From: Corallococcus macrosporus DSM 14697 | Lineage (GTDB): Bacteria > Myxococcota > Myxococcia > Myxococcales > Myxococcaceae | Length of the DNA: 64,000 nucleotides | Reading direction: 5' to 3' | Assembly: GCF_002305895.1 (NCBI RefSeq) | Contig: NZ_CP022203.1 | Location: 2,334,501-2,398,500 of the forward strand | Shown here: piece by piece, positions 1 through 64,000 of the stretch | Layout: each line of letters begins with the position of its first letter | Numbering within the stretch: the stretch's first letter is position 1 | The notes under the pieces: model-generated | The model's database searches: none | Seen by the model: only the letters and a program-made list of their open reading frames with translations | Told to the model about the DNA's origin: nothing | Position numbers and translations under genes: made by a program

Positions 1-407
1 GTCTTCTTCACCAGGCTCTCGAAGATCTTCGTGAGCTCGTCGCTGGCCTTCTTGATGCGAAGGCGGACGAGGCCGAGGCTGGTGCGGTTGTCGAAGATGA
101 CGACCAGCACGACCCGGCTGCCGACGATGGTCATGTACAGCGAGTCCTTGGCCCCCTCGTGGAACTGGTTGGGGAACTCGTTCTCCCCAATCAGCTTGGC
201 CAGGCCACCCATCGCCGCCACGTTGCCGGCCGTCAGCGAGGCCAGCGAGGTGGTGTCGATGTTCTGCGTCTGACCCGCGGAGGAGATGAGCTGCCCGTTC
301 TTGTCGACGAGGAAGACCACCTTCGCGTTCGCGTCCTTGGTAAGCCGGTCGCAAACGGCGTTGATCTTGGTGAACTCCTCTTCGTACATCACCAGTTGCG
401 TGCCCAT
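1..407 (-). CDS. mglB: MglB, GTPase-activating protein of the polarity GTPase MglA (3' part cut by window edge)
   Basis: Reading leftward from ATG at 407 gives 135 codons without a stop (start MGTQLVMYEEEFTKINAV), running off the left edge. The sequence agrees with Myxococcus xanthus MglB (159 residues), a Roadblock/LC7 protein, as I remember it. MglB is the GAP for the Ras-like GTPase MglA and marks the lagging pole during gliding and twitching motility. About 24 C-terminal residues are missing. In Myxococcus mglA follows directly in the same operon, so it should lie just outside the window. A TGAGGAG ribosome-binding site lies 12 bases before the start. Identification rests on recalled sequence, not on a search. 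Confidence 0.96.
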   Translation of the reverse strand, partial: MGTQLVMYEEEFTKINAVCDRLTKDANAKVVFLVDKNGQLISSAGQTQNIDTTSLASLTAGNVAAMGGLAKLIGENEFPNQFHEGAKDSLYMTIVGSRVVLVVIFDNRTSLGLVRLRIKKASDELTKIFESLVKK

Positions 408-734
408 GGGCGTATGCGCTCCTCAGCGTTCGCTCGCCCCGCTCACGGCAACGCTCCGATGTTTCTGGAGTGAATCCACGAGGTTAGACGAGGCGCTACC
501 GACCGTCAGGATGCTTAGCAAAGCGTCTCCACTCCAGCAAGAAGCCATCCGCTTCCCGCGCGAGGTTCCGTGCCCGTTCCCATGCCCACCGGACGCCCTG
601 TGGGGTGGAGGCCACGGATCCACGGCTCCGGTCCGCGGGGCCTGAGCGGACCTGCCCCTCCGGGGTTGGGGGCCTTCCCGGCTTTCTCTATACTCCGCCG
701 TGTTTTGCCGCCCCCGCTTCTCCCGCGTTCGTTC
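408..734. promoter_or_regulatory. Divergent intergenic region between mglB and the kinase operon
   Basis: This 327-base stretch separates mglB (minus) from the plus-strand operon and must hold both promoters. On the plus side a TATACT hexamer at 689-694 sits 10 bases before an in-frame TTG (705). On the minus side the mglB Shine-Dalgarno sequence is at about 420-426. Open frames here are low-complexity, arginine/proline-rich shadows and I see no additional gene. Confidence 0.55.
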
Positions 735-2258
735 GTGGCGCGCCTGGCGCTGGTGCTCCTCGTGCTGCTCGCCACGCCCGCCGCCCACGCGGAGGCGGTG
801 GCCGAGCACGCCTCGTTGCGCCTTCGCTACGGGCTGTCCCTCCGCGACGGGCGTCAGGCGGATGTAGGGCCCGGGCTCACCTATGAGGGCTTCACGCCGA
901 ACGACCTGGCGGTGGTGGGGACGGGGTGGTGGGGCACGTCGTGGCTGGGCGCGTGGGCCGGAGTCCAGCGGGAGGCCTTCGACCTGCGGGAAGAGGCGCT
1001 GCGGATCACCGGGGGCAGCCTGCTGAGGGCCTCGGTGGGGCCCCGGGCGCGGCTCCTCCTGGGGCCGGTGCGCGCGGAGCTGGGCGCGGGCTACGGCTTC
1101 TCGCAGCTTCCGCACTTCAGTGATTCGTCGGAGCCGGTGCTCCTCCGAGGTGTGCGGCACGCGGCGGTGGTGGGCGGCCTGGTGCGCCTGCCGTTGGTGC
1201 TGGGGCTGCGGCTGGAGGCGCGCGGCGAGCTGCCGGTGGCGCTGTCGGTGCGCGACGCCAGCGGCGCCCGGGCGGAGGCGAAGGGCTTCTCCGTGGGCGG
1301 CGCGCTGCTGGTGCCGCTGCGGCGGGCGGAGCGCTGGACGGGCACGCTGGTGCTGGACTTCCAGCACGTGCAGGACACGGTGACGCTGGAGGATGGGACG
1401 CAGTCCCGGCAGCGCCTGCGGCGGATGGGCGCGGCGCTGGAGCTGGCGTGGCATGACGCCGCCCGGCCGGCGCCGCGGGTGCCCGCGCCCGCGCCAGTCG
1501 TGGTGCCCGGGAGCGTGCGCGTCCGGGTGCTGGATGCGCGGACGGGCGCGCCGTTGCCGGGTGCGCGGGTGGTGCTGGGCGGCGTGGAGCACGTCGCGAG
1601 CGCGGAAGGTGAGGTCGAGGTCGCGTCCCTGTCGCCCGGGCCGCTGTCCGCGCGGGTGTCGGCGGAGGGCTACGCGGCCTCGGAGGCGACGGCCACGGTG
1701 GAGGAGGGGGCCCGCTCGGAGCTGGAGGTCCGGGCCACGCCGCTGCCACCGGCCACGGGCACGCTGCGCGTGACGGTGGTGGACGCGCGGACGGGCGCGC
1801 CGTTGCCGGACATCCGCGTGTCGGTGGGCGCGGTCCAGGCGCGCACGGACCTGACAGGGCAGGCGGTGGTGGAGGACCTGGCGCCCGGGCCGGTGGCCAT
1901 CTCGGTGGCGGCATCGGGCTTCCGGTCCGCGGATGAAGCGGCGGTGGTCGTCGCCGGGCAGGAGTCGTCGCTGTCGGTGCCGCTGGCGGCGGAGCGGAAG
2001 GGGACGCGGGCCACGCTGTCCGGGCAGGTCCGCAGCGCGCGGGGAGGCAAGCCCCTGGTGGCGACCTTGCGCATCACCAAGGCCCGGGTCCGCGCGCGCA
2101 CGGACGCGAAGGGGGCCTTCAATGTCCAGGTGCGAGGTGGCACCTACCGCATCACCATCTCCGCGCGGGGCCACAGGGCCCAGACGAAGGTCATCACCCT
2201 GCGCGAGGGAGAGCGGACCATCCTCAATGTCGACCTCTTCCCGAGGGGGAAACGGTGA
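735..2258 (+). CDS. Secreted protein with three carboxypeptidase-regulatory-like domains
   Basis: From GTG 735 the product is 507 residues and opens with a clean signal peptide (ARLALVLLVLLATPAAHA). Residues about 20-250 look like a beta-strand-rich, possibly outer-membrane-barrel region. From about 259 there are three CarboxypepD_reg/PEGA-like beta-sandwich repeats, two of them sharing the motif DARTGAPLP (about 262 and 345) and the third starting near 428. Such repeats usually mediate cell-envelope protein interactions. TTG 705, 10 bases after a TATACT box, is an alternative start giving a longer signal peptide. The stop overlaps the next start (GTGA), indicating translational coupling with the FecR and kinase genes. 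The exact function is unknown. Confidence 0.8.
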   Translation: MARLALVLLVLLATPAAHAEAVAEHASLRLRYGLSLRDGRQADVGPGLTYEGFTPNDLAVVGTGWWGTSWLGAWAGVQREAFDLREEALRITGGSLLRASVGPRARLLLGPVRAELGAGYGFSQLPHFSDSSEPVLLRGVRHAAVVGGLVRLPLVLGLRLEARGELPVALSVRDASGARAEAKGFSVGGALLVPLRRAERWTGTLVLDFQHVQDTVTLEDGTQSRQRLRRMGAALELAWHDAARPAPRVPAPAPVVVPGSVRVRVLDARTGAPLPGARVVLGGVEHVASAEGEVEVASLSPGPLSARVSAEGYAASEATATVEEGARSELEVRATPLPPATGTLRVTVVDARTGAPLPDIRVSVGAVQARTDLTGQAVVEDLAPGPVAISVAASGFRSADEAAVVVAGQESSLSVPLAAERKGTRATLSGQVRSARGGKPLVATLRITKARVRARTDAKGAFNVQVRGGTYRITISARGHRAQTKVITLREGERTILNVDLFPRGKR

Positions 2259-4222
2259 GCGCCCCACGTCGTTGGTTCCTGGTCCTCCTGCTCCTCGTCG
2301 CGGGGTGTGATGACGACGCCGGGACGGCGCGGCCCGCGCCCACCGTGGCCGTGGACGCGGGCCCTGGTGAGGTGCTGGGGCACCTGGAGGGTGTGTCCGG
2401 CGACGTGCGGCTGGAGCGCGGCGGCAAGCAGGGGCCCGCGGCCGAGGGCCCGTTGTACGGCGGCGACGCGCTGGAGACGGCCGCGGGCGGCGCGGCGACG
2501 GTGCGCTTCCCGGATGGCCGTTCCGTGGAGGTGGGGCCGGATGCGCGCTTCGCGCTGGGCGCGGAGTCCGGCGGCATCGTGCTCCAGGTGGAGCGCGGCA
2601 TCCTCTTGTCGCGCGTGCCGGCGGGGGCCTCGCGGCCGGGCGCGGGCTCGACGGTGGCGCTGACCATCCGCACGCCCTTCGGCCTCACGCGCGTGGGGGC
2701 TGACGCACCCAGCGAGGTGCGCGTGCAGGTGGCCGAGGACGCAGGCCGCGTGGAGGTGCGGCTGGGCGCCATCGAATTCGTGGGCCGGGATGGCAAGACG
2801 CTGCGCGCCTCCGAGGGCGACGCGGTGGAGGCGGCGTCGGGCAAGGCGGAGCTGGTGGCCCGGGGGGCCCGCGTCCTGGAGCTGGCGCCCATCGCGGTGA
2901 CGGTGCGTTCGGGCACGGGGCGCGCGGAGGTGCGCGCCAAGGGGGCTTCGAAGTGGCGTCCGGTGGCGAAGCGGGGCCAGGTGCTGTCGCCGGGGGATGG
3001 CGTGCGCACCCGGCGCGGCGGCTCGGCGGTGCTGGCGCTGGATGGCTCGGGCACGGTGGTGTCGCTGGGCTCGGACGCGGAGCTGGTGCTGACGTCGGCG
3101 GAGCAGGGCGGCGCCACGGACGAGGCGCGCTTCGACCTGCTGCGAGGCTGGCTGGACCTCCAGCTCGCGCGAGGGCGCACCAGCCGCCTGGTGATGCCGG
3201 GCTTGCAGGTGGAGGGCGGAGGCGAGGCGCGGCTGGCGGTGCGCCGGACGGCCGCGGGCTATCTGGTGGATGCCCTCACCGGGGAGGTGACGCTGGTGCG
3301 CGGCGAAGCCCGGCAGGCGCTGCGCGCGGGTGAGCGCGCCACGGTGGAGGCGTCCGCGCCGGCCCCCCGCGTCGAGCCGCTCGCCGCCGCGCCGCTGGCG
3401 TTGGGCGTGGTCGACGGCGCGGAGGTGTTCCACCCGGGGCTGCGGGAGGTGGCCCTCACGTGGGAAGGGGAGGGCGAGGCCACGGTGGAGGTGGCGGAGG
3501 ACGCGGCCTTCACGCGGCCGGTGCTGTCGGGCACGGTGTACCGCCCCTTCGTCAACGTGCCGGCGCCGGCGCGGGGCACGCTGCACTGGCGGGTGCGCCG
3601 CGAGGATGGGACGCAGGTGAGGGGCAGCGCGTCGTTCGCTCCAGAGCGCGCGGTGCGCTCGCTGGCGCGCGTGCGCAACGTGGTGCCCGAGGGGCCGGAG
3701 AAGACGACCATCTTCTACCAGGACAAGCCGCCGGCGGTGACCTTCACCTACGCGGCGGAGGCCTCGGCGGCGCGCTACCGCGTGGCGGTGTACCGGGCGG
3801 GCGCGCTGGACACGCCCGTGGCAGAGCGCGTCGTGACGGAGCCACGCGCCGCGTTGCGCGCCGGCGCGCTGAGCGAGGGCAGCTACCTCTGGTCGGTGAC
3901 GCCGCTTTCCGCCACGGGTGCACAGCTCAAGGGAGGGCGGATGAACAAGCTGGAGCTGGTCTACGACAACTCGGTGCCGGAGCTCGTCGTGGCCACTCCG
4001 CGCAACGGGCAGAAAGTGGGCGCGAAGGTCCGAGCGGCGGGCGTTGCCCCGGTGGACGCCCGCTTGTCCATCAATGGACGCCCGGTGGCGCTGGATGGCA
4101 AACACCGGTTCAGCACCTGGGTGGAGCCGGTGGGCGCTCCTCCCGTGTTGGTGTTTAAGATGACGCGTCCCGGTGCCCCGGCGGTCCATACGGTGCGCAC
4201 CCTGAAACAGCGAGGGCCGTGA
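2255..4222 (+). CDS. FecR-domain lipoprotein
   Basis: 655 residues starting at GTG 2255, which overlaps the previous stop by four bases. A lipobox (LLVAGC, Cys18) predicts a lipoprotein. Two FecR-like modules follow, about residues 40-190 and 215-370, recognisable by the pattern of a raised dynamic range, a GGxAxVxFPDG-type strand and a GxL/V ridge. The C-terminal half is beta-rich with fibronectin-like character. In TonB systems FecR relays a signal to a sigma factor; free-standing FecR lipoproteins are common in myxobacteria and are of unknown role. Its position before a transmembrane Ser/Thr kinase suggests an envelope sensing unit (inference). Confidence 0.82.
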   Translation: MSAPRRWFLVLLLLVAGCDDDAGTARPAPTVAVDAGPGEVLGHLEGVSGDVRLERGGKQGPAAEGPLYGGDALETAAGGAATVRFPDGRSVEVGPDARFALGAESGGIVLQVERGILLSRVPAGASRPGAGSTVALTIRTPFGLTRVGADAPSEVRVQVAEDAGRVEVRLGAIEFVGRDGKTLRASEGDAVEAASGKAELVARGARVLELAPIAVTVRSGTGRAEVRAKGASKWRPVAKRGQVLSPGDGVRTRRGGSAVLALDGSGTVVSLGSDAELVLTSAEQGGATDEARFDLLRGWLDLQLARGRTSRLVMPGLQVEGGGEARLAVRRTAAGYLVDALTGEVTLVRGEARQALRAGERATVEASAPAPRVEPLAAAPLALGVVDGAEVFHPGLREVALTWEGEGEATVEVAEDAAFTRPVLSGTVYRPFVNVPAPARGTLHWRVRREDGTQVRGSASFAPERAVRSLARVRNVVPEGPEKTTIFYQDKPPAVTFTYAAEASAARYRVAVYRAGALDTPVAERVVTEPRAALRAGALSEGSYLWSVTPLSATGAQLKGGRMNKLELVYDNSVPELVVATPRNGQKVGAKVRAAGVAPVDARLSINGRPVALDGKHRFSTWVEPVGAPPVLVFKMTRPGAPAVHTVRTLKQRGP

Positions 4223-6180
4223 GGATGTCCCCCCCCCAGACGACCCTGCCTGTGCCGGACGCCGGCCCCGTTCCCTTGTTGCAGCCCTATGGGCCGTACG
4301 TGCTGGTGCGGAAGCTGGCTGAAGGTGGCATGGCGGAAATCTTCCTCGCCAAGCTGCTGGGCGCGGACGGCTTCGAGCGCAACGTCGTCATCAAGCGGAT
4401 GCTGCCGCACCTGACGAACAACCCCGACTTCGTGGAGATGTTCCGGGACGAGGCGCGGCTTGCGGCGAAGCTGTCCCATCCGAACATCGTGCAGATCCAG
4501 GAGCTGGGGTTCGCGGAGGGCTGCTACTACATCTGCATGGAGTACCTCGCGGGCGAGGACTTCTCCACGACGCTGCGGCTGGCCGGGCGCAAGCGCCACT
4601 ACGTGCCGCTCCCCATCGTGCTGCGGGTGCTCGTCGACGCGGCGCGCGGCCTGCACTTCGCGCACGAGTTCACCAACGAGGCGGGGCAGCCGCTCAACGT
4701 CGTCCACCGCGACATCTCCCCGTCGAACCTGTACCTGACGTACCAGGGGCAGGTGAAGGTGCTGGACTTCGGCATCGCCAAGGCGGAGTCGCGGCTCGTC
4801 AACACGCGCACCGGCGTGGTGAAGGGCAAGTACATGTACATGGCGCCGGAGCAGGCGCGCGGCAAGGAGGTGGACCGCCGCGCGGACGTCTTCGCGCTGG
4901 GCGTGAGCCTGTATGAGGCGCTCACCCACGTGCGGCCCTTCTCCCGGGAGAATGACCTGGCGGTGCTCAACGCGCTGCTGCAAGGGGAGCTCAAGCCGCC
5001 GCGCGAGCTGCGCCCGGACCTGCCCGAGGAGCTGGAGGCCATCATCCTCAAGGCCATGGCCTTCAAGCCGGAGGACCGCTACCCCACGGCGGAGGCCTTC
5101 GCGGATGCGCTGGAGGCCTTCCTCGCCGAGCACCTGAGCGGCTCTGGCGCGCTGCAACTGGGCGCCTTCCTGAAGGGGCACTTCGGCGAGGAGCGCTTCA
5201 CCGAGCGCACGCGCATCCCCACGCTGGCCACGCTCGCGGCGACCTACGGCAGCTCGCCCGAGGGCGCGCCGGGGGCGGCGCCGGGTGGGGAGTCTCACGG
5301 CACGAATCTGTATGGTGTGCTCGCCCGGGACGGGGATGCCACGTCCGCGCAGCGGCCCGGCATGTCCATGCGGCCTTCCTCGCCGGGCATCCCCGCCCAC
5401 GCGGCGGCCGCGCGGGCGCCGGCGGCTCCAGAGCCCGCCACGGCGGCGGGGCCTCGACGCTGGCGCACGCTGGCGGTGGGGCTCGCGGGAGGACTGCTGC
5501 TGTCCGCGGTGGGCATCGTCGGCTATCAGCAGTGGGTGACGACGCCCGCATCGGTGTCGCTGGCTCCAGCGAGCGCGCCTGGCGTGGAGGCCGCGGCGCC
5601 TGAGGGGGCCGCCGCGCCGCCGGGCGCCGTGGAGGCCGCGGCGCCTGTGGGGGCCGCCGCGCCGCCGGGCACCGTGGAGGCCGCGGCGCCGGTGGGGGCC
5701 GCCGCGCCGCCGGCGGAGCCCGTGGCCAACGGGGTGGGAGGCGACGTGGCGGCGACGGCTTCGCCGGAGCCGCTGGCGGAAGCGGACGCCGCCGCGCTTG
5801 CTGGCGCCGCGGAGGAGGTGGAGTCGGCGGCGGACGAGGAGCGCTCAGGCGCAGAGCCCGTGCGGACGAAGAAGGGCGCGGCGCAGAAGCGGGTGACGCT
5901 GGGCATCGACGACGTGCAGCGAGTCGTCTCTCGTGGCCGGGCGCGCATCACCACCTGCTTCGAGCGCTACAAGGCGGACCTGCCTTCGAGCCAGGGCGAG
6001 GTGCAGGTGGAGCTCACCATCGTCTCGTCGGGCAAGGTGCGGGCGGGGACGCGTGGGCCGCTGGCGTCCACGGGCGTGGGCCGCTGCCTGGAAGCCCAGG
6101 CGGAGCGACTGCGCTTCCCTCAGCACCGGGACCAGGAGGTCACGGTGGTGATGCCCTTCTCGTGGCGGGTGACGCAGTAG
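4219..6180 (+). CDS. Transmembrane Ser/Thr protein kinase with AgmX/PglI-type C-terminal domain
   Basis: 653 residues from GTG 4219 (GAGGG five bases upstream, overlapping the FecR stop). The kinase domain has a glycine-rich loop LAEGGMAEIFLA (33-44), Lys59, a catalytic loop HRDISPSN (163-170), DFG (183-185) and an APE motif. Asp165, needed for catalysis, is present. After an Ala/Pro linker comes one membrane segment (about 418-438), then a tandem VEAAAPVGAAAPPG repeat (45-base units at 5584-5718). The last roughly 90 residues look like the AgmX/PglI C-terminal (TonB-like) domain typical of myxobacterial envelope proteins. Topology implies a cytoplasmic kinase and a periplasmic tail. ATG 4225 is a less likely start. 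Confidence 0.88.
   Translation: MRMSPPQTTLPVPDAGPVPLLQPYGPYVLVRKLAEGGMAEIFLAKLLGADGFERNVVIKRMLPHLTNNPDFVEMFRDEARLAAKLSHPNIVQIQELGFAEGCYYICMEYLAGEDFSTTLRLAGRKRHYVPLPIVLRVLVDAARGLHFAHEFTNEAGQPLNVVHRDISPSNLYLTYQGQVKVLDFGIAKAESRLVNTRTGVVKGKYMYMAPEQARGKEVDRRADVFALGVSLYEALTHVRPFSRENDLAVLNALLQGELKPPRELRPDLPEELEAIILKAMAFKPEDRYPTAEAFADALEAFLAEHLSGSGALQLGAFLKGHFGEERFTERTRIPTLATLAATYGSSPEGAPGAAPGGESHGTNLYGVLARDGDATSAQRPGMSMRPSSPGIPAHAAAARAPAAPEPATAAGPRRWRTLAVGLAGGLLLSAVGIVGYQQWVTTPASVSLAPASAPGVEAAAPEGAAAPPGAVEAAAPVGAAAPPGTVEAAAPVGAAAPPAEPVANGVGGDVAATASPEPLAEADAAALAGAAEEVESAADEERSGAEPVRTKKGAAQKRVTLGIDDVQRVVSRGRARITTCFERYKADLPSSQGEVQVELTIVSSGKVRAGTRGPLASTGVGRCLEAQAERLRFPQHRDQEVTVVMPFSWRVTQ
5584..5718 (+). 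repeat. In-frame tandem repeat, 45 bases x 3
   Basis: Three direct copies with a 45-base period begin at 5584, 5629 and 5674 and encode VEAAAP(E/V)GAAAPPG units in the periplasmic linker of the kinase. Because the period is a multiple of three, copy-number change would only alter linker length. Confidence 0.85.
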
Positions 6181-6202
6181 CGGCGCGAGGTGCCTCGCGC
6201 CG
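6181..6202. terminator. Palindrome between convergent kinase and recR genes
   Basis: A perfect inverted repeat (CGGCGCGAGG, two-base spacer, CCTCGCGCCG) follows the kinase stop immediately and precedes the recR stop at 6217. There is no T-tract on either side, so its role as a bidirectional terminator is likely but not certain. Confidence 0.5.
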
Positions 6203-6216
6203 CCATGGATTGAAGC

Positions 6217-6810
6217 CTACAGGTCGCGGCGGGCGGAGAGCGCCTTGGCCAGCGTGGCCTGGTCGGCGAACTCCAGGTCGCCGCCCATGGGCAGGCCCTG
6301 GGCGATGCGGGTGACGCGCAGGCCCATGGGCTTGAGCAGGCGCGTCAGATAGAGCGCGGTGGCCTCGCCCTCGACGTCCGGGTTGGTGGCGAGGATGAGC
6401 TCCTCCACCCGGCTGTCGTTGAGGCGCTCCAGCAACTCGCGGATGCGGAGCTGCTCGGGGCCCACGCCCTCCAGGGGGGACAGCACGCCGTGCAGGACGT
6501 GGTAGCGGCCCTTGAACTCACGGGTGCGCTCCAGCGCCATCAGGTCGGCGAAGGTCTCCACCACGCACAGCACGCGCTCGTCGCGCCGCGCGTCCCGGCA
6601 GAAGTTGCAGGTCTCCGCGTCGGTGAGGGAGAAGCAGCGCACGCACAGGTGCACCTTCTCCTTCACCTCGCGGATGGCTTGCGACAGCTCCGCGGCGTAC
6701 TCGCCCGGCGCCCGCAGGATGTGGAACGCGAGGCGCTGCGCGGTCTTCTCGCCGATGCCTGGCAGCTTCGCCAGTTGGGCGACGAGTCGATTCAGCGGAT
6801 CGGGGGTCAT
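6217..6810 (-). CDS. recR: Recombination mediator protein RecR
   Basis: 197 residues, the usual RecR length. It begins with a helix-hairpin-helix segment (LAKLPGIGEKTAQRLAFH, 14-31), followed by a four-cysteine zinc finger (Cys56, 59, 68, 71) and a Toprim domain. RecR acts with RecO and RecF to load RecA on gapped DNA. It lies 6 bases downstream of ybaB on the same strand, the dnaX-ybaB-recR order found in many bacteria, so co-transcription is expected. Confidence 0.97.
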   Translation of the reverse strand: MTPDPLNRLVAQLAKLPGIGEKTAQRLAFHILRAPGEYAAELSQAIREVKEKVHLCVRCFSLTDAETCNFCRDARRDERVLCVVETFADLMALERTREFKGRYHVLHGVLSPLEGVGPEQLRIRELLERLNDSRVEELILATNPDVEGEATALYLTRLLKPMGLRVTRIAQGLPMGGDLEFADQATLAKALSARRDL

Positions 6811-6816
6811 CCGGTA

Positions 6817-7134
6817 TCAGGTAACGCCGGGGATCTTGACGCCGCCGGAGATTTTCGCGAGCTCGCGCTGCATGTGCTGACGGCTGCTCGCCAGGGCGGC
6901 GTTCACCGCGGCGGTGATGAGGTCCTCCAGCATCGACGTGTCGTTGGGGTCGATGGCTTCCTTGTCGATCTTGATGCTGCGGATCTCCTGGATGCCGTTG
7001 GCGACGACGGTGACGCGGCCGTCTCCGGCCTTGGCCTCCACGCTCTCCTCCGCCAACTGCTGCTTCCGCTCTTCAATCTTCTCCGTCAGCTTGTTCGCCT
7101 GCCGGATGAAGTAGTTCAGGTCGACGCCAGGCAT
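6817..7134 (-). CDS. ybaB: YbaB/EbfC family nucleoid-associated protein
   Basis: 105 residues, matching the family in length and pattern: an N-terminal coiled helix rich in Q/K/E, then GDGRVTVVANGIQEIRSIKID and a C-terminal helix. YbaB dimers bind DNA with little sequence specificity. The gene sits between dnaX and recR on the same strand, a strongly conserved arrangement. Confidence 0.94.
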   Translation of the reverse strand: MPGVDLNYFIRQANKLTEKIEERKQQLAEESVEAKAGDGRVTVVANGIQEIRSIKIDKEAIDPNDTSMLEDLITAAVNAALASSRQHMQRELAKISGGVKIPGVT

Positions 7135-7228
7135 ATGCTTCCTCGGTGCTCGTGGGAGCGGGTGCCTGCAGTGTGGCCCCGCCCCGGCGTGGAATGGGGC
7201 GCCACCCTACCGTTGCGCGAGGCGGTTG

Positions 7229-8502
7229 TCAGGCGCTGTCATCGGGAGTGTCGGCCGCTGGCTCGGCGCCAGGGCGCTCGGGCTCGTAGACCTGGATGTG
7301 CTCGATTTCGCCTCCCAGGAACTTGAGCACAGCGCGGACGGCGGGGTGGGTGCGGACCTTGCTGTCCGTGCTCTTCTCGTGGGCGGCGCGCGTCTGGGCG
7401 TCCTGCTCGGCCAGGCTGGGACCCAGGCGCGGGTCGTCCGGAGAGACGTCCTGGAGGGTGAGCTTCACCGGGCGGCCGAAGTGCTCGGCCAGGCCCTTGT
7501 CCACGGCGGCCTTGCCCGCGGTGGAGTTGACGGCCATTCGGTGGAAGCCGGCCACGGGCAGGAAGCCGAGGACGATTTCGCCGTTCTTCATGGACATCAG
7601 CCGCCCGTTGGCGAGCGCCGCGCCCTGCCGGGGATTCGCGGCCTTCACCGTCTCCACGGCGGCCCGCCACCGCTCGATGAGGGGCAGGTTGGGGTTGTCC
7701 CGGGAGCGGGTGACGGGGGCCGGCGGGGGCGGCTCGGGCTCGGGCTCGTGGTGGATGACGGGCTCGGGCGCTGGCGCGGGGGGCGCGGCGGCGACTTCGG
7801 GGAGGCACTCGCCGGAGGCACAGCCTTCGGGGGAGTTCTCCTCGGGGTAGTAGCGGGCGTCCTCCTCCTCCGCGTAGGGCGGAGGCTCCGGCGGCGAGCT
7901 GGGCTCGGGCCGGCGGATGTTGGTGACGCGGACGGACGGCGCGGGCTCCGTGGTGCGAGACAGCGGCGTGGCGCCCGCCGGGGGCGCGGACGGGGGAGGC
8001 GTGGCCGGCTGGGCCGAGCCACCGTTGCGGAGGAAGGAGAGCGGACGCGCGGCGGAAGGCGGCAGGCCCTCCATCACCCGGCCGGACGGAATCATCTGCG
8101 TGGGCTGGTAGCCCTGTGGCGCCGGGGGCGCGCCGCCGCCGTTGCCGAGGAACGACAGGGGCCGGGCCGCCATGGGCGACAGGTCATCCATGCGCGGGCC
8201 GGGGGGCATCGAGGCGCGCGGTGGCTCGTCCTGGCGCATGGCGCCCGCGTGGCCGTTGCGAGGCGCCTCGTCCTCCGGGCGCATGGTGCCGGCCGGGCCG
8301 AAGCGAGGCGGCTCGCCAGCGGGCGTGGCTCCATCCTGGCTGAAGCGGGGCGGCGGGTCCGGCCGCACGGCCGCCATCGGCGCCGCGGGTTCGCTCACGC
8401 GCGCGGACGTCCGCGGCGTGGGCGCACCGCTCGCTTCCCACGGACGTGGGGCGGGGGCGGCCGCGGGCATTCCTGAAGTCTCGGGACGCGGTTCAGGCGC
8501 GA
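7229..8502 (-). CDS. dnaX: DnaX tau-specific C-terminal region, in a different frame from the gamma part
   Basis: This frame continues DnaX after the gamma-sized frame ends at 8493. It is a Pro/Ala-rich linker carrying the motif ARPLSFL(G/R)NGG twice, then a conserved tau domain V-like segment (NPNLPLIERWRAAVETVKAA and the following roughly 100 residues) that in other bacteria contacts the polymerase alpha subunit. It is offset by +1 relative to the upstream frame. The frame is open upstream to 8689, but that portion is an arginine-rich shadow, so I place the effective beginning at the TTT-C site around 8501-8504. It could be expressed by programmed +1 frameshifting, or the offset could be an assembly error. 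Confidence 0.75.
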
Positions 8503-9701
8503 AAGTTCGCGGGGCTGGAGCGACCTCCCGGCGCTCCAGCGTTCGACTTCGCGGAACCGTCACCCAGTCCCGCCGCGAGCTTGTCCACGCGGGCGAGCAG
8601 CTCGGGAATCGAGCCACCCGGCGACAACTGGATGGCCTTGAGCAGCGCCATCTCCAGGGCGAGCCGAGGCTGCGCCGCGCGCGACACATCCCAGATGCAG
8701 CCGTGCACCACGTCGAACAGGCGCGTGATTTGCGCGGCCTCCGCGTCCTGCGCGAGCGCCACCAGCGCCTTCTGCTCGGACTCGGCCAGCTCGTCGGGCG
8801 CCTTGCCCAGCGTCTTGGTGACGAAGAGGTGCCGCAACTGGAAGGCCAGCTCCTCGGCCAGGCGCTTCAAGTCCAGGCCGCGGTTGAAGACCTCCTCCAC
8901 GCGCTCCAGCACCCGCTTCGCGTCCTTGTGGACGAGCGCGTCGGCGAAGTCCTGCACCATCGTGCGGTCGATGGCGCCCAGCGCCTCGGCCACCTCCTCG
9001 TCGGAGGGGTTGGCGCCGCAGGAGGCGAGCACCTGGTCCAGGAGGCTCAGCGCGTCGCGCATGCCGCCTTCGGACTGGCGCACGACCAGCGACAGCGAGC
9101 GGTCTGAGATGCCGGCCCCTTCCGCTTTGCAGATTTCCTGGAGCCGCTGGAGCATCCGCGCCGCCGGAATCCGGCGGAAGTTGTGGCGCTGGCACCGCGA
9201 CAGGATGGTGTCCGGGAGCTTGTGCGCCTCGGTGGTCGCGAAGATGAACTTCACGTGCCCGGGCGGCTCCTCCAGCGTCTTGAGCAGCGCGTTGAACGCC
9301 GCTCCCGACAGCATGTGGACCTCGTCGATGATGTAGATTTTGTGCCGGTCCCGCTGGGGCAGGTACTTCGCGTTCTCGCGAATCTCGCGGACGTTCTCGA
9401 CGCCGTTGTTGGAGGCACCGTCGATTTCCGCGACGTCCACGCTGGTGCCCGCGGCAATCTCCACGCAGGCGCGGCACTCGCCGCAGGGCTGGGCGGTGGG
9501 GCCCTTCTCACAGTTGAGCGCCTTGGCGAGCAGGCGCGCGGCCGTCGTCTTGCCCACGCCGCGAGGTCCGCAGAACAGGTACGCGTGCGCGACCCGGTCC
9601 ATCTTGATGGCGTTCGCGACCGTCCGGACGACGTGCTCCTGTCCGGTCATGTCGTCGAACTTCTGTGGGCGCCATTTGCGGGCGAGAACGAGGTAGCTCA
9701 T
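8493..9701 (-). CDS. dnaX: DNA polymerase III clamp-loader subunit DnaX (gamma-length frame)
   Basis: 402 residues from ATG 9701 (MSYLVLARKWRPQKFDD). ATG 9713 would add four residues. It has Walker A GPRGVGKTT (45-53), the four-cysteine zinc module (Cys64, 73, 76, 79), Walker B and DEVH, and an SRC sensor-1 motif, then domains II and III. The frame stops at 8493-8495 about where E. coli gamma ends (431 residues). The tau-specific tail is present downstream in the +1 frame. DnaX is the ATPase motor that loads the beta clamp. Together with the downstream frame this would yield a tau of about 825 residues. Confidence 0.93.
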   Translation of the reverse strand: MSYLVLARKWRPQKFDDMTGQEHVVRTVANAIKMDRVAHAYLFCGPRGVGKTTAARLLAKALNCEKGPTAQPCGECRACVEIAAGTSVDVAEIDGASNNGVENVREIRENAKYLPQRDRHKIYIIDEVHMLSGAAFNALLKTLEEPPGHVKFIFATTEAHKLPDTILSRCQRHNFRRIPAARMLQRLQEICKAEGAGISDRSLSLVVRQSEGGMRDALSLLDQVLASCGANPSDEEVAEALGAIDRTMVQDFADALVHKDAKRVLERVEEVFNRGLDLKRLAEELAFQLRHLFVTKTLGKAPDELAESEQKALVALAQDAEAAQITRLFDVVHGCIWDVSRAAQPRLALEMALLKAIQLSPGGSIPELLARVDKLAAGLGDGSAKSNAGAPGGRSSPANFRA

Positions 9702-9857
9702 GGGGGGCGTCATCTAAACACGGCGGCGTGAATGATCCATGTCGTTGCCCTCCCACGAGGTGGGATTCCACTCCCCGTCGGGCCCGGGTGGAGGGCGGGC
9801 AGACGAACGCTTCACACCTTGCGTCCGGGGGCGCGGACGGGAAGAGTCGCCGCCCCC

Positions 9858-11315
9858 GTGTCCGCGCCACTCCTCGCCACGCCCGCCGATGCCACCCCGC
9901 CGCCCGAGCCCGGCCTCGAGGCGCCCGCGCCGACCTCGCGAAACGCGCCGGCCCGGGGTGTCTCCCGCTGGGTGCTGGCGGCGGTGGCCCTGCTGCCCGG
10001 CCTCATCGCGGTGGTGCAACTGGGCCGCATCCACCCGGACGAGGTGTACCAGTCGCTGGAGCCGGCCTGGTGGCGCGTCCACGGCTACGGCGTCCTGGCG
10101 TGGGAGTGGCGTGAGGGCCTGCGCAACTGGGCGGTCCCCGGCGTGCTGGCCGGCTTCCTGAAGCTGGCGGACCTGTTGGGCATCACCCACCCGCGGGCCT
10201 ACCGCGTCGTGGTGGCCCTCCCGCAGGTCGCGCTCCACGCCTGGAGTCTCTGGGCCGCGCACCGCTTCGCTCAGCGCCGGGCGGGGGACACAGGGGGGCT
10301 GCTGGCCACGCTGCTCGTGGGCCTCTATGGACCGGTGCTCGTCTTCGCGGGCCGCACCATGGCCGAGTCGATTTCCGCCTCGCTGCTCATCGTCGCCATG
10401 GAGGCGCTGGACCGGCGCGAGCGGCTCGCGAGGGCAGGGCTCGTGGGCGGCGTGGCCCTGGGGCTGGCGGTGGTGGCCCGCTACCCCTCGGCCATCTTCG
10501 TGCTGGCGGCCCTGGTGTGGCTGGCGGCGGCGCGGCGGTGGCGGCTGCTCGTCTTCACCTGCGTGGGAGGGCTGGCCGTGGCGGTGGCGCTCGGCGCGCT
10601 CGACTGGGCGACGTGGGGCAAGCCCTTCCATTCCTTCTTCGCCTACGTCCGCTTCAACGTCTTCTCCGGGAAGGCCGCGGCCCGGTTCGGCGCGGACCCG
10701 CCGAGCTTCTACGTGAAGCCGCTGCTCTCCGCGGTGCCGCTCTGGGCGTGGGCCGCCGTGCCCCTGGGCGCGGCCGCGCTCCGTCAGCGGCGCTTCCCCT
10801 CCCTGCCGCTGTGGTGCGCCGCCGTGTACACCGGCGTGCTGCTGGCCACCGCGCACAAGGAGGAGCGCTTCCTCTACCCCGGCCTGGTGCTGGCCATGCT
10901 GGCCGCGGCGCCGCCCGTGGCGGCCCTCCTGGCCCGACGTGCCCAGCCCACGGGGCGGTGGGGCCTGGCCGGACTCGCGCTGGCCGCCACCCTGGCCTCC
11001 GCGGCCTACTTTCCCTCCGGGGACCTGCGGGCGGACCAGTTCCGGGCGATTGTCGCCGCCACCCGGGGCAACGCGCGGGGGCTGCTCATCGTCAACGAGG
11101 GCCTGTGGGGCTCGGGCGGCTTCTTCTACCTGGGGAAGCGGATTCCCTGGCTCACCTGTGACTGGCCCCACGACGCCGCGTTTCAACGCGCGCTGCGGGA
11201 CAAGACGTTCAACCGCGCCGTCACCTTCGAGGACCGCGCGCTCACCGAGCTCCAGGCCGGCGGCTTCCAGGTCGTCCGGAAGGTGGGCCGCGAGACGATT
11301 CTCTCCCGCGAGTAG
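9858..11315 (+). CDS. GT22-type (ALG9/PIG-B-like) membrane mannosyltransferase
   Basis: 485 residues from GTG 9858. The frame is open back to 9732 but that extension is low-complexity. Two hallmarks of glycosyltransferase family 22 are present: HPDEVYQ near residue 59 in the first luminal/periplasmic loop and HKEERFLYP near 333. About eight to ten hydrophobic segments are visible. Family members move mannose from a polyprenyl-phosphate sugar to glycan acceptors; the acceptor here is unknown. This plus-strand gene interrupts an otherwise minus-strand serS-tadA-ffs-dnaX-recR block, which suggests later insertion. Confidence 0.85.
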   Translation: MSAPLLATPADATPPPEPGLEAPAPTSRNAPARGVSRWVLAAVALLPGLIAVVQLGRIHPDEVYQSLEPAWWRVHGYGVLAWEWREGLRNWAVPGVLAGFLKLADLLGITHPRAYRVVVALPQVALHAWSLWAAHRFAQRRAGDTGGLLATLLVGLYGPVLVFAGRTMAESISASLLIVAMEALDRRERLARAGLVGGVALGLAVVARYPSAIFVLAALVWLAAARRWRLLVFTCVGGLAVAVALGALDWATWGKPFHSFFAYVRFNVFSGKAAARFGADPPSFYVKPLLSAVPLWAWAAVPLGAAALRQRRFPSLPLWCAAVYTGVLLATAHKEERFLYPGLVLAMLAAAPPVAALLARRAQPTGRWGLAGLALAATLASAAYFPSGDLRADQFRAIVAATRGNARGLLIVNEGLWGSGGFFYLGKRIPWLTCDWPHDAAFQRALRDKTFNRAVTFEDRALTELQAGGFQVVRKVGRETILSRE

Positions 11316-11344
11316 GGCAGGGGAGCGGCGAGCCCGCAAAGGAG

Positions 11345-11378
11345 AAGAGCCGGTGCCCTTGAAAGGACACCGGCTCTT
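11345..11378 (-). terminator. Intrinsic terminator of the SRP RNA / tRNA transcript
   Basis: An 11-bp stem AAGAGCCGGTG/CACCGGCTCTT extended internally by CCTT/AAGG. On the minus strand it is followed by a pyrimidine run (TTCTCCTTT). It begins 9 bases beyond the 3' end of the SRP RNA and also lies 30 bases past the plus-strand glycosyltransferase stop, so it may serve both. Confidence 0.8.
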
Positions 11379-11385
11379 CAAAAGG

Positions 11386-11468
11386 ACGGCCGGGACACAC
11401 GCGGAAGTACGCTACCGTTGCTTCCTTCCGGACCTGGCGGGGTTCACGCCCCCACGTTGTCCCGACCA
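11386..11468 (-). ncRNA. ffs: Signal recognition particle RNA (4.5S type)
   Basis: On the minus strand the diagnostic SRP Alu-less hairpin core is present (CCAGGTCCGGAAGGAAGCA, about 11416-11434), flanked by pairing arms; the outer ends GGTCGGGACA and TGTCCCGGCC can close the helix with one G-U pair. The roughly 80-nt size fits a small bacterial 4.5S RNA that binds Ffh. It is the last RNA of the serS-tRNA-tadA series and is followed by a terminator. Confidence 0.93.
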
Positions 11469-11502
11469 TAAAAAATGTAACCACGCCCTGCAGAAACAAC
11501 AA

Positions 11503-11589
11503 CGGAGAGGGTGGGATTCGAACCCACGATACCCTTTCAGATATACACGCGTTCCAGGCGTGCGCCTTCAACCGCTCGGCCACCTCTCC
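11503..11589 (-). tRNA. tRNA-Ser(GGA)
   Basis: An 87-nt class II tRNA with acceptor GGAGAGG/CCTCTCC, anticodon loop CTGGAAC (anticodon GGA), a long variable arm and T-loop TTCGAAT. The discriminator is G and CCA is not encoded. It reads UCC/UCU. Confidence 0.95.
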
Positions 11590-11601
11590 ATAAATCTGGA
11601 G

Positions 11602-11688
11602 CGGAGAGCGTAGGATTCGAACCTACGATACCGTTGCCGGTATGCCTGATTTCGAGTCAGGTGCCTTCGACCACTCGGCCAGCTCTCC
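11602..11688 (-). tRNA. tRNA-Ser(CGA)
   Basis: An 87-nt class II tRNA with acceptor GGAGAGC/GCTCTCC, anticodon stem CCTGA/TCAGG, loop CTCGAAA (anticodon CGA) and a long variable arm. CCA is not encoded. Its 5' end is only 5 bases beyond the tadA stop codon, so RNase P cleavage would trim the tadA mRNA right after its stop. Confidence 0.95.
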
Positions 11689-11693
11689 AGTAT

Positions 11694-12158
11694 TCAATTG
11701 TCACGTTTCTTCGCGCGCAGGCGCCCGAAGAACGTCTTCAAAAGCAGGCGGCTCTCGTCCGCCAGGATACCACTCGTGACTTGGAGCCGGTGATTGTGTC
11801 GAGGCTCTTCGACCAGGTTGTACAGCGAACCCACCGCACCGGCTTTCGGATCAAAGGCACCGAAAACGAGTCGCGTCACACGGGACTGCACCAGGCCTCC
11901 GGCGCACATGGCGCACGGCTCAAGCGTCACGTACAGGGTGACACCCGAGAGACGCCAGGCACCGAGCTTCCGGGCCGCGGCATCCATGGCCAACATCTCT
12001 GCGTGAGCGAGCGGGTTGCGGTCCACTTCGCGGCGGTTGAAACCCGTGCCGACGACTTCACCGTCCAGCACCGCCACAGCACCTACGGGGACCTCTCCGA
12101 GTTCCGCTGCTTCCCGCGCGAGCGATAGCGCCTGCTGCATGAAAGCTTCGTCACTCAT
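11694..12158 (-). CDS. tadA: tRNA-specific adenosine deaminase TadA
   Basis: 154 residues, standard length. The cytidine/deoxycytidylate deaminase-fold motifs are present: HAE (52-54, zinc ligand and catalytic Glu) and PCAMC (81-85, two zinc cysteines). TadA converts A34 to inosine in tRNA-Arg(ACG). The tRNA-Arg(ACG) gene lies 20 bases upstream on the same strand, so enzyme and substrate are neighbours, probably in one transcript. No strong Shine-Dalgarno sequence is seen before the ATG. Confidence 0.97.
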   Translation of the reverse strand: MSDEAFMQQALSLAREAAELGEVPVGAVAVLDGEVVGTGFNRREVDRNPLAHAEMLAMDAAARKLGAWRLSGVTLYVTLEPCAMCAGGLVQSRVTRLVFGAFDPKAGAVGSLYNLVEEPRHNHRLQVTSGILADESRLLLKTFFGRLRAKKRDN

Positions 12159-12178
12159 GGAGAACTGCTCGAAAGAAG

Positions 12179-12255
12179 TGGCGCTCCCTGGAGGATTCGA
12201 ACCTCCGGCCTTCGGATTCGTAGTCCGACGCTCTATCCAGCTGAGCTAAGGGAGC
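12179..12255 (-). tRNA. tRNA-Arg(ACG)
   Basis: A 77-nt tRNA including an encoded CCA. Acceptor GCTCCCT/AGGGAGC, anticodon stem TCGGA/TCCGA, loop CTACGAA gives anticodon ACG. A34 is the substrate of TadA, which is encoded directly downstream. Confidence 0.96.
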
Positions 12256-12284
12256 ATTTCTTCCGGCGCTGCTACAACTACAAG

Positions 12285-12374
12285 TGGCGGAGAGAGAGGG
12301 ATTCGAACCCTCGATACCCTTTCGAGTATGCAGGTTTAGCAAACCTGTGCCTTCAGCCTCTCGGCCATCTCTCC
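12285..12374 (-). tRNA. tRNA-Ser(GCT)
   Basis: A 90-nt class II tRNA including encoded CCA. Anticodon stem CAGGT/ACCTG, loop TTGCTAA (anticodon GCT) for AGC/AGU codons, long variable arm. Confidence 0.95.
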
Positions 12375-12418
12375 AACTCTTCTCTGTCAAAGAGCCAACA
12401 AATTCAAGAACAAAAACT

Positions 12419-12505
12419 CGGAGGCGGTAGGATTCGAACCTACGGAGAGCTTTCACCCTCTGCGGTTTTCAAGACCGCTGCCTTCAACCGCTCGGCCACG
12501 CCTCC
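12419..12505 (-). tRNA. tRNA-Ser(TGA)
   Basis: An 87-nt class II tRNA. Acceptor GGAGGCG/CGCCTCC, anticodon stem GCGGT/ACCGC, loop CTTGAAA (anticodon TGA) for UCA. No encoded CCA. It is the first tRNA after serS (93 bases past its stop). Confidence 0.95.
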
Positions 12506-12598
12506 ATACCACCGGGGCCGACTTGGCACCCCCCGGACCGACGTCCGTGGGGCCGCCCTTCTACCTGATTCTTCGCGCGTTGCAAGCCGGATTCAGAC

Positions 12599-13879
12599 TC
12601 AAATCGGCTTCAGCTCCTTCAAACCGCCCATGTACGGCACCAACGCCTCCGGAATGGCCACGCTTCCGTCCTCGCGCTGGTAGTTCTCCAGGATGGCGAT
12701 GGCCGTCCGGCCGACCGCCAGGCCGCTGCCGTTGAGCGTGTGGGCGAGCTGGGGCTTGTCCCCCTTCTGGGCCCGGTAGCGAATCTTCGCCCGGCGGGCC
12801 TGGAAGTCGCCGCAGTCGGAGCAGGAGGAGATCTCCCGGTAGGCGTTCTGCCCGGGCAGCCAGACCTCGATGTCGTACGTCTTGCGGGCGCTGAAGCCCA
12901 TGTCCCCGGTGCACAGGAGCATCACGCGGTGGTGGAGGCCCAGGCGGCGGAGGATGTCGCAGGCGTCGTCCGTCATGGCCTCGAGCTCGTCCAGGCTCTT
13001 GTCCTGCTGGGCGAACTTCACCAGCTCCACCTTGTGGAACTGGTGCTGGCGGACCAGGCCGCGGGTGTCCCTGCCGGCGGCGCCCGCTTCCGCCCGGAAG
13101 CTGGGGCTGAAGGCGCAGTAGCGGATGGGGAGGGACTCGCCCTCCAGGATTTCGTCCGCGTGGTAGTTGGTGACGGGCACTTCCGCCGTGGGGATGAGGA
13201 AGCGCTCCGGCTCACCCACCGTCTTGAAGACGTCATCCTCGAACTTGGGGAGCTGGCCGGTGCCCATCATCGTCTCGCGCAGCACCAGGTAGGGCGGGAG
13301 CAGCTCCGTGTAGCCCTTGCTGGTGTGCACGTCGATCATGAAGGTGACCAGCGCCCGCTCCAGCCGGGCCAGCGCGCCCTTGTAGAAGGTGAAGCGGCTG
13401 CCGGACACCTTGGCGGCGCGCTCGAAGTCGAGCATGCCCAGCTTCTCACCCAGCTCGAAGTGCTGCTTGGGGGCGAAGAGCAGGTCCGGCTTCTGGCCCC
13501 AGATGGCCACCTGGACGTTGTCCTCGGCGCCGCCGCCCTCGGGGACGGACTCATGGGGCACGTTGGGGATGAGCAGGAGGATGCGGTTGAGCTCCTCCTC
13601 CACGTCCTTGAGGCGCCCCTCCTTCTCCTTGATTTCCTGGGAGACGGCGCGGAGGTCGCCGCGGAGCGCGTCGAGCGCCTTCGGGTCCTCCTTCGCCTTG
13701 CGCTTCATCTCCTCGTTGGCGGCGTTGCGGCGCGCGGCCAGCGACTCCACGGAGACATACAGCTCGCGGCGCTCGGCGAAGAGCCGCTGGAAGGGGCCCA
13801 AATCCAGGTTGCCGCCCCGCGTCTTGAGCCGGGCGACCACCGCATCGAAGTTCTGCGCAACGTTCCGGAGGTCCAGCAT
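12599..13879 (-). CDS. serS: Seryl-tRNA synthetase
   Basis: 426 residues from ATG 13879 ([19 protein letters not shown]). The N-terminal half is the long antiparallel coiled-coil arm (about 30-105) that grips the variable arm of tRNA-Ser. The class II catalytic core follows with motif 2 ([21 protein letters not shown]) and motif 3 ([15 protein letters not shown]). All four serine tRNAs of this window lie directly downstream on the same strand. The open frame extends upstream to 13978, but the extension is not SerRS-like. Confidence 0.97.
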
Positions 13880-13991
13880 GGAGCACGCCTTGTAGTCACG
13901 CCGGGTGAGGCCAGCAAGGTTCCTCACGCCTGGGGTGCTCAAGGCCGGACGCCGCGCGCCCCTCCGCCCTGACTCCACGGGGGAGGGGAGG

Positions 13992-14016
13992 CGCCGGACC
14001 CCACGGGCGTCCGGCG
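13992..14016 (-). terminator. Possible terminator after the TPR/zinc-ribbon gene
   Basis: A perfect 8-bp stem CGCCGGAC/GTCCGGCG with a 9-base loop lies 11 bases past the stop of the minus-strand 1667-residue gene. The following bases are C-rich rather than U-rich, so termination is uncertain. Confidence 0.35.
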
Positions 14017-14026
14017 GCCAGCGACC

Positions 14027-17000
14027 TCAGTTCTGCAGGTCGTAGATTTCGTCCTCGATGTCCTGCTTGTCCGTCGCGTCCGGCTTGCGGGAGAGGTAGT
14101 CCTTGAAGGCCTGCACCGCCTCGCGCTTCTTGTTGCGCTCCTTATAGGCGAAGCCCAGGTAGTAGTAGGCCATGGGGTTCTCCGAGTCGGCGTTGGTGGC
14201 CTTGCGGTACCAGTCGATGGCCTTCGCGTGCTGGGCCTGCTCGGTGAAGGCGCGGGCCACCTTGTAATAGACGTAGGTGAGCTTGGGGTCCGCCTTCAGG
14301 GCCGACTGGTAGCGCTTGATGGCGTCGTTCCAGCGCGCGGCGGCGAAGTACGCGTCACCAATGGAGCCCATCACCCGCGTGCGGCGGGGGTCGGCCTTGA
14401 GGCTGGCCTCGAACGAGGCGATGGCCTCGTCGAACTGGCTGCTCTCCAACTGCGCGTGGCCCAGCGCCTCGTGGGCGTCTGCGTGGCTGGCGTCCAGCTC
14501 CACCGTCTTCCGCCAGGAGTCCATGGCGTCCGGCAGGTTCTTCGCGTCCCGCAGGATGACGCCGTAGGCGTAGTGGTAGTCGGGGCGGTTGGGCGCCCGC
14601 TCCACGGCCTTGCGCATGTTGTCCAGCGCCTGGGTGAACTCCAGCCGCTTCGCCTTCACCAGCGCCAGGTAGTAGAGCGCCTCGTGGTTGGAAGGCTCGT
14701 TGCTCAGCGCGAGGCCCAGGTTGCTCTCCGCGCCCGGCAAGTCGCCGCGCTCCAGCAGGACGGCGCCCAGGGTGATGGGGATGGTGGTGGAGCGCGGGTC
14801 CTCCGTCTTGGCCTTCTCCAGCTCCGCCACGGCCTCTTCCAACTGGCCCAGCCGCCACAGCACGAGCCCGCGCTGCAGCCGGCCGTCCTTGAGCAGGTGC
14901 GGGTCCAGCTCCAGGGCGCGGTTGGCCTCCGTCTTCGCCGTCTCCAGGTCGTCCGTCAGCAGCGCCACCCGGGACAGGCCCAGGTGGGCGTCCGCCAGGA
15001 TGGGGTCCAGCTTCACGGAGCGCTCGAACTCCTGCTGGGCCAGCAGCGCGTTGTTCTCCGCCAGGGCCAGCTCACCGAGACCGGCGCGCACGCCGGCGTG
15101 CTCCGGGGCCTTCTTCACGGCCTCCTCGAGCTGGGCGCGCGCCTCCGCGTTGCGGCGCTGGGCCAGGTAGAAGCGGCCCAGGTAGAGGCGGGCCTCCACC
15201 AGGTTCTCGTCCGCGGCGATGGCGCGCTTGTAGTGGCCCTCCGCGTCGGAGAGCTTGTCGAGCGCGTCCTCGATGCGGCCGAAGAGGTAGGCGATGCGGG
15301 CCTCGTTGGGGAACACGCCGTTGGCCTTCGTCACGGCCTCCAGGGCGTCCTGCATCTTCCCCGTCATCACCAGCGCGGTGATGTGGCCGTCCGCGAACTC
15401 GAGGTTGTTGGGCTCCTCGACCGACAGCGCCTTGTAGATGGGCAGGGCGCCGTCGAAGTTGCGCTGGGCGCGCAGCACGCGCGCGAGCTGGCCGCGGAGG
15501 AACGCGGACTTCTCGTCCATCTCCAGGGCGGCCTTCAGCTCGGCCTCGGCCTCCTTGGGCTGGTGCCGCTGGAACATGGCCACGCCCTTGAGGCCGCGGG
15601 CTCGGGCCAGCTCCGCGGGGCCGAGCGCGGACTGGACGTCCGGGGCCAGCGCCCGCTCAACGGCCTCGGCGCCCTTCTCCACGTCCTTGCGGACCAGCAG
15701 CTCCACCGCGGCGAGCTCCACCGCGGAGGCCACGTGCTTGGGGTCGGCCTCCAGGGCCGCGGCATAGGCGGCGGCGGCCTCGTCGGCGCGGTCGGCGGAC
15801 TGGTGCAGGTTGCCCATGGCGTGGTGCGCCTTGGCGGACTTCGGGTTCTTCGCCAGCACCTTCTTCAGCGTGTCCAGGGCGCGCTTCTCGTCGCGCTTCT
15901 GGGCGTAGGCCTCGGCGAGCAGGAAGGCCAGCTCCGCGTCGGCCTGGGTGTCCTCGCGGCTGTGGGCGTCGCTCAGGGCGGGGATGACGGAGTCCGCCTG
16001 GCGGGAGGTGAGCGCGAGCGCCGCGGACGCCTTGATGAAGTCCACGTCCTTCTCGCCCAGGAACCCGATCTCCGCCATGTCCTGCCGGCAGCGGCTCATC
16101 TCGTTGGGGTTGCCCGCGGCGTAGCGGCGCTGGAGGTAGTGCACGGACTGGCACCACAGCGAGCGCACCTCCGGGTACTCCTTCTGCTGGAGCACCTTGG
16201 CGGTGATTTCGCGGGCCTGCTTGTAGCTGTCGAAGGTGTCCGTCAGCAGCGCCTGCTTCGCCTCCTGCACCTGCTTCGCCTGGGGCGAGCCGTCCGCGAC
16301 GCGAGGCGGGAAGAGGGCCTTGCGGCCGAAGGCGCCGTAGCGCGTTCCGAACTCCGTGCCCGCGCCGATGCCCGCCACCACCACGGCGACACCCGCGGCG
16401 ATCATCAGCGGGATGCGCTTCTTCCACTTCTCCGTGTTGCCGCTGCGGTCCACGACGGAGACCGCGGCCATGCGGCCCTCGTAGAGCTGCTCCAGCCGCT
16501 TCATGTTGGCCTGCGGGTCGACGCCGTCCACGCGAGGCGCGTCCACGACGGCGGCGGCCGGCGCCGCGGCGGGCGTCACCAGCTTGGCGGGGCCTTCCAT
16601 CAGCCGCTGGATGGCGGCGGCGAAGGTGGGCACCGTGCCGATGGCGGACCAGGTCTCCGAGTCCTGCGACACGTCCTCGTTCCCGAGGAGCTGTCCATCC
16701 TCGAGCATCTTGACGATGACGCCCTCGTCGAACGGGCCGAACACCTTGCCCGAGCGCCGACGGACGTGGAAGCGACGCACCTTGGCGCCCGCCTGGGCTC
16801 CGCCGTCCTTGCCGGCCGCGTCGTCGATGAAGGACAGCATCTCCAGGCCGTCCGCGGGGCCCGCGTTGGGCGGGGGCGGCAGCGGGTCGGAGAGGTCCGC
16901 CTCCAGGTCGTCATCTGGCCGGGCGGTGGGGTCGAACTCGAGGGAGTCGGGGATGGAGGGGGACGCGGCCGGCGGGGGCGAGCCGAAGTCCACGTCACCG

Positions 17001-19030
17001 AAGTCCAGGGCGGGGTTGACGGCGACGGCCGGGGCGGGCGCCGGAGGCTCCGCGAAGTCGATGGCGAACGGGTCCGCCGCGGGGGCGGGGGCCGGCGCGG
17101 AGCCGAAGTCAGCGGCGAACGGGTCCGCCGCGGGGGCGGGGGCCGGCGCGGAGCCGAAGTCAGCGGCGAACGGGTCCGCCGCGGGGGCGGGGGCCGGCGC
17201 GGAGCCGAAGTCGGCGGCGAACGGGTCCGCTCCAGGCGCGGGCGGCTCATTGAAGTCGAACGACAGGTCCGGGGCTGGCGCGGCGGGGGCCGGCAGGTCC
17301 GCGAATTCCAGGGCCTGGGGCGCGGCGGGCGCGGGCAGGTCGGAGAAGTCCGCGGCCCCCGGTGGCGGCAGGGCGAACGGGTCGGCGTTCGCGGGGACGG
17401 GCAACTCGGCGAAGTCGAAGGACGGCGCTCCCGCGGCGGGCGGGGGCATGGCGTAGGGCTCGGCAGCGGGCGCGGCCGGCATGGCATACGCGTCCGGCGC
17501 GGGCGGCAGGGCGAACGGGTCGTCCTGGGGCGGCGGCAGGGCGAACGGGTCGTCCTGGGGCGCGGCCGGCTGCGCATGCGCGGGGGGCGGCGGCAGGGCG
17601 AACGGGTCGTCCTGGGGCGGCTGGGCGGCGGCGCCGGGAGATTCGATGTCGAAGGCGAACGCGTCCTCGGCGGGCGGGGCCTCCACGGGGACCGGCAGGG
17701 CGTCGTCGGAGGCGAAGTCGAAGTCGCGCGCGGTGCCCGCGGGCTCGTTCACGCCGTAACCCTGCGTTGCGTCCTCGGCGGGCGCTTCGACGGTGTCGAA
17801 GTCGAAGTCGCGCGCGGTGCCGGCGGGCTCGTTCACGCCGTAGCCCGACGCGGCGGGGGCGGGCGGCTCGCGGTAGGCGTCGCTCGGCAGGGGGATGGAG
17901 ACGACGCGCGTCACCTCGCGCGTGTCCCGCGCCGGCTCGCCAGGGTCGTCACCGAACGCGTCCAGCCCATCCGACGGCGGCATGGCCGCGGCGGCCTCGG
18001 CGGGCGAGCTCATGTCGAAGGCGAAGGCGTCCTCCTCGGGCGCGGCGCCCGGGGGGGGCACCGCGGCCTCGGCGGGCGCGCCCATGTCGAAGGCGAAGGC
18101 GTCCTCCTCGGGCGCGCTGCCGGGAAGGGGGATGCTGGCGGCCTGCGGGGCCTCGCTCATGTCGAAGGCGAACGGATCTGCTTCAGGCGCGCCGCCGGGC
18201 AGGGGGATGCTGGCGGCCTGCGGGGCCTCGCTCATGTCGAAGGCGAACGGATCTGCTTCAGGCGCGCCGCCAGGGAGGGGAATGGCGCCGGAGGCGTCTG
18301 GCGCGGCCGGCGGCGGAATGGCACTCGAGGACACGGGCGCGCCGGGGAGCGGAATCGCGGCGGAGGCGGCCGGGTGCGCGGGCGCGGCACCGGGCAGCGG
18401 GATGGCGCCAGCGGCGGGCGCACCCGGGAGGGGAATGGCGCCAGCGGACGCGGGCGCGCCGGGGAGCGGAATGGCGGCGGAGGCGGCAAGGTGTGCCGGC
18501 GCGGCGCCTGGCAGCGGAATGGCGGAGGCGGCCGGCGCGGCACCCGGCAGCGGAATGGCGGCGGAGGCGGCCGGCGCGGCACCCGGCAGCGGAATGGCGG
18601 AGGCGGCCGGCGCTGCTGCACCGGGCGGCGGGACGGCGCCGGGGAGCGGAACCGCGGCGGGCGCGGGGGCGGCGCCGGGCAGCGGGATGGCGCCAGCGGA
18701 CGCGGGCGCACCCGGGAGCGGAACCGCGGCGGTGGCCGGGTGAGCGGGGGCGGCACCGGGCAGCGGAACCGCGGCGGCGGCCGGCGCGGCACTGGCGTCA
18801 GGCGCGGCACCGGGGAGGGGAACGGCGGCGGACCGGGGCGCCGGGGCCGGCGCGCCCGGCAGCGGAACGGCGGGCTCGGCGGGCGCAGGCGCCGGGGGCG
18901 CGCTCACCGCTTCGAGCTTGATGGGGAAGGTGGTCTGGCACCGGGCGCACTTGAGCTTCGCGCCTCCCGGGGGGATCCGCTTGTCATCGATGTTGTAGTT
19001 CGTCTGGCAAGACGGGCAGGAGACTTTCAT
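14027..19030 (-). CDS. Zinc-ribbon / GYF-like / TPR membrane protein, 1667 residues
   Basis: The N-terminus is an MJ0042-type zinc ribbon (CPSCQTNYNI and CARCQTTF; Cys5, 8, 28, 31). Next comes about 700 residues of Ala/Pro/Gly-rich linker with IPLPGA and ADPFAFDM repeats, then a GYF-like module (FHVRRRSGKVFGPFDEGVIV, about 750-810), one membrane segment (about 870-893) and some 750 residues of TPR repeats to the end. The zinc ribbon plus GYF plus membrane order resembles the gliding-machinery protein AgmX/GltJ, which interacts with MglA, but here a TPR array replaces the TonB-like tail. The N-terminus is predicted cytoplasmic and the TPRs periplasmic. Function is inferred only. Confidence 0.85.
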   Translation of the reverse strand: MKVSCPSCQTNYNIDDKRIPPGGAKLKCARCQTTFPIKLEAVSAPPAPAPAEPAVPLPGAPAPAPRSAAVPLPGAAPDASAAPAAAAVPLPGAAPAHPATAAVPLPGAPASAGAIPLPGAAPAPAAVPLPGAVPPPGAAAPAASAIPLPGAAPAASAAIPLPGAAPAASAIPLPGAAPAHLAASAAIPLPGAPASAGAIPLPGAPAAGAIPLPGAAPAHPAASAAIPLPGAPVSSSAIPPPAAPDASGAIPLPGGAPEADPFAFDMSEAPQAASIPLPGGAPEADPFAFDMSEAPQAASIPLPGSAPEEDAFAFDMGAPAEAAVPPPGAAPEEDAFAFDMSSPAEAAAAMPPSDGLDAFGDDPGEPARDTREVTRVVSIPLPSDAYREPPAPAASGYGVNEPAGTARDFDFDTVEAPAEDATQGYGVNEPAGTARDFDFASDDALPVPVEAPPAEDAFAFDIESPGAAAQPPQDDPFALPPPPAHAQPAAPQDDPFALPPPQDDPFALPPAPDAYAMPAAPAAEPYAMPPPAAGAPSFDFAELPVPANADPFALPPPGAADFSDLPAPAAPQALEFADLPAPAAPAPDLSFDFNEPPAPGADPFAADFGSAPAPAPAADPFAADFGSAPAPAPAADPFAADFGSAPAPAPAADPFAIDFAEPPAPAPAVAVNPALDFGDVDFGSPPPAASPSIPDSLEFDPTARPDDDLEADLSDPLPPPPNAGPADGLEMLSFIDDAAGKDGGAQAGAKVRRFHVRRRSGKVFGPFDEGVIVKMLEDGQLLGNEDVSQDSETWSAIGTVPTFAAAIQRLMEGPAKLVTPAAAPAAAVVDAPRVDGVDPQANMKRLEQLYEGRMAAVSVVDRSGNTEKWKKRIPLMIAAGVAVVVAGIGAGTEFGTRYGAFGRKALFPPRVADGSPQAKQVQEAKQALLTDTFDSYKQAREITAKVLQQKEYPEVRSLWCQSVHYLQRRYAAGNPNEMSRCRQDMAEIGFLGEKDVDFIKASAALALTSRQADSVIPALSDAHSREDTQADAELAFLLAEAYAQKRDEKRALDTLKKVLAKNPKSAKAHHAMGNLHQSADRADEAAAAYAAALEADPKHVASAVELAAVELLVRKDVEKGAEAVERALAPDVQSALGPAELARARGLKGVAMFQRHQPKEAEAELKAALEMDEKSAFLRGQLARVLRAQRNFDGALPIYKALSVEEPNNLEFADGHITALVMTGKMQDALEAVTKANGVFPNEARIAYLFGRIEDALDKLSDAEGHYKRAIAADENLVEARLYLGRFYLAQRRNAEARAQLEEAVKKAPEHAGVRAGLGELALAENNALLAQQEFERSVKLDPILADAHLGLSRVALLTDDLETAKTEANRALELDPHLLKDGRLQRGLVLWRLGQLEEAVAELEKAKTEDPRSTTIPITLGAVLLERGDLPGAESNLGLALSNEPSNHEALYYLALVKAKRLEFTQALDNMRKAVERAPNRPDYHYAYGVILRDAKNLPDAMDSWRKTVELDASHADAHEALGHAQLESSQFDEAIASFEASLKADPRRTRVMGSIGDAYFAAARWNDAIKRYQSALKADPKLTYVYYKVARAFTEQAQHAKAIDWYRKATNADSENPMAYYYLGFAYKERNKKREAVQAFKDYLSRKPDATDKQDIEDEIYDLQN
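17064..17216 (-). repeat. In-frame tandem repeat, 51 bases x 3
   Basis: Copies begin at 17064, 17115 and 17166 with a partial fourth at 17217. The copies are nearly identical and encode a 17-residue unit of the type DPFAADFGSAPAPAPAA in the linker of the zinc-ribbon/TPR protein. Confidence 0.9.
18131..18280 (-). repeat. In-frame tandem repeat, 75 bases x 2
   Basis: Two 75-base copies (18131 and 18206) encode a 25-residue unit beginning EADPFAFDMSEAPQAA within the same linker. Confidence 0.85.
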
Positions 19031-19259
19031 GGGGTTCCTTCGACGGGACCGGCTGGCGCGAATGCTCGCGAGAGGGGGACCGAGCGCCTTCGCGGTGCGC
19101 GCAGGCTACCAGAGGCGTTTCCAGCCCGGAAAGAACGCACACGAAGAGGTTGAAGCGCACCCTCCCAGGCAAGCGGGCGAGGGCCCCCGTCTCCCGCCGG
19201 TCAGCACCCGGCGTTCGTTTCGCCGCTCCCGGAGTGGAAGGTGGTAGACCCGCCCCTCA
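19031..19259. promoter_or_regulatory. Divergent promoter region
   Basis: This 229-base gap separates the minus-strand zinc-ribbon/TPR gene from the plus-strand glycan operon. A TAGACC box at 19245-19250 lies only 9 bases before ATG 19260 with no Shine-Dalgarno sequence, which suggests a leaderless or very short leader transcript for the operon. No small gene is apparent. Confidence 0.45.
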
Positions 19260-20573
19260 ATGGAACCCATTGTCATCCTGGGCGCGGGCCTCGCGGGCCT
19301 CTCCACCGCCCACTTCCTGACCAAGCCCTGGCGCCTCATCGAGAAGTCCGACCGCGTCGGAGGCCTCATCAAGACCGAGGTCATCCAGGGGTGTTATTTC
19401 GACCCCACCGGCCACTGGCTCCACCTGCGGGACCCGGAAATCCAGGCCCTGGTGAACACGCTGTGGCTGCCGGAACAGATGGTCCGCATCCAGCGCAAGG
19501 CCGGCATCTTCACGCGCGGCGTCTTCACGCGCTTCCCGTACCAGGTGAACACCCACGGCCTGCCGCCGGAGGTGGTGGCGGAGAACCTCACGGGCTACGT
19601 GGAGGCCATCTACGGTGAGAAGGGCCGCGAGCTGCGCGAGCGCGAGCCCCGCAACTTCGAGGAGTTCATCCTCCGCTACATGGGGGAGGGCTTCGCGAAG
19701 AACTTCATGGTGCCCTACAACCAGAAGCTGTGGACGGTGCACCCGCGCGAGATGTCCGCCGCCTGGGTGGGCCGCTTCGTGCCCCGCCCCAACCTGAAGG
19801 AAGTGGTGGACGGCGCGCTGGGCGCCGGCAGCGACGCGGTGGGCTACAACGCGTCGTTCCTGTACCCGCGCGAGGGCGGCATCGAGAGCCTCGCTCGCGC
19901 CATGCTGAGCCACCTGAAGGGTGGCCAGCTCAGCACGCACACCGAGCCCACCGCCATCGATTGGAAGGCCCGGAAGGTGACGCTGTCGGACGGCACCGTG
20001 CAGCCCTATGCGGGGTTGGTGTCCAGCATCTCCCTGCCCGGACTGGTGAAGCTGCTCGCGAAGGGCGAGGCCGGCGTGCCCGACGCCGTGCAGGACGCGG
20101 CGAGGAAGCTGCGCGCCACCACCGTCACGTACGTGGCCGTGGGCGCCAAGGGGGCCAACCGCCAGCCCTGGCATTGGATCTACCTGCCGGAGCCGGAGTT
20201 CCACACGTACCGCATCGGCTCGCCCTCCGCGGTGTACGCGCCGCTGGCGCCCCCGGACACGTCCACCTTCTACGTGGAGTACAGCCACCACGGCGAGCTG
20301 TCCCCGGCCGCGGCGGAGCAGTACGCGGTGGAGGACCTGGTGCGCTCGCAGATGATTCACGCCGCGGACGACGTCCTCTTCGCCCAGGCGCGTGAGATTC
20401 CCCACGCCTACGTGCTCTACGACGAGGCCTACGGCCCCGCGAAGTCGGAGATTCTCCGCTTCCTGGAGCACGCGGGAGTCCAGATTGCCGGCCGCTATGG
20501 GCAGTGGGAGTACTCCTCCATGGAGGACGCCATCCTCGCGGGACGGGCGTGCGCGAGGACTCTCAACGGTTGA
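19260..20573 (+). CDS. FAD-dependent oxidoreductase, UDP-galactopyranose-mutase/amine-oxidase-like
   Basis: 437 residues. The N-terminus is a dinucleotide-binding fold (IVILGAGLAGLSTAHFL, then E33 and a GG motif RVGGLIKT). The middle segment (FILRYMGEGFAKNFMVPYN and KLWTVHPREMS) resembles UDP-galactopyranose mutase and protoporphyrinogen-oxidase-like flavoproteins found in polysaccharide clusters. It is the first gene of a run with a GT2 glycosyltransferase and a polysaccharide deacetylase. The substrate is not identifiable; a sugar-nucleotide or lipid-linked sugar is an inference. Confidence 0.75.
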   Translation: MEPIVILGAGLAGLSTAHFLTKPWRLIEKSDRVGGLIKTEVIQGCYFDPTGHWLHLRDPEIQALVNTLWLPEQMVRIQRKAGIFTRGVFTRFPYQVNTHGLPPEVVAENLTGYVEAIYGEKGRELREREPRNFEEFILRYMGEGFAKNFMVPYNQKLWTVHPREMSAAWVGRFVPRPNLKEVVDGALGAGSDAVGYNASFLYPREGGIESLARAMLSHLKGGQLSTHTEPTAIDWKARKVTLSDGTVQPYAGLVSSISLPGLVKLLAKGEAGVPDAVQDAARKLRATTVTYVAVGAKGANRQPWHWIYLPEPEFHTYRIGSPSAVYAPLAPPDTSTFYVEYSHHGELSPAAAEQYAVEDLVRSQMIHAADDVLFAQAREIPHAYVLYDEAYGPAKSEILRFLEHAGVQIAGRYGQWEYSSMEDAILAGRACARTLNG

Positions 20574-20646
20574 CATCCCCCTCGCCCACCCGTCGCATTG
20601 TATCGACGGGTGGCCTGGGGCGTGTTAGCCATCCCTGTTCGAGTCC

Positions 20647-21357
20647 ATGGCCCCGCATCTCACCGTCGTCATTCCGGTCTACAACGAGGAGTCCATCATC
20701 GCCTCGGCGGCGGAGGAGCTGCGCCAGGGGCTGGAGGCGCGCGGGCTCGACTACGAAATCATCTTCGCGGAGAACGGCTCCCGCGACGCCACGCCCGCCA
20801 TCTTGGAGGAGCTGTGCGCGAAGAACCCGCGCCTGCGCTGGTTCCACTCGGAGACGCCCAACTACGGCGTGGCGCTCAAGGCCGGCATCCTCAAGGCGCG
20901 GGGCACCTACGTCATCTGTGATGAAATCGACCTGTGCGACCTGACCTTCTACGACGCGGCGCTGCCGCGGCTGGAGCGGGGCGAGGCGGACATGGTCGTG
21001 GGCTCCAAGGCGGCCAAGGGCGCCAGTGACCAGCGCCCCCTGATCCGCCGGGCGGCCACGCGGGTGCACAACAAGCTGCTGAAGGTGGCGCTGGGCTTCC
21101 AGGGCACCGACACGCACGGCCTGAAGGCGTTCCGCCGCGAGGCGCTGCTGCCCGTCATCCAGAAGTGCGTGGTGGACATGGACGTGTTCGCCAGCGAGTT
21201 CGTCATCCGCGCCTGGCGCGAGGGCCTGCGGGTGGTGGAGATTCCCATCCAGCTCCAAGAGAAGCGCCAGCCCTCCATCCACCTGTTCAAGCGCGTGCCC
21301 AACGTGTTGAAGAACGTGGGCAAGCTGTTCTACGTCATCCGCGTCCGCGGGACCTGA
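20647..21357 (+). CDS. Family 2 glycosyltransferase (dolichyl-phosphate mannose synthase-like)
   Basis: 236 residues, one GT-A domain and no membrane anchor. It starts with LTVVIPVYNEE and has FAENGSRDAT for nucleotide binding. The DXD-equivalent reads CDEIDLCD, so the metal site is DEID. It resembles DPM1-type enzymes that transfer a sugar to polyprenyl phosphate. The next gene follows after 17 bases. Confidence 0.85.
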   Translation: MAPHLTVVIPVYNEESIIASAAEELRQGLEARGLDYEIIFAENGSRDATPAILEELCAKNPRLRWFHSETPNYGVALKAGILKARGTYVICDEIDLCDLTFYDAALPRLERGEADMVVGSKAAKGASDQRPLIRRAATRVHNKLLKVALGFQGTDTHGLKAFRREALLPVIQKCVVDMDVFASEFVIRAWREGLRVVEIPIQLQEKRQPSIHLFKRVPNVLKNVGKLFYVIRVRGT

Positions 21358-21374
21358 GCGGGGGAGGGCGCACC

Positions 21375-22313
21375 GTGCGGCTGGCGTCCATCTCCGTCGA
21401 CCTCGACTCGCTGCCCCACTACTGCCGCATCCACGGCCTGCCGGAGGCGATGCTCGACGACCGCGCCCGCTCGCTGGTGCACGCGGTGGCGGTGCCGCGC
21501 TTCCGGGAACTGCTGGACGGGCTGGGCGTGCCGGGGACCTTCTTCGTCATTGGCGAGGACCTGGAGACAGACCCGGCCGCCGCCGTGGGCATGCGCGCCT
21601 CCCACGAAGCCGGCATCGAGGTGGCCAGCCACAGCCACGCCCATGACTACGCGCTGACGCGCCGGGGCCCGGCGGCCATCCAGGAGGACCTGGCGCGCGC
21701 GGACGCTGCCATCCATCAGGCCACCGGGGTGCGCCCCGTGGGCTTCCGCGCCCCGGGCTACACCCTGAACGCGGACCTGTACGCGGCCACGGCGGCGCTG
21801 GGGTACCGGTATGGCTCCTCGGCCTTCCCCGCCGCGCCGTACTACGCGGCGAAGGCGGCGGTGATGGGCGGCCTGGCCATGCTGGGGCGGCCGTCCCGCT
21901 CCGTGCTGGACACGCCCCGGGTGCTGCTGGCGCCCCGGGTGCCGTACCGGCCCGACCCGGCGCAGCCCTACCGGCGGGGCACGGGCAGCGTGCTGGAGCT
22001 GCCCATGACGGTGACGCCCGCGCTGCGCTTTCCCCTCATCGGCACCTTCGCCACCACGCTGCCCCGCGCGTCCCTGCACGCGCTGTGGCGCACCTGCCGC
22101 CGGGACCGCTTCTTCAACTTCGAGCTGCACGGCGTGGACGTGCTGGACGCGTCGGACGGGATTCCCCCGGAGTTGGTGCGGCAGCAGCGGGACCTGCGCG
22201 TCAGCGCCACCCAGAAGATGGCGCGCCTGCGCGAGGTGTTTGGCTGGCTGAAGGCGGAGCGCGAGGTCCTCACGCTGCGCGACGTCGCCGGGCGCCTGGC
22301 CTCCACGGTGTAA
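21375..22313 (+). CDS. Polysaccharide deacetylase (NodB homology domain)
   Basis: 312 residues from GTG 21375, which has GGGAGGG nine bases upstream. The NodB motifs are visible: SVDLDSL with the catalytic/metal Asp, SHSHAHDYALT with metal His residues, and FRAPGYTLN. The carbohydrate-esterase 4 family removes N- or O-acyl groups from glycans. With a polyprenyl-type GT2 directly upstream the pair recalls ArnC/ArnD (transfer then deformylation of a lipid-linked sugar), but this is an analogy only. Confidence 0.85.
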   Translation: MRLASISVDLDSLPHYCRIHGLPEAMLDDRARSLVHAVAVPRFRELLDGLGVPGTFFVIGEDLETDPAAAVGMRASHEAGIEVASHSHAHDYALTRRGPAAIQEDLARADAAIHQATGVRPVGFRAPGYTLNADLYAATAALGYRYGSSAFPAAPYYAAKAAVMGGLAMLGRPSRSVLDTPRVLLAPRVPYRPDPAQPYRRGTGSVLELPMTVTPALRFPLIGTFATTLPRASLHALWRTCRRDRFFNFELHGVDVLDASDGIPPELVRQQRDLRVSATQKMARLREVFGWLKAEREVLTLRDVAGRLASTV

Positions 22314-22443
22314 GGCCTTCCCACGAGGGGCGCCTGTCCGACAGCGCACGTCCGCGCCGTGCCTGGGTGTCCGTGGGGCACGCTTGCGCCGTCCGGGCGA
22401 CGGCGTACTCCCGGCGGCGGGGTGGGTGGTGTAAAGAGCCCCC

Positions 22444-23298
22444 ATGCTGGAGAACGTCACCGACCGATTGAAGAAGGGCCTGCGCGAGTGGACGGACCGG
22501 CTGGCCAATGACGAGCAGAAGCAGCGGCTCCAGGCGCTGGCGCGCCCGGGGAACGAGTACGGGGTGGACCCGTTCGGCTTCGACCTGGACTACAGCCTGT
22601 CCGCGGTGGCGCCGCTCCTGTGGCTCTACCGGAACTACTTCCGCGTGGAGACGTACGGCATCGAGCACGTGCCGGCCGGCCGGGTGCTGCTGGTGTCCAA
22701 CCACTCCGGCCAGCTTCCCATGGACGGCGCCATGATTGGCGTGGCGATGATGCTGGAGGCCAGCCCGCCCCGCCCCATCCGCAGCATGGTGGAGAAGTGG
22801 GTGTCGTCGCTCCCGTACGTGTCCACCTTCATGGCGCGGGTGGGGCAGATTGTCGGCACGCCGGAGAACTGCCGGCGGCTGCTGGAGTCGGAGGAGGCCA
22901 TCCTCGTCTTCCCGGAGGGGACGCGCGGCATCAACAAGCTGTGGCCCCAGCGCTACCAGCTCCAGGAGTTCGGCCTGGGCTTCATGCGCCTGGCGCTGGA
23001 GACGAACACGCCCATCGTCCCCGTGGCCGTGATTGGCGCGGAGGAGCAGGCCCCGGCGCTGATGGACCTGAAGCCGGTGGCGAAGCTGCTGGGCTTCCCG
23101 TCCTTCCCCATCACCCCCACCGGGCTGCCCATTCCCCTGCCCACCAAGTACCGCATCTACTTCGGCGAGCCGCTGCACTTCTCCGGGCGCCCGGATGACG
23201 AGGACAGCGAGCTGGACAAGAAGGTCCGCACCGTGAAGGCGTCCATCCAGTCCATGCTCCACCAGGGCCTCAAGGAGCGTCAGGGCGTGTTCTGGTGA
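22444..23298 (+). CDS. PlsC-type lysophospholipid acyltransferase
   Basis: 284 residues. Acyltransferase motif I reads NHSGQLPMDG, so His and Asp are separated by six residues instead of the usual four; motif III is FPEGTRGINK. The substrate could be lysophosphatidic acid or another lipid. A TAAAGA box 6 bases before the ATG and the absence of a Shine-Dalgarno sequence suggest its own short-leader promoter. It lies in the same direction as the glycan genes and the following epimerase. Confidence 0.85.
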   Translation: MLENVTDRLKKGLREWTDRLANDEQKQRLQALARPGNEYGVDPFGFDLDYSLSAVAPLLWLYRNYFRVETYGIEHVPAGRVLLVSNHSGQLPMDGAMIGVAMMLEASPPRPIRSMVEKWVSSLPYVSTFMARVGQIVGTPENCRRLLESEEAILVFPEGTRGINKLWPQRYQLQEFGLGFMRLALETNTPIVPVAVIGAEEQAPALMDLKPVAKLLGFPSFPITPTGLPIPLPTKYRIYFGEPLHFSGRPDDEDSELDKKVRTVKASIQSMLHQGLKERQGVFW

Positions 23299-23333
23299 GC
23301 GCCCGGCGCGGCGGTGCTAAAGAGGGGGGTTCC

Positions 23334-24257
23334 ATGAAACCGGCCGTCGTCGTCACGGGCATCAGCGGCAACCTCGGCCGCACCCTCGCGAAGCTGCTCC
23401 ACAAGCACGAGCGCATCATCGGCATCGACCGGCGCCCCTTCATGGGGCGGCCGAAGGACGTCGAGATGTACGAGCTGGACCTCCGCAAGAAGAAGGCGGA
23501 GGACGTCTTCCGGAAGAACGAAATCCGCGCCGTCATCCACATGGGCATCATGCATGACCCGCGGATGAGCGAGGAGGAGCACCACTCCTTCAACGTCGTG
23601 GGCACCACGCGCCTGCTGGAGTACTGCGCCAAGTACGGGGTGAAGAAGGTCGTCGTCCTGTCCTCGGCCAACGTGTACGGGCCCAGCCCGGACAACTCCA
23701 ACTTCCTCACGGAGGACGCGCCGCTGATGGCCGCCAGCCGCTTCTCCGGCGTGCGCGACCTCATCGAAGTGGACATGCTGGCGCACAGCTTCTTCTGGAA
23801 GCACCCCCACATCGAGACGGTCATCCTCCGGCCCGTCCACATCGTGGGGCCCACCATCAAGAACGCGCCGTCCAACTACCTGCGCATGCGCCGGCCCTGG
23901 ATGATGGCGGGCTTCGACCCCATGGTGCAGCTCATCCACGTGGAGGACGTGGCGCGCGCCATGGTGGAGGCGCTCCGCCCCGAGCCCAAGGGCGTCTACA
24001 ACGTCGTGGGCCCCGGCGAGGTGCCCCTGTCCGCGGTGATGCGCGAGCTGGGCAACACCCCCATCCCCGTCCCCCACCCGGTGGCCCGGCCGCTGCTGGG
24101 CATGTTGTTCAAGTACCGGCTGGCCAACTTCCCGCCTCCGGAGCTGGACCACATCCAGTTCCTGTGCGCCGTGGATGGCAGCCGCTGGGTGAAGGACGTG
24201 GCCTGGAAGCCGCGCCACTCCATGCGCGACACCATCCGCTCCGTCCAGGGCGACTAG
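23334..24257 (+). CDS. NAD-dependent epimerase/dehydratase family (extended SDR-like) protein
   Basis: 307 residues from ATG 23334, preceded by GAGGGGGG. It has TGISGNLGRTLA for NAD(P) binding, DRRPF as the acidic residue after strand 2, and an SSANVYGP segment. The usual YxxxK catalytic pair is not found at the expected site (the region reads SRFSGVRDLIEVD), so it may be a non-catalytic binder or have diverged chemistry. It is the last gene before the sigma-54 small-RNA locus. Confidence 0.8.
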   Translation: MKPAVVVTGISGNLGRTLAKLLHKHERIIGIDRRPFMGRPKDVEMYELDLRKKKAEDVFRKNEIRAVIHMGIMHDPRMSEEEHHSFNVVGTTRLLEYCAKYGVKKVVVLSSANVYGPSPDNSNFLTEDAPLMAASRFSGVRDLIEVDMLAHSFFWKHPHIETVILRPVHIVGPTIKNAPSNYLRMRRPWMMAGFDPMVQLIHVEDVARAMVEALRPEPKGVYNVVGPGEVPLSAVMRELGNTPIPVPHPVARPLLGMLFKYRLANFPPPELDHIQFLCAVDGSRWVKDVAWKPRHSMRDTIRSVQGD

Positions 24258-24278
24258 CCGCGGGAAAGTCCGAGGCCC

Positions 24279-24376
24279 CCTGACGCGGCTGTCAGGCCGC
24301 GCATGGCGACTGGCCCCGGGGGCCCTGACAGCGATGTCAGAGGCCCGACCGCGGGGCAGGGGGCTGTCAGGCCCCC
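24279..24376. promoter_or_regulatory. Cluster of TGTCAG inverted repeats upstream of the sigma-54 promoter
   Basis: Three dyads lie 87-184 bases before the predicted start of transcription: CCTGAC-6-GTCAGG (24279-24296), CTGACA-4-TGTCAG (24325-24340) and GGGGGC-TGTCAG-GCCCCC (24359-24376). Repeated CTGTCAG/CTGACAG half-sites at this distance fit upstream activator sites for a sigma-54 enhancer-binding protein. The activator is unknown, and these could instead be RNA hairpins downstream of the epimerase gene. Confidence 0.5.
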
Positions 24377-24435
24377 GGAAGCCGCAACCCCTTGAATCTC
24401 AAGCCCTCCGCCAGCGCCCGCTCCCCGCGAGGTGC

Positions 24436-24452
24436 TTGGCACCGCCATTGCT
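24436..24452 (+). promoter_or_regulatory. Sigma-54 (RpoN) -24/-12 promoter
   Basis: The sequence TTGGCACCGCCATTGCT matches the RpoN consensus YTGGCAC-N5-TTGCW at every defined position, with GG at -25/-24 and GC at -13/-12. The predicted start of transcription is near 24463. It points rightward into the tandem hairpin/terminator units and not toward any protein gene on the plus strand. Confidence 0.82.
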
Positions 24453-24462
24453 CTAGGAGTGG

Positions 24463-24584
24463 TCCGTCACGGCGCGGCGGCAAGGGCCCGGAAACGGTGC
24501 CGCCCCGTCAAACTGTAGGGCACTCCATGGGGGAGTTCCCGACGCCTTCCGTCTCGGCCGGCCCCGAGACGGCGGGCGGTTTCT
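24463..24584 (+). ncRNA. Candidate sigma-54-dependent small RNA, unit 1 with leader hairpin
   Basis: Predicted transcript from the RpoN promoter. A leader hairpin pairs GGCGGCA (24476-24482) with TGCCGCC (24498-24504). Unit 1 (24514-24584) then forms hairpin 1 (GGGcACTCC / GGAGTtCCC around loop ATGGG) and hairpin 2 (24543-24578, 15-position stem with loop CCGGCC) followed by GTTTCTT, an intrinsic terminator. Size would be about 122 nt. No credible short open frame is seen in it. Sigma-54-driven intergenic RNAs are known in Myxococcus (Pxr), but I cannot show that this is related. Confidence 0.7.
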
Positions 24585-24655
24585 TGTAGGGCGCTCCATG
24601 GGGGAGCTCCCGACGCCCACCGCCTCGGCCGGCCCCGAGACGGTGGGCGGTTTCT
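24514..24655 (+). repeat. Tandem duplication, 71 bases x 2, with compensatory changes
   Basis: Copy 1 24514-24584 and copy 2 24585-24655 differ at six positions. A24522/T24536 in copy 1 become G24593/C24607, preserving a base pair in hairpin 1. T24548/C24573 (mismatch) become A24619/T24644 (pair), and T24547-G becomes C24618-G in hairpin 2. One change (T24552 to C24623) loses a pair. The pattern supports selection on RNA structure. Confidence 0.9.
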
Positions 24656-24657
24656 TT
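24585..24657 (+). ncRNA. Candidate small RNA, unit 2 (read-through or paralogous copy)
   Basis: Second 71-base unit with the same two hairpins. Hairpin 1 has GCTCC/GGAGC, and hairpin 2 has a 15-position stem ending in GTTTCTTTT, a stronger U-tract than unit 1. Without its own promoter it would be made by read-through of the unit 1 terminator (RNA of about 195 nt) or by processing. The terminator directly abuts the stop codon of the convergent lipoprotein gene. Confidence 0.6.
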
Positions 24658-25122
24658 TCAGGGGATGGGCGTCTCTTCGGGGCTGGAGCTGGGGTTCGGA
24701 CTCGGGCTCGGCAGCTCGCCCTCGAAGGGGCCGTCCTCCTGGCTCTCCAACTGCCAGGCGCCGTCCCGGAAGACGAACTCCGAGGTGACGAGGGCGGTGC
24801 GCTCGGAGGCCGAGGGCAGGCGCATCCACTGGATGCGGCTCTGGATGGTGGCCTGGTTCCCGTCCGCTGACACCTTCACGTCCACGACCTCGTAGTCGGT
24901 GATGGACAGGTCCTTGTCGTCGTTGAGCTCGATGCGGGCCTTCTGGAAGTCCTTGCGGCGCTCGGGGACGATGATGCGGCTGGCGCTCTGGAAGTCCTTC
25001 CAGCGGATGGCCTGATGGAAGCGCTCCACGGTGGGCTTGAGTGTTTCCAGGTTGGATTTCTTGGACACGGTTGCGCACGCCCCAAGGACGAGCGCGAGGA
25101 GCAGGGCAGGCAGGCGATTCAC
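24658..25122 (-). CDS. Small lipoprotein of unknown function
   Basis: 154 residues with a signal peptide and lipobox (LALVLGAC, Cys16). The mature part, about residues 25-125, is an alpha/beta domain with alternating charged strands reminiscent of NTF2/SnoaL-like or DUF4440-like folds (weak). The tail is Pro/Ser-rich. It converges on the small-RNA locus. I do not recognise a named family. Confidence 0.75.
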   Translation of the reverse strand: MNRLPALLLALVLGACATVSKKSNLETLKPTVERFHQAIRWKDFQSASRIIVPERRKDFQKARIELNDDKDLSITDYEVVDVKVSADGNQATIQSRIQWMRLPSASERTALVTSEFVFRDGAWQLESQEDGPFEGELPSPSPNPSSSPEETPIP

Positions 25123-25211
25123 GCCCGGCAGGGTAGCACCCGGCAGCAGCCTCGGACGAGTCAGCGGTGGTATGGTCCGGCTCCCGCACGAGCACCGGAG
25201 TCGCGAGCGAC

Positions 25212-28200
25212 ATGGCCAAGTCGATGGTGGAGCGTTACGAGCAGCTCCTCCGGCAGGACCCCACTTCTTCCGTTTTCGTCGAGCTCGCCAAGGCCCTGTT
25301 GGAGAAGGGCGACACGGCGCGTGCCATCGAGGTCTGCGGGCAAGGCATCTCCCACCACCCCACGTCCATTGTCGGGCGCGTGCTGTGGGGCAAGGCCCTC
25401 ATCCAGCAGGGCCGGCCCGCCGAGGCGATGGAGCAGTTCGACCAGGCCATCTCCATCGAGAAGGACAACCCCTACGCCTACAACCTGATTGGCGAGGTGC
25501 TCCTCCAGCGCGGGCTGTACCGCTCCGCGCTGCCCATCCTCCGCAAGGCCGTGGCGCTCCAGCCCAATGACGGCCGCGTGAAGAGCTGGCTGGACCAGGC
25601 GCAGCAGGCGCTCGCCGGTGGTCCGGCGCCGGTGTTCGCGGACCTGATGGGGCTGGAGAAGCCCGCCGCGGACGAGGACACCCCCGCCGAGCCGCCGAAG
25701 GACGAGGACCCGGCACCGGGGCCCACGGTGGCGCCCATGGCCGCCGCCCGGCTGCGCGCCGCGGCGCTCGGTGACGCGGCGAAGCTGAAGCCCGCGAGCG
25801 CGGGGGCCGCGGCAGCGGGTGATTCCGCGGACGCGGGGCCTGGGACGGCTGGGGTTGCGGACGCTGGGACAGGCGCGGACGCTGGGACAGGCGCGGACGG
25901 CGGCGAGGCGTCAGCGGCGGACCCGTCGGTGGCGCGGGGCGGCGAGGCGTCAGCGGCGGACCCGTCCGTGGCGCGGGGCGGCGAGGCGTCAGCGGTGGAC
26001 CCGTCGGTGGCGCGGGGCGGCGCGGCGACGCGGCCGGAGGGCTCGGGGGACGAGGCGGGCGCGTCCCTGGGGCTGTTGAACCGGCGGGTGCCGGTGTCGT
26101 CGGTGCTGGGCGCGGAGCTGCCGAGCCTGGACCTGGGGCTGGGGGATGACGAGGACGCACCCCAGCGCGGTGAGGACGAAGCGCCTGGGCAGGCGCTGTC
26201 GTCCGAGGCCGCCGCGGGTGGCCCGGCGGAGGACTCCGCCCTTCCCGACTCCACGCAGGATTCCGGCGCCGGCCAGGATGCGCCGACGCAGCAGGTGGCG
26301 CTGCCCGAAGGGGCCGAGGCGGCCGCTGCGTCAGCGCCCGAGGCCGACGAGGACGGGCGCCAGGCCGGCGCCGCTCCGGCCGAGGACGGGCCCCTGGCCG
26401 CGTCCGCTCCTGTCGAGGACACCGCGTCCGCGGGGTCCGGTGGACTCCTGGGAGACCTTCCGCCTCCCGAGCCCATGGCGCCGATGCCCGTCGTCGCGGC
26501 GCGCGCGCCCTCGGCGACGCGGCCTTCCTCCGGGGGCAAGCGGTCCCTGCTCGAGGACATCCCGGACGCGGCGCCCGCGCCCACGGCCGCCAGCGCGCAG
26601 GCCAAGGCGCGCAAGCCGGACACCGAGGCGCTCACCGCCGAGTACGAGAAGGAGCTGCGGGCCAGGCTGGCGCGCGAGGCCGCCAAGACGTCGTTCATCG
26701 CCCGGCATGGCGTGAAGGTCGCCGGCGCGGTGGTGGGCGTGGTGGTGCTGGCCATCGTCGCCATCAGCTTCATCAACATCCGCGCGAACCAGGGCGGAAA
26801 GACGCTGAGCGAGACGCTGGCCCGGGCCGAGGACCTCATCGTCCAGGACACGGGGGCCTCGCTGGACGCCGCGCTGGCGCAGCTCCAGAAGGCGCGGGAC
26901 ATGGATGACAGCAGCAGCCGCGCGTGGGCGCTGACGGCGTGGGCGCATGCGCTGCGGTATGCGGACCATGGGCAGGCCTCCGAGGACCGGCGGCAGGCGC
27001 TGGAGGCGCTGGAGCGGCCCGGCGTGAAGGACGCGGCGCCCGCCCTGGTGCTGGTCACCAACGTGCTGGTGGCGGACGAGCGCGGACGGGCCCTGGCCCG
27101 GAGCGCCCTCTTGGGTTCGCAGGAGGAGAGCACCGAGGTCCATGCGCTCGCCGGCAGCCTGCTGCTGGAGGCGAAGGACGAGAAGCAGGCGCTCGAGCGC
27201 TTCGACCGCGCGCTCCGGGCCTCTGGCGTCAACGTCCGCGCGCTGGTGGCCCTGGGGGGCTACTACAAGGCTTCCGAGGACTTTCCCCAGGCCATCGAGA
27301 TGTACGAGCGCGCGCGCAAGAGGTCCCCTGGTCACCCCGGGGCCCGCATTGGCCAGGCGGAGGCCCGGCTCGCGCTGTACCAGGACCTGGACGCCGCGCT
27401 GGCGGACGTGGCGCCGCTCGCGGAGGACCCGAAGCTGCCGCCGTCCCTGAAGGCGCGCCAGCAGTTGGTCCATGGCGAGCTGCTGTCCGCCCAGGGCAAG
27501 CACGCCGAGGCCCGCGCGCTGCTCTCCAAGGGCACCCAGGGGCCCCTGGCCTTCGAGTTCCAGCTCGCGCTCGGCGCCGCCAGCCGGGCGGCCGGGACGC
27601 TGGACGCGGCGCAGGCCGCCTACGAAGCCGCGCTCAAGCTGCGGCCCAAGAGCGAGGAAGCCCGCGAGGGCCTGGGCCGGGCGCTGCTGGACCGGGACCG
27701 TGAGCGCGAGGTGCTGTCGCGGCTGGACGCCGACGGGGGCCGCAAGGTGTCCCTGGTGCGCGGCGCCGCGTACGCGCGGCTGGGGGACTGGAAGAAGGCC
27801 CGCGCGGAGCTGGCGCGCACCCGCGTGAATGACCGGTATCCACCGGAGGCCGTCTCCTGGCTGGCCCTGGCGGACGCCGCCGAGGGCAACGGCGCCCAGG
27901 CGCGGGAGCTGCTGGAGAAGGCCCTGCAGGCGGCGAAGCGGCCGCGCAACGACATGCGGCTGGCGCTGGGGCAGCTCTACTGGCGCGAGCGGGCCTACGA
28001 CAAGGCGCAGTCCCTGTTCGAGGAGGTCCAGAAGGATCCTCGCGACCACGAGGGCGCGTGCTCGCTGGGGCGCCTGATGCTGTCGCGCGGGCTGCCCGAC
28101 ATGGCCCTCAAGCCGCTGACCCAGGCGGTGGAGCGCAACGGCGCGCACGGCGAGGCGCGGGACGCGCTGGGGCGCACGCTGCTGGCGCTGGGGCGGACGC

Positions 28201-29033
28201 AGGACGCGCTCAAGCAGTTCGAGGCGTGGCAGTTGGAGAACCCGGGCAGCGCGGCCGCTCACAAGGGCTTCGCGCTGGCGCTGTTCCACGCGGGCCGCCG
28301 CAAGGACGCGGAGGGCGCGGTGCAGCGCTCGGTGAAGCTGGCGTCGGATGACCCCGAGGCGCACAAGCTGCGCGCGGCCATCCTCTTCGGCGCGGGCGAC
28401 GCGCGGGGCGGCTTCTCCGCGCTGGCGCGCGCCAACAAGCTGGACCCGAAGGACGCGGACACCTTCTGTGAGATTGCCCTGGCCTTCATGCGCCAGGGCA
28501 ACAGCGGCAACGCGGAGGCGGCCTTCGCCGCGGCCCGGCGGGAAGGGCCCGATGCCACCTGTGGCCGCGTGGGCGAGCTCTACGCGCAGCTCCCGGGCGG
28601 TGGGCGCGGCGCCGCGCGGACGCTGGAGGACCTGGCGGCCAGGGCGCCGACAGTCTGGGACAAGGCCTTCGCTCGGGCCACCATGGCCCGGGCCCTGCTG
28701 GGGGCGGGGGCGCTGAAGGATGCGCGCGCCGCGGCGGATGAGGCCGTGCGCCTGGCGCCTTTCGACGGCCGGGCACAGCTTGCATTGGGCATGGTGGCGC
28801 TCAAGCAGAGGCAGGAGGCCGTGGCCAGGGCCGCGCTGGAGAAGGCCGTGGAGCTGGAGCCCGCGGACGGCCTGGCGCGCCTGGCGCTCGCGGACGCGCT
28901 GGTGCGCGAGCCCGGCGAGCTGCCGCGGGCGGTGGCGTCCTACGAGGCATTCCTGAAACTGGCCGGTGGCGCGAATGATGCCGCGCGGGTGAAGAAGGCC
29001 CTGCCTGGCCTCAAGAAGAAGGCTGCGAGGTAG
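25212..29033 (+). CDS. Long TPR membrane protein, 1273 residues
   Basis: From ATG 25212. Residues 1-135 are three to four TPRs (VERYEQLLRQDPTSSVFVEL onward). About 150-490 is a low-complexity Ala/Asp/Glu/Pro linker with a 13-residue repeat GGEASAADPSVAR. One membrane segment follows at about 500-523, and the remaining 750 residues are TPR repeats with typical A/G-x3-Y and P-spaced helices. The layout (cytoplasmic module, disordered linker, one membrane span, long TPR tail) mirrors the gene at 14027-19030. It probably scaffolds envelope complexes. Start choice: the upstream extension to 25167 overlaps the promoter region. Confidence 0.85.
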   Translation: MAKSMVERYEQLLRQDPTSSVFVELAKALLEKGDTARAIEVCGQGISHHPTSIVGRVLWGKALIQQGRPAEAMEQFDQAISIEKDNPYAYNLIGEVLLQRGLYRSALPILRKAVALQPNDGRVKSWLDQAQQALAGGPAPVFADLMGLEKPAADEDTPAEPPKDEDPAPGPTVAPMAAARLRAAALGDAAKLKPASAGAAAAGDSADAGPGTAGVADAGTGADAGTGADGGEASAADPSVARGGEASAADPSVARGGEASAVDPSVARGGAATRPEGSGDEAGASLGLLNRRVPVSSVLGAELPSLDLGLGDDEDAPQRGEDEAPGQALSSEAAAGGPAEDSALPDSTQDSGAGQDAPTQQVALPEGAEAAAASAPEADEDGRQAGAAPAEDGPLAASAPVEDTASAGSGGLLGDLPPPEPMAPMPVVAARAPSATRPSSGGKRSLLEDIPDAAPAPTAASAQAKARKPDTEALTAEYEKELRARLAREAAKTSFIARHGVKVAGAVVGVVVLAIVAISFINIRANQGGKTLSETLARAEDLIVQDTGASLDAALAQLQKARDMDDSSSRAWALTAWAHALRYADHGQASEDRRQALEALERPGVKDAAPALVLVTNVLVADERGRALARSALLGSQEESTEVHALAGSLLLEAKDEKQALERFDRALRASGVNVRALVALGGYYKASEDFPQAIEMYERARKRSPGHPGARIGQAEARLALYQDLDAALADVAPLAEDPKLPPSLKARQQLVHGELLSAQGKHAEARALLSKGTQGPLAFEFQLALGAASRAAGTLDAAQAAYEAALKLRPKSEEAREGLGRALLDRDREREVLSRLDADGGRKVSLVRGAAYARLGDWKKARAELARTRVNDRYPPEAVSWLALADAAEGNGAQARELLEKALQAAKRPRNDMRLALGQLYWRERAYDKAQSLFEEVQKDPRDHEGACSLGRLMLSRGLPDMALKPLTQAVERNGAHGEARDALGRTLLALGRTQDALKQFEAWQLENPGSAAAHKGFALALFHAGRRKDAEGAVQRSVKLASDDPEAHKLRAAILFGAGDARGGFSALARANKLDPKDADTFCEIALAFMRQGNSGNAEAAFAAARREGPDATCGRVGELYAQLPGGGRGAARTLEDLAARAPTVWDKAFARATMARALLGAGALKDARAAADEAVRLAPFDGRAQLALGMVALKQRQEAVARAALEKAVELEPADGLARLALADALVREPGELPRAVASYEAFLKLAGGANDAARVKKALPGLKKKAAR
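25860..26015 (+). repeat. In-frame tandem repeats: 18 bases x 2 then 39 bases x 3
   Basis: GACGCTGGGACAGGCGCG occurs at 25860 and 25878. It is followed by three 39-base units at 25899, 25938 and 25977 encoding GGEASA(A/V)DPSVAR. All lie in the linker of the long TPR protein. Confidence 0.9.
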
Positions 29034-29034
29034 C

Positions 29035-29406
29035 GTGCGGTATTTCTCCTCCCGAACGGACTCCCCGCTGCTGCGCATCATGTGGGGCAATGCGTTCCTG
29101 CTGTCGCTCATCTACCTGCTGCTGGGGCTCGGGGTGGAGATTGCCCTGAGGTTCCACCCCTCGAGCTTCCTACGGCGGATGTCGCTGTCGCTGGACTCGC
29201 TGCCAGCGCGGGCGCTGGAGCTGTCGGGCGCCATGGAGCCGCTGCGCGCGGCCTACTTCACCGGGCGCATCTCCGAGTGGGGCGTGCGCGTGGTGTTCGG
29301 CCTCACCACCATGGCCGTCATCTTCGTGCTCGCGATGGTGGTGGGCACGCTCATGGGCGGCGTCCGGACGCTGCTGGCGCGCCGGGCCCTGCGCTCGCGC
29401 TCCTAG
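29035..29406 (+). CDS. Small two-span membrane protein, unknown function
   Basis: 123 residues from GTG 29035, one base after the TPR gene stop, so co-translation is likely. Two hydrophobic segments (about 18-38 and 83-108) flank a loop. No recognised domain. Its stop shares the tetranucleotide CTAG with the stop of the convergent recQ gene. Confidence 0.7.
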   Translation: MRYFSSRTDSPLLRIMWGNAFLLSLIYLLLGLGVEIALRFHPSSFLRRMSLSLDSLPARALELSGAMEPLRAAYFTGRISEWGVRVVFGLTTMAVIFVLAMVVGTLMGGVRTLLARRALRSRS

Positions 29407-31484
29407 CCCCTGCGGCGGAGGATGGGCTTGCGCGCCGCGGCCGCTGGCACGGCCTGCGGCTCATGGCCCGCCGCGCGCGCCATCAGGCAGATTTCCACCA
29501 CCTTGGGGCCAAAGCGCTCCCAGCGGCTCTCCCCGGTGCCCTTCACCGCCAGGAAGCCCTCCCGGTCCACCGGCAGCGCCGCGGACAGCCCCAGCAGCGT
29601 GGCGTCGTTGAAGATGATGAAGGGCGCGACGCCCAGGTCCTTCGCCAGCTCCTTGCGCCAGCGCCGCAGCTCCGTGGAGGCCAGCTCGCTGTAGTTCGTC
29701 ACCACGGGCGCCGCCGTGGAGCCCGGGCCGCGGCCGCGCGACGCGGCCGGCCCATGCGCCAGCAGCGTGGGCATCTTCTCCGGCGTGCACACGTCGCAGT
29801 TGCCACACGAGGTGCCTGCGTCGCGCTGGCCGAAGTACCGGAGGATGGCCGAGCGCCGGCACTTCTTGTCCCGGTCCGTGTAGGCGTACTCCGTCATCCG
29901 CCGCAGCAGCGAGAGGTTCTGCCGCTCCTGCTCCCGCACCCGGCTCAGGTCCAGCCCCAGCTCCCGGAAGGGCAGCCGCTCCAGCGCGCGGATGGAGCGC
30001 CCGGCGAAGGGCCGCCGCACCTTCGCCACGTGGGCCTTCTCCAGAAGGCCGAGCGCGTGGCGGACCTCGTCCACCGACAGCCCGATGCGCCGCGCGAGGA
30101 TGGGCAGCTCCGTGGTGATTTGCCGGCCCACGGGGAAGGTCTCCAGCAGCGACTTGAGCAGCCGCTGCGCGTCCGGCGAGTGCGGCTGCGCCGAGGTGGC
30201 CTTCTCCAGCAGGGTGATGCCGTGCTCGCCCTCGCCCCGGCCCCCGCGCTCCACCTTGCCCTCGCGCTCGAGGATGCGCAGCGCCGCGGAGACCTCGAAC
30301 TCGCTGGCGTTCACCATGCCCGCGAGCACGTGCACGCCCCGCTCGAACTCCTCCACCGACTGGAGCACGTTCCACACGTCGCCGAAGATGGCCTCGGCCG
30401 GGTGGCTGCTCTGGATGAGCCGCTCCTGGGTGAAGACGTCCGAGTGGTTGAAGAGGAGCACCGCGCGCGCGGCCTGCCCGTCGCGGCCCGCGCGGCCAAT
30501 CTCCTGGTAGTACGCCTCCACCGCCCGGGGGATGTTGGCGTGGCCGACGAAGCGGATGTCCGGCTTGTCGATGCCCATGCCGAAGGCGTTGGTGGCCACC
30601 GCCACCGCCTCCTTCGCGGCCATGAAGGTGTCCTGGGCGCGGCGCCGGGCGTCGTCGTCCATGCCTGCGTGGTACAGCACCGCCTTCACCCCGCGCCCGT
30701 GCAGCTCGGAGAAGATGCCCTCCGCCGCGCGCCGCGTGGAGCAGTACACGATGCCGCTGCCGCCGGTGGCCGCCAGCCGCGCGCAGGCCTCGTGCCGGTC
30801 CGCGTCGCCGCCCACCTCCTGCTTGCCCAGGAAGAGGTTGGGCCGGTCGAAGCCCATGGCGAACTCCTGCGGGTCCTTCATCAGCAGGACGCGCACGATG
30901 TCCGCGCGGACCTCCGGCGTGGCCGTGGCGGTGAGCGCCACCGTGCGCGGCGGCCGCAGCCGCTTGCGCACCTGCCCGAGCTGCGCGTAGTCCGGCCGGA
31001 AGTCGTGGCCCCACTGGGAGATGCAGTGCGCCTCGTCCACGGCGAGCAGGTCCACGCCCACGGCGGACACCGTCTCCAGGAAGCTCTGGCTGCGGAAGCG
31101 CTCCGGCGCCACGTAGAGCAGCTTGTACTCCCGCGCGCGCAGCTTGCGCATCCGCTCCGCGCGCTCCAGGTCGGACAGCGAGGAGTTGATGAACGTCGCG
31201 GGGATGCCCCGCGCGGTGAGCTGCTCCACCTGGTCCTTCATCAGCGCGATGAGCGGCGACACCACCAGCGTCAGTCCCGGCAGCAGCGTGGCCGGTAGCT
31301 GGTAGCACAGGCTCTTGCCCGCCCCGGTGGGCATCACCACCACCGTGTTGCGGCCGCTCAGGACGGAGGAGATGACCTGGTCCTGCCCCGGACGGAACTG
31401 GGACAGGCCGAAGTGGCGGACCAGCCCCCGCTGTGCTTCCTCGAGGTAGGGCAGGTCCACCGGCATCGCGCGCATGTTCATCAT
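29403..31484 (-). CDS. recQ: ATP-dependent DNA helicase RecQ
   Basis: About 693 residues from ATG 31484 (MMNMRAMPVDLPYLEEAQR; several nearby ATGs are possible, and the frame opens at 31529). Helicase motif I TGAGKSLCYQLP, motif II DEAHCISQWGHDFRP, motif VI QEIGRAGRDG, then the RecQ zinc-binding cysteines (CRR...CGNCDVC), a winged helix and a C-terminal HRDC domain. RecQ unwinds DNA in recombination and repair. It is the third gene of the radC-DUF3006-recQ minus-strand run. Confidence 0.95.
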   Translation of the reverse strand: MMNMRAMPVDLPYLEEAQRGLVRHFGLSQFRPGQDQVISSVLSGRNTVVVMPTGAGKSLCYQLPATLLPGLTLVVSPLIALMKDQVEQLTARGIPATFINSSLSDLERAERMRKLRAREYKLLYVAPERFRSQSFLETVSAVGVDLLAVDEAHCISQWGHDFRPDYAQLGQVRKRLRPPRTVALTATATPEVRADIVRVLLMKDPQEFAMGFDRPNLFLGKQEVGGDADRHEACARLAATGGSGIVYCSTRRAAEGIFSELHGRGVKAVLYHAGMDDDARRRAQDTFMAAKEAVAVATNAFGMGIDKPDIRFVGHANIPRAVEAYYQEIGRAGRDGQAARAVLLFNHSDVFTQERLIQSSHPAEAIFGDVWNVLQSVEEFERGVHVLAGMVNASEFEVSAALRILEREGKVERGGRGEGEHGITLLEKATSAQPHSPDAQRLLKSLLETFPVGRQITTELPILARRIGLSVDEVRHALGLLEKAHVAKVRRPFAGRSIRALERLPFRELGLDLSRVREQERQNLSLLRRMTEYAYTDRDKKCRRSAILRYFGQRDAGTSCGNCDVCTPEKMPTLLAHGPAASRGRGPGSTAAPVVTNYSELASTELRRWRKELAKDLGVAPFIIFNDATLLGLSAALPVDREGFLAVKGTGESRWERFGPKVVEICLMARAAGHEPQAVPAAAARKPILRRRG

Positions 31485-31529
31485 CCCGGTCCATCCGTCA
31501 ACGGAAACGAGGCCGTGCCCGGCCTCCAC

Positions 31530-31784
31530 TCACAGGTCGAGCCCTGGTGGAACCGGAACAGCCAGCCGCGCCCGGATCCGCGCGACGTCCCGCCGCCGCG
31601 CCTCCGTCTGCCCTGGCTCCAGCCGGCCATCCACCACGAGGTCCCCCTCACGTGCGCCGCTGGGCAGCGACGCGCGCTCCACCGTGCACGCCTGTCCGGT
31701 GTCCAGCCGCACCACCTGCGCCCGCGTGTCCTCCAGCAGCTCCACCTGCACCGCCCCCCACAGCCCCACCACGCTCACCATCAT
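31530..31784 (-). CDS. DUF3006 domain protein
   Basis: 84 residues from ATG 31784, whose ATG overlaps the radC stop (ATGA) with GGAGG six bases upstream, so translation is coupled. The beta-rich pattern AVQVELLEDTRAQVV, LPSGAREGDLV, and a Thr-Glu-Ala-Arg-Arg tail matches DUF3006, a small domain often encoded beside MBL-fold or competence-type nucleases. Function unknown. Confidence 0.75.
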   Translation of the reverse strand: MMVSVVGLWGAVQVELLEDTRAQVVRLDTGQACTVERASLPSGAREGDLVVDGRLEPGQTEARRRDVARIRARLAVPVPPGLDL

Positions 31785-32551
31785 CCGCAGCCTCCATTCG
31801 CGCTCCACGTCCGCCGCTGCTCCTTCGCCTCGTCCGGCATCAGCCCGCGCTCCAGCATCGACACGTAGCCGCCGTCTCCCACCACCACGTGGTCCAGCAC
31901 CTTGATGTTGAGGAGCTGCGCCCCCGCGACCAGGTGCCGCGTCAGGGCCAGGTCCTGGACGCTGGGCTCCGGGTCCCCCGAAGGGTGGTTGTGCGCCAGC
32001 ACGATGGACGTGGCGCGCGCGGTGAGCGCCGCGGCGAACACCTCTCGCGGGTCCACCGGGCAGGTGTTCATGGTGCCCTCCGCCACGCGCGCGTCATGCA
32101 GCAGCACGTTGCGCGCGTTGAAGCACAGGACGTGGAACACCTCGCGCCGCAGCGCCCCCAGCACCGGCGCCAGATACGCGGCAATCTCCTTCGGCGTGCG
32201 CAACCTGGGCCGCCGCTCACCCGCGCGCTGCGCGCGGCGGCCCAGCTCCAACGCGGCCAGCACCTGCGCCGCCCGGGCAGGCCCCACGCCGGGCCGCAAG
32301 CTCAGCGCCAGGGGCTCCTGCTGCACCAGTCCCTTCAGCCCTCCGCCCTCCGTCAGCAACGCCCCCGCCACCGCCCAGGCTCCGGGCGCGCGCGCCCCGG
32401 AGCTCCACACCACGCACAACAGCTCCGGGTCGGTGAGTGCCGCCGCCCCCAACCGGAAGAGCCGCTCTCGCGACTCCTCCGCGCCCCCCACGCCCCGCGC
32501 GCTCACCGACCCGTCGCCCGCCCACGCCGCCCCCGCCGCCGATTGCTCCAT
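31781..32551 (-). CDS. radC: RadC family JAB/MPN-domain protein
   Basis: 256 residues from ATG 32551 (GGAGGG upstream). An N-terminal helix-hairpin-helix (LRPGVGPARAAQVLAALELG) precedes the JAMM/MPN metalloprotease-like motif HNHPSGDPEPSVQD. Despite its name RadC has no established repair role. The stop overlaps the DUF3006 start. The annotated frame could begin at 32584, but 32551 has the better ribosome site. Confidence 0.92.
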   Translation of the reverse strand: MEQSAAGAAWAGDGSVSARGVGGAEESRERLFRLGAAALTDPELLCVVWSSGARAPGAWAVAGALLTEGGGLKGLVQQEPLALSLRPGVGPARAAQVLAALELGRRAQRAGERRPRLRTPKEIAAYLAPVLGALRREVFHVLCFNARNVLLHDARVAEGTMNTCPVDPREVFAAALTARATSIVLAHNHPSGDPEPSVQDLALTRHLVAGAQLLNIKVLDHVVVGDGGYVSMLERGLMPDEAKEQRRTWSANGGCG

Positions 32552-32708
32552 CCCGCCGCCCTCCACGGGACGGGGACATAGCAACGCGTGTGCCTGCGTG
32601 TGCTACCTGGGGAGTGGGGCACGCACCCGTCCCGACATGCGTGAAGCGGCCGGAATGACGGACGGGCAGCCCTGCGCCACCTGGTTTCTCGGGCGCCGAG
32701 ACGGGGCG

Positions 32709-33167
32709 TCAGAAGCGGGAGAGGGCGAAGAAGCCCTTGATCTTCTCGTTCGTCTCCCGGAGCCGCTCACTCAGCGTCCGGACGAACGTCCAGAGCAGCA
32801 CGTACGCCAGGTCCTTGTCGGTGAACATGAGCTGATCCAACCGCGAGCGTTCAATGACCCAGACGGCGCAGCTCACGTGGGCGATGGCGTCCGCCGAGCG
32901 GGGGGAGTCCTCGATGACGGCCATCTCACCGAAATACTGGCCGGGCTCCAGGACGGCGAGCGCCTCCTCGCCGACGCCAGGGACTGACTTGGAGATGCGG
33001 ACCTTGCCCTCGGCGATTACGAACATCTCCTGGCCGGCGTCCCCCTCGCGGAACAGGAAGGCGCCCGCCGGGTAGGTCCGGGAGTGGCCAATCTGGGCGA
33101 CCTTGGCGAGCTGTCCCTGGGTCAATCCCTCGAACAGCGCAACCTTCTTGAGGACGTCGGCATCCAT
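32709..33167 (-). CDS. Cyclic-nucleotide-binding domain protein (no DNA-binding domain)
   Basis: 152 residues made almost entirely of a CRP/FNR-type sensor domain. The phosphate-binding cassette reads FGEMAVIEDSPRSADA, close to the cAMP/cGMP-binding signature. A C-terminal helix follows and no helix-turn-helix is present, so it is a stand-alone sensor. It is transcribed divergently from trxB with 72 bases between starts. Confidence 0.85.
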   Translation of the reverse strand: MDADVLKKVALFEGLTQGQLAKVAQIGHSRTYPAGAFLFREGDAGQEMFVIAEGKVRISKSVPGVGEEALAVLEPGQYFGEMAVIEDSPRSADAIAHVSCAVWVIERSRLDQLMFTDKDLAYVLLWTFVRTLSERLRETNEKIKGFFALSRF

Positions 33168-33239
33168 GAGGCCAGCTTCGTATCACGCGCCCGAGGCGCT
33201 CTGGTACCTTGCGGCCATCAACGAGATTCGGGAGGAGTC

Positions 33240-34202
33240 GTGGCGGAGGAGAAGACGAACAAGGTGACCATCATTGGCTCGGGGCCGGCGGGCTACACCG
33301 CGGCCATCTACGCCGCGCGCGCCAACCTGCAGCCGGTGGTGTTCGCCGGCGGCCCCACCCTGGAGCACCCGCAGCGGGTGCCGGGCGGCCAGCTCATGGT
33401 GACCACCGACGTGGAGAACTACCCGGGCTTTCCGGAGGCCATCACCGGCCCGGAGCTGATGGAGCGGTTCCAGAAGCAGGCGGAGCGCTTCGGCACCACC
33501 ATCCACATGGAGAACGTGGTGAAGGTGGACTTCTCCCAGCGCCCCTTCCTCATCCAGGGGGAGAGCGTCAGCTACCGCTCGGAGACCGTCATCATCTCCA
33601 CCGGCGCCACCGCCAAGTGGCTGGGCGTCAAGGGCGAGGACACCTACAAGAACCGCGGCGTCTCCGCGTGCGCCACCTGCGACGGTGCCTTCTTCAAGAA
33701 GCAGGACGTGCTGGTGGTGGGCGGCGGTGACACGGCCATGGAGGAGGCGACGTACCTGGCGAAAATCGTCAACCACGTCACCCTCATCCACCGCCGCGAC
33801 ACGCTGCGCGCCTCCAAGGTGATGCAGGAGCGCGCCCTCCAGAACCCGAAAATCTCCTTCATGTGGGACTCCGCGGTGGAGGAGGTCCTGGGCGACAACA
33901 AGGGGATGAACGGCGCGGTGGTGCGCAACCTGAAGACGGGGGACAGCCAGCTCGTGAAGGCGACGGGCCTCTTCGTCGCCATTGGCCACACGCCCAACAC
34001 GGAGCTGTTCCAGGGCGTGCTGGAGACGCACCAGGGCGGCTACCTCAAGACGGTGCCGGGCTCCACGCGCACCAACATCGAGGGCGTCTTCGCCTGCGGC
34101 GACGTGCAGGACCACTACTACCGTCAGGCCATCACCGCGGCGGGCACGGGCTGCATGGCCGCCATCGACGCGGAGCGCTGGCTCATCGAGCACGGCGAGT
34201 AG
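33240..34202 (+). CDS. trxB: Thioredoxin-disulfide reductase
   Basis: 320 residues from GTG 33240 with GGGAGGAG seven bases upstream. FAD-binding GSGPAGYTAAIYAARA, redox-active CATC (144-147), NADPH-binding GGGDTAMEEA and C-terminal FACGDVQD motifs are all present. It reduces thioredoxin using NADPH. A strong hairpin follows the gene. Confidence 0.95.
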   Translation: MAEEKTNKVTIIGSGPAGYTAAIYAARANLQPVVFAGGPTLEHPQRVPGGQLMVTTDVENYPGFPEAITGPELMERFQKQAERFGTTIHMENVVKVDFSQRPFLIQGESVSYRSETVIISTGATAKWLGVKGEDTYKNRGVSACATCDGAFFKKQDVLVVGGGDTAMEEATYLAKIVNHVTLIHRRDTLRASKVMQERALQNPKISFMWDSAVEEVLGDNKGMNGAVVRNLKTGDSQLVKATGLFVAIGHTPNTELFQGVLETHQGGYLKTVPGSTRTNIEGVFACGDVQDHYYRQAITAAGTGCMAAIDAERWLIEHGE

Positions 34203-34238
34203 CCTGGCCGCCCGCGCGGCTGAAGGTGAAGCATCTCC

Positions 34239-34268
34239 AGGCCGGCCCTCTTGTCGGGGCCGGCCTTT
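34239..34268 (+). terminator. Terminator after trxB
   Basis: Perfect 10-bp stem AGGCCGGCCC/GGGCCGGCCT around an 8-base loop, ending in a short TTT. It lies 36 bases after the trxB stop and just before the PLP-enzyme gene. Confidence 0.7.
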
Positions 34269-34298
34269 CCATTCCCGCGAAGGACGCAGCGAATCCCC

Positions 34299-35479
34299 AT
34301 GAGCTCGAAGCAGAAGACGGTGGCGGTGCACGCCGGGACGCGGCTGGCTGGAAGCAAGGCGGTGCCGGTGTCGCCGCCCATCTACCCGGCGGCGGTGAAC
34401 TGGTTCGACAGCAGCGACGATCTGGACAGCGCCCTGGACGGCAAGGACTACGCCTACGCCCGCATCAGCGCGCCCAACACGACGCTGCTGGAGGAGGCCG
34501 TGGCCGCGCTGGAGGGCGCCGAGGCCTGCGTGGCCTACGCCAGCGGCATGGCCGCGCTGCGCTCCGTCTTCGAGGCCCAGGGCTTCAAGCCGGGGGACCG
34601 GCTGGTGATGCCGGCGGACGGCTACGGCGTCACGCGCGCGCTGTACAAGCGCCTGTGCGCCACGCTGGGCGTGGAGCTGCACGCGCTCCTGATGACGGAC
34701 CCCGAGGTGTCCGCGCGCATCCGCGAGCTGAAGCCGCGCATGGTGCTGGCGGAGAGCATCTCCAACCCGCTGCTGCGCGTGCCTGATTTGCGCGTGCTCG
34801 CGCGGGCCTGCCAGGACGTGGGGGCGGCGTTCGTGGTGGATGGCACCTTCCCGTCGCCCGTGGGCCAGCGCGCGCTGGCGCTGGGCGCGGACTACGCGGT
34901 GCAGTCCACCAGCAAGTGGCTCAACGGGCACAGCGACGCGCTGGGCGGCACGGTGAGCGCCTCGCGTGAGCGGATGGCCCCGCTGCGCGCCGCGCGGGTG
35001 CTGGCGGGGGACGTGCTGGGGCCCTTCGAGGCGTGGCTCACCCTGCGCGGCCTGCGCACGCTGCCGGTCCGCATGAAGGCGCATGTGGAGCACGCGGCGC
35101 ACGTGGCCCGGCGCCTCACGGAGTCCCCGCTGCTGGAGCGGGTCATCTACCCGGGGCTGGCTTCGCACCCGGACCACGCCACCGCGAACGCGCTGCTGCT
35201 GGGCGGCGGCCCCATGGTGGCCTTTGAAATCAAGGGCGCGGGGCGGGCGGAGGGCATGCGCTTCCTGGAGGCGCTGAAGGTGGGGCGGCCGGGGCCCTCG
35301 CTGGGAGACGTGTGCACGTTGGTGATGCACGCGGCCAGCGCCAGCGCGCGCCGCTTCACTCCGGAGGAGCGAGCGGCCGCGGGCATCCAGGAGAACCTCA
35401 TCCGCGTCTCCGTGGGGCTGGAGGACCCGGACGACATCGCGGATGACCTGCTGGCCGCGGTGGCCCAGGGGGCGCGCCG

Positions 35480-35483
<4 letters not shown>
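34299..35483 (+). CDS. Cys/Met-metabolism PLP-dependent enzyme
   Basis: 394 residues from ATG 34299. It belongs to the cystathionine gamma-synthase/beta-lyase family: cofactor-phosphate region AYASGMAAL, PLP-Asp in FVVDGTFPSP, and the Schiff-base Lys206 in STSKWLNGHSDALGG. Which reaction (lyase, gamma-synthase or O-acylhomoserine sulfhydrylase) cannot be told from sequence alone. The stop overlaps the moaC start by four bases. Confidence 0.85.
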
Positions 35484-35974
<491 letters not shown>

Positions 35975-36214
35975 GGCGGCGGAGCGCTCCACCGGCGAGG
36001 AGGCCTCCCCTCGGGCCGAGGCGCCCGTGCGCGGGCGGACACGGTGAGGCCCAGGTCCGGCCAGGTGTCTCGCTCCGCACGCCGCGACTGTGACGCTGTC
36101 CACGCCTCCGGGAGCCCGCGCCGCCAGGGGGCTCCCGGTATGCGGGAGGGGCCCCCACGTTGCATCCCAGGCCTGGTGGGCGCGAAGGACAGGCGCCGGT
36201 TCGCGAGGTGTCGG

Positions 36215-36466
36215 GTGTTCGACCTGAGGGGCGTTCTGACGCTGCTGACGGCGCTGGGAGCCGCGGGCTGTGGCGCGCTCTCGGAGGAGGGCGACGCGGC
36301 CGAGGCGTCGCAGGCCATGGCGGACCGCGCGTCATGCGACGCTCGGGCCTCCCACCGCCGCTCCGTGTCCCGGGACAGGCAGGCGTGCCAGGTCCTCTTC
36401 TTCGTCTGCGCCCGCGGCGAGTCTCCCTACTTCGACGCGTGCGGCTGTGGCTGCGCGCGCCCTTGA
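36215..36466 (+). CDS. Small cysteine-rich lipoprotein
   Basis: 83 residues from GTG 36215 (GAGG eight bases upstream). Signal peptide with lipobox LGAAGC (Cys19), then a short linker and a compact cysteine-rich end, CQVLFFVCARGESPYFDACG followed by CGC. The FF/C...YFDACGCGC pattern is, from memory, common in myxobacterial secreted proteins of unknown role. The 240 bases before it, after moaC, hold nothing I can identify. Confidence 0.55.
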   Translation: MFDLRGVLTLLTALGAAGCGALSEEGDAAEASQAMADRASCDARASHRRSVSRDRQACQVLFFVCARGESPYFDACGCGCARP

Positions 36467-36475
36467 GGCACGCGC

Positions 36476-37030
36476 CTACTCCGACTCGCCGAGCAGACGC
36501 TCCTGGAAGAAGGCCGCCACCACCAGCGAATGGGTGATGTGCCCCTCCAGGATGAGGCGCGGCAGCGCCGCGCGCGGGTGCAGCTCCACGGCGATGTCCT
36601 CGCCCGCGTCCTGCCGCCCCTCGTGCCGCTTCACGCAGTCCAGCGCGAGGAAGTTGAAGCACACGTTGCCCTGGAACGCGGGGTTGGGGTGCACCTGGCC
36701 CACTGGCACCATGCGCCCCGGCACGTAGCCCGTCTCCTCCTCCAGTTCGCGCGCCGCGGCCCGCTCCGGCGCTTCTCCCGGCTCCACGATGCCGCCAGGG
36801 AGCTCCAGCGTGGAGGACTCGACGCCGAAGCGGAACTGCCGCACCAGCACGAGCCGCGCGTCCGGCGTCACCGCGATGACGTTCACCCAGTCCGCGCAGT
36901 CCACGCGCACGCGCGGGTGCTCCAGGCCGGTGCGCGGGTCCGCCCACCAGTCCTCGCGCACCCGGGCGACGGTGAAGTCGTGCTCCAGCCCGCGCCGCAG
37001 CCGGCGCCAGGGTTTCACCTCTCCCGCCAT
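36476..37030 (-). CDS. NUDIX hydrolase (ADP-ribose pyrophosphatase-like)
   Basis: 184 residues. The Nudix box GGIVEPGEAPERAAARELEE followed by ETGY fits GX5EX7REUXEEXGU exactly. The flanking strands (LVLVRQFRFGVESSTLELPGG) are typical of NudF-like ADP-sugar pyrophosphatases. It is the last gene of a four-gene minus-strand run. Confidence 0.88.
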   Translation of the reverse strand: MAGEVKPWRRLRRGLEHDFTVARVREDWWADPRTGLEHPRVRVDCADWVNVIAVTPDARLVLVRQFRFGVESSTLELPGGIVEPGEAPERAAARELEEETGYVPGRMVPVGQVHPNPAFQGNVCFNFLALDCVKRHEGRQDAGEDIAVELHPRAALPRLILEGHITHSLVVAAFFQERLLGESE

Positions 37031-37046
37031 GTGAAAGTCCTTCCCT

Positions 37047-37901
37047 TCAGTTGAGCAGCGCGGCGCGCTCCCGCAGCTCGCGGGCCGTCATCTCCAGCCG
37101 CTCGCGGTCGGGGGCCTCGGGCGAAAGCTGGAGGCAGCGCTCCACGTCCTTCAGCGCCGCGCGGTACGCCCCCAGGCTGCCGAGCAGCGCCGCGCGCGTG
37201 CGCAGCTCGCCCGGGTGGTCCGGCGCCAGGAGCAGCAGCATGTCCACCACCGCCAGCCCGCGCTCGCAGTCCTCGCGGCCCAGGTACACGCGCCGCAGGT
37301 TGGACAGCATCCGGTACGCAATCAGCTCCACCGGCGCGGGCGCCAGCATGTTGCGGTCGAACTTGAGCTGCGGCGCCACGCGCTTGAGCAGCTCCTCGCA
37401 GCCGTGCTCGGTGAGGATGTCCCCGTGGTGGAACGGGTCCATCACCAGCTTGTGGTCCCCCGCGTCATGGGCCACCAGGAAGTGGCCGGGGAAGGGGACG
37501 CCGTACAGGGAGATGCCCGCGCGCCGCGCCACCTCCAGGTAGACGACGGACAGCGTAATCGGCAGCCCCAGCTTCCGCTCCAGCACCTGGTCCAGGAAGC
37601 TGTTCTCCGGGGAGTGGTAGTCGTCCTCGTTGCCTCGGAAGCCCTCGATGTCCGCCAGCACGTGGCGCAAGGCCCGCAGCGGCGCGAGGACCTCGCCCTT
37701 CTCGCTCAGCCGCTCCGCCTCCACCTGCACCCGGCACGCGAGCACGTCCAGCATGTGCAGGCAGCCGGGGGCGTCCAGCAGCGGCTTGTCCAGCGTGGCG
37801 ATGGCCAGCGCCGCCAGGTCCAACCGCGGGGGCTCCGCGGCCAGGGCCGACACCAGCCGCTCCCGCGCCAACGGTGGGCTGAATCCAGGGGGAATGCTCA
37901 C
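37047..37901 (-). CDS. SirB1/transglutaminase-like family protein with TPR tail
   Basis: 284 residues. The SirB1 core is recognisable: FRGNEDDYHSPENSFLDQVL, RKLGLPITLSVVYLEVARR and VPFPGHFLVAH. Two C-terminal TPR-like helical pairs follow. The family is widespread and structurally transglutaminase-like, but its biochemical role is not settled. Confidence 0.85.
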   Translation of the reverse strand: MSIPPGFSPPLARERLVSALAAEPPRLDLAALAIATLDKPLLDAPGCLHMLDVLACRVQVEAERLSEKGEVLAPLRALRHVLADIEGFRGNEDDYHSPENSFLDQVLERKLGLPITLSVVYLEVARRAGISLYGVPFPGHFLVAHDAGDHKLVMDPFHHGDILTEHGCEELLKRVAPQLKFDRNMLAPAPVELIAYRMLSNLRRVYLGREDCERGLAVVDMLLLLAPDHPGELRTRAALLGSLGAYRAALKDVERCLQLSPEAPDRERLEMTARELRERAALLN

Positions 37902-37955
37902 GGCGAGAACCAGTAACCCACGAGGGCCCGGACGGCAAAGGCAGGCGGCCGAGCG

Positions 37956-38231
37956 TCAGAATGCTGGAGGTTCAAGCGGCAGCCGTCCCTTGATTTCCGC
38001 CCGCAGGGCAATCTGGGCCGCAATCAGCCCGGACAGGATTCCATCCTCGAACTCGAATGTAGGATGTTCCTTGAGTTCCGGGAAGTCGTGGGAGTTGCGC
38101 ACCTCCTCGGGGGAGATGTTGGGCACGGCCTCGCGGGCGAGGCGCAGCACCTTGGCCTGCTGCTGGGAAATCATCTTCTCGAAGAGCTGGGCGGAAAGCT
38201 GCAGCATCTCCTCGGCCATCTGCTCCGTCAT
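37956..38231 (-). CDS. Conserved-looking small protein, unknown function
   Basis: 91 residues, mostly helical and acidic/amphipathic (MTEQMAEEMLQLSAQLFEKM at the start). It begins 7 bases after the YiiX-like gene ends and precedes the SirB1-like gene, so it probably belongs to the same transcript. No domain recognised. Confidence 0.65.
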   Translation of the reverse strand: MTEQMAEEMLQLSAQLFEKMISQQQAKVLRLAREAVPNISPEEVRNSHDFPELKEHPTFEFEDGILSGLIAAQIALRAEIKGRLPLEPPAF

Positions 38232-38238
38232 CGTGTGT

Positions 38239-39813
38239 CTACTCCTGGGCGATGTCCCACTTGGCCCGGCGGTAGCTGTAACGGAAAGCGGCGGCGTCCG
38301 CCTCCCTGGCGATGCCCTCCGCCTCCCGGCCGTCCAGGAAGGCCACGAAGTCGAGCTGCCTGTCCTCGCGTCCGAACTCCGCGTCGAAGAGGCGGACCAG
38401 CTCGTTGGCGGGCAGGGTGCGGCGGCCGGCGACGCTGACCAGGGGGATGCGCAGGCCCGTCATGTCCTGGGCGGGGGCGTAGGCCTTCCACACCAGCTCC
38501 GTGCACACCAGCGTCCTGTCTGAGAAGAAGTCGAAGTCGAAGTCATAGGGGCGGCCCTGGAAGGTGAAGGCGCGGGCGATGGCGCGGGCCTTCTCCAGGC
38601 GGGACAGGCGCGGGCGCATGACGCCCAGGTAGTCCACGCGCAGGCCGTGCTCCAGGCCGGTGAAGGACACGCCTTCGCTGATGGATTCGAGGATGCGCAG
38701 GGGGTCTCCGTGCGCGTCCTGGCCGGAGTAGGCCGCCCACTTGGCGGGGAACGAACGCGCCAGGTGCTGGGTGAACGAGCCTGGCGCGCCGGGGAGGGTG
38801 GCCACCCAGGCCTTCACGGCCGGGTCCTCGTCGAAGTAGGCGGAGAGCTGCGCGGGCGTGCCGAGGAAGAGCTCCGCGTGCGGCCAGAAGCCCGGCAGGC
38901 CGATGTTGGAGAGGTACCAGTTCTGCCGGGCGACCATGATGTCGCCGGGCTCCATCCGCTCCAGCAGGGCCAGGGCCTGCTCGCGGGTGATGAGGGGCTG
39001 GCCCACGCGGCGCACGCGGGTGTCACCCATCCACTCCGCCACCGCGCGCTGCACGGGGAAGAAGGCGCGCTGCGCGGTGTCCTTCGTCAGGTCCACCGTG
39101 GCCTTGGCGAAGAGCGTGGCGCCGCGCCGGGTGAGCAGCCCCTTGGCCACCTTGCTGTTGTGCTTCATCTCCTGGAGCAGCCAGGGCACCCGCGGGGCGT
39201 CCAGCGCGCCGGCCTTCACCAGCAGCGGGCGGAGCTGCTCCTTGTAGCCGTCACCGGTGAGGAGCTGGGTGCTGGTGGAGACGTGGATGGCCTTGTCCTT
39301 GAACCGGGCGAAGGCGCGCGCGGGCAGGCCGTACTCGGGCGCGGGCTCGTCCAGCAGCACCTCGAGCTGCTTTCTGCCCAGGGTGAGCTCCGCGTAGGTG
39401 AGGCCATGGGCCAGCTCCGTGGTGAGCGCGCCGTGGGTGAGCAGGAAGCCCCAGGCGTGCTTCCTGGGCTGGGTGACGGCGGGCACCTTCACGAAGTCCC
39501 AGTAGCGCTGGCGGATGACCTCCACGGACACGAAGTAGTCGAAGAAGGCCGCCCAGGTGCTGAGCAGGAGCTGCTTCTGGTCCGGCGTGTACGGCACGCC
39601 CTGCTTCTGCAGGTACACGCCCCGCGACTGCTTCACGGCCTCCTGCAGCCCGCGCAGGCCGCGGACGTGGCGCTCCAGCAGGGCGAGGTCGGCCTGGGCC
39701 TGGGCGACGAAGGCCGCCTCGTCCAGGGCGTAGACGTCGTGGACGGGCGGGGGCGTGGGGGCGGGCGTGCTGGCGAGCGTGAGCCAGGCAAGCAGCAGGG
39801 GGGCGGCGGACAT
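38239..39813 (-). CDS. YiiX/YebB-like permuted NlpC/P60 cysteine hydrolase
   Basis: 524 residues from ATG 39813 with a signal peptide and AGGAG nine bases upstream. The C-terminal half carries the permuted papain-fold features: PGDIMVARQNWYLSNIGLPG with the PHAELFLG histidine, and later TLVCTELVWKAY with the candidate catalytic cysteine. The helical N-terminal half has no recognised family. Such enzymes cleave amide bonds in peptidoglycan or lipids; the substrate is unknown. Confidence 0.8.
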   Translation of the reverse strand: MSAAPLLLAWLTLASTPAPTPPPVHDVYALDEAAFVAQAQADLALLERHVRGLRGLQEAVKQSRGVYLQKQGVPYTPDQKQLLLSTWAAFFDYFVSVEVIRQRYWDFVKVPAVTQPRKHAWGFLLTHGALTTELAHGLTYAELTLGRKQLEVLLDEPAPEYGLPARAFARFKDKAIHVSTSTQLLTGDGYKEQLRPLLVKAGALDAPRVPWLLQEMKHNSKVAKGLLTRRGATLFAKATVDLTKDTAQRAFFPVQRAVAEWMGDTRVRRVGQPLITREQALALLERMEPGDIMVARQNWYLSNIGLPGFWPHAELFLGTPAQLSAYFDEDPAVKAWVATLPGAPGSFTQHLARSFPAKWAAYSGQDAHGDPLRILESISEGVSFTGLEHGLRVDYLGVMRPRLSRLEKARAIARAFTFQGRPYDFDFDFFSDRTLVCTELVWKAYAPAQDMTGLRIPLVSVAGRRTLPANELVRLFDAEFGREDRQLDFVAFLDGREAEGIAREADAAAFRYSYRRAKWDIAQE

Positions 39814-40016
39814 GGGGTGTGGGGCTCCTGCGAGGAAGGCGTCGCGGGGCGACACCTTAGCCCGGGACGGGGCTGGGGCGGCTGGCCCCCTGGCCGGACA
39901 GGGGCTGGGACGGGGGCGCCCCGGGTGGTCCCGCGCCCCGGTCATCCCCACGTTGTCATGGCACACGAACGCGCCGGGGCCGGGGTCAGGCGCCCGGCCA
40001 GAAAGGCAGACGCACG

Positions 40017-40334
40017 ATGGCTTATGGATTCGCGGAGGACCCAGCGCTCTCCATCACCCCCCACCTCGACGCCGTGGACTACCCCGTCGAGCGGGAGCAA
40101 CTGGTGGCCGCGGCCGCCGATGCGGGCGCCCCGCCCGACATCATCAACCTCTTCAAGTGCCTGCCGCGCGGCGAGTACCCCAACCGCGAGGCCGTGCAGC
40201 GGGACCTCTCCGAGGCGGCCCGGCGCTCCGCCCAGGGGGGCCTGAAGGACGACGATGGGGTGGACCGGGACCGCCGCAACATCGGGCGTGACCTGGTGGA
40301 GCACGCGCCAGACGGCCACACGCGTCATCCGTGA
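40017..40334 (+). CDS. DUF2795 protein
   Basis: 105 residues. The central segment (VDYPVEREQLVAAAADAGAP to LPRGEYPNREAVQRDL) fits DUF2795, a small domain of unknown function often involved in osmotic or general stress settings. It starts the plus-strand run divergent from the YiiX-like gene. Confidence 0.75.
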   Translation: MAYGFAEDPALSITPHLDAVDYPVEREQLVAAAADAGAPPDIINLFKCLPRGEYPNREAVQRDLSEAARRSAQGGLKDDDGVDRDRRNIGRDLVEHAPDGHTRHP

Positions 40335-40411
40335 ACCGGTGGGCGCCCGGGCAGGGCGCCTGGTGGAAGCGCTCGCGGGCGCGGGCGCTTTCTGCCAGCG
40401 TGCGCGAGCGC

Positions 40412-41314
40412 ATGCGTCCCGGGCCCCTGACGTCCAGTCTCATCCTGTCGTTGACCGCCGCCTGTAGCCACCGGGCGCCGCTCTCCGTGGCGCCGTCGGA
40501 GCCGCGGCCGGCCGCGGTGCGGCTCGACTTCCAGCCGCCCGTGGACCGCGTCCTCATGGAGACCCAGCGCAGCGTGCGCTCCGTGGAGCGGGGGAGTCAG
40601 ATTCTTCGTGAGGAAGTGGAGCTGCGCACGCAGACGCGCTTCACGCCCTCCGAGGGGGGCTGGCTGCTGGCGCAGGACGTGCCGAGCTCCCGCTTGACGC
40701 GCGACGGTCAGCAGGTGCCCACGGACGTGGCGGACGTGCTGGCCCGCTTCACGTTGCGGGCCTGGCTGGCGGCGGATGGCACCTTCGTGAAGCTGGTGGC
40801 TCCCGAGGCCGCGCAGGAGGCGCTGCGCCAGGTGGCGCCCGAGGGCACGGAGGACGGCGTGCTGGAGCGCTTCTTCGAGCCCGAGGCCCTGGAGGCGCGG
40901 GCGCGCCGTGAGTGGGAGGTGAAGTTCTCCGGCCTGTTCCAGCGCAACCTGGTGGAGGGCCAGCAGAGCTGGGTGGTGGACCTGGTGCCCCTGGGGGACA
41001 GCCAGGTGGCCTATGTCCTGGAGCGCACGGTCCAGGGCACGCGGGACACGCCGCTGGGCAGCGCGGTGGTGCTGGGCCTGCGCTGCCTGGATACGGTGCC
41101 GGAGGACGCGCCGGACGCGCTGTCGGAGGCCTGGGTGATGGCGGGCCGGCCGGAGCTGACGCCAGGCGTGTCCTGCGAGGGAGAACAACTGGTGGCCCGG
41201 GGACGCTTCATGCCCGTGAGCCGCCAGATCACGGTGCGGGCGACGGTGGCGGGCGAGGCGTGGACGCTCATGACGGAGTCCCGGACAGAGGGGCTCCAGG
41301 AGGAGGCGCGATGA
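40412..41314 (+). CDS. Lipoprotein of unknown function
   Basis: 300 residues from ATG 40412, chosen because it places the lipobox (LSLTAAC, Cys18) at normal distance. GTG 40331 overlapping the previous stop would make an unusually long signal peptide. The mature protein is beta-rich and has no recognised family. The stop overlaps the next start (ATGA). Confidence 0.75.
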   Translation: MRPGPLTSSLILSLTAACSHRAPLSVAPSEPRPAAVRLDFQPPVDRVLMETQRSVRSVERGSQILREEVELRTQTRFTPSEGGWLLAQDVPSSRLTRDGQQVPTDVADVLARFTLRAWLAADGTFVKLVAPEAAQEALRQVAPEGTEDGVLERFFEPEALEARARREWEVKFSGLFQRNLVEGQQSWVVDLVPLGDSQVAYVLERTVQGTRDTPLGSAVVLGLRCLDTVPEDAPDALSEAWVMAGRPELTPGVSCEGEQLVARGRFMPVSRQITVRATVAGEAWTLMTESRTEGLQEEAR

Positions 41315-41754
41315 GCTGGGAGCAGAACCTCATCGAGGATGAAGCGGGCGTGGAGCGCGTGGTGAAGAGCGCGCGGCGGGTGGCGGTGCTGGGCATCAAG
41401 ACGGAGCAGCAGTCGGGGCAGCCGGCCTACTACGTGCCGGACTACCTGGCGCGCGCGGGCGTGGAGGTGGTGCCCGTACCCGTCTACTACCCGGACGTCA
41501 CGCACATCCTGGGCAAGCCGGTGTTCCGGCGGCTCACGGACGTGCCCGGCGAGCTGGACCTGGTGGACGTGTTCCGCCGGCCGCAGGACATCGACGGGCA
41601 CGTGGACGAGCTCATCGCCAAGAATCCAAGGGCGGTGTGGTTCCAGTCCGGCATCCGCAATGACGCCGCGGCGGAGAAGCTGGCGAAGGCGGGCATCCAG
41701 GTGGTGCAGGACCGCTGCCTGATGGTGGACCACCGCCGCTACGGTGGCCGGTAG
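41311..41754 (+). CDS. CoA-binding (YccU-type Rossmann) protein
   Basis: 147 residues beginning with ATG 41311 inside the preceding stop and GGAGGAGG just upstream. The fold is that of the succinyl-CoA-ligase CoA-binding domain: RRVAVLGIK, ARAGVEVVPVPVYYPDVTHILG, DLVDVFRRPQDIDGHVDEL and a C-terminal DRCLMVDHRR. Ligand and role are unproven. Confidence 0.85.
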   Translation: MSWEQNLIEDEAGVERVVKSARRVAVLGIKTEQQSGQPAYYVPDYLARAGVEVVPVPVYYPDVTHILGKPVFRRLTDVPGELDLVDVFRRPQDIDGHVDELIAKNPRAVWFQSGIRNDAAAEKLAKAGIQVVQDRCLMVDHRRYGGR

Positions 41755-41777
41755 CGGCGGTGTCAAAAGGGGGCGCC

Positions 41778-41800
41778 CCCACCCGTAGCGAGCGGGTGGG
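41778..41800. terminator. Hairpin between convergent CoA-binding and protease genes
   Basis: Perfect 8-bp stem CCCACCCG/CGGGTGGG with a 7-base loop, 23 bases past one stop and 17 past the other. No T-tract. Probably a bidirectional terminator. Confidence 0.5.
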
Positions 41801-41817
41801 AGCGGCCCGGGCGACGC

Positions 41818-43425
41818 TCAGTAGTTGCCCGAGATGACCTTGGGCAGCGCCTTGGCCAGGTCCGGCAGCGGCCCGATCTGGCGCGCGTTCGCGGCCTGCG
41901 GGGTGCCGTTGTCGCGCAGCAGCGAGCGCATCTGCGCGCTCGTCAGGCGGCGTCCGTTGGCCAGGGCCACGCCCTGCGCGCTGGCGGCGGCGCCCACCAC
42001 GATGGGGGATGCGCTGGACGTGCCGCTGAAGCTGGACGTGTAGAACTGGTCCTCGCCGTAGCTGCCGAACACGTTGCCGTAGCCCATGCTGTAGACGCGC
42101 TCACCCCAGCCGTGCACGTCCACGCGGGTGCCGAAGTTCGTCCAGCACATGGGCGAGCGCGTGGTCGCCGTGCTGCCGCCCACGACGATGGCCTCCGAGT
42201 CCCGGGTGTTGCGGTTGAACCGGCCCCCGTACGCGGACGCGTCCAGGTCGGCGCTGCCGTTGCCCGCCGCCTCCACGACGATGACGCCGTTGGCGGTGGC
42301 CGTCTTGATGGCGTCGTAGTTGGCCTGCCAGTACTCCATGGCGATGTAGTTGCACTGGCTGGTGTTGCACGTGCAGGCCGTGCCGTCCGCCGGGCCGCGG
42401 GAGTGCAGCTCGATGAGCACGATGCCGCCCCGGCCCGCGGCCGTGGCCGCCTTGCTGATGGCGCTGGCGGAGCTCTGGGCGCCGATGGACTCGTAGCCCG
42501 CCTGCGCCGCGTGCGCGATGCCCGTCACGCCGTAGGCGTTGGACGCGCCCACGATTTCACCCAGCACGGCCGTGCCGTGGTGTCTCCAGCTCGCGTCCGC
42601 GTACTGCGTGCCGCCCATGTGGAAGAGCGTGGGCATGTCCTCGTGCGTGGTGCGCCAGCCGCCCTCCACGTCCACCACCTTCACGTTCTGCCCCTGGCCG
42701 CCCGTGACGGTCCACGCGTACTTCGCGTTCACGCCGTTGGGCGCGGCGTTGAGGTAGCCCTGGTTGTTCACATAGGAGGGCGTGGTGGGCGGGAGGTCCG
42801 CCGCCGCCAGCAGGCCGCGCACCGCCGCGTCCATGCCGAAGTTCACCATGGCCGGCTCGGGGGGCGGCTCGGCGTAGGCCACCTCCACGCCGTCCAGCGC
42901 GTTGAGCGCGGCGACCAGGTCGGCCACACGCTCGGACGTGGTGCCCGGCATCAGGGGCACCTCGAAGTACAGGTTCAGGTCCGCCAGCTGCTCACCGCTC
43001 TGCCGCTCACCAGAGGCCTTGCGCGCCTCCAGCGAGGACTCGGGCTCGTCGAAGAGCCGGGCGATGGCGCCGATGCGCGGCGCGCGCTCCAGCAGCGACG
43101 CCACCGCGCCCACGTCCGCCTCCAGGCGCGCGTCACCCAGGTTGCGTCCGGCCAGCAGCGAGCGCTCCGCGGCGTCCCGCTCCGACGTCAGGGCCACCAG
43201 CCGCTGGTCGCGCAGGCGCACCCGGCTGCCTTCATGGAACTTCACCACGATGCGCTCCACGAGGGTGTCCCCGGCCAGCTCGCGGCCCGTGGGCTTGGCG
43301 ACGAGCGCGCGCGGCTTCAGGGACTTCGAGGGCGGCGCCGCCGTCGCCGAGGGGGCGAAGGCCAGCACCGAGAGGGACAGCATCGCGTACCGCAGGGGGC
43401 GCATCGACAGGAACGACGTCGTCAT
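41818..43425 (-). CDS. Secreted subtilisin-like serine protease (S8)
   Basis: 535 residues from ATG 43425 (GGAGG six bases upstream) with a signal peptide ending in SATAAPPS. A propeptide region of about 200 residues precedes the catalytic domain. The triad is Asp in VKVVDVEGGW (about 251), His in WRHHGTAVLG (about 283) and Ser in FSGTSSASPIV (about 470). A cysteine-rich insert (CTCNTSQCNY) may form disulfides. Likely a degradative exoenzyme of this predatory organism. Confidence 0.92.
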   Translation of the reverse strand: MTTSFLSMRPLRYAMLSLSVLAFAPSATAAPPSKSLKPRALVAKPTGRELAGDTLVERIVVKFHEGSRVRLRDQRLVALTSERDAAERSLLAGRNLGDARLEADVGAVASLLERAPRIGAIARLFDEPESSLEARKASGERQSGEQLADLNLYFEVPLMPGTTSERVADLVAALNALDGVEVAYAEPPPEPAMVNFGMDAAVRGLLAAADLPPTTPSYVNNQGYLNAAPNGVNAKYAWTVTGGQGQNVKVVDVEGGWRTTHEDMPTLFHMGGTQYADASWRHHGTAVLGEIVGASNAYGVTGIAHAAQAGYESIGAQSSASAISKAATAAGRGGIVLIELHSRGPADGTACTCNTSQCNYIAMEYWQANYDAIKTATANGVIVVEAAGNGSADLDASAYGGRFNRNTRDSEAIVVGGSTATTRSPMCWTNFGTRVDVHGWGERVYSMGYGNVFGSYGEDQFYTSSFSGTSSASPIVVGAAASAQGVALANGRRLTSAQMRSLLRDNGTPQAANARQIGPLPDLAKALPKVISGNY

Positions 43426-43718
43426 GGACAGCCTCCACTTCGGAGAGAGAGGACGGCTGTGACCCGGGTCCACTCGCGGCGTGGACTGGTTCACAGGGAC
43501 ATCTTGCATTCCTGGTCTGTCTCGAAATGTTGAAACTGTGGTGACGACCGTTCGGGGCTGGACAGCGGTCTGCCTTTTGGGAGGAGGCGGGCCTCTTCTT
43601 GACGTGGTGCGTCGCTGGCGCGGAGGCACTCCTCGTGGAATCGTGGGCTCTCCCTGGAACCGGGCGCTTCGCCGCGGCGGGGGATGTGGGCGGACCTCCG
43701 CCCTGGGAGGGTCGGTCC

Positions 43719-44429
43719 ATGCGGGTCGCAGGCGCGTTGGGGCAGGGGCTGAGGGTGGCCTTCCGGTTGATGGGCGTGGGGGTGCTGGGCGCGCTGAAGG
43801 GCGGGGCGCTCTTCGGCCTGGTGGGGCTGGGGGTGGCCGCGGCCACCTACGCGCTGCCCCGGTGGCTGGGGGTGCCGCCCGCGCCCACGTGGCTCGTCGT
43901 GTTGAGCGCGGTGTTGCCGCCGCTGGCCCTGTCGGTGGCGGGCGGCTACGCGTTCATGCTGCAAGCGGTGTCGGGGCGGCTGGCCGAGGAGGCCAGGGCG
44001 CGGGGCGTGGTGGGCCGCGTCTACGCCGTGCTCAAGCCCGTCACGGTGCAGGTGGCGCGGCGGCTCCAGGGCACGGGCTCGCTGTCACGCGAGGCGCTGT
44101 CGCGCGTGGTGGACGAATCGGTGGGCGAGCACCTGCGCCAGGCGGAGCAGGCCCGGAGCGGGGCGCCGTCACGCATGGCGGAGGTGGAGCGCTTCCTCAT
44201 GGAGCAGTCGCGCCGCGTGCTGGGCGTGCTGGCGCTGCGCGCCGTCGTCTCCGCGCCGGACGCCGCCACCGCGGTGCGGAACCTGGAGACGCTGGGCATC
44301 GAGCGCGTGGAGCTGACGCTGGTGGAGCGGCTGGAGGACCTCTTCTTCCTCCAGGTGCTGCTGGCCTTCGGGGCGGGCGCGCTCCTGGCCGCCACGCCCG
44401 CGTTGCTCATGGTGTGGCTGCGCTGGTGA
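43719..44429 (+). CDS. Membrane protein of unknown function
   Basis: 236 residues from ATG 43719, GGAGGG ten bases upstream. Two N-terminal hydrophobic segments (about 20-45, 60-85), a charged helical middle and a C-terminal span (about 210-235). No named family recognised. It ends 3 bases before the convergent patatin gene. The 293 bases before it, shared with the divergent protease gene, hold no further gene. Confidence 0.7.
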   Translation: MRVAGALGQGLRVAFRLMGVGVLGALKGGALFGLVGLGVAAATYALPRWLGVPPAPTWLVVLSAVLPPLALSVAGGYAFMLQAVSGRLAEEARARGVVGRVYAVLKPVTVQVARRLQGTGSLSREALSRVVDESVGEHLRQAEQARSGAPSRMAEVERFLMEQSRRVLGVLALRAVVSAPDAATAVRNLETLGIERVELTLVERLEDLFFLQVLLAFGAGALLAATPALLMVWLRW

Positions 44430-44432
44430 GGC

Positions 44433-45323
44433 TCACCACTCCGCTTGCGCGAAGGGCACCGGCGGCCGCGCCAGGGCGCGCTCCGCGGCCAGCTTCGCCT
44501 GGTCCAGCGCGTCGAAGCCGCGCTCCATGGTGGTGGGCGACACCGGCGGCAGGTTGGAGACGACGACGTAGACGGGCACCTGCTTCTGCTCCAGCACGGT
44601 GAGCTGGAGGCGGAAGTGGTCCTGGCGCAGCGCCGCGGAGCCCGCGGCCAGCCCCTGCGCGTACGCCATGGGGCCGCCCACCACCTTGCGCGTCTTGCTG
44701 GGCAGGTAGTGCACGAGGATGGCGTCCAAGTCCTTGCCGGCGGCGCTCTCGTGCAGCGACAGCGCGGGCGCCTTGTCCACCAGGCCCCCGTCCCAATACA
44801 GGCTGCCGTCCAGGGGCACCGCGCGGAACAGGCCCGGGTAGGCGCACGTCGCGTGGACGCGCGGGGCCAGCTCGCCGGTGGTGAAGACGTCGTGGCGGCC
44901 CAGCGTGAGGTTGGCGCCCACCAGCAGCAGCGGGTGCGGCAGCTCCTCGAAGGTGTGCACCGGCAGGGAGGCGTCCAGCAGCCGGCGGAAGCGCTCGCCC
45001 TTGAGCAGGCCCGTCAGGCCGTGCCCCGCGGCGTCCGCGTTGAGCACCGCGCCAATGGGGTCCGGGTCCCAGAAGTTGGCGCGCGTCTGGCGCAGCACCA
45101 GCTCTTCCAAATCCCGCACCGGCGTGCCCGCCGCCGCGTAGGCCGCCACCATGCCGCCCGCGGACGTGCCCGCGTAGGCATGGGGCTTGAGGCCCGAGGC
45201 CGCCAGGCCCTTGAGGAAGCCAGCGTGGCCGTAGAAGCCGAAATATCCAGCGGAGAGGACGAGTCCGAACCGCTTGCCGTCGAGGAGCTCGTGGAGGGTA
45301 GGGGTGTGGGTGGGAGTCGCCAT
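44433..45323 (-). CDS. Patatin-like phospholipase
   Basis: 296 residues from ATG 45323. The nucleophile elbow AGTSAGG (Ser54) and the catalytic Asp in YWDGGLVDKAP give the patatin Ser-Asp dyad, and the oxyanion region is LSAGYFGFYGHAG. Such enzymes hydrolyse acyl esters of lipids. It is divergent from the SahR-like regulator and shares that intergenic region. Confidence 0.88.
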   Translation of the reverse strand: MATPTHTPTLHELLDGKRFGLVLSAGYFGFYGHAGFLKGLAASGLKPHAYAGTSAGGMVAAYAAAGTPVRDLEELVLRQTRANFWDPDPIGAVLNADAAGHGLTGLLKGERFRRLLDASLPVHTFEELPHPLLLVGANLTLGRHDVFTTGELAPRVHATCAYPGLFRAVPLDGSLYWDGGLVDKAPALSLHESAAGKDLDAILVHYLPSKTRKVVGGPMAYAQGLAAGSAALRQDHFRLQLTVLEQKQVPVYVVVSNLPPVSPTTMERGFDALDQAKLAAERALARPPVPFAQAEW

Positions 45324-45370
45324 GCTTCGCCCTGTACGCCACTGGCTGGTGACAGGCAACGCGTCGCGTC

Positions 45371-45376
45371 TAGAGA
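45371..45376 (+). promoter_or_regulatory. Probable -10 box of the sahR-metH operon
   Basis: TAGAGA at 45371-45376, within a TCTAGA palindrome that could also serve the divergent patatin gene. The predicted start near 45383 would place the 45397-45412 palindrome just inside the transcript, a classical repressor position. No convincing -35 box is seen. Confidence 0.35.
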
Positions 45377-45396
45377 GTGCTGGCCTCGTCGGCCGT

Positions 45397-45412
45397 ATCG
45401 ACATATGTTGAT
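45397..45412. promoter_or_regulatory. Near-palindromic operator candidate for the SahR-like regulator
   Basis: ATCGACATATGTTGAT is a 16-base dyad with one mismatched pair, centred 17 bases before the regulator's ATG. ArsR-family repressors bind such AT-centred dyads. Autoregulation of sahR-metH in response to S-adenosylhomocysteine is the expectation from SahR in other Proteobacteria; the site assignment is mine. Confidence 0.6.
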
Positions 45413-45420
45413 GCGGCGAT

Positions 45421-46317
45421 ATGGAAGAGCTGTCCCAGTCATTCCGGGTGCTCGGAGACCCGACGCGGCTGCGCATCCTCCGGCTGGTGGCCGAGGCCCC
45501 GTTGAACGTGACGGAGCTGGTGTCCCTGGTGGGCGTGGCGCAGTCCTCCGTGTCCCACCACCTGGGCAAGCTGAAGGGCCTGGGGTTGCTGCGCGAGGAG
45601 CGCCACGCGGGCTACAGCTACTACTCGCTGGCCCTGGAGCAGGCGGACGCGCGCTGGCCGCTGGTGCAGATGGCGCGGCAGGCGGAGGACCCGGCGGGGG
45701 ACTCGGCGCGGCTGAAGGATTTGCTCCGGGCGCGCGAGGACCGTCAGGCCCTCAATGAGCGGCTGCTGGAGCCGGGGCAGTCCTGGTTCCTGTGGGCGGG
45801 CGCGCTGGCGTCCCTGCTGCCGCCGCTGGAGGTGGCGGACTTCGGCTGCGGCACCGGCGTGCTGAGCGTGGCCATTGCCCGCTGGGCGCGCCGCGTCTGG
45901 GCCATTGACCAGAACGCGGACGCGCTGGACCAGGCGCGGGAGCGGGCCCACCGCGAGGAGCTGGAGAACATCCGCTTCCTCCGGGAGGACCTGCATCGCC
46001 TGTCGCTCCCGTCCGCCAGCCTGGACCTGGTGGTGATTTCGCAGAGCCTCCACCACGTGGAGGAGCCCCAGGCGGTGCTGGCCGAGGCGGCTCGCCTGCT
46101 CAAGCCGGGCAGCCGGCTGGTGGTGTTGGAGTTGATGCCGCACGAGGAGCGCTGGGTGCTGGAGCGGCTGGGGCACCGGCACCTGGGCTTCGCGCCCGAA
46201 CCCCTCGAAGCCGCGCTGCGCGAGGCCGGCTTCACGTCGCTGACCCGCGAAACGCATGCCCGGGACGGCGCCAGTCCCTTCCGCGTCTTTCTGCTCACTG
46301 GAGTCAAACCGTCATGA
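45421..46317 (+). CDS. sahR: ArsR-type HTH / SAM-methyltransferase fusion, SahR-like regulator
   Basis: 298 residues. Residues 1-75 form an ArsR winged helix (VLGDPTRLRILRLVAEAPLN, SSVSHHLGKLKGLGLL). From about 130 a class I methyltransferase fold begins with ADFGCGTGVLSVAIA (139-153) and LDLVVISQSLHHVEEP. SahR proteins of this architecture sense S-adenosylhomocysteine and control methionine-cycle genes. Here the stop overlaps metH by four bases, which strongly supports that role. No Shine-Dalgarno sequence precedes the ATG. Confidence 0.85.
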   Translation: MEELSQSFRVLGDPTRLRILRLVAEAPLNVTELVSLVGVAQSSVSHHLGKLKGLGLLREERHAGYSYYSLALEQADARWPLVQMARQAEDPAGDSARLKDLLRAREDRQALNERLLEPGQSWFLWAGALASLLPPLEVADFGCGTGVLSVAIARWARRVWAIDQNADALDQARERAHREELENIRFLREDLHRLSLPSASLDLVVISQSLHHVEEPQAVLAEAARLLKPGSRLVVLELMPHEERWVLERLGHRHLGFAPEPLEAALREAGFTSLTRETHARDGASPFRVFLLTGVKPS

Positions 46318-49300
46318 CGAGCCCTGTCCCCGCTGCCCTCCCGCTGCCTCCTGGAGAGAATGGCCGCCGCGTGGAGGCCCTGCGCGCCGCGATGCGGGAG
46401 CGCGTGCTGGTGCTGGACGGCGCCATGGGCACGCTGCTCCAGAACGAGGACCTCAAGGCCGCGGACTTCGGCGGCCCGGAGTACGAGGGCTGCAACGAGC
46501 ACCTGGTCCTCACCCGGCCGGAGCTGGTGGAGTCCATCCACGCGCGCTACCTCGCGGCCGGCGCGGACGTGACGGAGACGGACAGCTTCGGCGGCACGCC
46601 GCTGGTGCTGGCGGAGTTCGGCCTGGGCCACAAGGCGCTCGAAATCAACGAGGTCTCCGCGCGGCTGGCGCGCAACGCCGCCGCCGCCGCTGAGGCGAAG
46701 GACGGCCGCATGCGCTGGGTGGCGGGCTCCATGGGCCCCACCACCAAGGCCATCAGCGTCACCGGCGGCGTCACCTTCGAGGAGCTGGTGGAGAACTTCG
46801 CGGTGCAGGCGGAGGGGCTCGCCCTGGGTGGCTCGGACTACCTGCTGATTGAGACGGCGCAGGACACCCGCAACGTGAAGGCGGCGCTCATCGGCATCGA
46901 GCGCGCGTTCCAGAAGCTGGGCTACGCGCTGCCGGTGGCGGTGTCCGGCACCATTGAGCCCATGGGCACCATGCTGGCCGGGCAGAGCGTGGAGAGCCTG
47001 GCCGCGTCGCTGGAGCACGCGGACCTGCTGTACCTGGGCCTCAACTGCGCCACGGGCCCGGACTTCATGACGGACCACCTGCGCTCGCTGGCGTCGATGA
47101 GCGCCTTCCCCGTGTCCTGCGTGCCCAACGCGGGCCTGCCGGACGAGAATGGGAACTACCTGGAGACGCCGGAGATGCTGGCGCGCTCCGTGCGGCGCTT
47201 CTGTGAGCAGGGCTGGCTCAGCGTGGTGGGCGGGTGCTGTGGCACGCACGCGGGGCACATCGAGGCGCTGGCCAGGGCGGTGCAGGGGCTGAAGCCGCGC
47301 ACGGGCACGCCGCGTCCCCGGGCCTCGCTGTCCGGCGTGGACTACCTGGAGGTGACGGACGAGCTGCGCCCCCTCATCGTGGGCGAGCGCACCAACGTCA
47401 TCGGCAGCAAGAAGTTCAAGGAGCTCATCGTCGCGGGCCAGTTCGACGACGCGTCGGAGATCGCCCGCGCGCAGGTGAAGCGGGGCGCGCAGGTCATCGA
47501 CATCTGCCTGGCCAACCCGGACCGGGACGAACTGGAGGACATGCGCAGCTTCCTGGAGGTGGTCGTCAAGAAGGTGCGCGTGCCCTTGATGATTGACTCC
47601 ACCGACGAGCGCGTCATCGAGATGGCGCTCACGTACAGCCAGGGCAAGGCCATCATCAACTCGGTCAACCTGGAGGACGGCGAGGAGCGCTTCGAGAAGG
47701 TGGTGCCGCTGGCGCGCCGCTTCGGCGCCGCCCTGGTGGTGGGCTGCATCGACGAGGTGGGCATGGCCGTCACGCGCCAGCGCAAGCTGGAGGTGGCGGA
47801 GCGCTCGTACGAGCTGCTGACGACGAAGTACGGCATGAAGCCGGAGGACCTGTACTTCGACCCGCTGGTGTTCCCCTGCGCCTCCGGTGACGCGCAGTAC
47901 ACCGGCAGCGGCGTGGAGACCATTGAAGGCGTGCGGCTCATCAAGCAGCGCTTCCCGCGCTGCAAGACGGTGCTGGGCATCTCCAACGTGTCCTTCGGCC
48001 TGCCCACCGCGGGCCGCGAGGTGCTCAACTCCGTCTTCCTGTACCACAACGTCCAGGCGGGCCTGGACATGGCGCTGGTCAACTCGGAGAAGCTGGAGCG
48101 CTACCCGTCGCTCCCCGAGGAGGAGCGCAAGCTGTCGGAAGATTTGCTCTACAACCGGGGCGCCGACCCGGTGACGCCCTTCGCCGCGCACTTCCGCGAG
48201 CGCAAGGCCGCCCGCGTCCAGGTCAGCACGCTGCCCCTGGAGGAGCGGCTCCAGCGCTACATCATCGAGGGCACGCGGGACGGCCTCACCGCGGACCTGG
48301 AAGTGGCGATGCAGAAGTACACGCCGCTGGAGATCATCAACGGGCCCCTGATGAAGGGCATGGACGAGGTGGGCCGCCTCTTCGGCGCCAACGAGCTGAT
48401 TGTCGCCGAGGTGCTCCAGAGCGCCGAGTCCATGAAGGCGGCGGTGGGCTTCCTGGAGCCGCACATGAGCAAGGCCCAGGCGGCCATGCGCGGCAAGGTG
48501 GTGCTCGCCACGGTGAAGGGCGACGTGCACGACATCGGGAAGAACCTGGTGGAAATCATCCTGGCCAACAACGGCTTCCACGTCGTGAATCTGGGCATCA
48601 AGGTGCCGCCCGAGCAGCTGGTGCAGGCCGTGCGTGAGCACCAGCCGGACATCCTGGGCCTGTCCGGCCTGCTGGTGAAGAGCGCGCACCAGATGGTGGC
48701 CACCGCGGAGGACCTGAAGCGGGCCGGCGTGGAGACCCCCATCCTGGTGGGCGGCGCCGCGCTCAGCCGCAACTTCGTGGACCGGAACATCGCCCCGGCC
48801 TACGGCGGGGGCACCGTGGCCTACGCGCAGGACGCCATGAATGGCCTGGAGCTGGCCAAGCAGATCGTGGACCCGTCCGCGCACGAGAAGCTGCGCGGCG
48901 ACCTGGCCGTGCGCCGCGAGAAGCTGGCGCGCGAGGTGAAGGAGCGGCCGGCCCCGGCGGTGGTGGTGGCGCGCGGGCGCAGCGCGGAGGTGAAGGTGCT
49001 GGAGTCGGTGCCGTCCGCGCCGGACTTCGAGCGGCACGTGCTGTCCAACACGCCGCTGGACCACATCTGGAAGTTCATCAACCCGGTGATGCTGTACGGG
49101 CGGCACCTGGGGCTGCGCTCGTCGTCGCGCGTGCTGGGCACGCCGGCCGAGGCGGAGCTGGCGAAGACGGAGGAGGGCCGCAAGGCGCTGGCCCTCAAGG
49201 AAGCGGTGGAGGAGCTGAAGGGCTTCCTGCGCGGCGGCGTCATGCAGGCGCGCGCCGTGTTCCAGTTCTACAAGGCCGGCAGTGACGGCAATCGCGTCGT

Positions 49301-49829
49301 CCTCTTCGACGGCGCGTCCGGCAAGGAGGCCGCGTCCTTCGACTTCCCGCGCCAGGACCGCGAAGGCGGCCTGTGTCTGGCGGACTACCTGCGGCCGCTG
49401 GAGGGCGGCGCGCCCACGGACTCCGTGGCGATGTTCGTCGTCACCGCGGGCGCAGGCATCCGCGAGCTGGCCGAGGAGCTGAAGGCCCGGGGTGAGTTCC
49501 TGAAGATGCACGCGGTGCAGGCCCTGGCGCTGGAAACGGCGGAGGGCTACGCGGAGCTGCTGCACACGCAGCTTCGCAGCATGTGGGGCATGCCGGACCG
49601 GCCGGACATGACGATGCTGGAGCGCTTCCGCGCGGAGTACGCGGGCAAGCGCTACTCCTTCGGCTACCCGGCGTGTCCCCGGCTGGAGGACCAGTCGAAG
49701 CTGTTCGCGGCGCTGCGGCCGGAGGACATCGGCGTGCAGCTCACGGACGGCTCCATGATGGAGCCGGAGGCCTCGGTGTCCGCCATCGTCTTCCACCACC
49801 CGCAGGCGTCGTACTTCTCCGTGACGTGA
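46314..49829 (+). CDS. metH: Cobalamin-dependent methionine synthase
   Basis: 1171 residues with all four modules in order: homocysteine domain with zinc cysteines Cys245, 308 and 309 (GGCCGTHAGH), pterin domain (GERTNVIGSKKFK), cap plus B12 domain with the cobalt-ligating DVHDIGKN (His739), and a C-terminal activation domain (TDGSMMEPEASVSA). It transfers methyl from methyltetrahydrofolate to homocysteine and is reactivated with SAM. Translationally coupled to the SahR-like gene. It converges on the outer-membrane-protein gene with 10 bases between stops. Confidence 0.97.
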   Translation: MTSPVPAALPLPPGENGRRVEALRAAMRERVLVLDGAMGTLLQNEDLKAADFGGPEYEGCNEHLVLTRPELVESIHARYLAAGADVTETDSFGGTPLVLAEFGLGHKALEINEVSARLARNAAAAAEAKDGRMRWVAGSMGPTTKAISVTGGVTFEELVENFAVQAEGLALGGSDYLLIETAQDTRNVKAALIGIERAFQKLGYALPVAVSGTIEPMGTMLAGQSVESLAASLEHADLLYLGLNCATGPDFMTDHLRSLASMSAFPVSCVPNAGLPDENGNYLETPEMLARSVRRFCEQGWLSVVGGCCGTHAGHIEALARAVQGLKPRTGTPRPRASLSGVDYLEVTDELRPLIVGERTNVIGSKKFKELIVAGQFDDASEIARAQVKRGAQVIDICLANPDRDELEDMRSFLEVVVKKVRVPLMIDSTDERVIEMALTYSQGKAIINSVNLEDGEERFEKVVPLARRFGAALVVGCIDEVGMAVTRQRKLEVAERSYELLTTKYGMKPEDLYFDPLVFPCASGDAQYTGSGVETIEGVRLIKQRFPRCKTVLGISNVSFGLPTAGREVLNSVFLYHNVQAGLDMALVNSEKLERYPSLPEEERKLSEDLLYNRGADPVTPFAAHFRERKAARVQVSTLPLEERLQRYIIEGTRDGLTADLEVAMQKYTPLEIINGPLMKGMDEVGRLFGANELIVAEVLQSAESMKAAVGFLEPHMSKAQAAMRGKVVLATVKGDVHDIGKNLVEIILANNGFHVVNLGIKVPPEQLVQAVREHQPDILGLSGLLVKSAHQMVATAEDLKRAGVETPILVGGAALSRNFVDRNIAPAYGGGTVAYAQDAMNGLELAKQIVDPSAHEKLRGDLAVRREKLAREVKERPAPAVVVARGRSAEVKVLESVPSAPDFERHVLSNTPLDHIWKFINPVMLYGRHLGLRSSSRVLGTPAEAELAKTEEGRKALALKEAVEELKGFLRGGVMQARAVFQFYKAGSDGNRVVLFDGASGKEAASFDFPRQDREGGLCLADYLRPLEGGAPTDSVAMFVVTAGAGIRELAEELKARGEFLKMHAVQALALETAEGYAELLHTQLRSMWGMPDRPDMTMLERFRAEYAGKRYSFGYPACPRLEDQSKLFAALRPEDIGVQLTDGSMMEPEASVSAIVFHHPQASYFSVT

Positions 49830-49839
49830 CGCCGGCGGC

Positions 49840-50436
49840 TCAGAAGCGCATGCCCAGGCTGAGGTCGCCGCTGAAGAGGTTGCCGACGTCCGCGCTGTCC
49901 GGGGCGAAGTCGCGCGCCACGAGCACGCGGTAGGTGGCGCGCAGTCCGGCGGTGACGCCGCTGTACCGGTACTCCAGGCCGGCGGCGAGCGGCACCTCCG
50001 CGCCCCAGCCCTTTTCGAAGGCGGTGCCCACGTCCATGGGCGTGGGGTGGAAGTAGCTGACGCCCGCGCCCGCGCCGACGAAGGGCTTCCACTGCGAGAA
50101 GAGCGTGGGGCCCACCTTCGCCAGCACGCCGCCGTTGTGCCGCCACAGCGTGCCGCGCCGGGGCTCCGCGTAGCCGTTGGCGGCGCCCTCGTAGCCCAGC
50201 TCCAGGCCCACGCCCGAGACGATGGGGACCTCTCCCAGCAGGGCCAGGAACGCGCCCACGCCCGTCTCCCGGCCCACGTTGCCGGACCACGTCGTCACGC
50301 CGCTGCGCACCGTCAGGCCGGAGGCCCCGAAGCCCGGGGCGGGCTGCGCCTTGACGCGGGGAGTCGCCGCCAGGGCCGGACTGGCGAGCAACACCGCCAC
50401 CAGGGCGCCCGTCCCCCCTCCACCTCGCCTGTTCAT
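49840..50436 (-). CDS. Small outer-membrane beta-barrel protein
   Basis: 198 residues from ATG 50436 with GGGAGGG seven bases upstream and a signal peptide ending LASPALAATP. The mature part has the alternating aromatic/glycine strand pattern of an OmpA/OmpW-like eight-stranded barrel (VGLELGYEG, FVGAGAGVSYF, LEYRYSGVTAGLRATYR) and ends in LGMRF with the C-terminal Phe typical of barrels. Confidence 0.8.
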   Translation of the reverse strand: MNRRGGGGTGALVAVLLASPALAATPRVKAQPAPGFGASGLTVRSGVTTWSGNVGRETGVGAFLALLGEVPIVSGVGLELGYEGAANGYAEPRRGTLWRHNGGVLAKVGPTLFSQWKPFVGAGAGVSYFHPTPMDVGTAFEKGWGAEVPLAAGLEYRYSGVTAGLRATYRVLVARDFAPDSADVGNLFSGDLSLGMRF

Positions 50437-50552
50437 GACTGCCCCCTCCCTTGTCCGCCGGGGTGCGTCCCGGTTCTCGGGTGGAACGTTGTTGCCGGAC
50501 GGGAAGGTCGGGAACCCGGCGCACCGGGGATGGGCAGCCACACCGGAAGGGC

Positions 50553-50578
50553 AGGGAGGGGATAGAGTCCGCGCCATG
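50553..50578 (+). promoter_or_regulatory. 5' exon: detached leader and start codon of the MetE-core-like gene
   Basis: A purine-rich Shine-Dalgarno-like tract (AGGGAGGGG, 50553-50561) and a TAGAGT box (50563-50568) precede ATG at 50576-50578, immediately followed by the group II intron. Joining this ATG to AGCGCG at 52568 restores the reading frame of the downstream gene. Confidence 0.65.
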
Positions 50579-51106
50579 GTGCGTCCTGAAGGACGAGCAA
50601 GAGGAGCACGTCCATGCTCCACCAGACCGGCGGGTGAAAGTCCCGTCCGGGTAGACACCGGAGTGCCCGGTAGCAGGCCCCAGCCGACCGCCGAGAGGCG
50701 GCAGGCCACAGCGGGGCGTCAAAAGCCTCCATTCGGGAGGGAGCAAGAGCGCGGGCCGCAACATCAAGTGAAGCCTGCCGCCTCGACAGATACACAATGG
50801 GAGCGCCGAGCCGAGCATGTCGCGGCGAAGGCCAGGTCCGCTGCGGACGAGTCCGGATGGGAAGCAGCGGGGCTCCCCGGGGTATGGGGCGTGGCACGTG
50901 CTCAAGGTCTGGTGGGGAACAGGAGAGACCCGTCTGCGCGGCCGTCGTCGCGGCAGGGCCCCGCGTATAAGCCGAAGGTGAAAGCGTGGGGAGCGCAGCG
51001 GGAGTCCGAGGGGGCCGTAGTACCGGCGAGGGGCGTGCAAGACAACGCGCCCGGAGGGAAGGGCCCCTGCTTGGGTGGTGCTTGGGCGGGAGGTAAGAGC
51101 GAGGGC

Positions 51107-52540
51107 ATGAGCCGCCAAGAAGGCTCCAATCCCCCCGGTGGGCCAGAGTCCACCGACAAAGTTCGACAACTCCAGCGCAAGCTCTTCGTGGCAGCCAAGC
51201 GGTGCCGGGAGCGCCGTTTCCATGCGCTGTATGACCGAGTCCACCGGAGTGACGTCCTGTGGGAAGCATGGCAGCGGGTCCGACGCAACAAGGGCGCTGC
51301 CGGCGTGGATTCAGTCACGCTGGCGGCGGTGGAGCAGTACGGCGCACAGCGGCTGGTGCAGGAGCTGGGCGAGGTACTGCGAGCAGGAACCTACAAACCG
51401 CCCGCGGTGCTCAGGCGGTTCATTCCCAAGGCGGACGGGAAACTCAGGCCGCTGGGCATTCCGACGGTGCAGGACCGTATCGTGCAGATGGCGGTGAAGC
51501 TGGTGCTGGAGCCTGTCTTCGAGGCGGATTTTCTTCCGTCGTCGTATGGCTTCCGGCCACGTCGAAGCGCGGTGCAGGCCCTGGAGCGCATCCGGGAGGC
51601 AGTCAATGCCGGGTGTCACCACGTGCTCGACGCGGACATCCGCGACTACTTCGGCAGCATCGACCATGAGCTGCTGATGGAGCGGGTGGAGCGGCGGGTG
51701 TCGGACCGGAGGGTGCTCAAGCTGCTGAGGCAGTGGCTGAGTGCGGGAGTGGTGGAGGAGGGCCGGTACTCCGAGACGGTCTCGGGGACACCGCAGGGGG
51801 GAGTGATTTCCCCGCTGCTCTCCAACATCTACCTGCACTTCTTCGACAGCGTGTGGCAGCGGCAGTGCGCGCAGGTGGGCGAGCTGGTGCGCTACGCGGA
51901 TGACTTCGTGGTGCTGTGCAAAGGCCGCGAAGCTGCCGAGGAGGCCGAACGAAGGGTGCGCATCATCTTCGGGAGGCTGAAGCTGCAACTGCACCCGGAG
52001 AAGACGCGGCGAGTGGAACTCACCGAGGGCAAGGAAGGCTTCGACTTTCTGGGCTGTCACCTGCACAAGCGCATGTCGGGCAAGCTGTGGCAGCAGCGGG
52101 GAGTGCGCCGCTACTACCTCCAGCGGTGGCCGTCAGCGCGGAGCATGAAGCGGGTGAGGGCTCGGGTGAAGGAGCTGACGAGCCGACAGCGGCACGGGGT
52201 GAAGGATGTCCGAGAAATCATCGGCGGCCTGAACCCGGTGTTGCGAGGATGGGGCAACTACTTCCGCACCGGGAACGCGGCCCGAAAGTTCAATCAACTC
52301 GACTCCTACGTCTTCCGGCGGCTGCACCAGTTCATGGTGAAACGCAGAGGCAGGAAGCTGCGGGCCGGCCAGGCGGACGCATGGAATCGAGCGTGGTTCT
52401 GGGAAAGAGGCCTGCACCGGTTGCATGGGACGATTCGCTACCCGAAACCGTGCATGCTGCACGACAACACTCTCGTTAAGCCGTATGCGGGAAAACCGCA
52501 CGTACGGTTTGAAAGGAGGAGGGTGGAAACGGGCCGCTGA
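51107..52540 (+). CDS. ltrA: Group II intron-encoded reverse transcriptase/maturase
   Basis: 477 residues from ATG 51107. The RT domain has FIPKADGKLRPLGIPTVQDR, YGFRPRRSAVQAL, SGTPQGGVISPLLSNIYL and the catalytic YADD (263-266). A maturase X domain follows (VKDVREIIGGLNPVLRGWGN, YFRTGNAARKFN). No HNH endonuclease domain is visible. The frame continues through domain V and into domain VI before stopping at 52538, which is unusual. The frame is open far upstream (to 50222) but that part is intron RNA structure. Confidence 0.93.
   Translation: MSRQEGSNPPGGPESTDKVRQLQRKLFVAAKRCRERRFHALYDRVHRSDVLWEAWQRVRRNKGAAGVDSVTLAAVEQYGAQRLVQELGEVLRAGTYKPPAVLRRFIPKADGKLRPLGIPTVQDRIVQMAVKLVLEPVFEADFLPSSYGFRPRRSAVQALERIREAVNAGCHHVLDADIRDYFGSIDHELLMERVERRVSDRRVLKLLRQWLSAGVVEEGRYSETVSGTPQGGVISPLLSNIYLHFFDSVWQRQCAQVGELVRYADDFVVLCKGREAAEEAERRVRIIFGRLKLQLHPEKTRRVELTEGKEGFDFLGCHLHKRMSGKLWQQRGVRRYYLQRWPSARSMKRVRARVKELTSRQRHGVKDVREIIGGLNPVLRGWGNYFRTGNAARKFNQLDSYVFRRLHQFMVKRRGRKLRAGQADAWNRAWFWERGLHRLHGTIRYPKPCMLHDNTLVKPYAGKPHVRFERRRVETGR
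52478..52510 (+). other. Group II intron domain V (ribozyme core hairpin)
   Basis: AAGCCGTATGCGG-GAAA-ACCGCACGTACGGTTT forms the expected hairpin with GAAA tetraloop, a two-base bulge and the AGC catalytic triad at 52479-52481. It lies 56 bases before the 3' end, normal for these introns. Confidence 0.9.
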
Positions 52541-52564
52541 CGGTACCGCGCCACCCCTCTACCA

Positions 52565-53656
52565 ATGAGCGCGCCGAACATCCGTCGAGCCGTCCAGTTG
52601 CTGCCTGCCTGCGCCACCACCGGAATCGGGAGCCTGCCGCACACGCAAGTGGAGCTGGGGCTCCAGGCCGCGCTGGCCATGGACATTCCGTTCCTGCCGC
52701 AGCTTCCGGTGGGCAAGCCCTCGGAGCTGATGATTCCCGCGGCGCTGGAGGGCCTGCCGGGCCTGTCCTTCGACGATGACGGCCTGTGCACCGTGGACCT
52801 CGGCGCCTGGCAGGCGGGGCGCGCCGCCTTCGAGGCGCGGCTGGAGGCGGCGTTCCAGTCCGGTCAGTTCGAGAGCTTCGAGCCCTCGCCCGAGGCCTGC
52901 CGCGCGTGGCGGCCCTTCCTGTGGGAGGTGGAGACGCGGAAGCTGGCCTTCGCGAAGGCGCAGCTCGCGGGGCCCTTCACGGTGCGCTCCGTGGCGCGCA
53001 CCCCGGACGGCCGGCCCACGTTGGACGTGCCGGGCCTGGACGAGGCGATGTTCCGGCTGACGCTGGCGCGCGCACTGGCCATGGTGAAGGCGCTGCGCCG
53101 CGCGGGGACGACGCCGCTGTTCTACCTGGACGAGCCCGGGCTCTACGCGCTCCAGCGGATGAATCCCCGGCACATGATTGCCATGCAGGAGCTGAAGCTG
53201 CTGGTGGTGGCCCTGCAGCGCGAAGGCGCGCTGGTGGGGCTGCACTGCTGCGGCAACACGGACTGGGCCGCGCTGCTGGATGTCCAGCCGGACCTGCTGT
53301 CCCTGGACGTGCGGCTGTCGCTGGACGCGATGGTGGAGGCCGCTGCCGCGCTGGAGCGCTTCCTGGGCGCGGGCGCGACGTTGAGCCTGGGCATCATCCC
53401 CACGGACCTGGCGTCCACCTACGAGGTGGGGGAGCTGGTGGACTCGGTGGAGGCCACGCTGAAGGCGGCGCTGCCGCGCGGCTTCACCTTCGCGCAGGTG
53501 GTGTCCACCGTGGTGCTGACGCCCGCGTGTGGGCTGGCGATGCGCTCGGTCATCGACGCGGAGCGCATCCTGGAGGAGCTGAAGGCCGCCCAGCGGCGCC
53601 TCCGCGGGGCGCTCTCCGCCGAGCGCCCGTCTGTCGACACCGTGAATCCCCACTGA
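52565..53656 (+). CDS. MetE-core / uroporphyrinogen-decarboxylase-superfamily methionine-synthase-like protein
   Basis: 363 residues, a single TIM-barrel of the MetE C-terminal/UROD superfamily. Zinc-type ligands are seen: GLHCCGNTDW (His227, Cys229) and LTPACGLAMRS (Cys322), corresponding to His641, Cys643 and Cys726 of E. coli MetE; the third-position Glu is not obvious. Length matches stand-alone core-MetE rather than the 750-residue MetE. It may be a B12-independent methyltransferase to homocysteine. The ATG at 52565 is formed by the last two intron bases plus the exon G. Confidence 0.8.
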   Translation: MSAPNIRRAVQLLPACATTGIGSLPHTQVELGLQAALAMDIPFLPQLPVGKPSELMIPAALEGLPGLSFDDDGLCTVDLGAWQAGRAAFEARLEAAFQSGQFESFEPSPEACRAWRPFLWEVETRKLAFAKAQLAGPFTVRSVARTPDGRPTLDVPGLDEAMFRLTLARALAMVKALRRAGTTPLFYLDEPGLYALQRMNPRHMIAMQELKLLVVALQREGALVGLHCCGNTDWAALLDVQPDLLSLDVRLSLDAMVEAAAALERFLGAGATLSLGIIPTDLASTYEVGELVDSVEATLKAALPRGFTFAQVVSTVVLTPACGLAMRSVIDAERILEELKAAQRRLRGALSAERPSVDTVNPH

Positions 53657-53767
53657 GACGCCGGGCGCCGGGCCCCTTGTGGCCCTGTCGCGCCGCGCTG
53701 AAAGGTGGGCCGCCCGGCGGGCGTGGGCCACCGCGATGCCTACCTTGTCGCGGGGGGACCTGAGCCC

Positions 53768-54607
53768 ATGTTGGAGCAGCGCATCGGGACATGGTTGGAG
53801 CTGCAGGACGCGCTCTTCGCCGGCTCCTGGAGCGAGGCGCTGGGGCGCCACCGGTCCACCTTCGTCTTCCGCGGCATGCCCCAGGTGAGCAATGACTTGT
53901 CCACGGCGCTCAACCGCCAGGGGCTGTTCGTGCGCAAGGAGAAGGACCTGCTGCGGGCCTTCCGGAAGTACGCGCGGGGCGACAGCCCGCCGTCCGTGGA
54001 GTCCGTCTGGGACTGGCTCGCCCTGGCCCAGCACCATGGGCTGCCCACGCGGATGCTGGACTGGACCTTCAGCCCCTACGTGGCGCTCCACTTCCTCACG
54101 GAGAACCCGGAGCGGTATGACGACGACGGCGTGGTGTGGTGCGTGGACTACCGCCAGACGAACCAGCACCTCCCCAGGCGGCTGAAGACGCTGCTCCGTC
54201 GAGAGGGCGCGGACGTCTTCACCGGGGAGATGCTGGCCACGGCGGCGTCGGACCTCCCGGCCTTCGACCACCTGGCGAAGCACCCCTTCGTGCTCTTCCT
54301 GGAGCCGCCGTCATTGGACGCCCGCATCGTGAATCAGTTCGCGCTCTTCTCGGTGATGAACGGCCCCGAACTCTGCCTGGACTCCTTCCTCGAAGCCCAG
54401 GCGGAGGGCGTCCGCAAGCTCGTCATCCCCGCCGCCCTCAAGTGGGAGGTGCGCGACAAGCTGGACCAGAGCAACATCACCGAGCGCGTGCTCTTCCCTG
54501 GCTTCGACGGGCTCAGCCGCTGGCTCCGGCGTTACTACAGCCCTCGGGGCGCCTCGAAGCTCGCGAGCGCTCCCGCGGCGCGCAAGCGGAAGCGGACGAC
54601 GAAGTGA
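53768..54607 (+). CDS. FRG-domain protein
   Basis: 279 residues from ATG 53768. The FRG domain signature is clear: TFVFRGM near the start, then LALAQHHGLPTRMLDWTFSP and YVALHF. The C-terminus is basic (KRKRTTK). FRG-domain proteins are frequent in variable genomic islands and prophages, and some act as toxins or defence effectors, but no activity is established for this one. No toxin-antitoxin partner is seen next to it. Confidence 0.85.
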   Translation: MLEQRIGTWLELQDALFAGSWSEALGRHRSTFVFRGMPQVSNDLSTALNRQGLFVRKEKDLLRAFRKYARGDSPPSVESVWDWLALAQHHGLPTRMLDWTFSPYVALHFLTENPERYDDDGVVWCVDYRQTNQHLPRRLKTLLRREGADVFTGEMLATAASDLPAFDHLAKHPFVLFLEPPSLDARIVNQFALFSVMNGPELCLDSFLEAQAEGVRKLVIPAALKWEVRDKLDQSNITERVLFPGFDGLSRWLRRYYSPRGASKLASAPAARKRKRTTK

Positions 54608-54684
54608 AGCGCCTTGGCGGCCCGCTGTCACACGCGTCGCCCACGGCCCTGACGAGGTCTCCCGAGGGGCGGAGGCGCGGCCGG

Positions 54685-54909
54685 CTACTGACGGCCGAGC
54701 CGCAGCTCCCGCTCGGCCTGGTACCAGTCCTGGTCGGAGTTGCCGTGCATCCCTCCCCGCGCGAGGAAGATTTCGTAGGCCCGGCGTGCAATCTGCTCGT
54801 CGGTGGGCCCGGGCCGCGGCTCTGGAGCCCGGGCCTTGGACTCGGACGCGGGGGCCGGCGCCCTGGTTGAAGACGGGCCGGTCTGCTTGTTGGCGGTGTG
54901 GCGTGCCAT
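54685..54909 (-). CDS. DUF2934 protein
   Basis: 74 residues. A disordered Pro/Ala/Lys N-terminal half is followed by the DUF2934 motif (IARRAYEIFLARGGMHGNSD, then DWYQAERELR). The domain is small, helical and of unknown function. The 158 bases between it and mutY contain an 18-base near-palindrome (55019-55036) but no gene. Confidence 0.75.
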   Translation of the reverse strand: MARHTANKQTGPSSTRAPAPASESKARAPEPRPGPTDEQIARRAYEIFLARGGMHGNSDQDWYQAERELRLGRQ

Positions 54910-55067
54910 GCGCGGATTCCTCCGGTGAAACAGGTCCGCGGAGATTGAGTCGCGTCGAGTCCGAAGGAAACCGGCATGCGGGAGGCTGGGTTGTCAGTGC
55001 GACAGGAGGACTGCCTCTCTGTCGGTCGACGGACAGCCCTCTGTAGGCGGGGTGGGCGAGGGGGCCT

Positions 55068-56324
55068 TCAGCCGCCTGCCAGGACGCCCGTGGTCAGCGC
55101 GGCGTCGAGCGCCCGCTGCATGGCGGTGCTCATGCCCAGGCTGGCGGCGTCCGCTGGCGTGCACCAGCGCAGCTCCTGGAACGCGGGGGTGCTCGTGGGC
55201 CTGCGGGCGCCGGAGACGCGCAGCAGGCGCAGCGTGAGGTCCCGGTGGGTGAGCTGCCGCTTCACGGCGCCCAGGGCGCCTTCCAGCTTCACCTCCACGC
55301 CCAGCGCGGCGGCGATCCGGGCGCGGGCCTCGGTGTCCGGCGCGTCGTCGGCGATTTCAGCGCCTGGCAGCTCCCACAGGCCACCGAAGAGGCCGGCGTC
55401 CGCCCGGCGGGCGAAGAGCAGGGTGCCGGCGTGGGGCCACACGGCGACGGCCAGCGTCAGCTTCTTGGGCGTGGCGCGCACCTTGGCGGGAGGCAGCTCG
55501 TCCACGCGGCCCTTGCGGAAGGCGACGCAGGCGGTGCGGACGGGGCACAGCAGGCACAGCGGGTTCTCCGGCCGGCACGTGGTGGCGCCGTGCTCCATCA
55601 GGGCCTGGTTGAGGTCCCCGGGGCGCTTGCCCTTCACCAGCGCGGCGGCGAGCGCCCAGAGCGTGGCCTCGCGCTGGCGGTCTCCGGGGAGGCCCTCGAC
55701 CTCGAAGACGCGGGCGAAGACGCGCGCGACGTTGCCGTCCACCAGCGGGGCCTCCTCGCCGAACGCGATGGAGGCCACCGCGCCGGCGGTGTAGCGGCCG
55801 AAGCCCGGCAGCTCGAGCAGCGCCGCGGCCGTGGAGGGCAGGGCGCCACCGAAGCGCGCGACGACCTCCTGCGCGGCGCGGTGCAGGTTGCGGGCGCGGC
55901 TGTAGTAGCCCAGGCCCTTCCAGCCCGCGAGCACGTCATCCAGCGGCGCCGAGGCCAGGGCGCGCGCGGTGGGGAAGCGCTTCAGGAACCGCTCCCAATA
56001 GGGAATCACCGTCGACACCTGCGTCTGCTGGAGCATGACCTCGCTCAGCCAGATGGCGTACGGGTCCTTCGTGCGGCGCCACGGCAGGTCGCGCCTGTTC
56101 CGGTCATACCAGTCCAGCAGCGGCCCCCGCACGCTGGCCAGGTGCTCGGGGGTGGGGGCCACGAGCGGCGCGGCGGGAGGACGCCCGGCGCGGGGCTTCC
56201 GGGCTGGCGCCTCATCGGGCGGAGCCACGGCCGTGACGGGAGCGCGCGTCTTGGTGACAGGGCCCTTGGGTGGTACCTGTGCGTCGGAGGTGACGCGCTT
56301 CGCGCGGGCACTGCGGGAGGTCAT
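55068..56324 (-). CDS. mutY: A/G-specific adenine glycosylase MutY
   Basis: 418 residues, with about 55 extra basic/Ala-Pro residues before the glycosylase domain. ELPGFGRYTAGAVASIAFGE is the helix-hairpin-helix and PLVDGNVARV carries the catalytic Asp. The 4Fe-4S cysteines follow C-x6-C-x2-C-x5-C (CRPENPLCLLCPVRTAC), and the C-terminal NUDIX-like domain recognises 8-oxoG. It removes A opposite 8-oxoguanine. The start overlaps the stop of the SDR gene by four bases. Confidence 0.95.
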   Translation of the reverse strand: MTSRSARAKRVTSDAQVPPKGPVTKTRAPVTAVAPPDEAPARKPRAGRPPAAPLVAPTPEHLASVRGPLLDWYDRNRRDLPWRRTKDPYAIWLSEVMLQQTQVSTVIPYWERFLKRFPTARALASAPLDDVLAGWKGLGYYSRARNLHRAAQEVVARFGGALPSTAAALLELPGFGRYTAGAVASIAFGEEAPLVDGNVARVFARVFEVEGLPGDRQREATLWALAAALVKGKRPGDLNQALMEHGATTCRPENPLCLLCPVRTACVAFRKGRVDELPPAKVRATPKKLTLAVAVWPHAGTLLFARRADAGLFGGLWELPGAEIADDAPDTEARARIAAALGVEVKLEGALGAVKRQLTHRDLTLRLLRVSGARRPTSTPAFQELRWCTPADAASLGMSTAMQRALDAALTTGVLAGG

Positions 56325-57133
56325 GAACCCTTCTTCTTCATCTCAGCCGCCATGCGGCGGGCGACCCGGTCGAACAGGGAGGGCACCCACCGGTTGGCCA
56401 CCACCATCACCCGGCCCGGCAGCGTGAGCACGGTGTCGCGGTGGCCCCGCCGGCTCGCGCGGACCATGGCGGCGGCGACCTCCTCCGCGGACATGGCCTT
56501 CAGGGGAATGGCGTCCTGCTTCCAGCCCTCCGCGTTGAGGCGGTTCTCCCGGAAGTCGCTCTCGGTGAAGCCGGGCGACACGAGCAGCACCCGGATGCCC
56601 TCCTCGGCGAGCTCCGCGCGCAGCGACTCCGTCATCGCATTCACGGCGGCCTTGGACGCGCAGTAGGCGCCGAGCAGCGGCAGGCCGCGGTGGCCCAGCA
56701 CGGAGCTGACGTTGACCACCTGCGCGCCGCGCCGCCTGCGCAGCAGGGGCAGGGCCTCGCGCGTCATCCGCCACAAGCCAAGGACGTTCAGCTCGAAGAG
56801 CTTCCGGAGCTGCTCCTCGCCCATGGCCTCCAGCGGCCCATAGCTTCCCTGGCCCGCGTTGTTGACGAGCACGTCCAGCCCGCCGAAGGCGGCGTCCGTC
56901 TCCGCCACCAGCCGCGTCACGTCGTCGCCCACCGTGACGTCGCACCGCACCGGCAGTGCCCTCACGCCCAGTGACGCCACTTCACGGGCCGCGTCCTCCA
57001 ACTCGGGGAGCCGGCGCGCGGCCAGGACGACATCCGCGCCCGCCGCCGCGTAGGCCTTCGCCGCCGCCCTGCCAATGCCTCCGGAGGCCCCCGTGACGAG
57101 GACCACCCGGCCCTTGAAGGGTTGGGTCTTCAT
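56321..57133 (-). CDS. Short-chain dehydrogenase/reductase
   Basis: 270 residues from ATG 57133 (MKTQPFKGRVVLVTGASGGI). Classical SDR: TGASGGIG cofactor loop, CDVT, NNAGQGSYG, and the Ser-Tyr-x3-Lys catalytic set (VSSVLGH... AYCASKAAV). The C-terminal hydrophobic/basic segment is typical of the DHRS-like membrane-associated group. It is translationally coupled to mutY; substrate unknown. Confidence 0.9.
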   Translation of the reverse strand: MKTQPFKGRVVLVTGASGGIGRAAAKAYAAAGADVVLAARRLPELEDAAREVASLGVRALPVRCDVTVGDDVTRLVAETDAAFGGLDVLVNNAGQGSYGPLEAMGEEQLRKLFELNVLGLWRMTREALPLLRRRRGAQVVNVSSVLGHRGLPLLGAYCASKAAVNAMTESLRAELAEEGIRVLLVSPGFTESDFRENRLNAEGWKQDAIPLKAMSAEEVAAAMVRASRRGHRDTVLTLPGRVMVVANRWVPSLFDRVARRMAAEMKKKGS

Positions 57134-57256
57134 GCCGGCGCGCACCATACCTTCCCGGTTGCCTGGGGGGACTGTCTTTCAGCGACCAGCGGGGGCCTGT
57201 TTCCTCGCCTGTTCCCCTTTGGGTGGAGCGGGCGAACGCCTAGGATGCGCGCCCTC

Positions 57257-58228
57257 ATGCCGCGCCCCCCTCTCACCAACGACTTCTCCTGGTCCAAGAG
57301 CCGCCACGAGAAGTTCTCCGAGTGCCTCCGCGCGTACTACCTCTACTACTACCGCTCCTGGGGCGGCTGGGAGGCGAGCGCGCCCAAGGACGTGCGCGAG
57401 CTCTACGTGCTGAAGAAGCTGGGCAACCGCTACACCTGGGCCGGCAGCGTGGTGCACGAGAGCATCAAGGACGTGCTGCTGGACTGGCGCGCGGGCCGCA
57501 AGGTGGAGCAGGCGGAGGTGGAGGAGCGCACGCGCAAGCTGATGCGGGACGACTTCCGGCACTCGCGCGCGAAGAACTACTGGTCGCAGAAGTACCGCAA
57601 GCAGTTCACCGGCCTGGTGGAGCACGAGTACGCGGAAGCCGTGCCGGACGAGGCCTGGAAGCAGAACTGGGAGACGGTGCGCTCCGCGCTGGCGTGGTTC
57701 TTCTCCTCGCGCTGGAAGGACCTGGCGCTCAGCCTCAAGCCCGAGCAGTGGCTGGAGGTGGACGCGGGCTTCGACTTCGCCCACTTCACGCTGGACGGCC
57801 TCAAGGTCTTCGCCATCCCCGACTTCGCCTTCGTGGACGAGGACGGCACGCCGGTGGTGGTGGACTGGAAGACGGGCAAGTCTCGCGAGGGCTACGACGA
57901 GCAGGTGCTCGGCTACGCGCTCTACGTGGCCCAGCGCTACCGCTTCCCGGTGGAGAAGGTGCGCGCCTCGCTGGTGTACCTCAACGAGGGCAAGGAGCAG
58001 GACGTCACGGTGGACCCGGAGGCCATGGCCTCCTTCCGCAGTCACTTCGAGCAGAGCGTGGCGAAGATGCGCGCGCTCCTGAAGGACCCGGCCACCAACA
58101 CCCCGCTGGACGCGTCCGCGTTTCCGCCCACGGAGTCGCTGACGGCCTGCGCGCGGTGTGTCTTCCGCCGCCCCTGTGGACGCGAGGGCGCCGCGGCCGA
58201 GGTGTCCCGGCCGCAGCAGGTGGCCTGA
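57257..58228 (+). CDS. PD-(D/E)XK superfamily (RecB/Cas4-like) nuclease
   Basis: 323 residues from ATG 57257 (ATG 57245 also possible). N-terminal SWSKSRHEKFSECLRAYYLYY resembles the PDDEXK_1 helix, GSVVHESIKD supplies the metal His/Glu, and VVVDWKTGKS is the D-x-K core, followed by QVLGYALYVAQRY. The C-terminus has clustered cysteines (CARCVFRRPCG) which, with the Cys near residue 11, may bind an Fe-S cluster as in AddB/Cas4. No CRISPR genes are nearby. Confidence 0.85.
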   Translation: MPRPPLTNDFSWSKSRHEKFSECLRAYYLYYYRSWGGWEASAPKDVRELYVLKKLGNRYTWAGSVVHESIKDVLLDWRAGRKVEQAEVEERTRKLMRDDFRHSRAKNYWSQKYRKQFTGLVEHEYAEAVPDEAWKQNWETVRSALAWFFSSRWKDLALSLKPEQWLEVDAGFDFAHFTLDGLKVFAIPDFAFVDEDGTPVVVDWKTGKSREGYDEQVLGYALYVAQRYRFPVEKVRASLVYLNEGKEQDVTVDPEAMASFRSHFEQSVAKMRALLKDPATNTPLDASAFPPTESLTACARCVFRRPCGREGAAAEVSRPQQVA

Positions 58229-58232
58229 GCGC

Positions 58233-59099
58233 CTAACGCGCCGCCGCGAGCCGCCGCACCACCACGCCCGCCGCGTTCATCCCGAAGCAGGACGTGACGA
58301 AGGCCACGCTGCCGTCAATCTGCGTGCGGTGGTCGCAGGTGTGGAACTCGTTGTCCTGCGGGCACACGCACAGGAAGCCGTCGGTGGCGTCGTCGTACTG
58401 GAGCGTCACCGGCAGCCGCCGCGCTTCAATGGAGTACACGGCGGTGATGCCGGTGTGCTTGTCCGTCTCCACCGCGTACTTGCGCTTGAGCAGCTTGCGG
58501 ATGTCCTTGGCGAAGGGGTCCATGTGCGTCTCGGACAGGTCCTCCACGCGGATGGCGGTGGGGTCCAGCCGGCCCGCGGCGCCCATGGAGCTCACCACCG
58601 GCACGCCCAGCGTCACGCAGCGGTGGAGCAGGTGCAGCTTCGCCTTCACGTTGTCGATGGCGTCCACCACGAAGTCGTACTGGCCCGCCTGGAGCATCTG
58701 CTCGGCCACGTCCGCGCGGTAGAACTCGCGCAGCGCCTCCACCTTCGCCGCCGGGTTGATGTCCTGGCAGCGCTGCGCCATCAGCTCCGCCTTGGGCTTG
58801 CCCACGGCCTTCACCGTCGCGTGGAGCTGGCGGTTGGTGTTGGTGACGCACACGTCGTCATGGTCCACCAGCGTCAGGTGGCCAATGCCGCTGCGCACCA
58901 GGCCCTCCGCGGCGAAGCTGCCCACGCCGCCCAGGCCGAACACCACCACGCGTGCGTTGGCCAGGCGCTCCATCGCGGAGTCGCCCAGCAGGCGGCCCGT
59001 CCTGTCGAAGCGCCGGGAGAGCTTGAAGGGCCGGGCCAGCGAGGCCGGGGCGGCGGGCGGAGTCTCAGTCTCGGGGGTGGGGAGCGGCTGCGGGTTCAT
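58233..59099 (-). CDS. tcdA: tRNA threonylcarbamoyladenosine dehydratase (TcdA/CsdL)
   Basis: 288 residues. E1-like ThiF/MoeB fold: FDRTGRLLGDSAMERLANAR, GLGGVGSFAAEGLVRSGIG, and DxxxVxxxNxNRQ (VDHDDVCVTNTNRQLHA). It lacks the active-site Cys region of MoeB-type activators. TcdA cyclises t6A at position 37 of ANN-decoding tRNAs. It ends 4 bases from the convergent nuclease gene. Confidence 0.88.
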   Translation of the reverse strand: MNPQPLPTPETETPPAAPASLARPFKLSRRFDRTGRLLGDSAMERLANARVVVFGLGGVGSFAAEGLVRSGIGHLTLVDHDDVCVTNTNRQLHATVKAVGKPKAELMAQRCQDINPAAKVEALREFYRADVAEQMLQAGQYDFVVDAIDNVKAKLHLLHRCVTLGVPVVSSMGAAGRLDPTAIRVEDLSETHMDPFAKDIRKLLKRKYAVETDKHTGITAVYSIEARRLPVTLQYDDATDGFLCVCPQDNEFHTCDHRTQIDGSVAFVTSCFGMNAAGVVVRRLAAAR

Positions 59100-59127
59100 G
59101 GCGGTCCTCTATAACGCGACCGCTCGC

Positions 59128-59925
59128 CTACCGCGAAGACGCGGGGAAAGCTTCCCGGAAGAAGCGGCGGGCATTCTCGGTCGTCTGCCGGGCGACCTCC
59201 TCGACGGGCTCCCCCCTGACGCGGGCCATGCCCTCCAGGATGTGGGGGAGGTAGCCCGGCTCGGAGCGCGTCCCCCGGTGGGGCGCGGGCGCCTGGTCCG
59301 GGGCGTCCGTCTCCGCCATCAGCCGGTCCAGGGGGATGGCCCGGAGCGCGTCCAGGGGCTTGCGCGCCTCCGCCCAGGTGACGGGCCCGGCGAAGGAGAA
59401 GTGGCAGCCCTTCTGGAGGTAGAAGCGCGCCAACTCCACGCCGCCGCTGTAGCTGTGCATCAGCAGCCCCGCATCCGGCAGGGGCTCCTCCTTCAGCAGG
59501 TCGATGAGGGCCGGGTGCAGCCGGTGGCAGTGCATCAGCACGGGCAGGCCGTGCTTGCGCGCCAGCGCGAGGTGCCGCCTCAGCACCGCCACCTGCCGCT
59601 CCAGCGGCGCGCCCGGGAGGCTGGGGCCGTCCAGGCCGCACTCGCCCACCGCCGCCGCGCCGCCCCTGGCGAGCAGCGCGTCCAGGTGCTCGAGCACGGC
59701 GTCGTCGTCCGCCGGCGGCATGTCGGGGAGGAGCTGCGGGTGGATGCCCAGGCCCACCTGGAGGCGGGCGTCCTTTTGGGACAGCGCCAGCAGCGGCTCC
59801 CAGTCATGCGGACCCACGCCCGGGATGACGATGCCGTGGAGCCCCGCGGCCCAGGCGCGTGAGAGGACTTCATCCCTGTCCATGTCGAAACGCGACGCAT
59901 CCAGGTGGCAGTGGGTGTCTATCAT
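59128..59925 (-). CDS. tatD: TatD family hydrolase
   Basis: 265 residues from ATG 59925. Metal-binding HCH at the N-terminus (MIDTHCHLDASRFD), GECGLD with the bridging Glu, MHCHRLHP and MHSYSGG, and ETDAP near the end are the TatD signatures. These are metal-dependent DNases/RNA-processing enzymes. The open frame continues upstream for over 600 codons, antisense to the next gene; ATG 59925 is the only start that fits the family. Confidence 0.92.
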   Translation of the reverse strand: MIDTHCHLDASRFDMDRDEVLSRAWAAGLHGIVIPGVGPHDWEPLLALSQKDARLQVGLGIHPQLLPDMPPADDDAVLEHLDALLARGGAAAVGECGLDGPSLPGAPLERQVAVLRRHLALARKHGLPVLMHCHRLHPALIDLLKEEPLPDAGLLMHSYSGGVELARFYLQKGCHFSFAGPVTWAEARKPLDALRAIPLDRLMAETDAPDQAPAPHRGTRSEPGYLPHILEGMARVRGEPVEEVARQTTENARRFFREAFPASSR

Positions 59926-60013
59926 TGAGCAAGGCACTCCGTGAGGCCGTTCAGTCAGGAACAGGCGGCGTATCTCCGCACCGCAGGGTAAGCACTCCCC
60001 GAAAGCCTGACGG

Positions 60014-60019
60014 TATACG
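60014..60019 (+). promoter_or_regulatory. Probable -10 box of the 60046 lipoprotein gene
   Basis: TATACG within GGTATACGC, the same octamer-plus context as at 62660-62668. It lies 26 bases before ATG 60046, leaving room for the GGAGGG ribosome site. Confidence 0.4.
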
Positions 60020-60045
60020 CGCCCTCTGTTCTTCGGAGGGTCTCT

Positions 60046-61548
60046 ATGAGCATGCGTGTCGTTGTCAGCGCGCTGTGTGGCGCGCTGTTGGTGCTGTCGA
60101 CGGGGTGCGGTGACGAGTGTGTCGATGCGTTCGACTGCCGCAGTGACAACGGACCGCCGCCGGCGGGGCAGGAGTGGACGTGCCGTTCGGGCAACTGCGA
60201 GCTGCGCGATGTCCAGCAGCCGCCCGAGGAAGACGCGGGCACCGAAGAGGACGCGGGCACCGAGGAAGACGCGGGCACCGAAGAGGACGCGGGCACCGAG
60301 GAAGACGCGGGCACCGGAGAGGACGCGGGCACCGGCGATGACGGCGGCGTCGTCGTCATCGGCACGGGCGCCAAGGGTGATGTCTGCACCACGTCCGCGG
60401 ACTGCGCCGCGGGGCTTCGCTGTGAGGGCGCGGCCGAGGCCATGACGTGCCAGGCGCTGCACGTGGCCTTCACGGCCATGGACGACAGCGACGCCATGGC
60501 GGCGGTGGTGACGCGCTTCGACGAGCCGGAGCCCACGCGGCTGTCGGACGCCGCGGTGGACAGCCGCTACCCGCGCTGGAACTCGGCCGGCAACCGGATT
60601 GCCTTCGTCCGGGGGGCCACCGAGACGGGCACCTCTTCGGGCAACCTGGCCGGTGAGCTGGTGGTGCGCGACGTGCCGCTCGCGGAGGTCGAGCCCACGG
60701 TGCTGGCCAACGGCACCTCCGGCAGCACCGAGGGCTTCCTCTACCTGGAGTGGGAGCCGGGTGACTCCCTCCTGTACGTGCGCCGCGCGGGCGACAGCAT
60801 CTCCGGCATCTCCCGCGTCCCGGCCGAGGGCGGCGCGGTGGAGGAGGCCACCGCCGCGGGCACCTTCCCGGCCTGGCGCGACGGCGACACGTTCGCGTTC
60901 AGCACCGCCACGGTGGGCCTGTCCACGGCGACCGTGGGGGGCGGCGCGCCCACGCCGCTGGCCGCCGCGGGCGCCACGGCGGAGCAGCCGCACTACAACC
61001 GCGTCAATGACCAGCTCCTGTTCCTCCGCCCGGATGAGACGCGGCCAATGGGGCTGAACGCCGCGCTCTACATCATCCCCGTGGGCGGCGCCGCCGTGCA
61101 GACGATCGCCGAGGCCACCACGACGGCCGTCGAGGGGGGCTCGGTGGACTCCTACATCGCCAACCCCACCTGGGCGCCGGACGGGAGCTGGGTGGCGTAC
61201 GTGCGCGCCTACTTCTTCAACCCCACCACCGGTGAGCCGGTGCTCTGCGGCGGCGCGGCCTCGCCCTGCGCCGGGGACCCGGGCAACATCATCTTCCTGC
61301 GCCGCATCAACCCGGCGGACGGCGCGCCCGTGGGCGACGAGGTCAGCTTCGCCGAGGGCGCCACGCTCCCGTCCTTCTCCCCGGATGCCCACCACGTGGC
61401 CTACATCCAGGGCGGGCAGCTCTACGTCCAGCAGATTGACCCGGCGGCGGGCACCAAGGTGGGCGACGCCATCGTCCACCCGGTGGGGGGCTACACGCTC
61501 CAGACGTCGCGTGGCGATGACCACCGCCCGCGCTGGCAGCCCCGGTAG
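60046..61548 (+). CDS. Lipoprotein with acidic repeats and TolB-like beta-propeller
   Basis: 500 residues. Signal peptide and lipobox LVLSTGC (Cys21), then a small Cys-rich segment, six EEDAGT repeats (residues about 63-98), a second Cys pair region, and from about 140 a WD40-like/PD40 beta-propeller with RYPRWNSAGNRIAFVRG, TWAPDGSWVAYVR and PSFSPDAHHVAYIQG blades. Probably surface- or periplasm-exposed binding protein. GGAGGG lies 7 bases before the ATG. Confidence 0.85.
   Translation: MSMRVVVSALCGALLVLSTGCGDECVDAFDCRSDNGPPPAGQEWTCRSGNCELRDVQQPPEEDAGTEEDAGTEEDAGTEEDAGTEEDAGTGEDAGTGDDGGVVVIGTGAKGDVCTTSADCAAGLRCEGAAEAMTCQALHVAFTAMDDSDAMAAVVTRFDEPEPTRLSDAAVDSRYPRWNSAGNRIAFVRGATETGTSSGNLAGELVVRDVPLAEVEPTVLANGTSGSTEGFLYLEWEPGDSLLYVRRAGDSISGISRVPAEGGAVEEATAAGTFPAWRDGDTFAFSTATVGLSTATVGGGAPTPLAAAGATAEQPHYNRVNDQLLFLRPDETRPMGLNAALYIIPVGGAAVQTIAEATTTAVEGGSVDSYIANPTWAPDGSWVAYVRAYFFNPTTGEPVLCGGAASPCAGDPGNIIFLRRINPADGAPVGDEVSFAEGATLPSFSPDAHHVAYIQGGQLYVQQIDPAAGTKVGDAIVHPVGGYTLQTSRGDDHRPRWQPR
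60232..60339 (+). repeat. In-frame minisatellite, 18 bases x 6
   Basis: GACGCGGGCACC recurs every 18 bases at 60232, 60250, 60268, 60286, 60304 and 60322, encoding (E)EDAGT units. Third-position changes alternate GAAGAG/GAGGAA between neighbours, suggesting expansion by a 36-base dimer. Confidence 0.92.
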
Positions 61549-61577
61549 TCTCCGGCCGCTGACGGCATGACGTCCTG

Positions 61578-61604
61578 GGCCCGCGTTCCATTGGGACGCG
61601 GGCC
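61578..61604 (+). terminator. Probable terminator after the propeller lipoprotein
   Basis: 9-bp stem GGCCCGCGT/ACGCGGGCC plus an inner CC/GG, 29 bases past the stop. Only a weak T-content follows. Confidence 0.45.
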
Positions 61605-61707
61605 TCGTCATGTCCGGCTCGCCGCGCGGTGTCTTGTCTTGGCGCGGGAGGCGGCATAGGGAGGAGCCCGCTGGCCCACCCCCGGGCCCATCCACCGGAG
61701 GACCTGC

Positions 61708-61959
61708 ATGCGGCGCGTTCTTGTTCCTGGCTTCCTGCTCTTCACCGGGTGCGCCACCGTCCCGGCACCCGTCGTGAGTGCGGGCAGCGGCGGCACCGTG
61801 GCCGAGGAGCCACGGGCCCTGGCCACACCTGTGCGCCTGGAGACACGCTCCGGCACCTTCCTGGTGCACCCCAACAACGTGGAGGATTTCGGGAGGCTGC
61901 TCGCGGGCGAACCCACGCGGCAGCGCTACTCCGCCGGCATCCTGATGGCGGGTGACTGA
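61708..61959 (+). CDS. Small lipoprotein, unknown function
   Basis: 83 residues with signal peptide and lipobox LLFTGC (Cys15). The mature part is Ala/Val-rich, then a short strand-helix (RSGTFLVHPNNVEDFGRLLA). No family recognised; the size and lipobox position are its only clues. Confidence 0.6.
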   Translation: MRRVLVPGFLLFTGCATVPAPVVSAGSGGTVAEEPRALATPVRLETRSGTFLVHPNNVEDFGRLLAGEPTRQRYSAGILMAGD

Positions 61960-62022
61960 GGTCCACGCCGGCGCACGGACGGACTCACGCGCCAGGCCGA
62001 CAGGACCGGGGCTGAAAAAGGT

Positions 62023-62265
62023 TCAGCCCACCACGACGATGCGGCGCCCCAGCGCCCGCGTCATCTGCGGCGAGGTGAGCTGGGCCAGGACGTCCACCAG
62101 CTCGCCGCCGGACGTCTCGAAGGCCGCCGCGATGACCTCGCCCACCGTCAGGTGGGCCTTGCCCGCCGCCGCCCGGGCCCTCTTGGCCGTCCGCCGGAGC
62201 GCGGGCATCACCCGCCGCCCCTGCCTGGGAACCGCGCCACTGCTTCGAGTCGTCCGCTTGCCCAT
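62023..62265 (-). CDS. Small basic protein, unknown function
   Basis: 80 residues from ATG 62265, with GGGAGGAA four bases upstream. A strongly basic N-terminal half (KRTTRSSGAVPRQGRRV) precedes a helical segment (LTVGEVIAAAFETSGGELVD). Possibly nucleic-acid binding, by composition only. Confidence 0.6.
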   Translation of the reverse strand: MGKRTTRSSGAVPRQGRRVMPALRRTAKRARAAAGKAHLTVGEVIAAAFETSGGELVDVLAQLTSPQMTRALGRRIVVVG

Positions 62266-62676
62266 GGGTTCCTCCCACCGCACCGAGTTCCGCGGGTGAG
62301 TACACCGTGGGTCTGACATCATGCAGTTGGGGTGCCAGCCCCCTGACTACCTGCCCGGTGGGACAATGCCCCTTGTTTCCCAGGCAGAAAGCGGGGTTAA
62401 GCAGACAGCCGGCTCGCCGGGTTCACGGCGCTGCCCGGGTATGAATCGTTTCATCGAGCGGTTTCGTTCACTCTGGGCGCAATCTCGACGTTTCGTTCAA
62501 CGGCCCGGCTTCGTCACGTGGCTTACAATTCTTGGCACCCAGGTCCAATCTGACCTCGATGTCAGAGTCATGCCTTCCCGTTGAGGTCCGCCTTTCCGGG
62601 CGAGGAATCGGGATTGCCTGACAGGGATGTCGTGCCCTCGTGAGCGGCGCGGGCAGTGCGGTATACGCCGGGGGCC
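62266..62676. other. Gene-free interval with short direct and inverted repeats
   Basis: 411 bases between the small basic gene and the zinc-ribbon gene. GC content drops visibly around 62440-62530. GTTTCGTTCA occurs at 62461-62470 and 62490-62499 (29-base spacing, with a related CGTTTCAT at about 62447), and TCTGAC-6-GTCAGA forms a dyad at 62549-62566. A TATACG box at 62662-62667 precedes the next ATG by 9 bases. An 87-codon plus-strand frame (62321-62584) has no coding character I can defend. Confidence 0.45.
62662..62667 (+). promoter_or_regulatory. Probable -10 box, leaderless promoter of the zinc-ribbon gene
   Basis: TATACG in GGTATACGC ends 9 bases before ATG 62677, so the transcript would begin at or within a few bases of the start codon. 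No Shine-Dalgarno sequence fits. Confidence 0.4.
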
Positions 62677-63738
62677 ATGCCCCAGACTCTCTGTCCGAAC
62701 TGCGGCCACAGCCCCATCCCTCGTGGCGCCAGCGCGTGCCCCCGCTGCGGTGAGCCCTTCGACCATCTCCAGTCCCACAAGAAGGTCGGCCGGATGCGGC
62801 TGGACCGGCCCATGGTGGAGGCGGACGACGACGCCACGGTGTTCGGCGGGGACCTGGTCACCAGCGCGGTGTCCGCCCATCCGGGCCCGGCGGCGGGCGT
62901 GCTGCTGGCCAGCGGCGCGGCCTGGTTCCTCCGCGCGGCGGGCCTGCTGGGCTCGCTGGAGGACCCGTCGTGGACATACGGACTGGTGTGTCTGGACGCG
63001 GTGCTCGCGCTGGTGCTGGTGCTCAACCGCGGGCCCGCGAAGGGGCTGGCGCAGGTGGGCCTGGTGGCGCAGCTCGTGGCCACCGGCTGGCTGGCGCGCG
63101 AGGCGCCGCTGGCGCCGGTCCACGTGGCCTACTTCATCCTCGGGGGGCTCGCGCTGGCCATGGTGGTGGGCGAGCCGGGGCCCATGCGCCGCTACCTGGG
63201 GCTGGGCCTCGGGTTGGGGGCGGCGGTCGCGTCGGCGGGGTTGCTGGCGCTTCCCTCCGCCGGGCTGCCGGGCCGGAGCGTGCGCCAGTCGCTGGTGGGC
63301 AGTGAGCTGGGCTACCGGCTGGAGCTGCCCGCGGGGTGGGGGCAGCTCACGCGCGAGCAGCTCGCGCCGCACCTGGTGTTGCCCGCGTCCACGTTGCACG
63401 GCGGCGGCGTGGGCTTCGGAGACGCGGCGCGGGGGCGCTTCGGCCTGCTCTGGGTGGAGCGCGCCAGGGGCAGGGCGGCGGCCGCGGGGTGCAAGGGGTT
63501 GCTCCAGGCGCTGGGGGGCACCTTGGGTGAGGCGCTGTCATTGCCCGCGCCCCCGGCGTTGGGGAGCCGGGCCACCGTGCATCCGCTGCGGACGTCCGGC
63601 GGCGCGGAGGGCACGCTGGCCTGTGGGGTGCTGGCGGACGGGCGGCTCGTGGGGCTGGCGGTGGTGAGCGCCCAGGCGAGTGGCGGCGCGGACGAGGGGG
63701 CGTTCACGACGGTGGGCGCGGGACTCGCGTTGCAGTAA
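62677..63738 (+). CDS. Zinc-ribbon membrane protein, unknown function
   Basis: 353 residues from ATG 62677. An N-terminal two-CxxC zinc ribbon (CPNCGHSPIP, CPRCGEPF) is followed by four to five hydrophobic segments between about 70 and 200 and a C-terminal soluble domain with LELPAGWGQLTREQ. The arrangement suggests a membrane sensor or adaptor, but I do not recognise a named family. Confidence 0.75.
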   Translation: MPQTLCPNCGHSPIPRGASACPRCGEPFDHLQSHKKVGRMRLDRPMVEADDDATVFGGDLVTSAVSAHPGPAAGVLLASGAAWFLRAAGLLGSLEDPSWTYGLVCLDAVLALVLVLNRGPAKGLAQVGLVAQLVATGWLAREAPLAPVHVAYFILGGLALAMVVGEPGPMRRYLGLGLGLGAAVASAGLLALPSAGLPGRSVRQSLVGSELGYRLELPAGWGQLTREQLAPHLVLPASTLHGGGVGFGDAARGRFGLLWVERARGRAAAAGCKGLLQALGGTLGEALSLPAPPALGSRATVHPLRTSGGAEGTLACGVLADGRLVGLAVVSAQASGGADEGAFTTVGAGLALQ

Positions 63739-63751
63739 GGGGCACGTCGTC

Positions 63752-64000
63752 ATGAACGTCCAGGTCCTCTTCCACGATAGCTGCTTCGACGGCGCCGCCA
63801 GCGCGGCCGTGTTCTCCCGCTTCTACCGGGAGCGCATCCGGCCGGACGCGGCCTTCCGGTACCTCGGGCTGAACCACAAGCCGGGCGCCGAGGGCATCGA
63901 CCCGGCCGTGTTCACCGGCGAGGAGAACGTCATCGTCGACTTCCGCTACAGCCAGGACGCGCGGCTCACGTGGTGGTTCGACCACCACGCCTCCGCCTTC
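63752..64000 (+). CDS. DHH-family phosphoesterase (3' part cut by window edge)
   Basis: 83 codons from ATG 63752 (AGGGG 12 bases upstream) run open to the right edge. VLFHDSCFDGAASAAVFSRF carries the D-x-D/G-A-A motif seen in DHH phosphoesterases, ENVIVDFRYS the second metal Asp, and WWFDHHASAF the DHH triad itself. Related proteins are nanoRNases or pAp phosphatases. The rest of the gene is outside the window. Confidence 0.85.
   Translation, partial: MNVQVLFHDSCFDGAASAAVFSRFYRERIRPDAAFRYLGLNHKPGAEGIDPAVFTGEENVIVDFRYSQDARLTWWFDHHASAF

Follow-up and report, generated by a model that had tools for sequence, protein, structure and literature searches.

The window analyzed here, i.e., the whole stretch of 64,000 nucleotides, contains a sigma-54 promoter box followed by a leader hairpin and two tandem hairpin-rich units. 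In most genomes of the family the gene order around this module is acyltransferase, epimerase, RNA, convergent lipoprotein gene and TPR protein gene. The parts of the locus are the following:

24280..24295, + strand: distal activator-site-like inverted repeat CTGACGCGGCTGTCAG, one mismatch relative to TGACAN4TGTC, recognized from sequence
24325..24340, + strand: proximal activator site CTGACAGCGATGTCAG, putative upstream activating sequence of an enhancer-binding protein
24385..24399, + strand: IHF-like element CAACCCCTTGAATCT in the interval from activator site to promoter, resembling the IHF core CARNNNNTTR (no binding data)
24436..24452, + strand: sigma-54 -24/-12 promoter TTGGCACCGCCATTGCT, conserved upstream of the RNA
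24463, + strand: predicted transcription start, inferred from sigma-54 spacing
~24471..24509, + strand: leader hairpin, from folding and covariation; only some genera have one
~24515..24585, + strand: RNA unit 1, a hairpin with AUGGG loop followed by a terminator hairpin with invariant CCGGCC loop and a weak T tract
24586..24657, + strand: RNA unit 2, same structure as unit 1, with a stronger T tract (TTTCTTTT)

The first-pass annotation of this DNA had reported a perfect RpoN (sigma-54) box at 24436-24452, and TTGGCACCGCCATTGCT is indeed the window's sole match; 100 shuffles produced none. It had also described two tandem units of ~71 nt, each consisting of a hairpin and a terminator hairpin; these fold with z-scores of -2.8 and -3.4 and, as it stated, differ at exactly six positions (24522/24593, 24536/24607, 24547/24618, 24548/24619, 24552/24623 and 24573/24644), with the two paired changes as it described them. 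The leader hairpin that it placed at 24476-24504 is present but folds slightly larger, at about 24471-24509.

Elsewhere in the window, Rfam matches to group II intron domains (RF02003 and RF00029, at 50628-50766 and 52476-52562) point to a group II intron or retroelement, and a bacterial small SRP RNA, also found with Rfam, adjoins a five-tRNA gene cluster at 11380-12505 on the minus strand.

Distribution and conserved structure of the RNA

In a BLAST search with the locus, every one of the genus's 27 genomes gave a match, as did 95 of the 96 family genomes, which cover 26 of 26 genera; the sole family genome without a match is 79% complete. The covariance-model search that the first-pass annotation had proposed recovers members through the whole family and in two more families of the order. 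The carriers number 101 of the order's 145 genomes (95 in the window's family, one in family f7 and five in family f8), and a phylum-wide sample of 195 genomes yielded no carriers beyond those 101. True members score 49-99 bits, with unit 2 of the window at 98.4 bits (E = 8.4e-22), although the E-values are rough owing to a short calibration. Because the compared genomes are related, conservation counts given here and below do not represent independent events. Absence of the structure and the RpoN box from related genomes would have counted against an RNA gene; both are present.

Tandem units (2-4 copies) are confined to the window's genus and other genera have one, so the twin arrangement described earlier holds for this locus but not for the RNA in general. 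The carriers include Myxococcus xanthus (two units), Pyxidicoccus fallax (four), Corallococcus, Archangium, Hyalangium and Citreicoccus (one each), and Cystobacterineae MAGs that are apparently termite-gut derived, judging by their isolate names. The RNA persists in strongly reduced genomes of 2-3 Mb. A three-unit locus (L129) was found in a record labelled Comamonas sp. KCTC 72670 (BNCN01000011.1); it groups with the window's genus (G013) and the record is probably a mislabelled Myxococcus genome. In one genome (G027:C6) a diverged additional copy of the RNA lies elsewhere (L225) and has an activator site and a sigma-54 box of its own.

The earlier proposal that the hairpins represent conserved RNA structure, not incidental terminators, had relied on paired changes between two units. 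Two such changes alone would be weak evidence; the case rests on 60 units from 26 genera. In the alignment of these units 99.0% of cells are paired and changes on both sides occur in 12 of the 22 base pairs. The covariation score is 0.323 versus 0.183 in shuffles (0/500), and is at most 0.112 when the pairing partners are slid. The loop of the terminator hairpin is CCGGCC in all 60 units and that of the first hairpin is AUNGG in 59 of them. The leader hairpin alone has a weak single-sequence z-score (-0.75); among 26 leaders, pairing is 94% and six of seven pairs show compensatory change, such that covariation in other genera supports the hairpin. A pairing between the leader loop and the terminator loop (GGGCC/GGCCC) was also considered and was discarded, since in three genomes (L060-L062) it is disrupted with no compensating change.

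The locus could instead be read as the mRNA of a short peptide, given that unit 1 of the window contains an ATG at 24528 with a 20-codon frame. This ATG is found in only 20 of the 60 units, the third base being T, A or C in the others, and the changes follow the base pairing; the frame was rejected and we give a coding function practically no credence. Judged by the covariation and by the lack of a conserved ATG, the locus would qualify as a non-coding structured transcript.

The RNA had been called undescribed on the basis of the window alone, and the searches agree with this. No Rfam 15 family matches at gathering or permissive thresholds (the best sub-threshold match has 19.5 bits against a threshold of 70), and no M. 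xanthus RNA at this locus was found in the literature searched.

Promoter, activator site and candidate activators

A TGGCAY-N5-TTGCW box precedes the RNA in nearly every locus of the family, and a sigma-54 box is present in most loci of the distant family f8. The distance from the transcription start implied by the box to the unit that follows is 3-5 nt in about 15 genera, 13-14 nt in a few, and 44-58 nt in loci with a leader, i.e., a -24/-12 box is found at the right distance from the RNA. The idea that the RNA is driven by sigma-54 is thereby supported beyond the single locus where it was first put forward: the box, the structure and their association are kept in 26 genera and two further families.

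The promoters also share a conserved upstream activator site. This TGACA-N4-TGTC inverted repeat lies ~100 nt upstream of the box (about 112 nt in the window's genus) and is exact in 62 of 84 orthologous upstream regions, while 80 of the 84 have it with at most one mismatch. The controls gave no exact match in reversed sequence and 0.5% in shuffles with one mismatch allowed. The pattern was derived from these same promoters; the reversed pattern and loci from other genera and families serve as controls. Several genera repeat the site ~45 nt further upstream, and in the window CTGACGCGGCTGTCAG represents this second copy. Between activator site and sigma-54 box there is an IHF-like element, and elements similar to CAACCCCTTGAATCT occur at a near-constant place in many genera. 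At loci L071 and L072, from relatives whose genomes are 2-3 Mb, the RNA and the sigma-54 box are kept and TTGCATTTTGCA/TTGCATTTAGCA repeats stand in place of the activator site, which, on sequence evidence, suggests a switch of activator.

These features bear on whether the hairpins merely terminate transcription of the upstream epimerase gene or the convergent lipoprotein gene and were duplicated by chance. Every unit does end as an intrinsic terminator, and in most of the family the locus is situated between those two genes. Nearly everywhere, however, the sigma-54 box and the activator site separate the epimerase gene from the RNA, invariant loops are not normal for terminators, and the module occurs without the epimerase both in f8 and in the G027 paralog. 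In f8 the flanking genes are unrelated to those of the window, yet the RNA and the activator site are kept, with the sigma-54 box in most cases; because the module sits there between unrelated genes, we regard the RNA as its own transcription unit and not as an epimerase terminator. The terminator explanation is nearly refuted. Within the window's genus the T tracts of the internal units are interrupted (mostly GATTCTTG or GTTTCTTG), whereas the final tract is GTTTCTTTT in 27 of 27 loci, from which we infer partial read-through of the internal terminators.

The combination of activator site and sigma-54 box is found at the RNA locus in 27 of 27 genomes of the genus and in none with the reversed control pattern. 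The longer pattern CTGACAN4TGTCAG has only three exact copies in the 9-Mb genome, of which one, at 4516818, is inside a coding frame. The window's genome has site and box at two further places, namely before a lipoprotein gene, where a shorter-spacing pattern is shared by 12 genomes of the genus, and before a gspC gene, where they occur in two genomes. The former is an unnamed gene (L151, 1501-3015; G000:C1:2568265) without a Pfam or NCBIfam match; the latter (L203, G000:C1:2711837) is a gspC paralog that does not belong to the main gsp operon, with several TGACA/TGTCA sites and a sigma-54 box upstream.

The window's genome encodes 53 enhancer-binding proteins, and some relatives only 5-7. Full frames were recovered for 48 of them, and of these L251 (response-regulator type) and L258 (FHA type) alone have reciprocal best hits in five of five test genomes. 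Their genes open and close one gspC-to-gspN type II secretion operon. We infer that the likeliest activator is one of these two, because they are kept in all five test genomes and bracket gspC-N, and because the same site and box independently precede a gspC paralog. This evidence is indirect, and the assignment is only suggestive since 1) in the small f8 genomes the L251 ortholog is present but has no gsp operon beside it, 2) a termite-gut relative has both L251 and L258, has lost the activator site and carries a different upstream repeat, and 3) a search of the neighbourhoods of L251 and L258 themselves found no activator site beside either gene. Another enhancer-binding protein, L248, was favored at first on account of its absence from termite-gut relatives that have lost the activator site; it was set aside because genome G072 retains the site without L248.

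Proposed function and comparison with known systems

The explanation that we prefer as a whole, with a probability of roughly 0.7, is that the locus is a stand-alone small RNA gene, driven by sigma-54 and an enhancer-binding protein, whose product is an Hfq-independent trans-acting regulator. The gene, its structure, the promoter box, the activator site and the conservation of all these are computational observations, while the steps that connect them, and every statement on function, are inferred. Sigma-54 RNA polymerase at 24436-24452 would be activated by an enhancer-binding protein bound ~100 nt upstream to the TGACAN4TGTC repeats, with probable IHF-type bending of the intervening DNA, and the transcript would begin near 24463; both the bending and transcription itself are inferred, there being no transcript data. 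The predicted product in most genera is one ~75-nt unit with two hairpins and its own terminator at the end. In the window's genus a leader hairpin would be added and the unit would occur 2-4 times, with the final terminator stronger than the weak internal ones, and one start could thus yield RNAs of one or several units and a higher dose.

The invariant AUNGG and CCGGCC loops, presented on freely covarying stems, are likely contact sites, and we propose that they pair in trans with mRNAs without the help of Hfq. M. xanthus has no hfq (PMC5684412), and therefore any RNA pairing would be Hfq-independent. A trans-acting regulatory RNA is the most likely function, but it is inferred, no target has been identified, and the conserved loops could equally bind protein. 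The main rival is an RNA whose units titrate or scaffold a regulatory protein in the manner of CsrB/RsmZ or 6S RNA, without mRNA pairing. Two short invariant loops on covarying stems, and copy number growing from one to four in one genus, would fit a dose-dependent sponge, and CsrB/RsmZ-type sponges share with our RNA the repeated small hairpins. The CsrA-binding GGA loop motif is not conserved, however, and a CsrA sponge in particular was rejected (AUNGG loop in 59/60 units, no ANGGA loop). Neither the CsrB/RsmZ nor the 6S families give an above-threshold match, and the single unit of most genera is small for a typical sponge; we consider a protein-binding role unlikely, though it deserves to be kept in mind.

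A trans-acting RNA might tune envelope or secretion genes, a physiological link that we infer only because the candidate activators are the ends of the gsp operon. A further-reaching possibility, which we regard as doubtful, is a family-wide RNA arm of type II secretion control that combines a secretion-linked activator, independence of Hfq, two invariant loops, of which CCGGCC is self-complementary and could give loop-loop dimers, and dose tuning by tandem units behind one promoter. Should the link to secretion be borne out, exoprotein secretion would be connected to RNA control. An RNA conserved through the family, with a defined promoter, a defined activator site and few candidate activators, makes the use of small RNAs in Hfq-less myxobacteria directly testable.

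Sigma-54-dependent small RNAs are a known class; the family described here is absent from Rfam and from the literature searched, in which we found no well-studied regulatory sRNAs of myxobacteria besides Pxr. GlmY of enterobacteria (sigma-54/GlrR) and the Qrr sRNAs of Vibrio (sigma-54/LuxO) are controlled by enhancer-binding proteins of the response-regulator type. They resemble our RNA in being small RNA genes under sigma-54 and an enhancer-binding protein, and differ in that there is no Rfam relationship and that M. xanthus has no Hfq.

The nearest precedent is the developmental sRNA Pxr of M. xanthus. Like our RNA, it has a sigma-54 promoter, is intergenic and hairpin-rich, ends in a terminator hairpin, has no Hfq to rely on, and occurs as tandem paralogs in some genera (PMC5568312). 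One could hence suppose that the locus is a divergent copy of pxr, and the best score of our RNA model within the pxr locus does land on pxr. That score of 14.9 bits falls well short of the 49-99 bits that true members reach, and is expected for a generic hairpin plus terminator. The window's genome has a single pxr (G000:C1:1329727), separate from our locus, with its own promoter and beside an NtrC-type regulator; there is no sequence similarity between the two, and our RNA is flanked by the epimerase and lipoprotein genes and not by pxrR/nla19, in agreement with the original statement that the locus and its flanking genes differ from those of pxr. Descent from pxr is thus very improbable. 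Pxr further differs in its three stem-loops, and the TGACAN4TGTC site of our locus was not seen at pxr. The pxr paralogs of Cystobacter are arranged in tandem, each with its own promoter (PMC5568312), whereas all units of the RNA described here share a single promoter.
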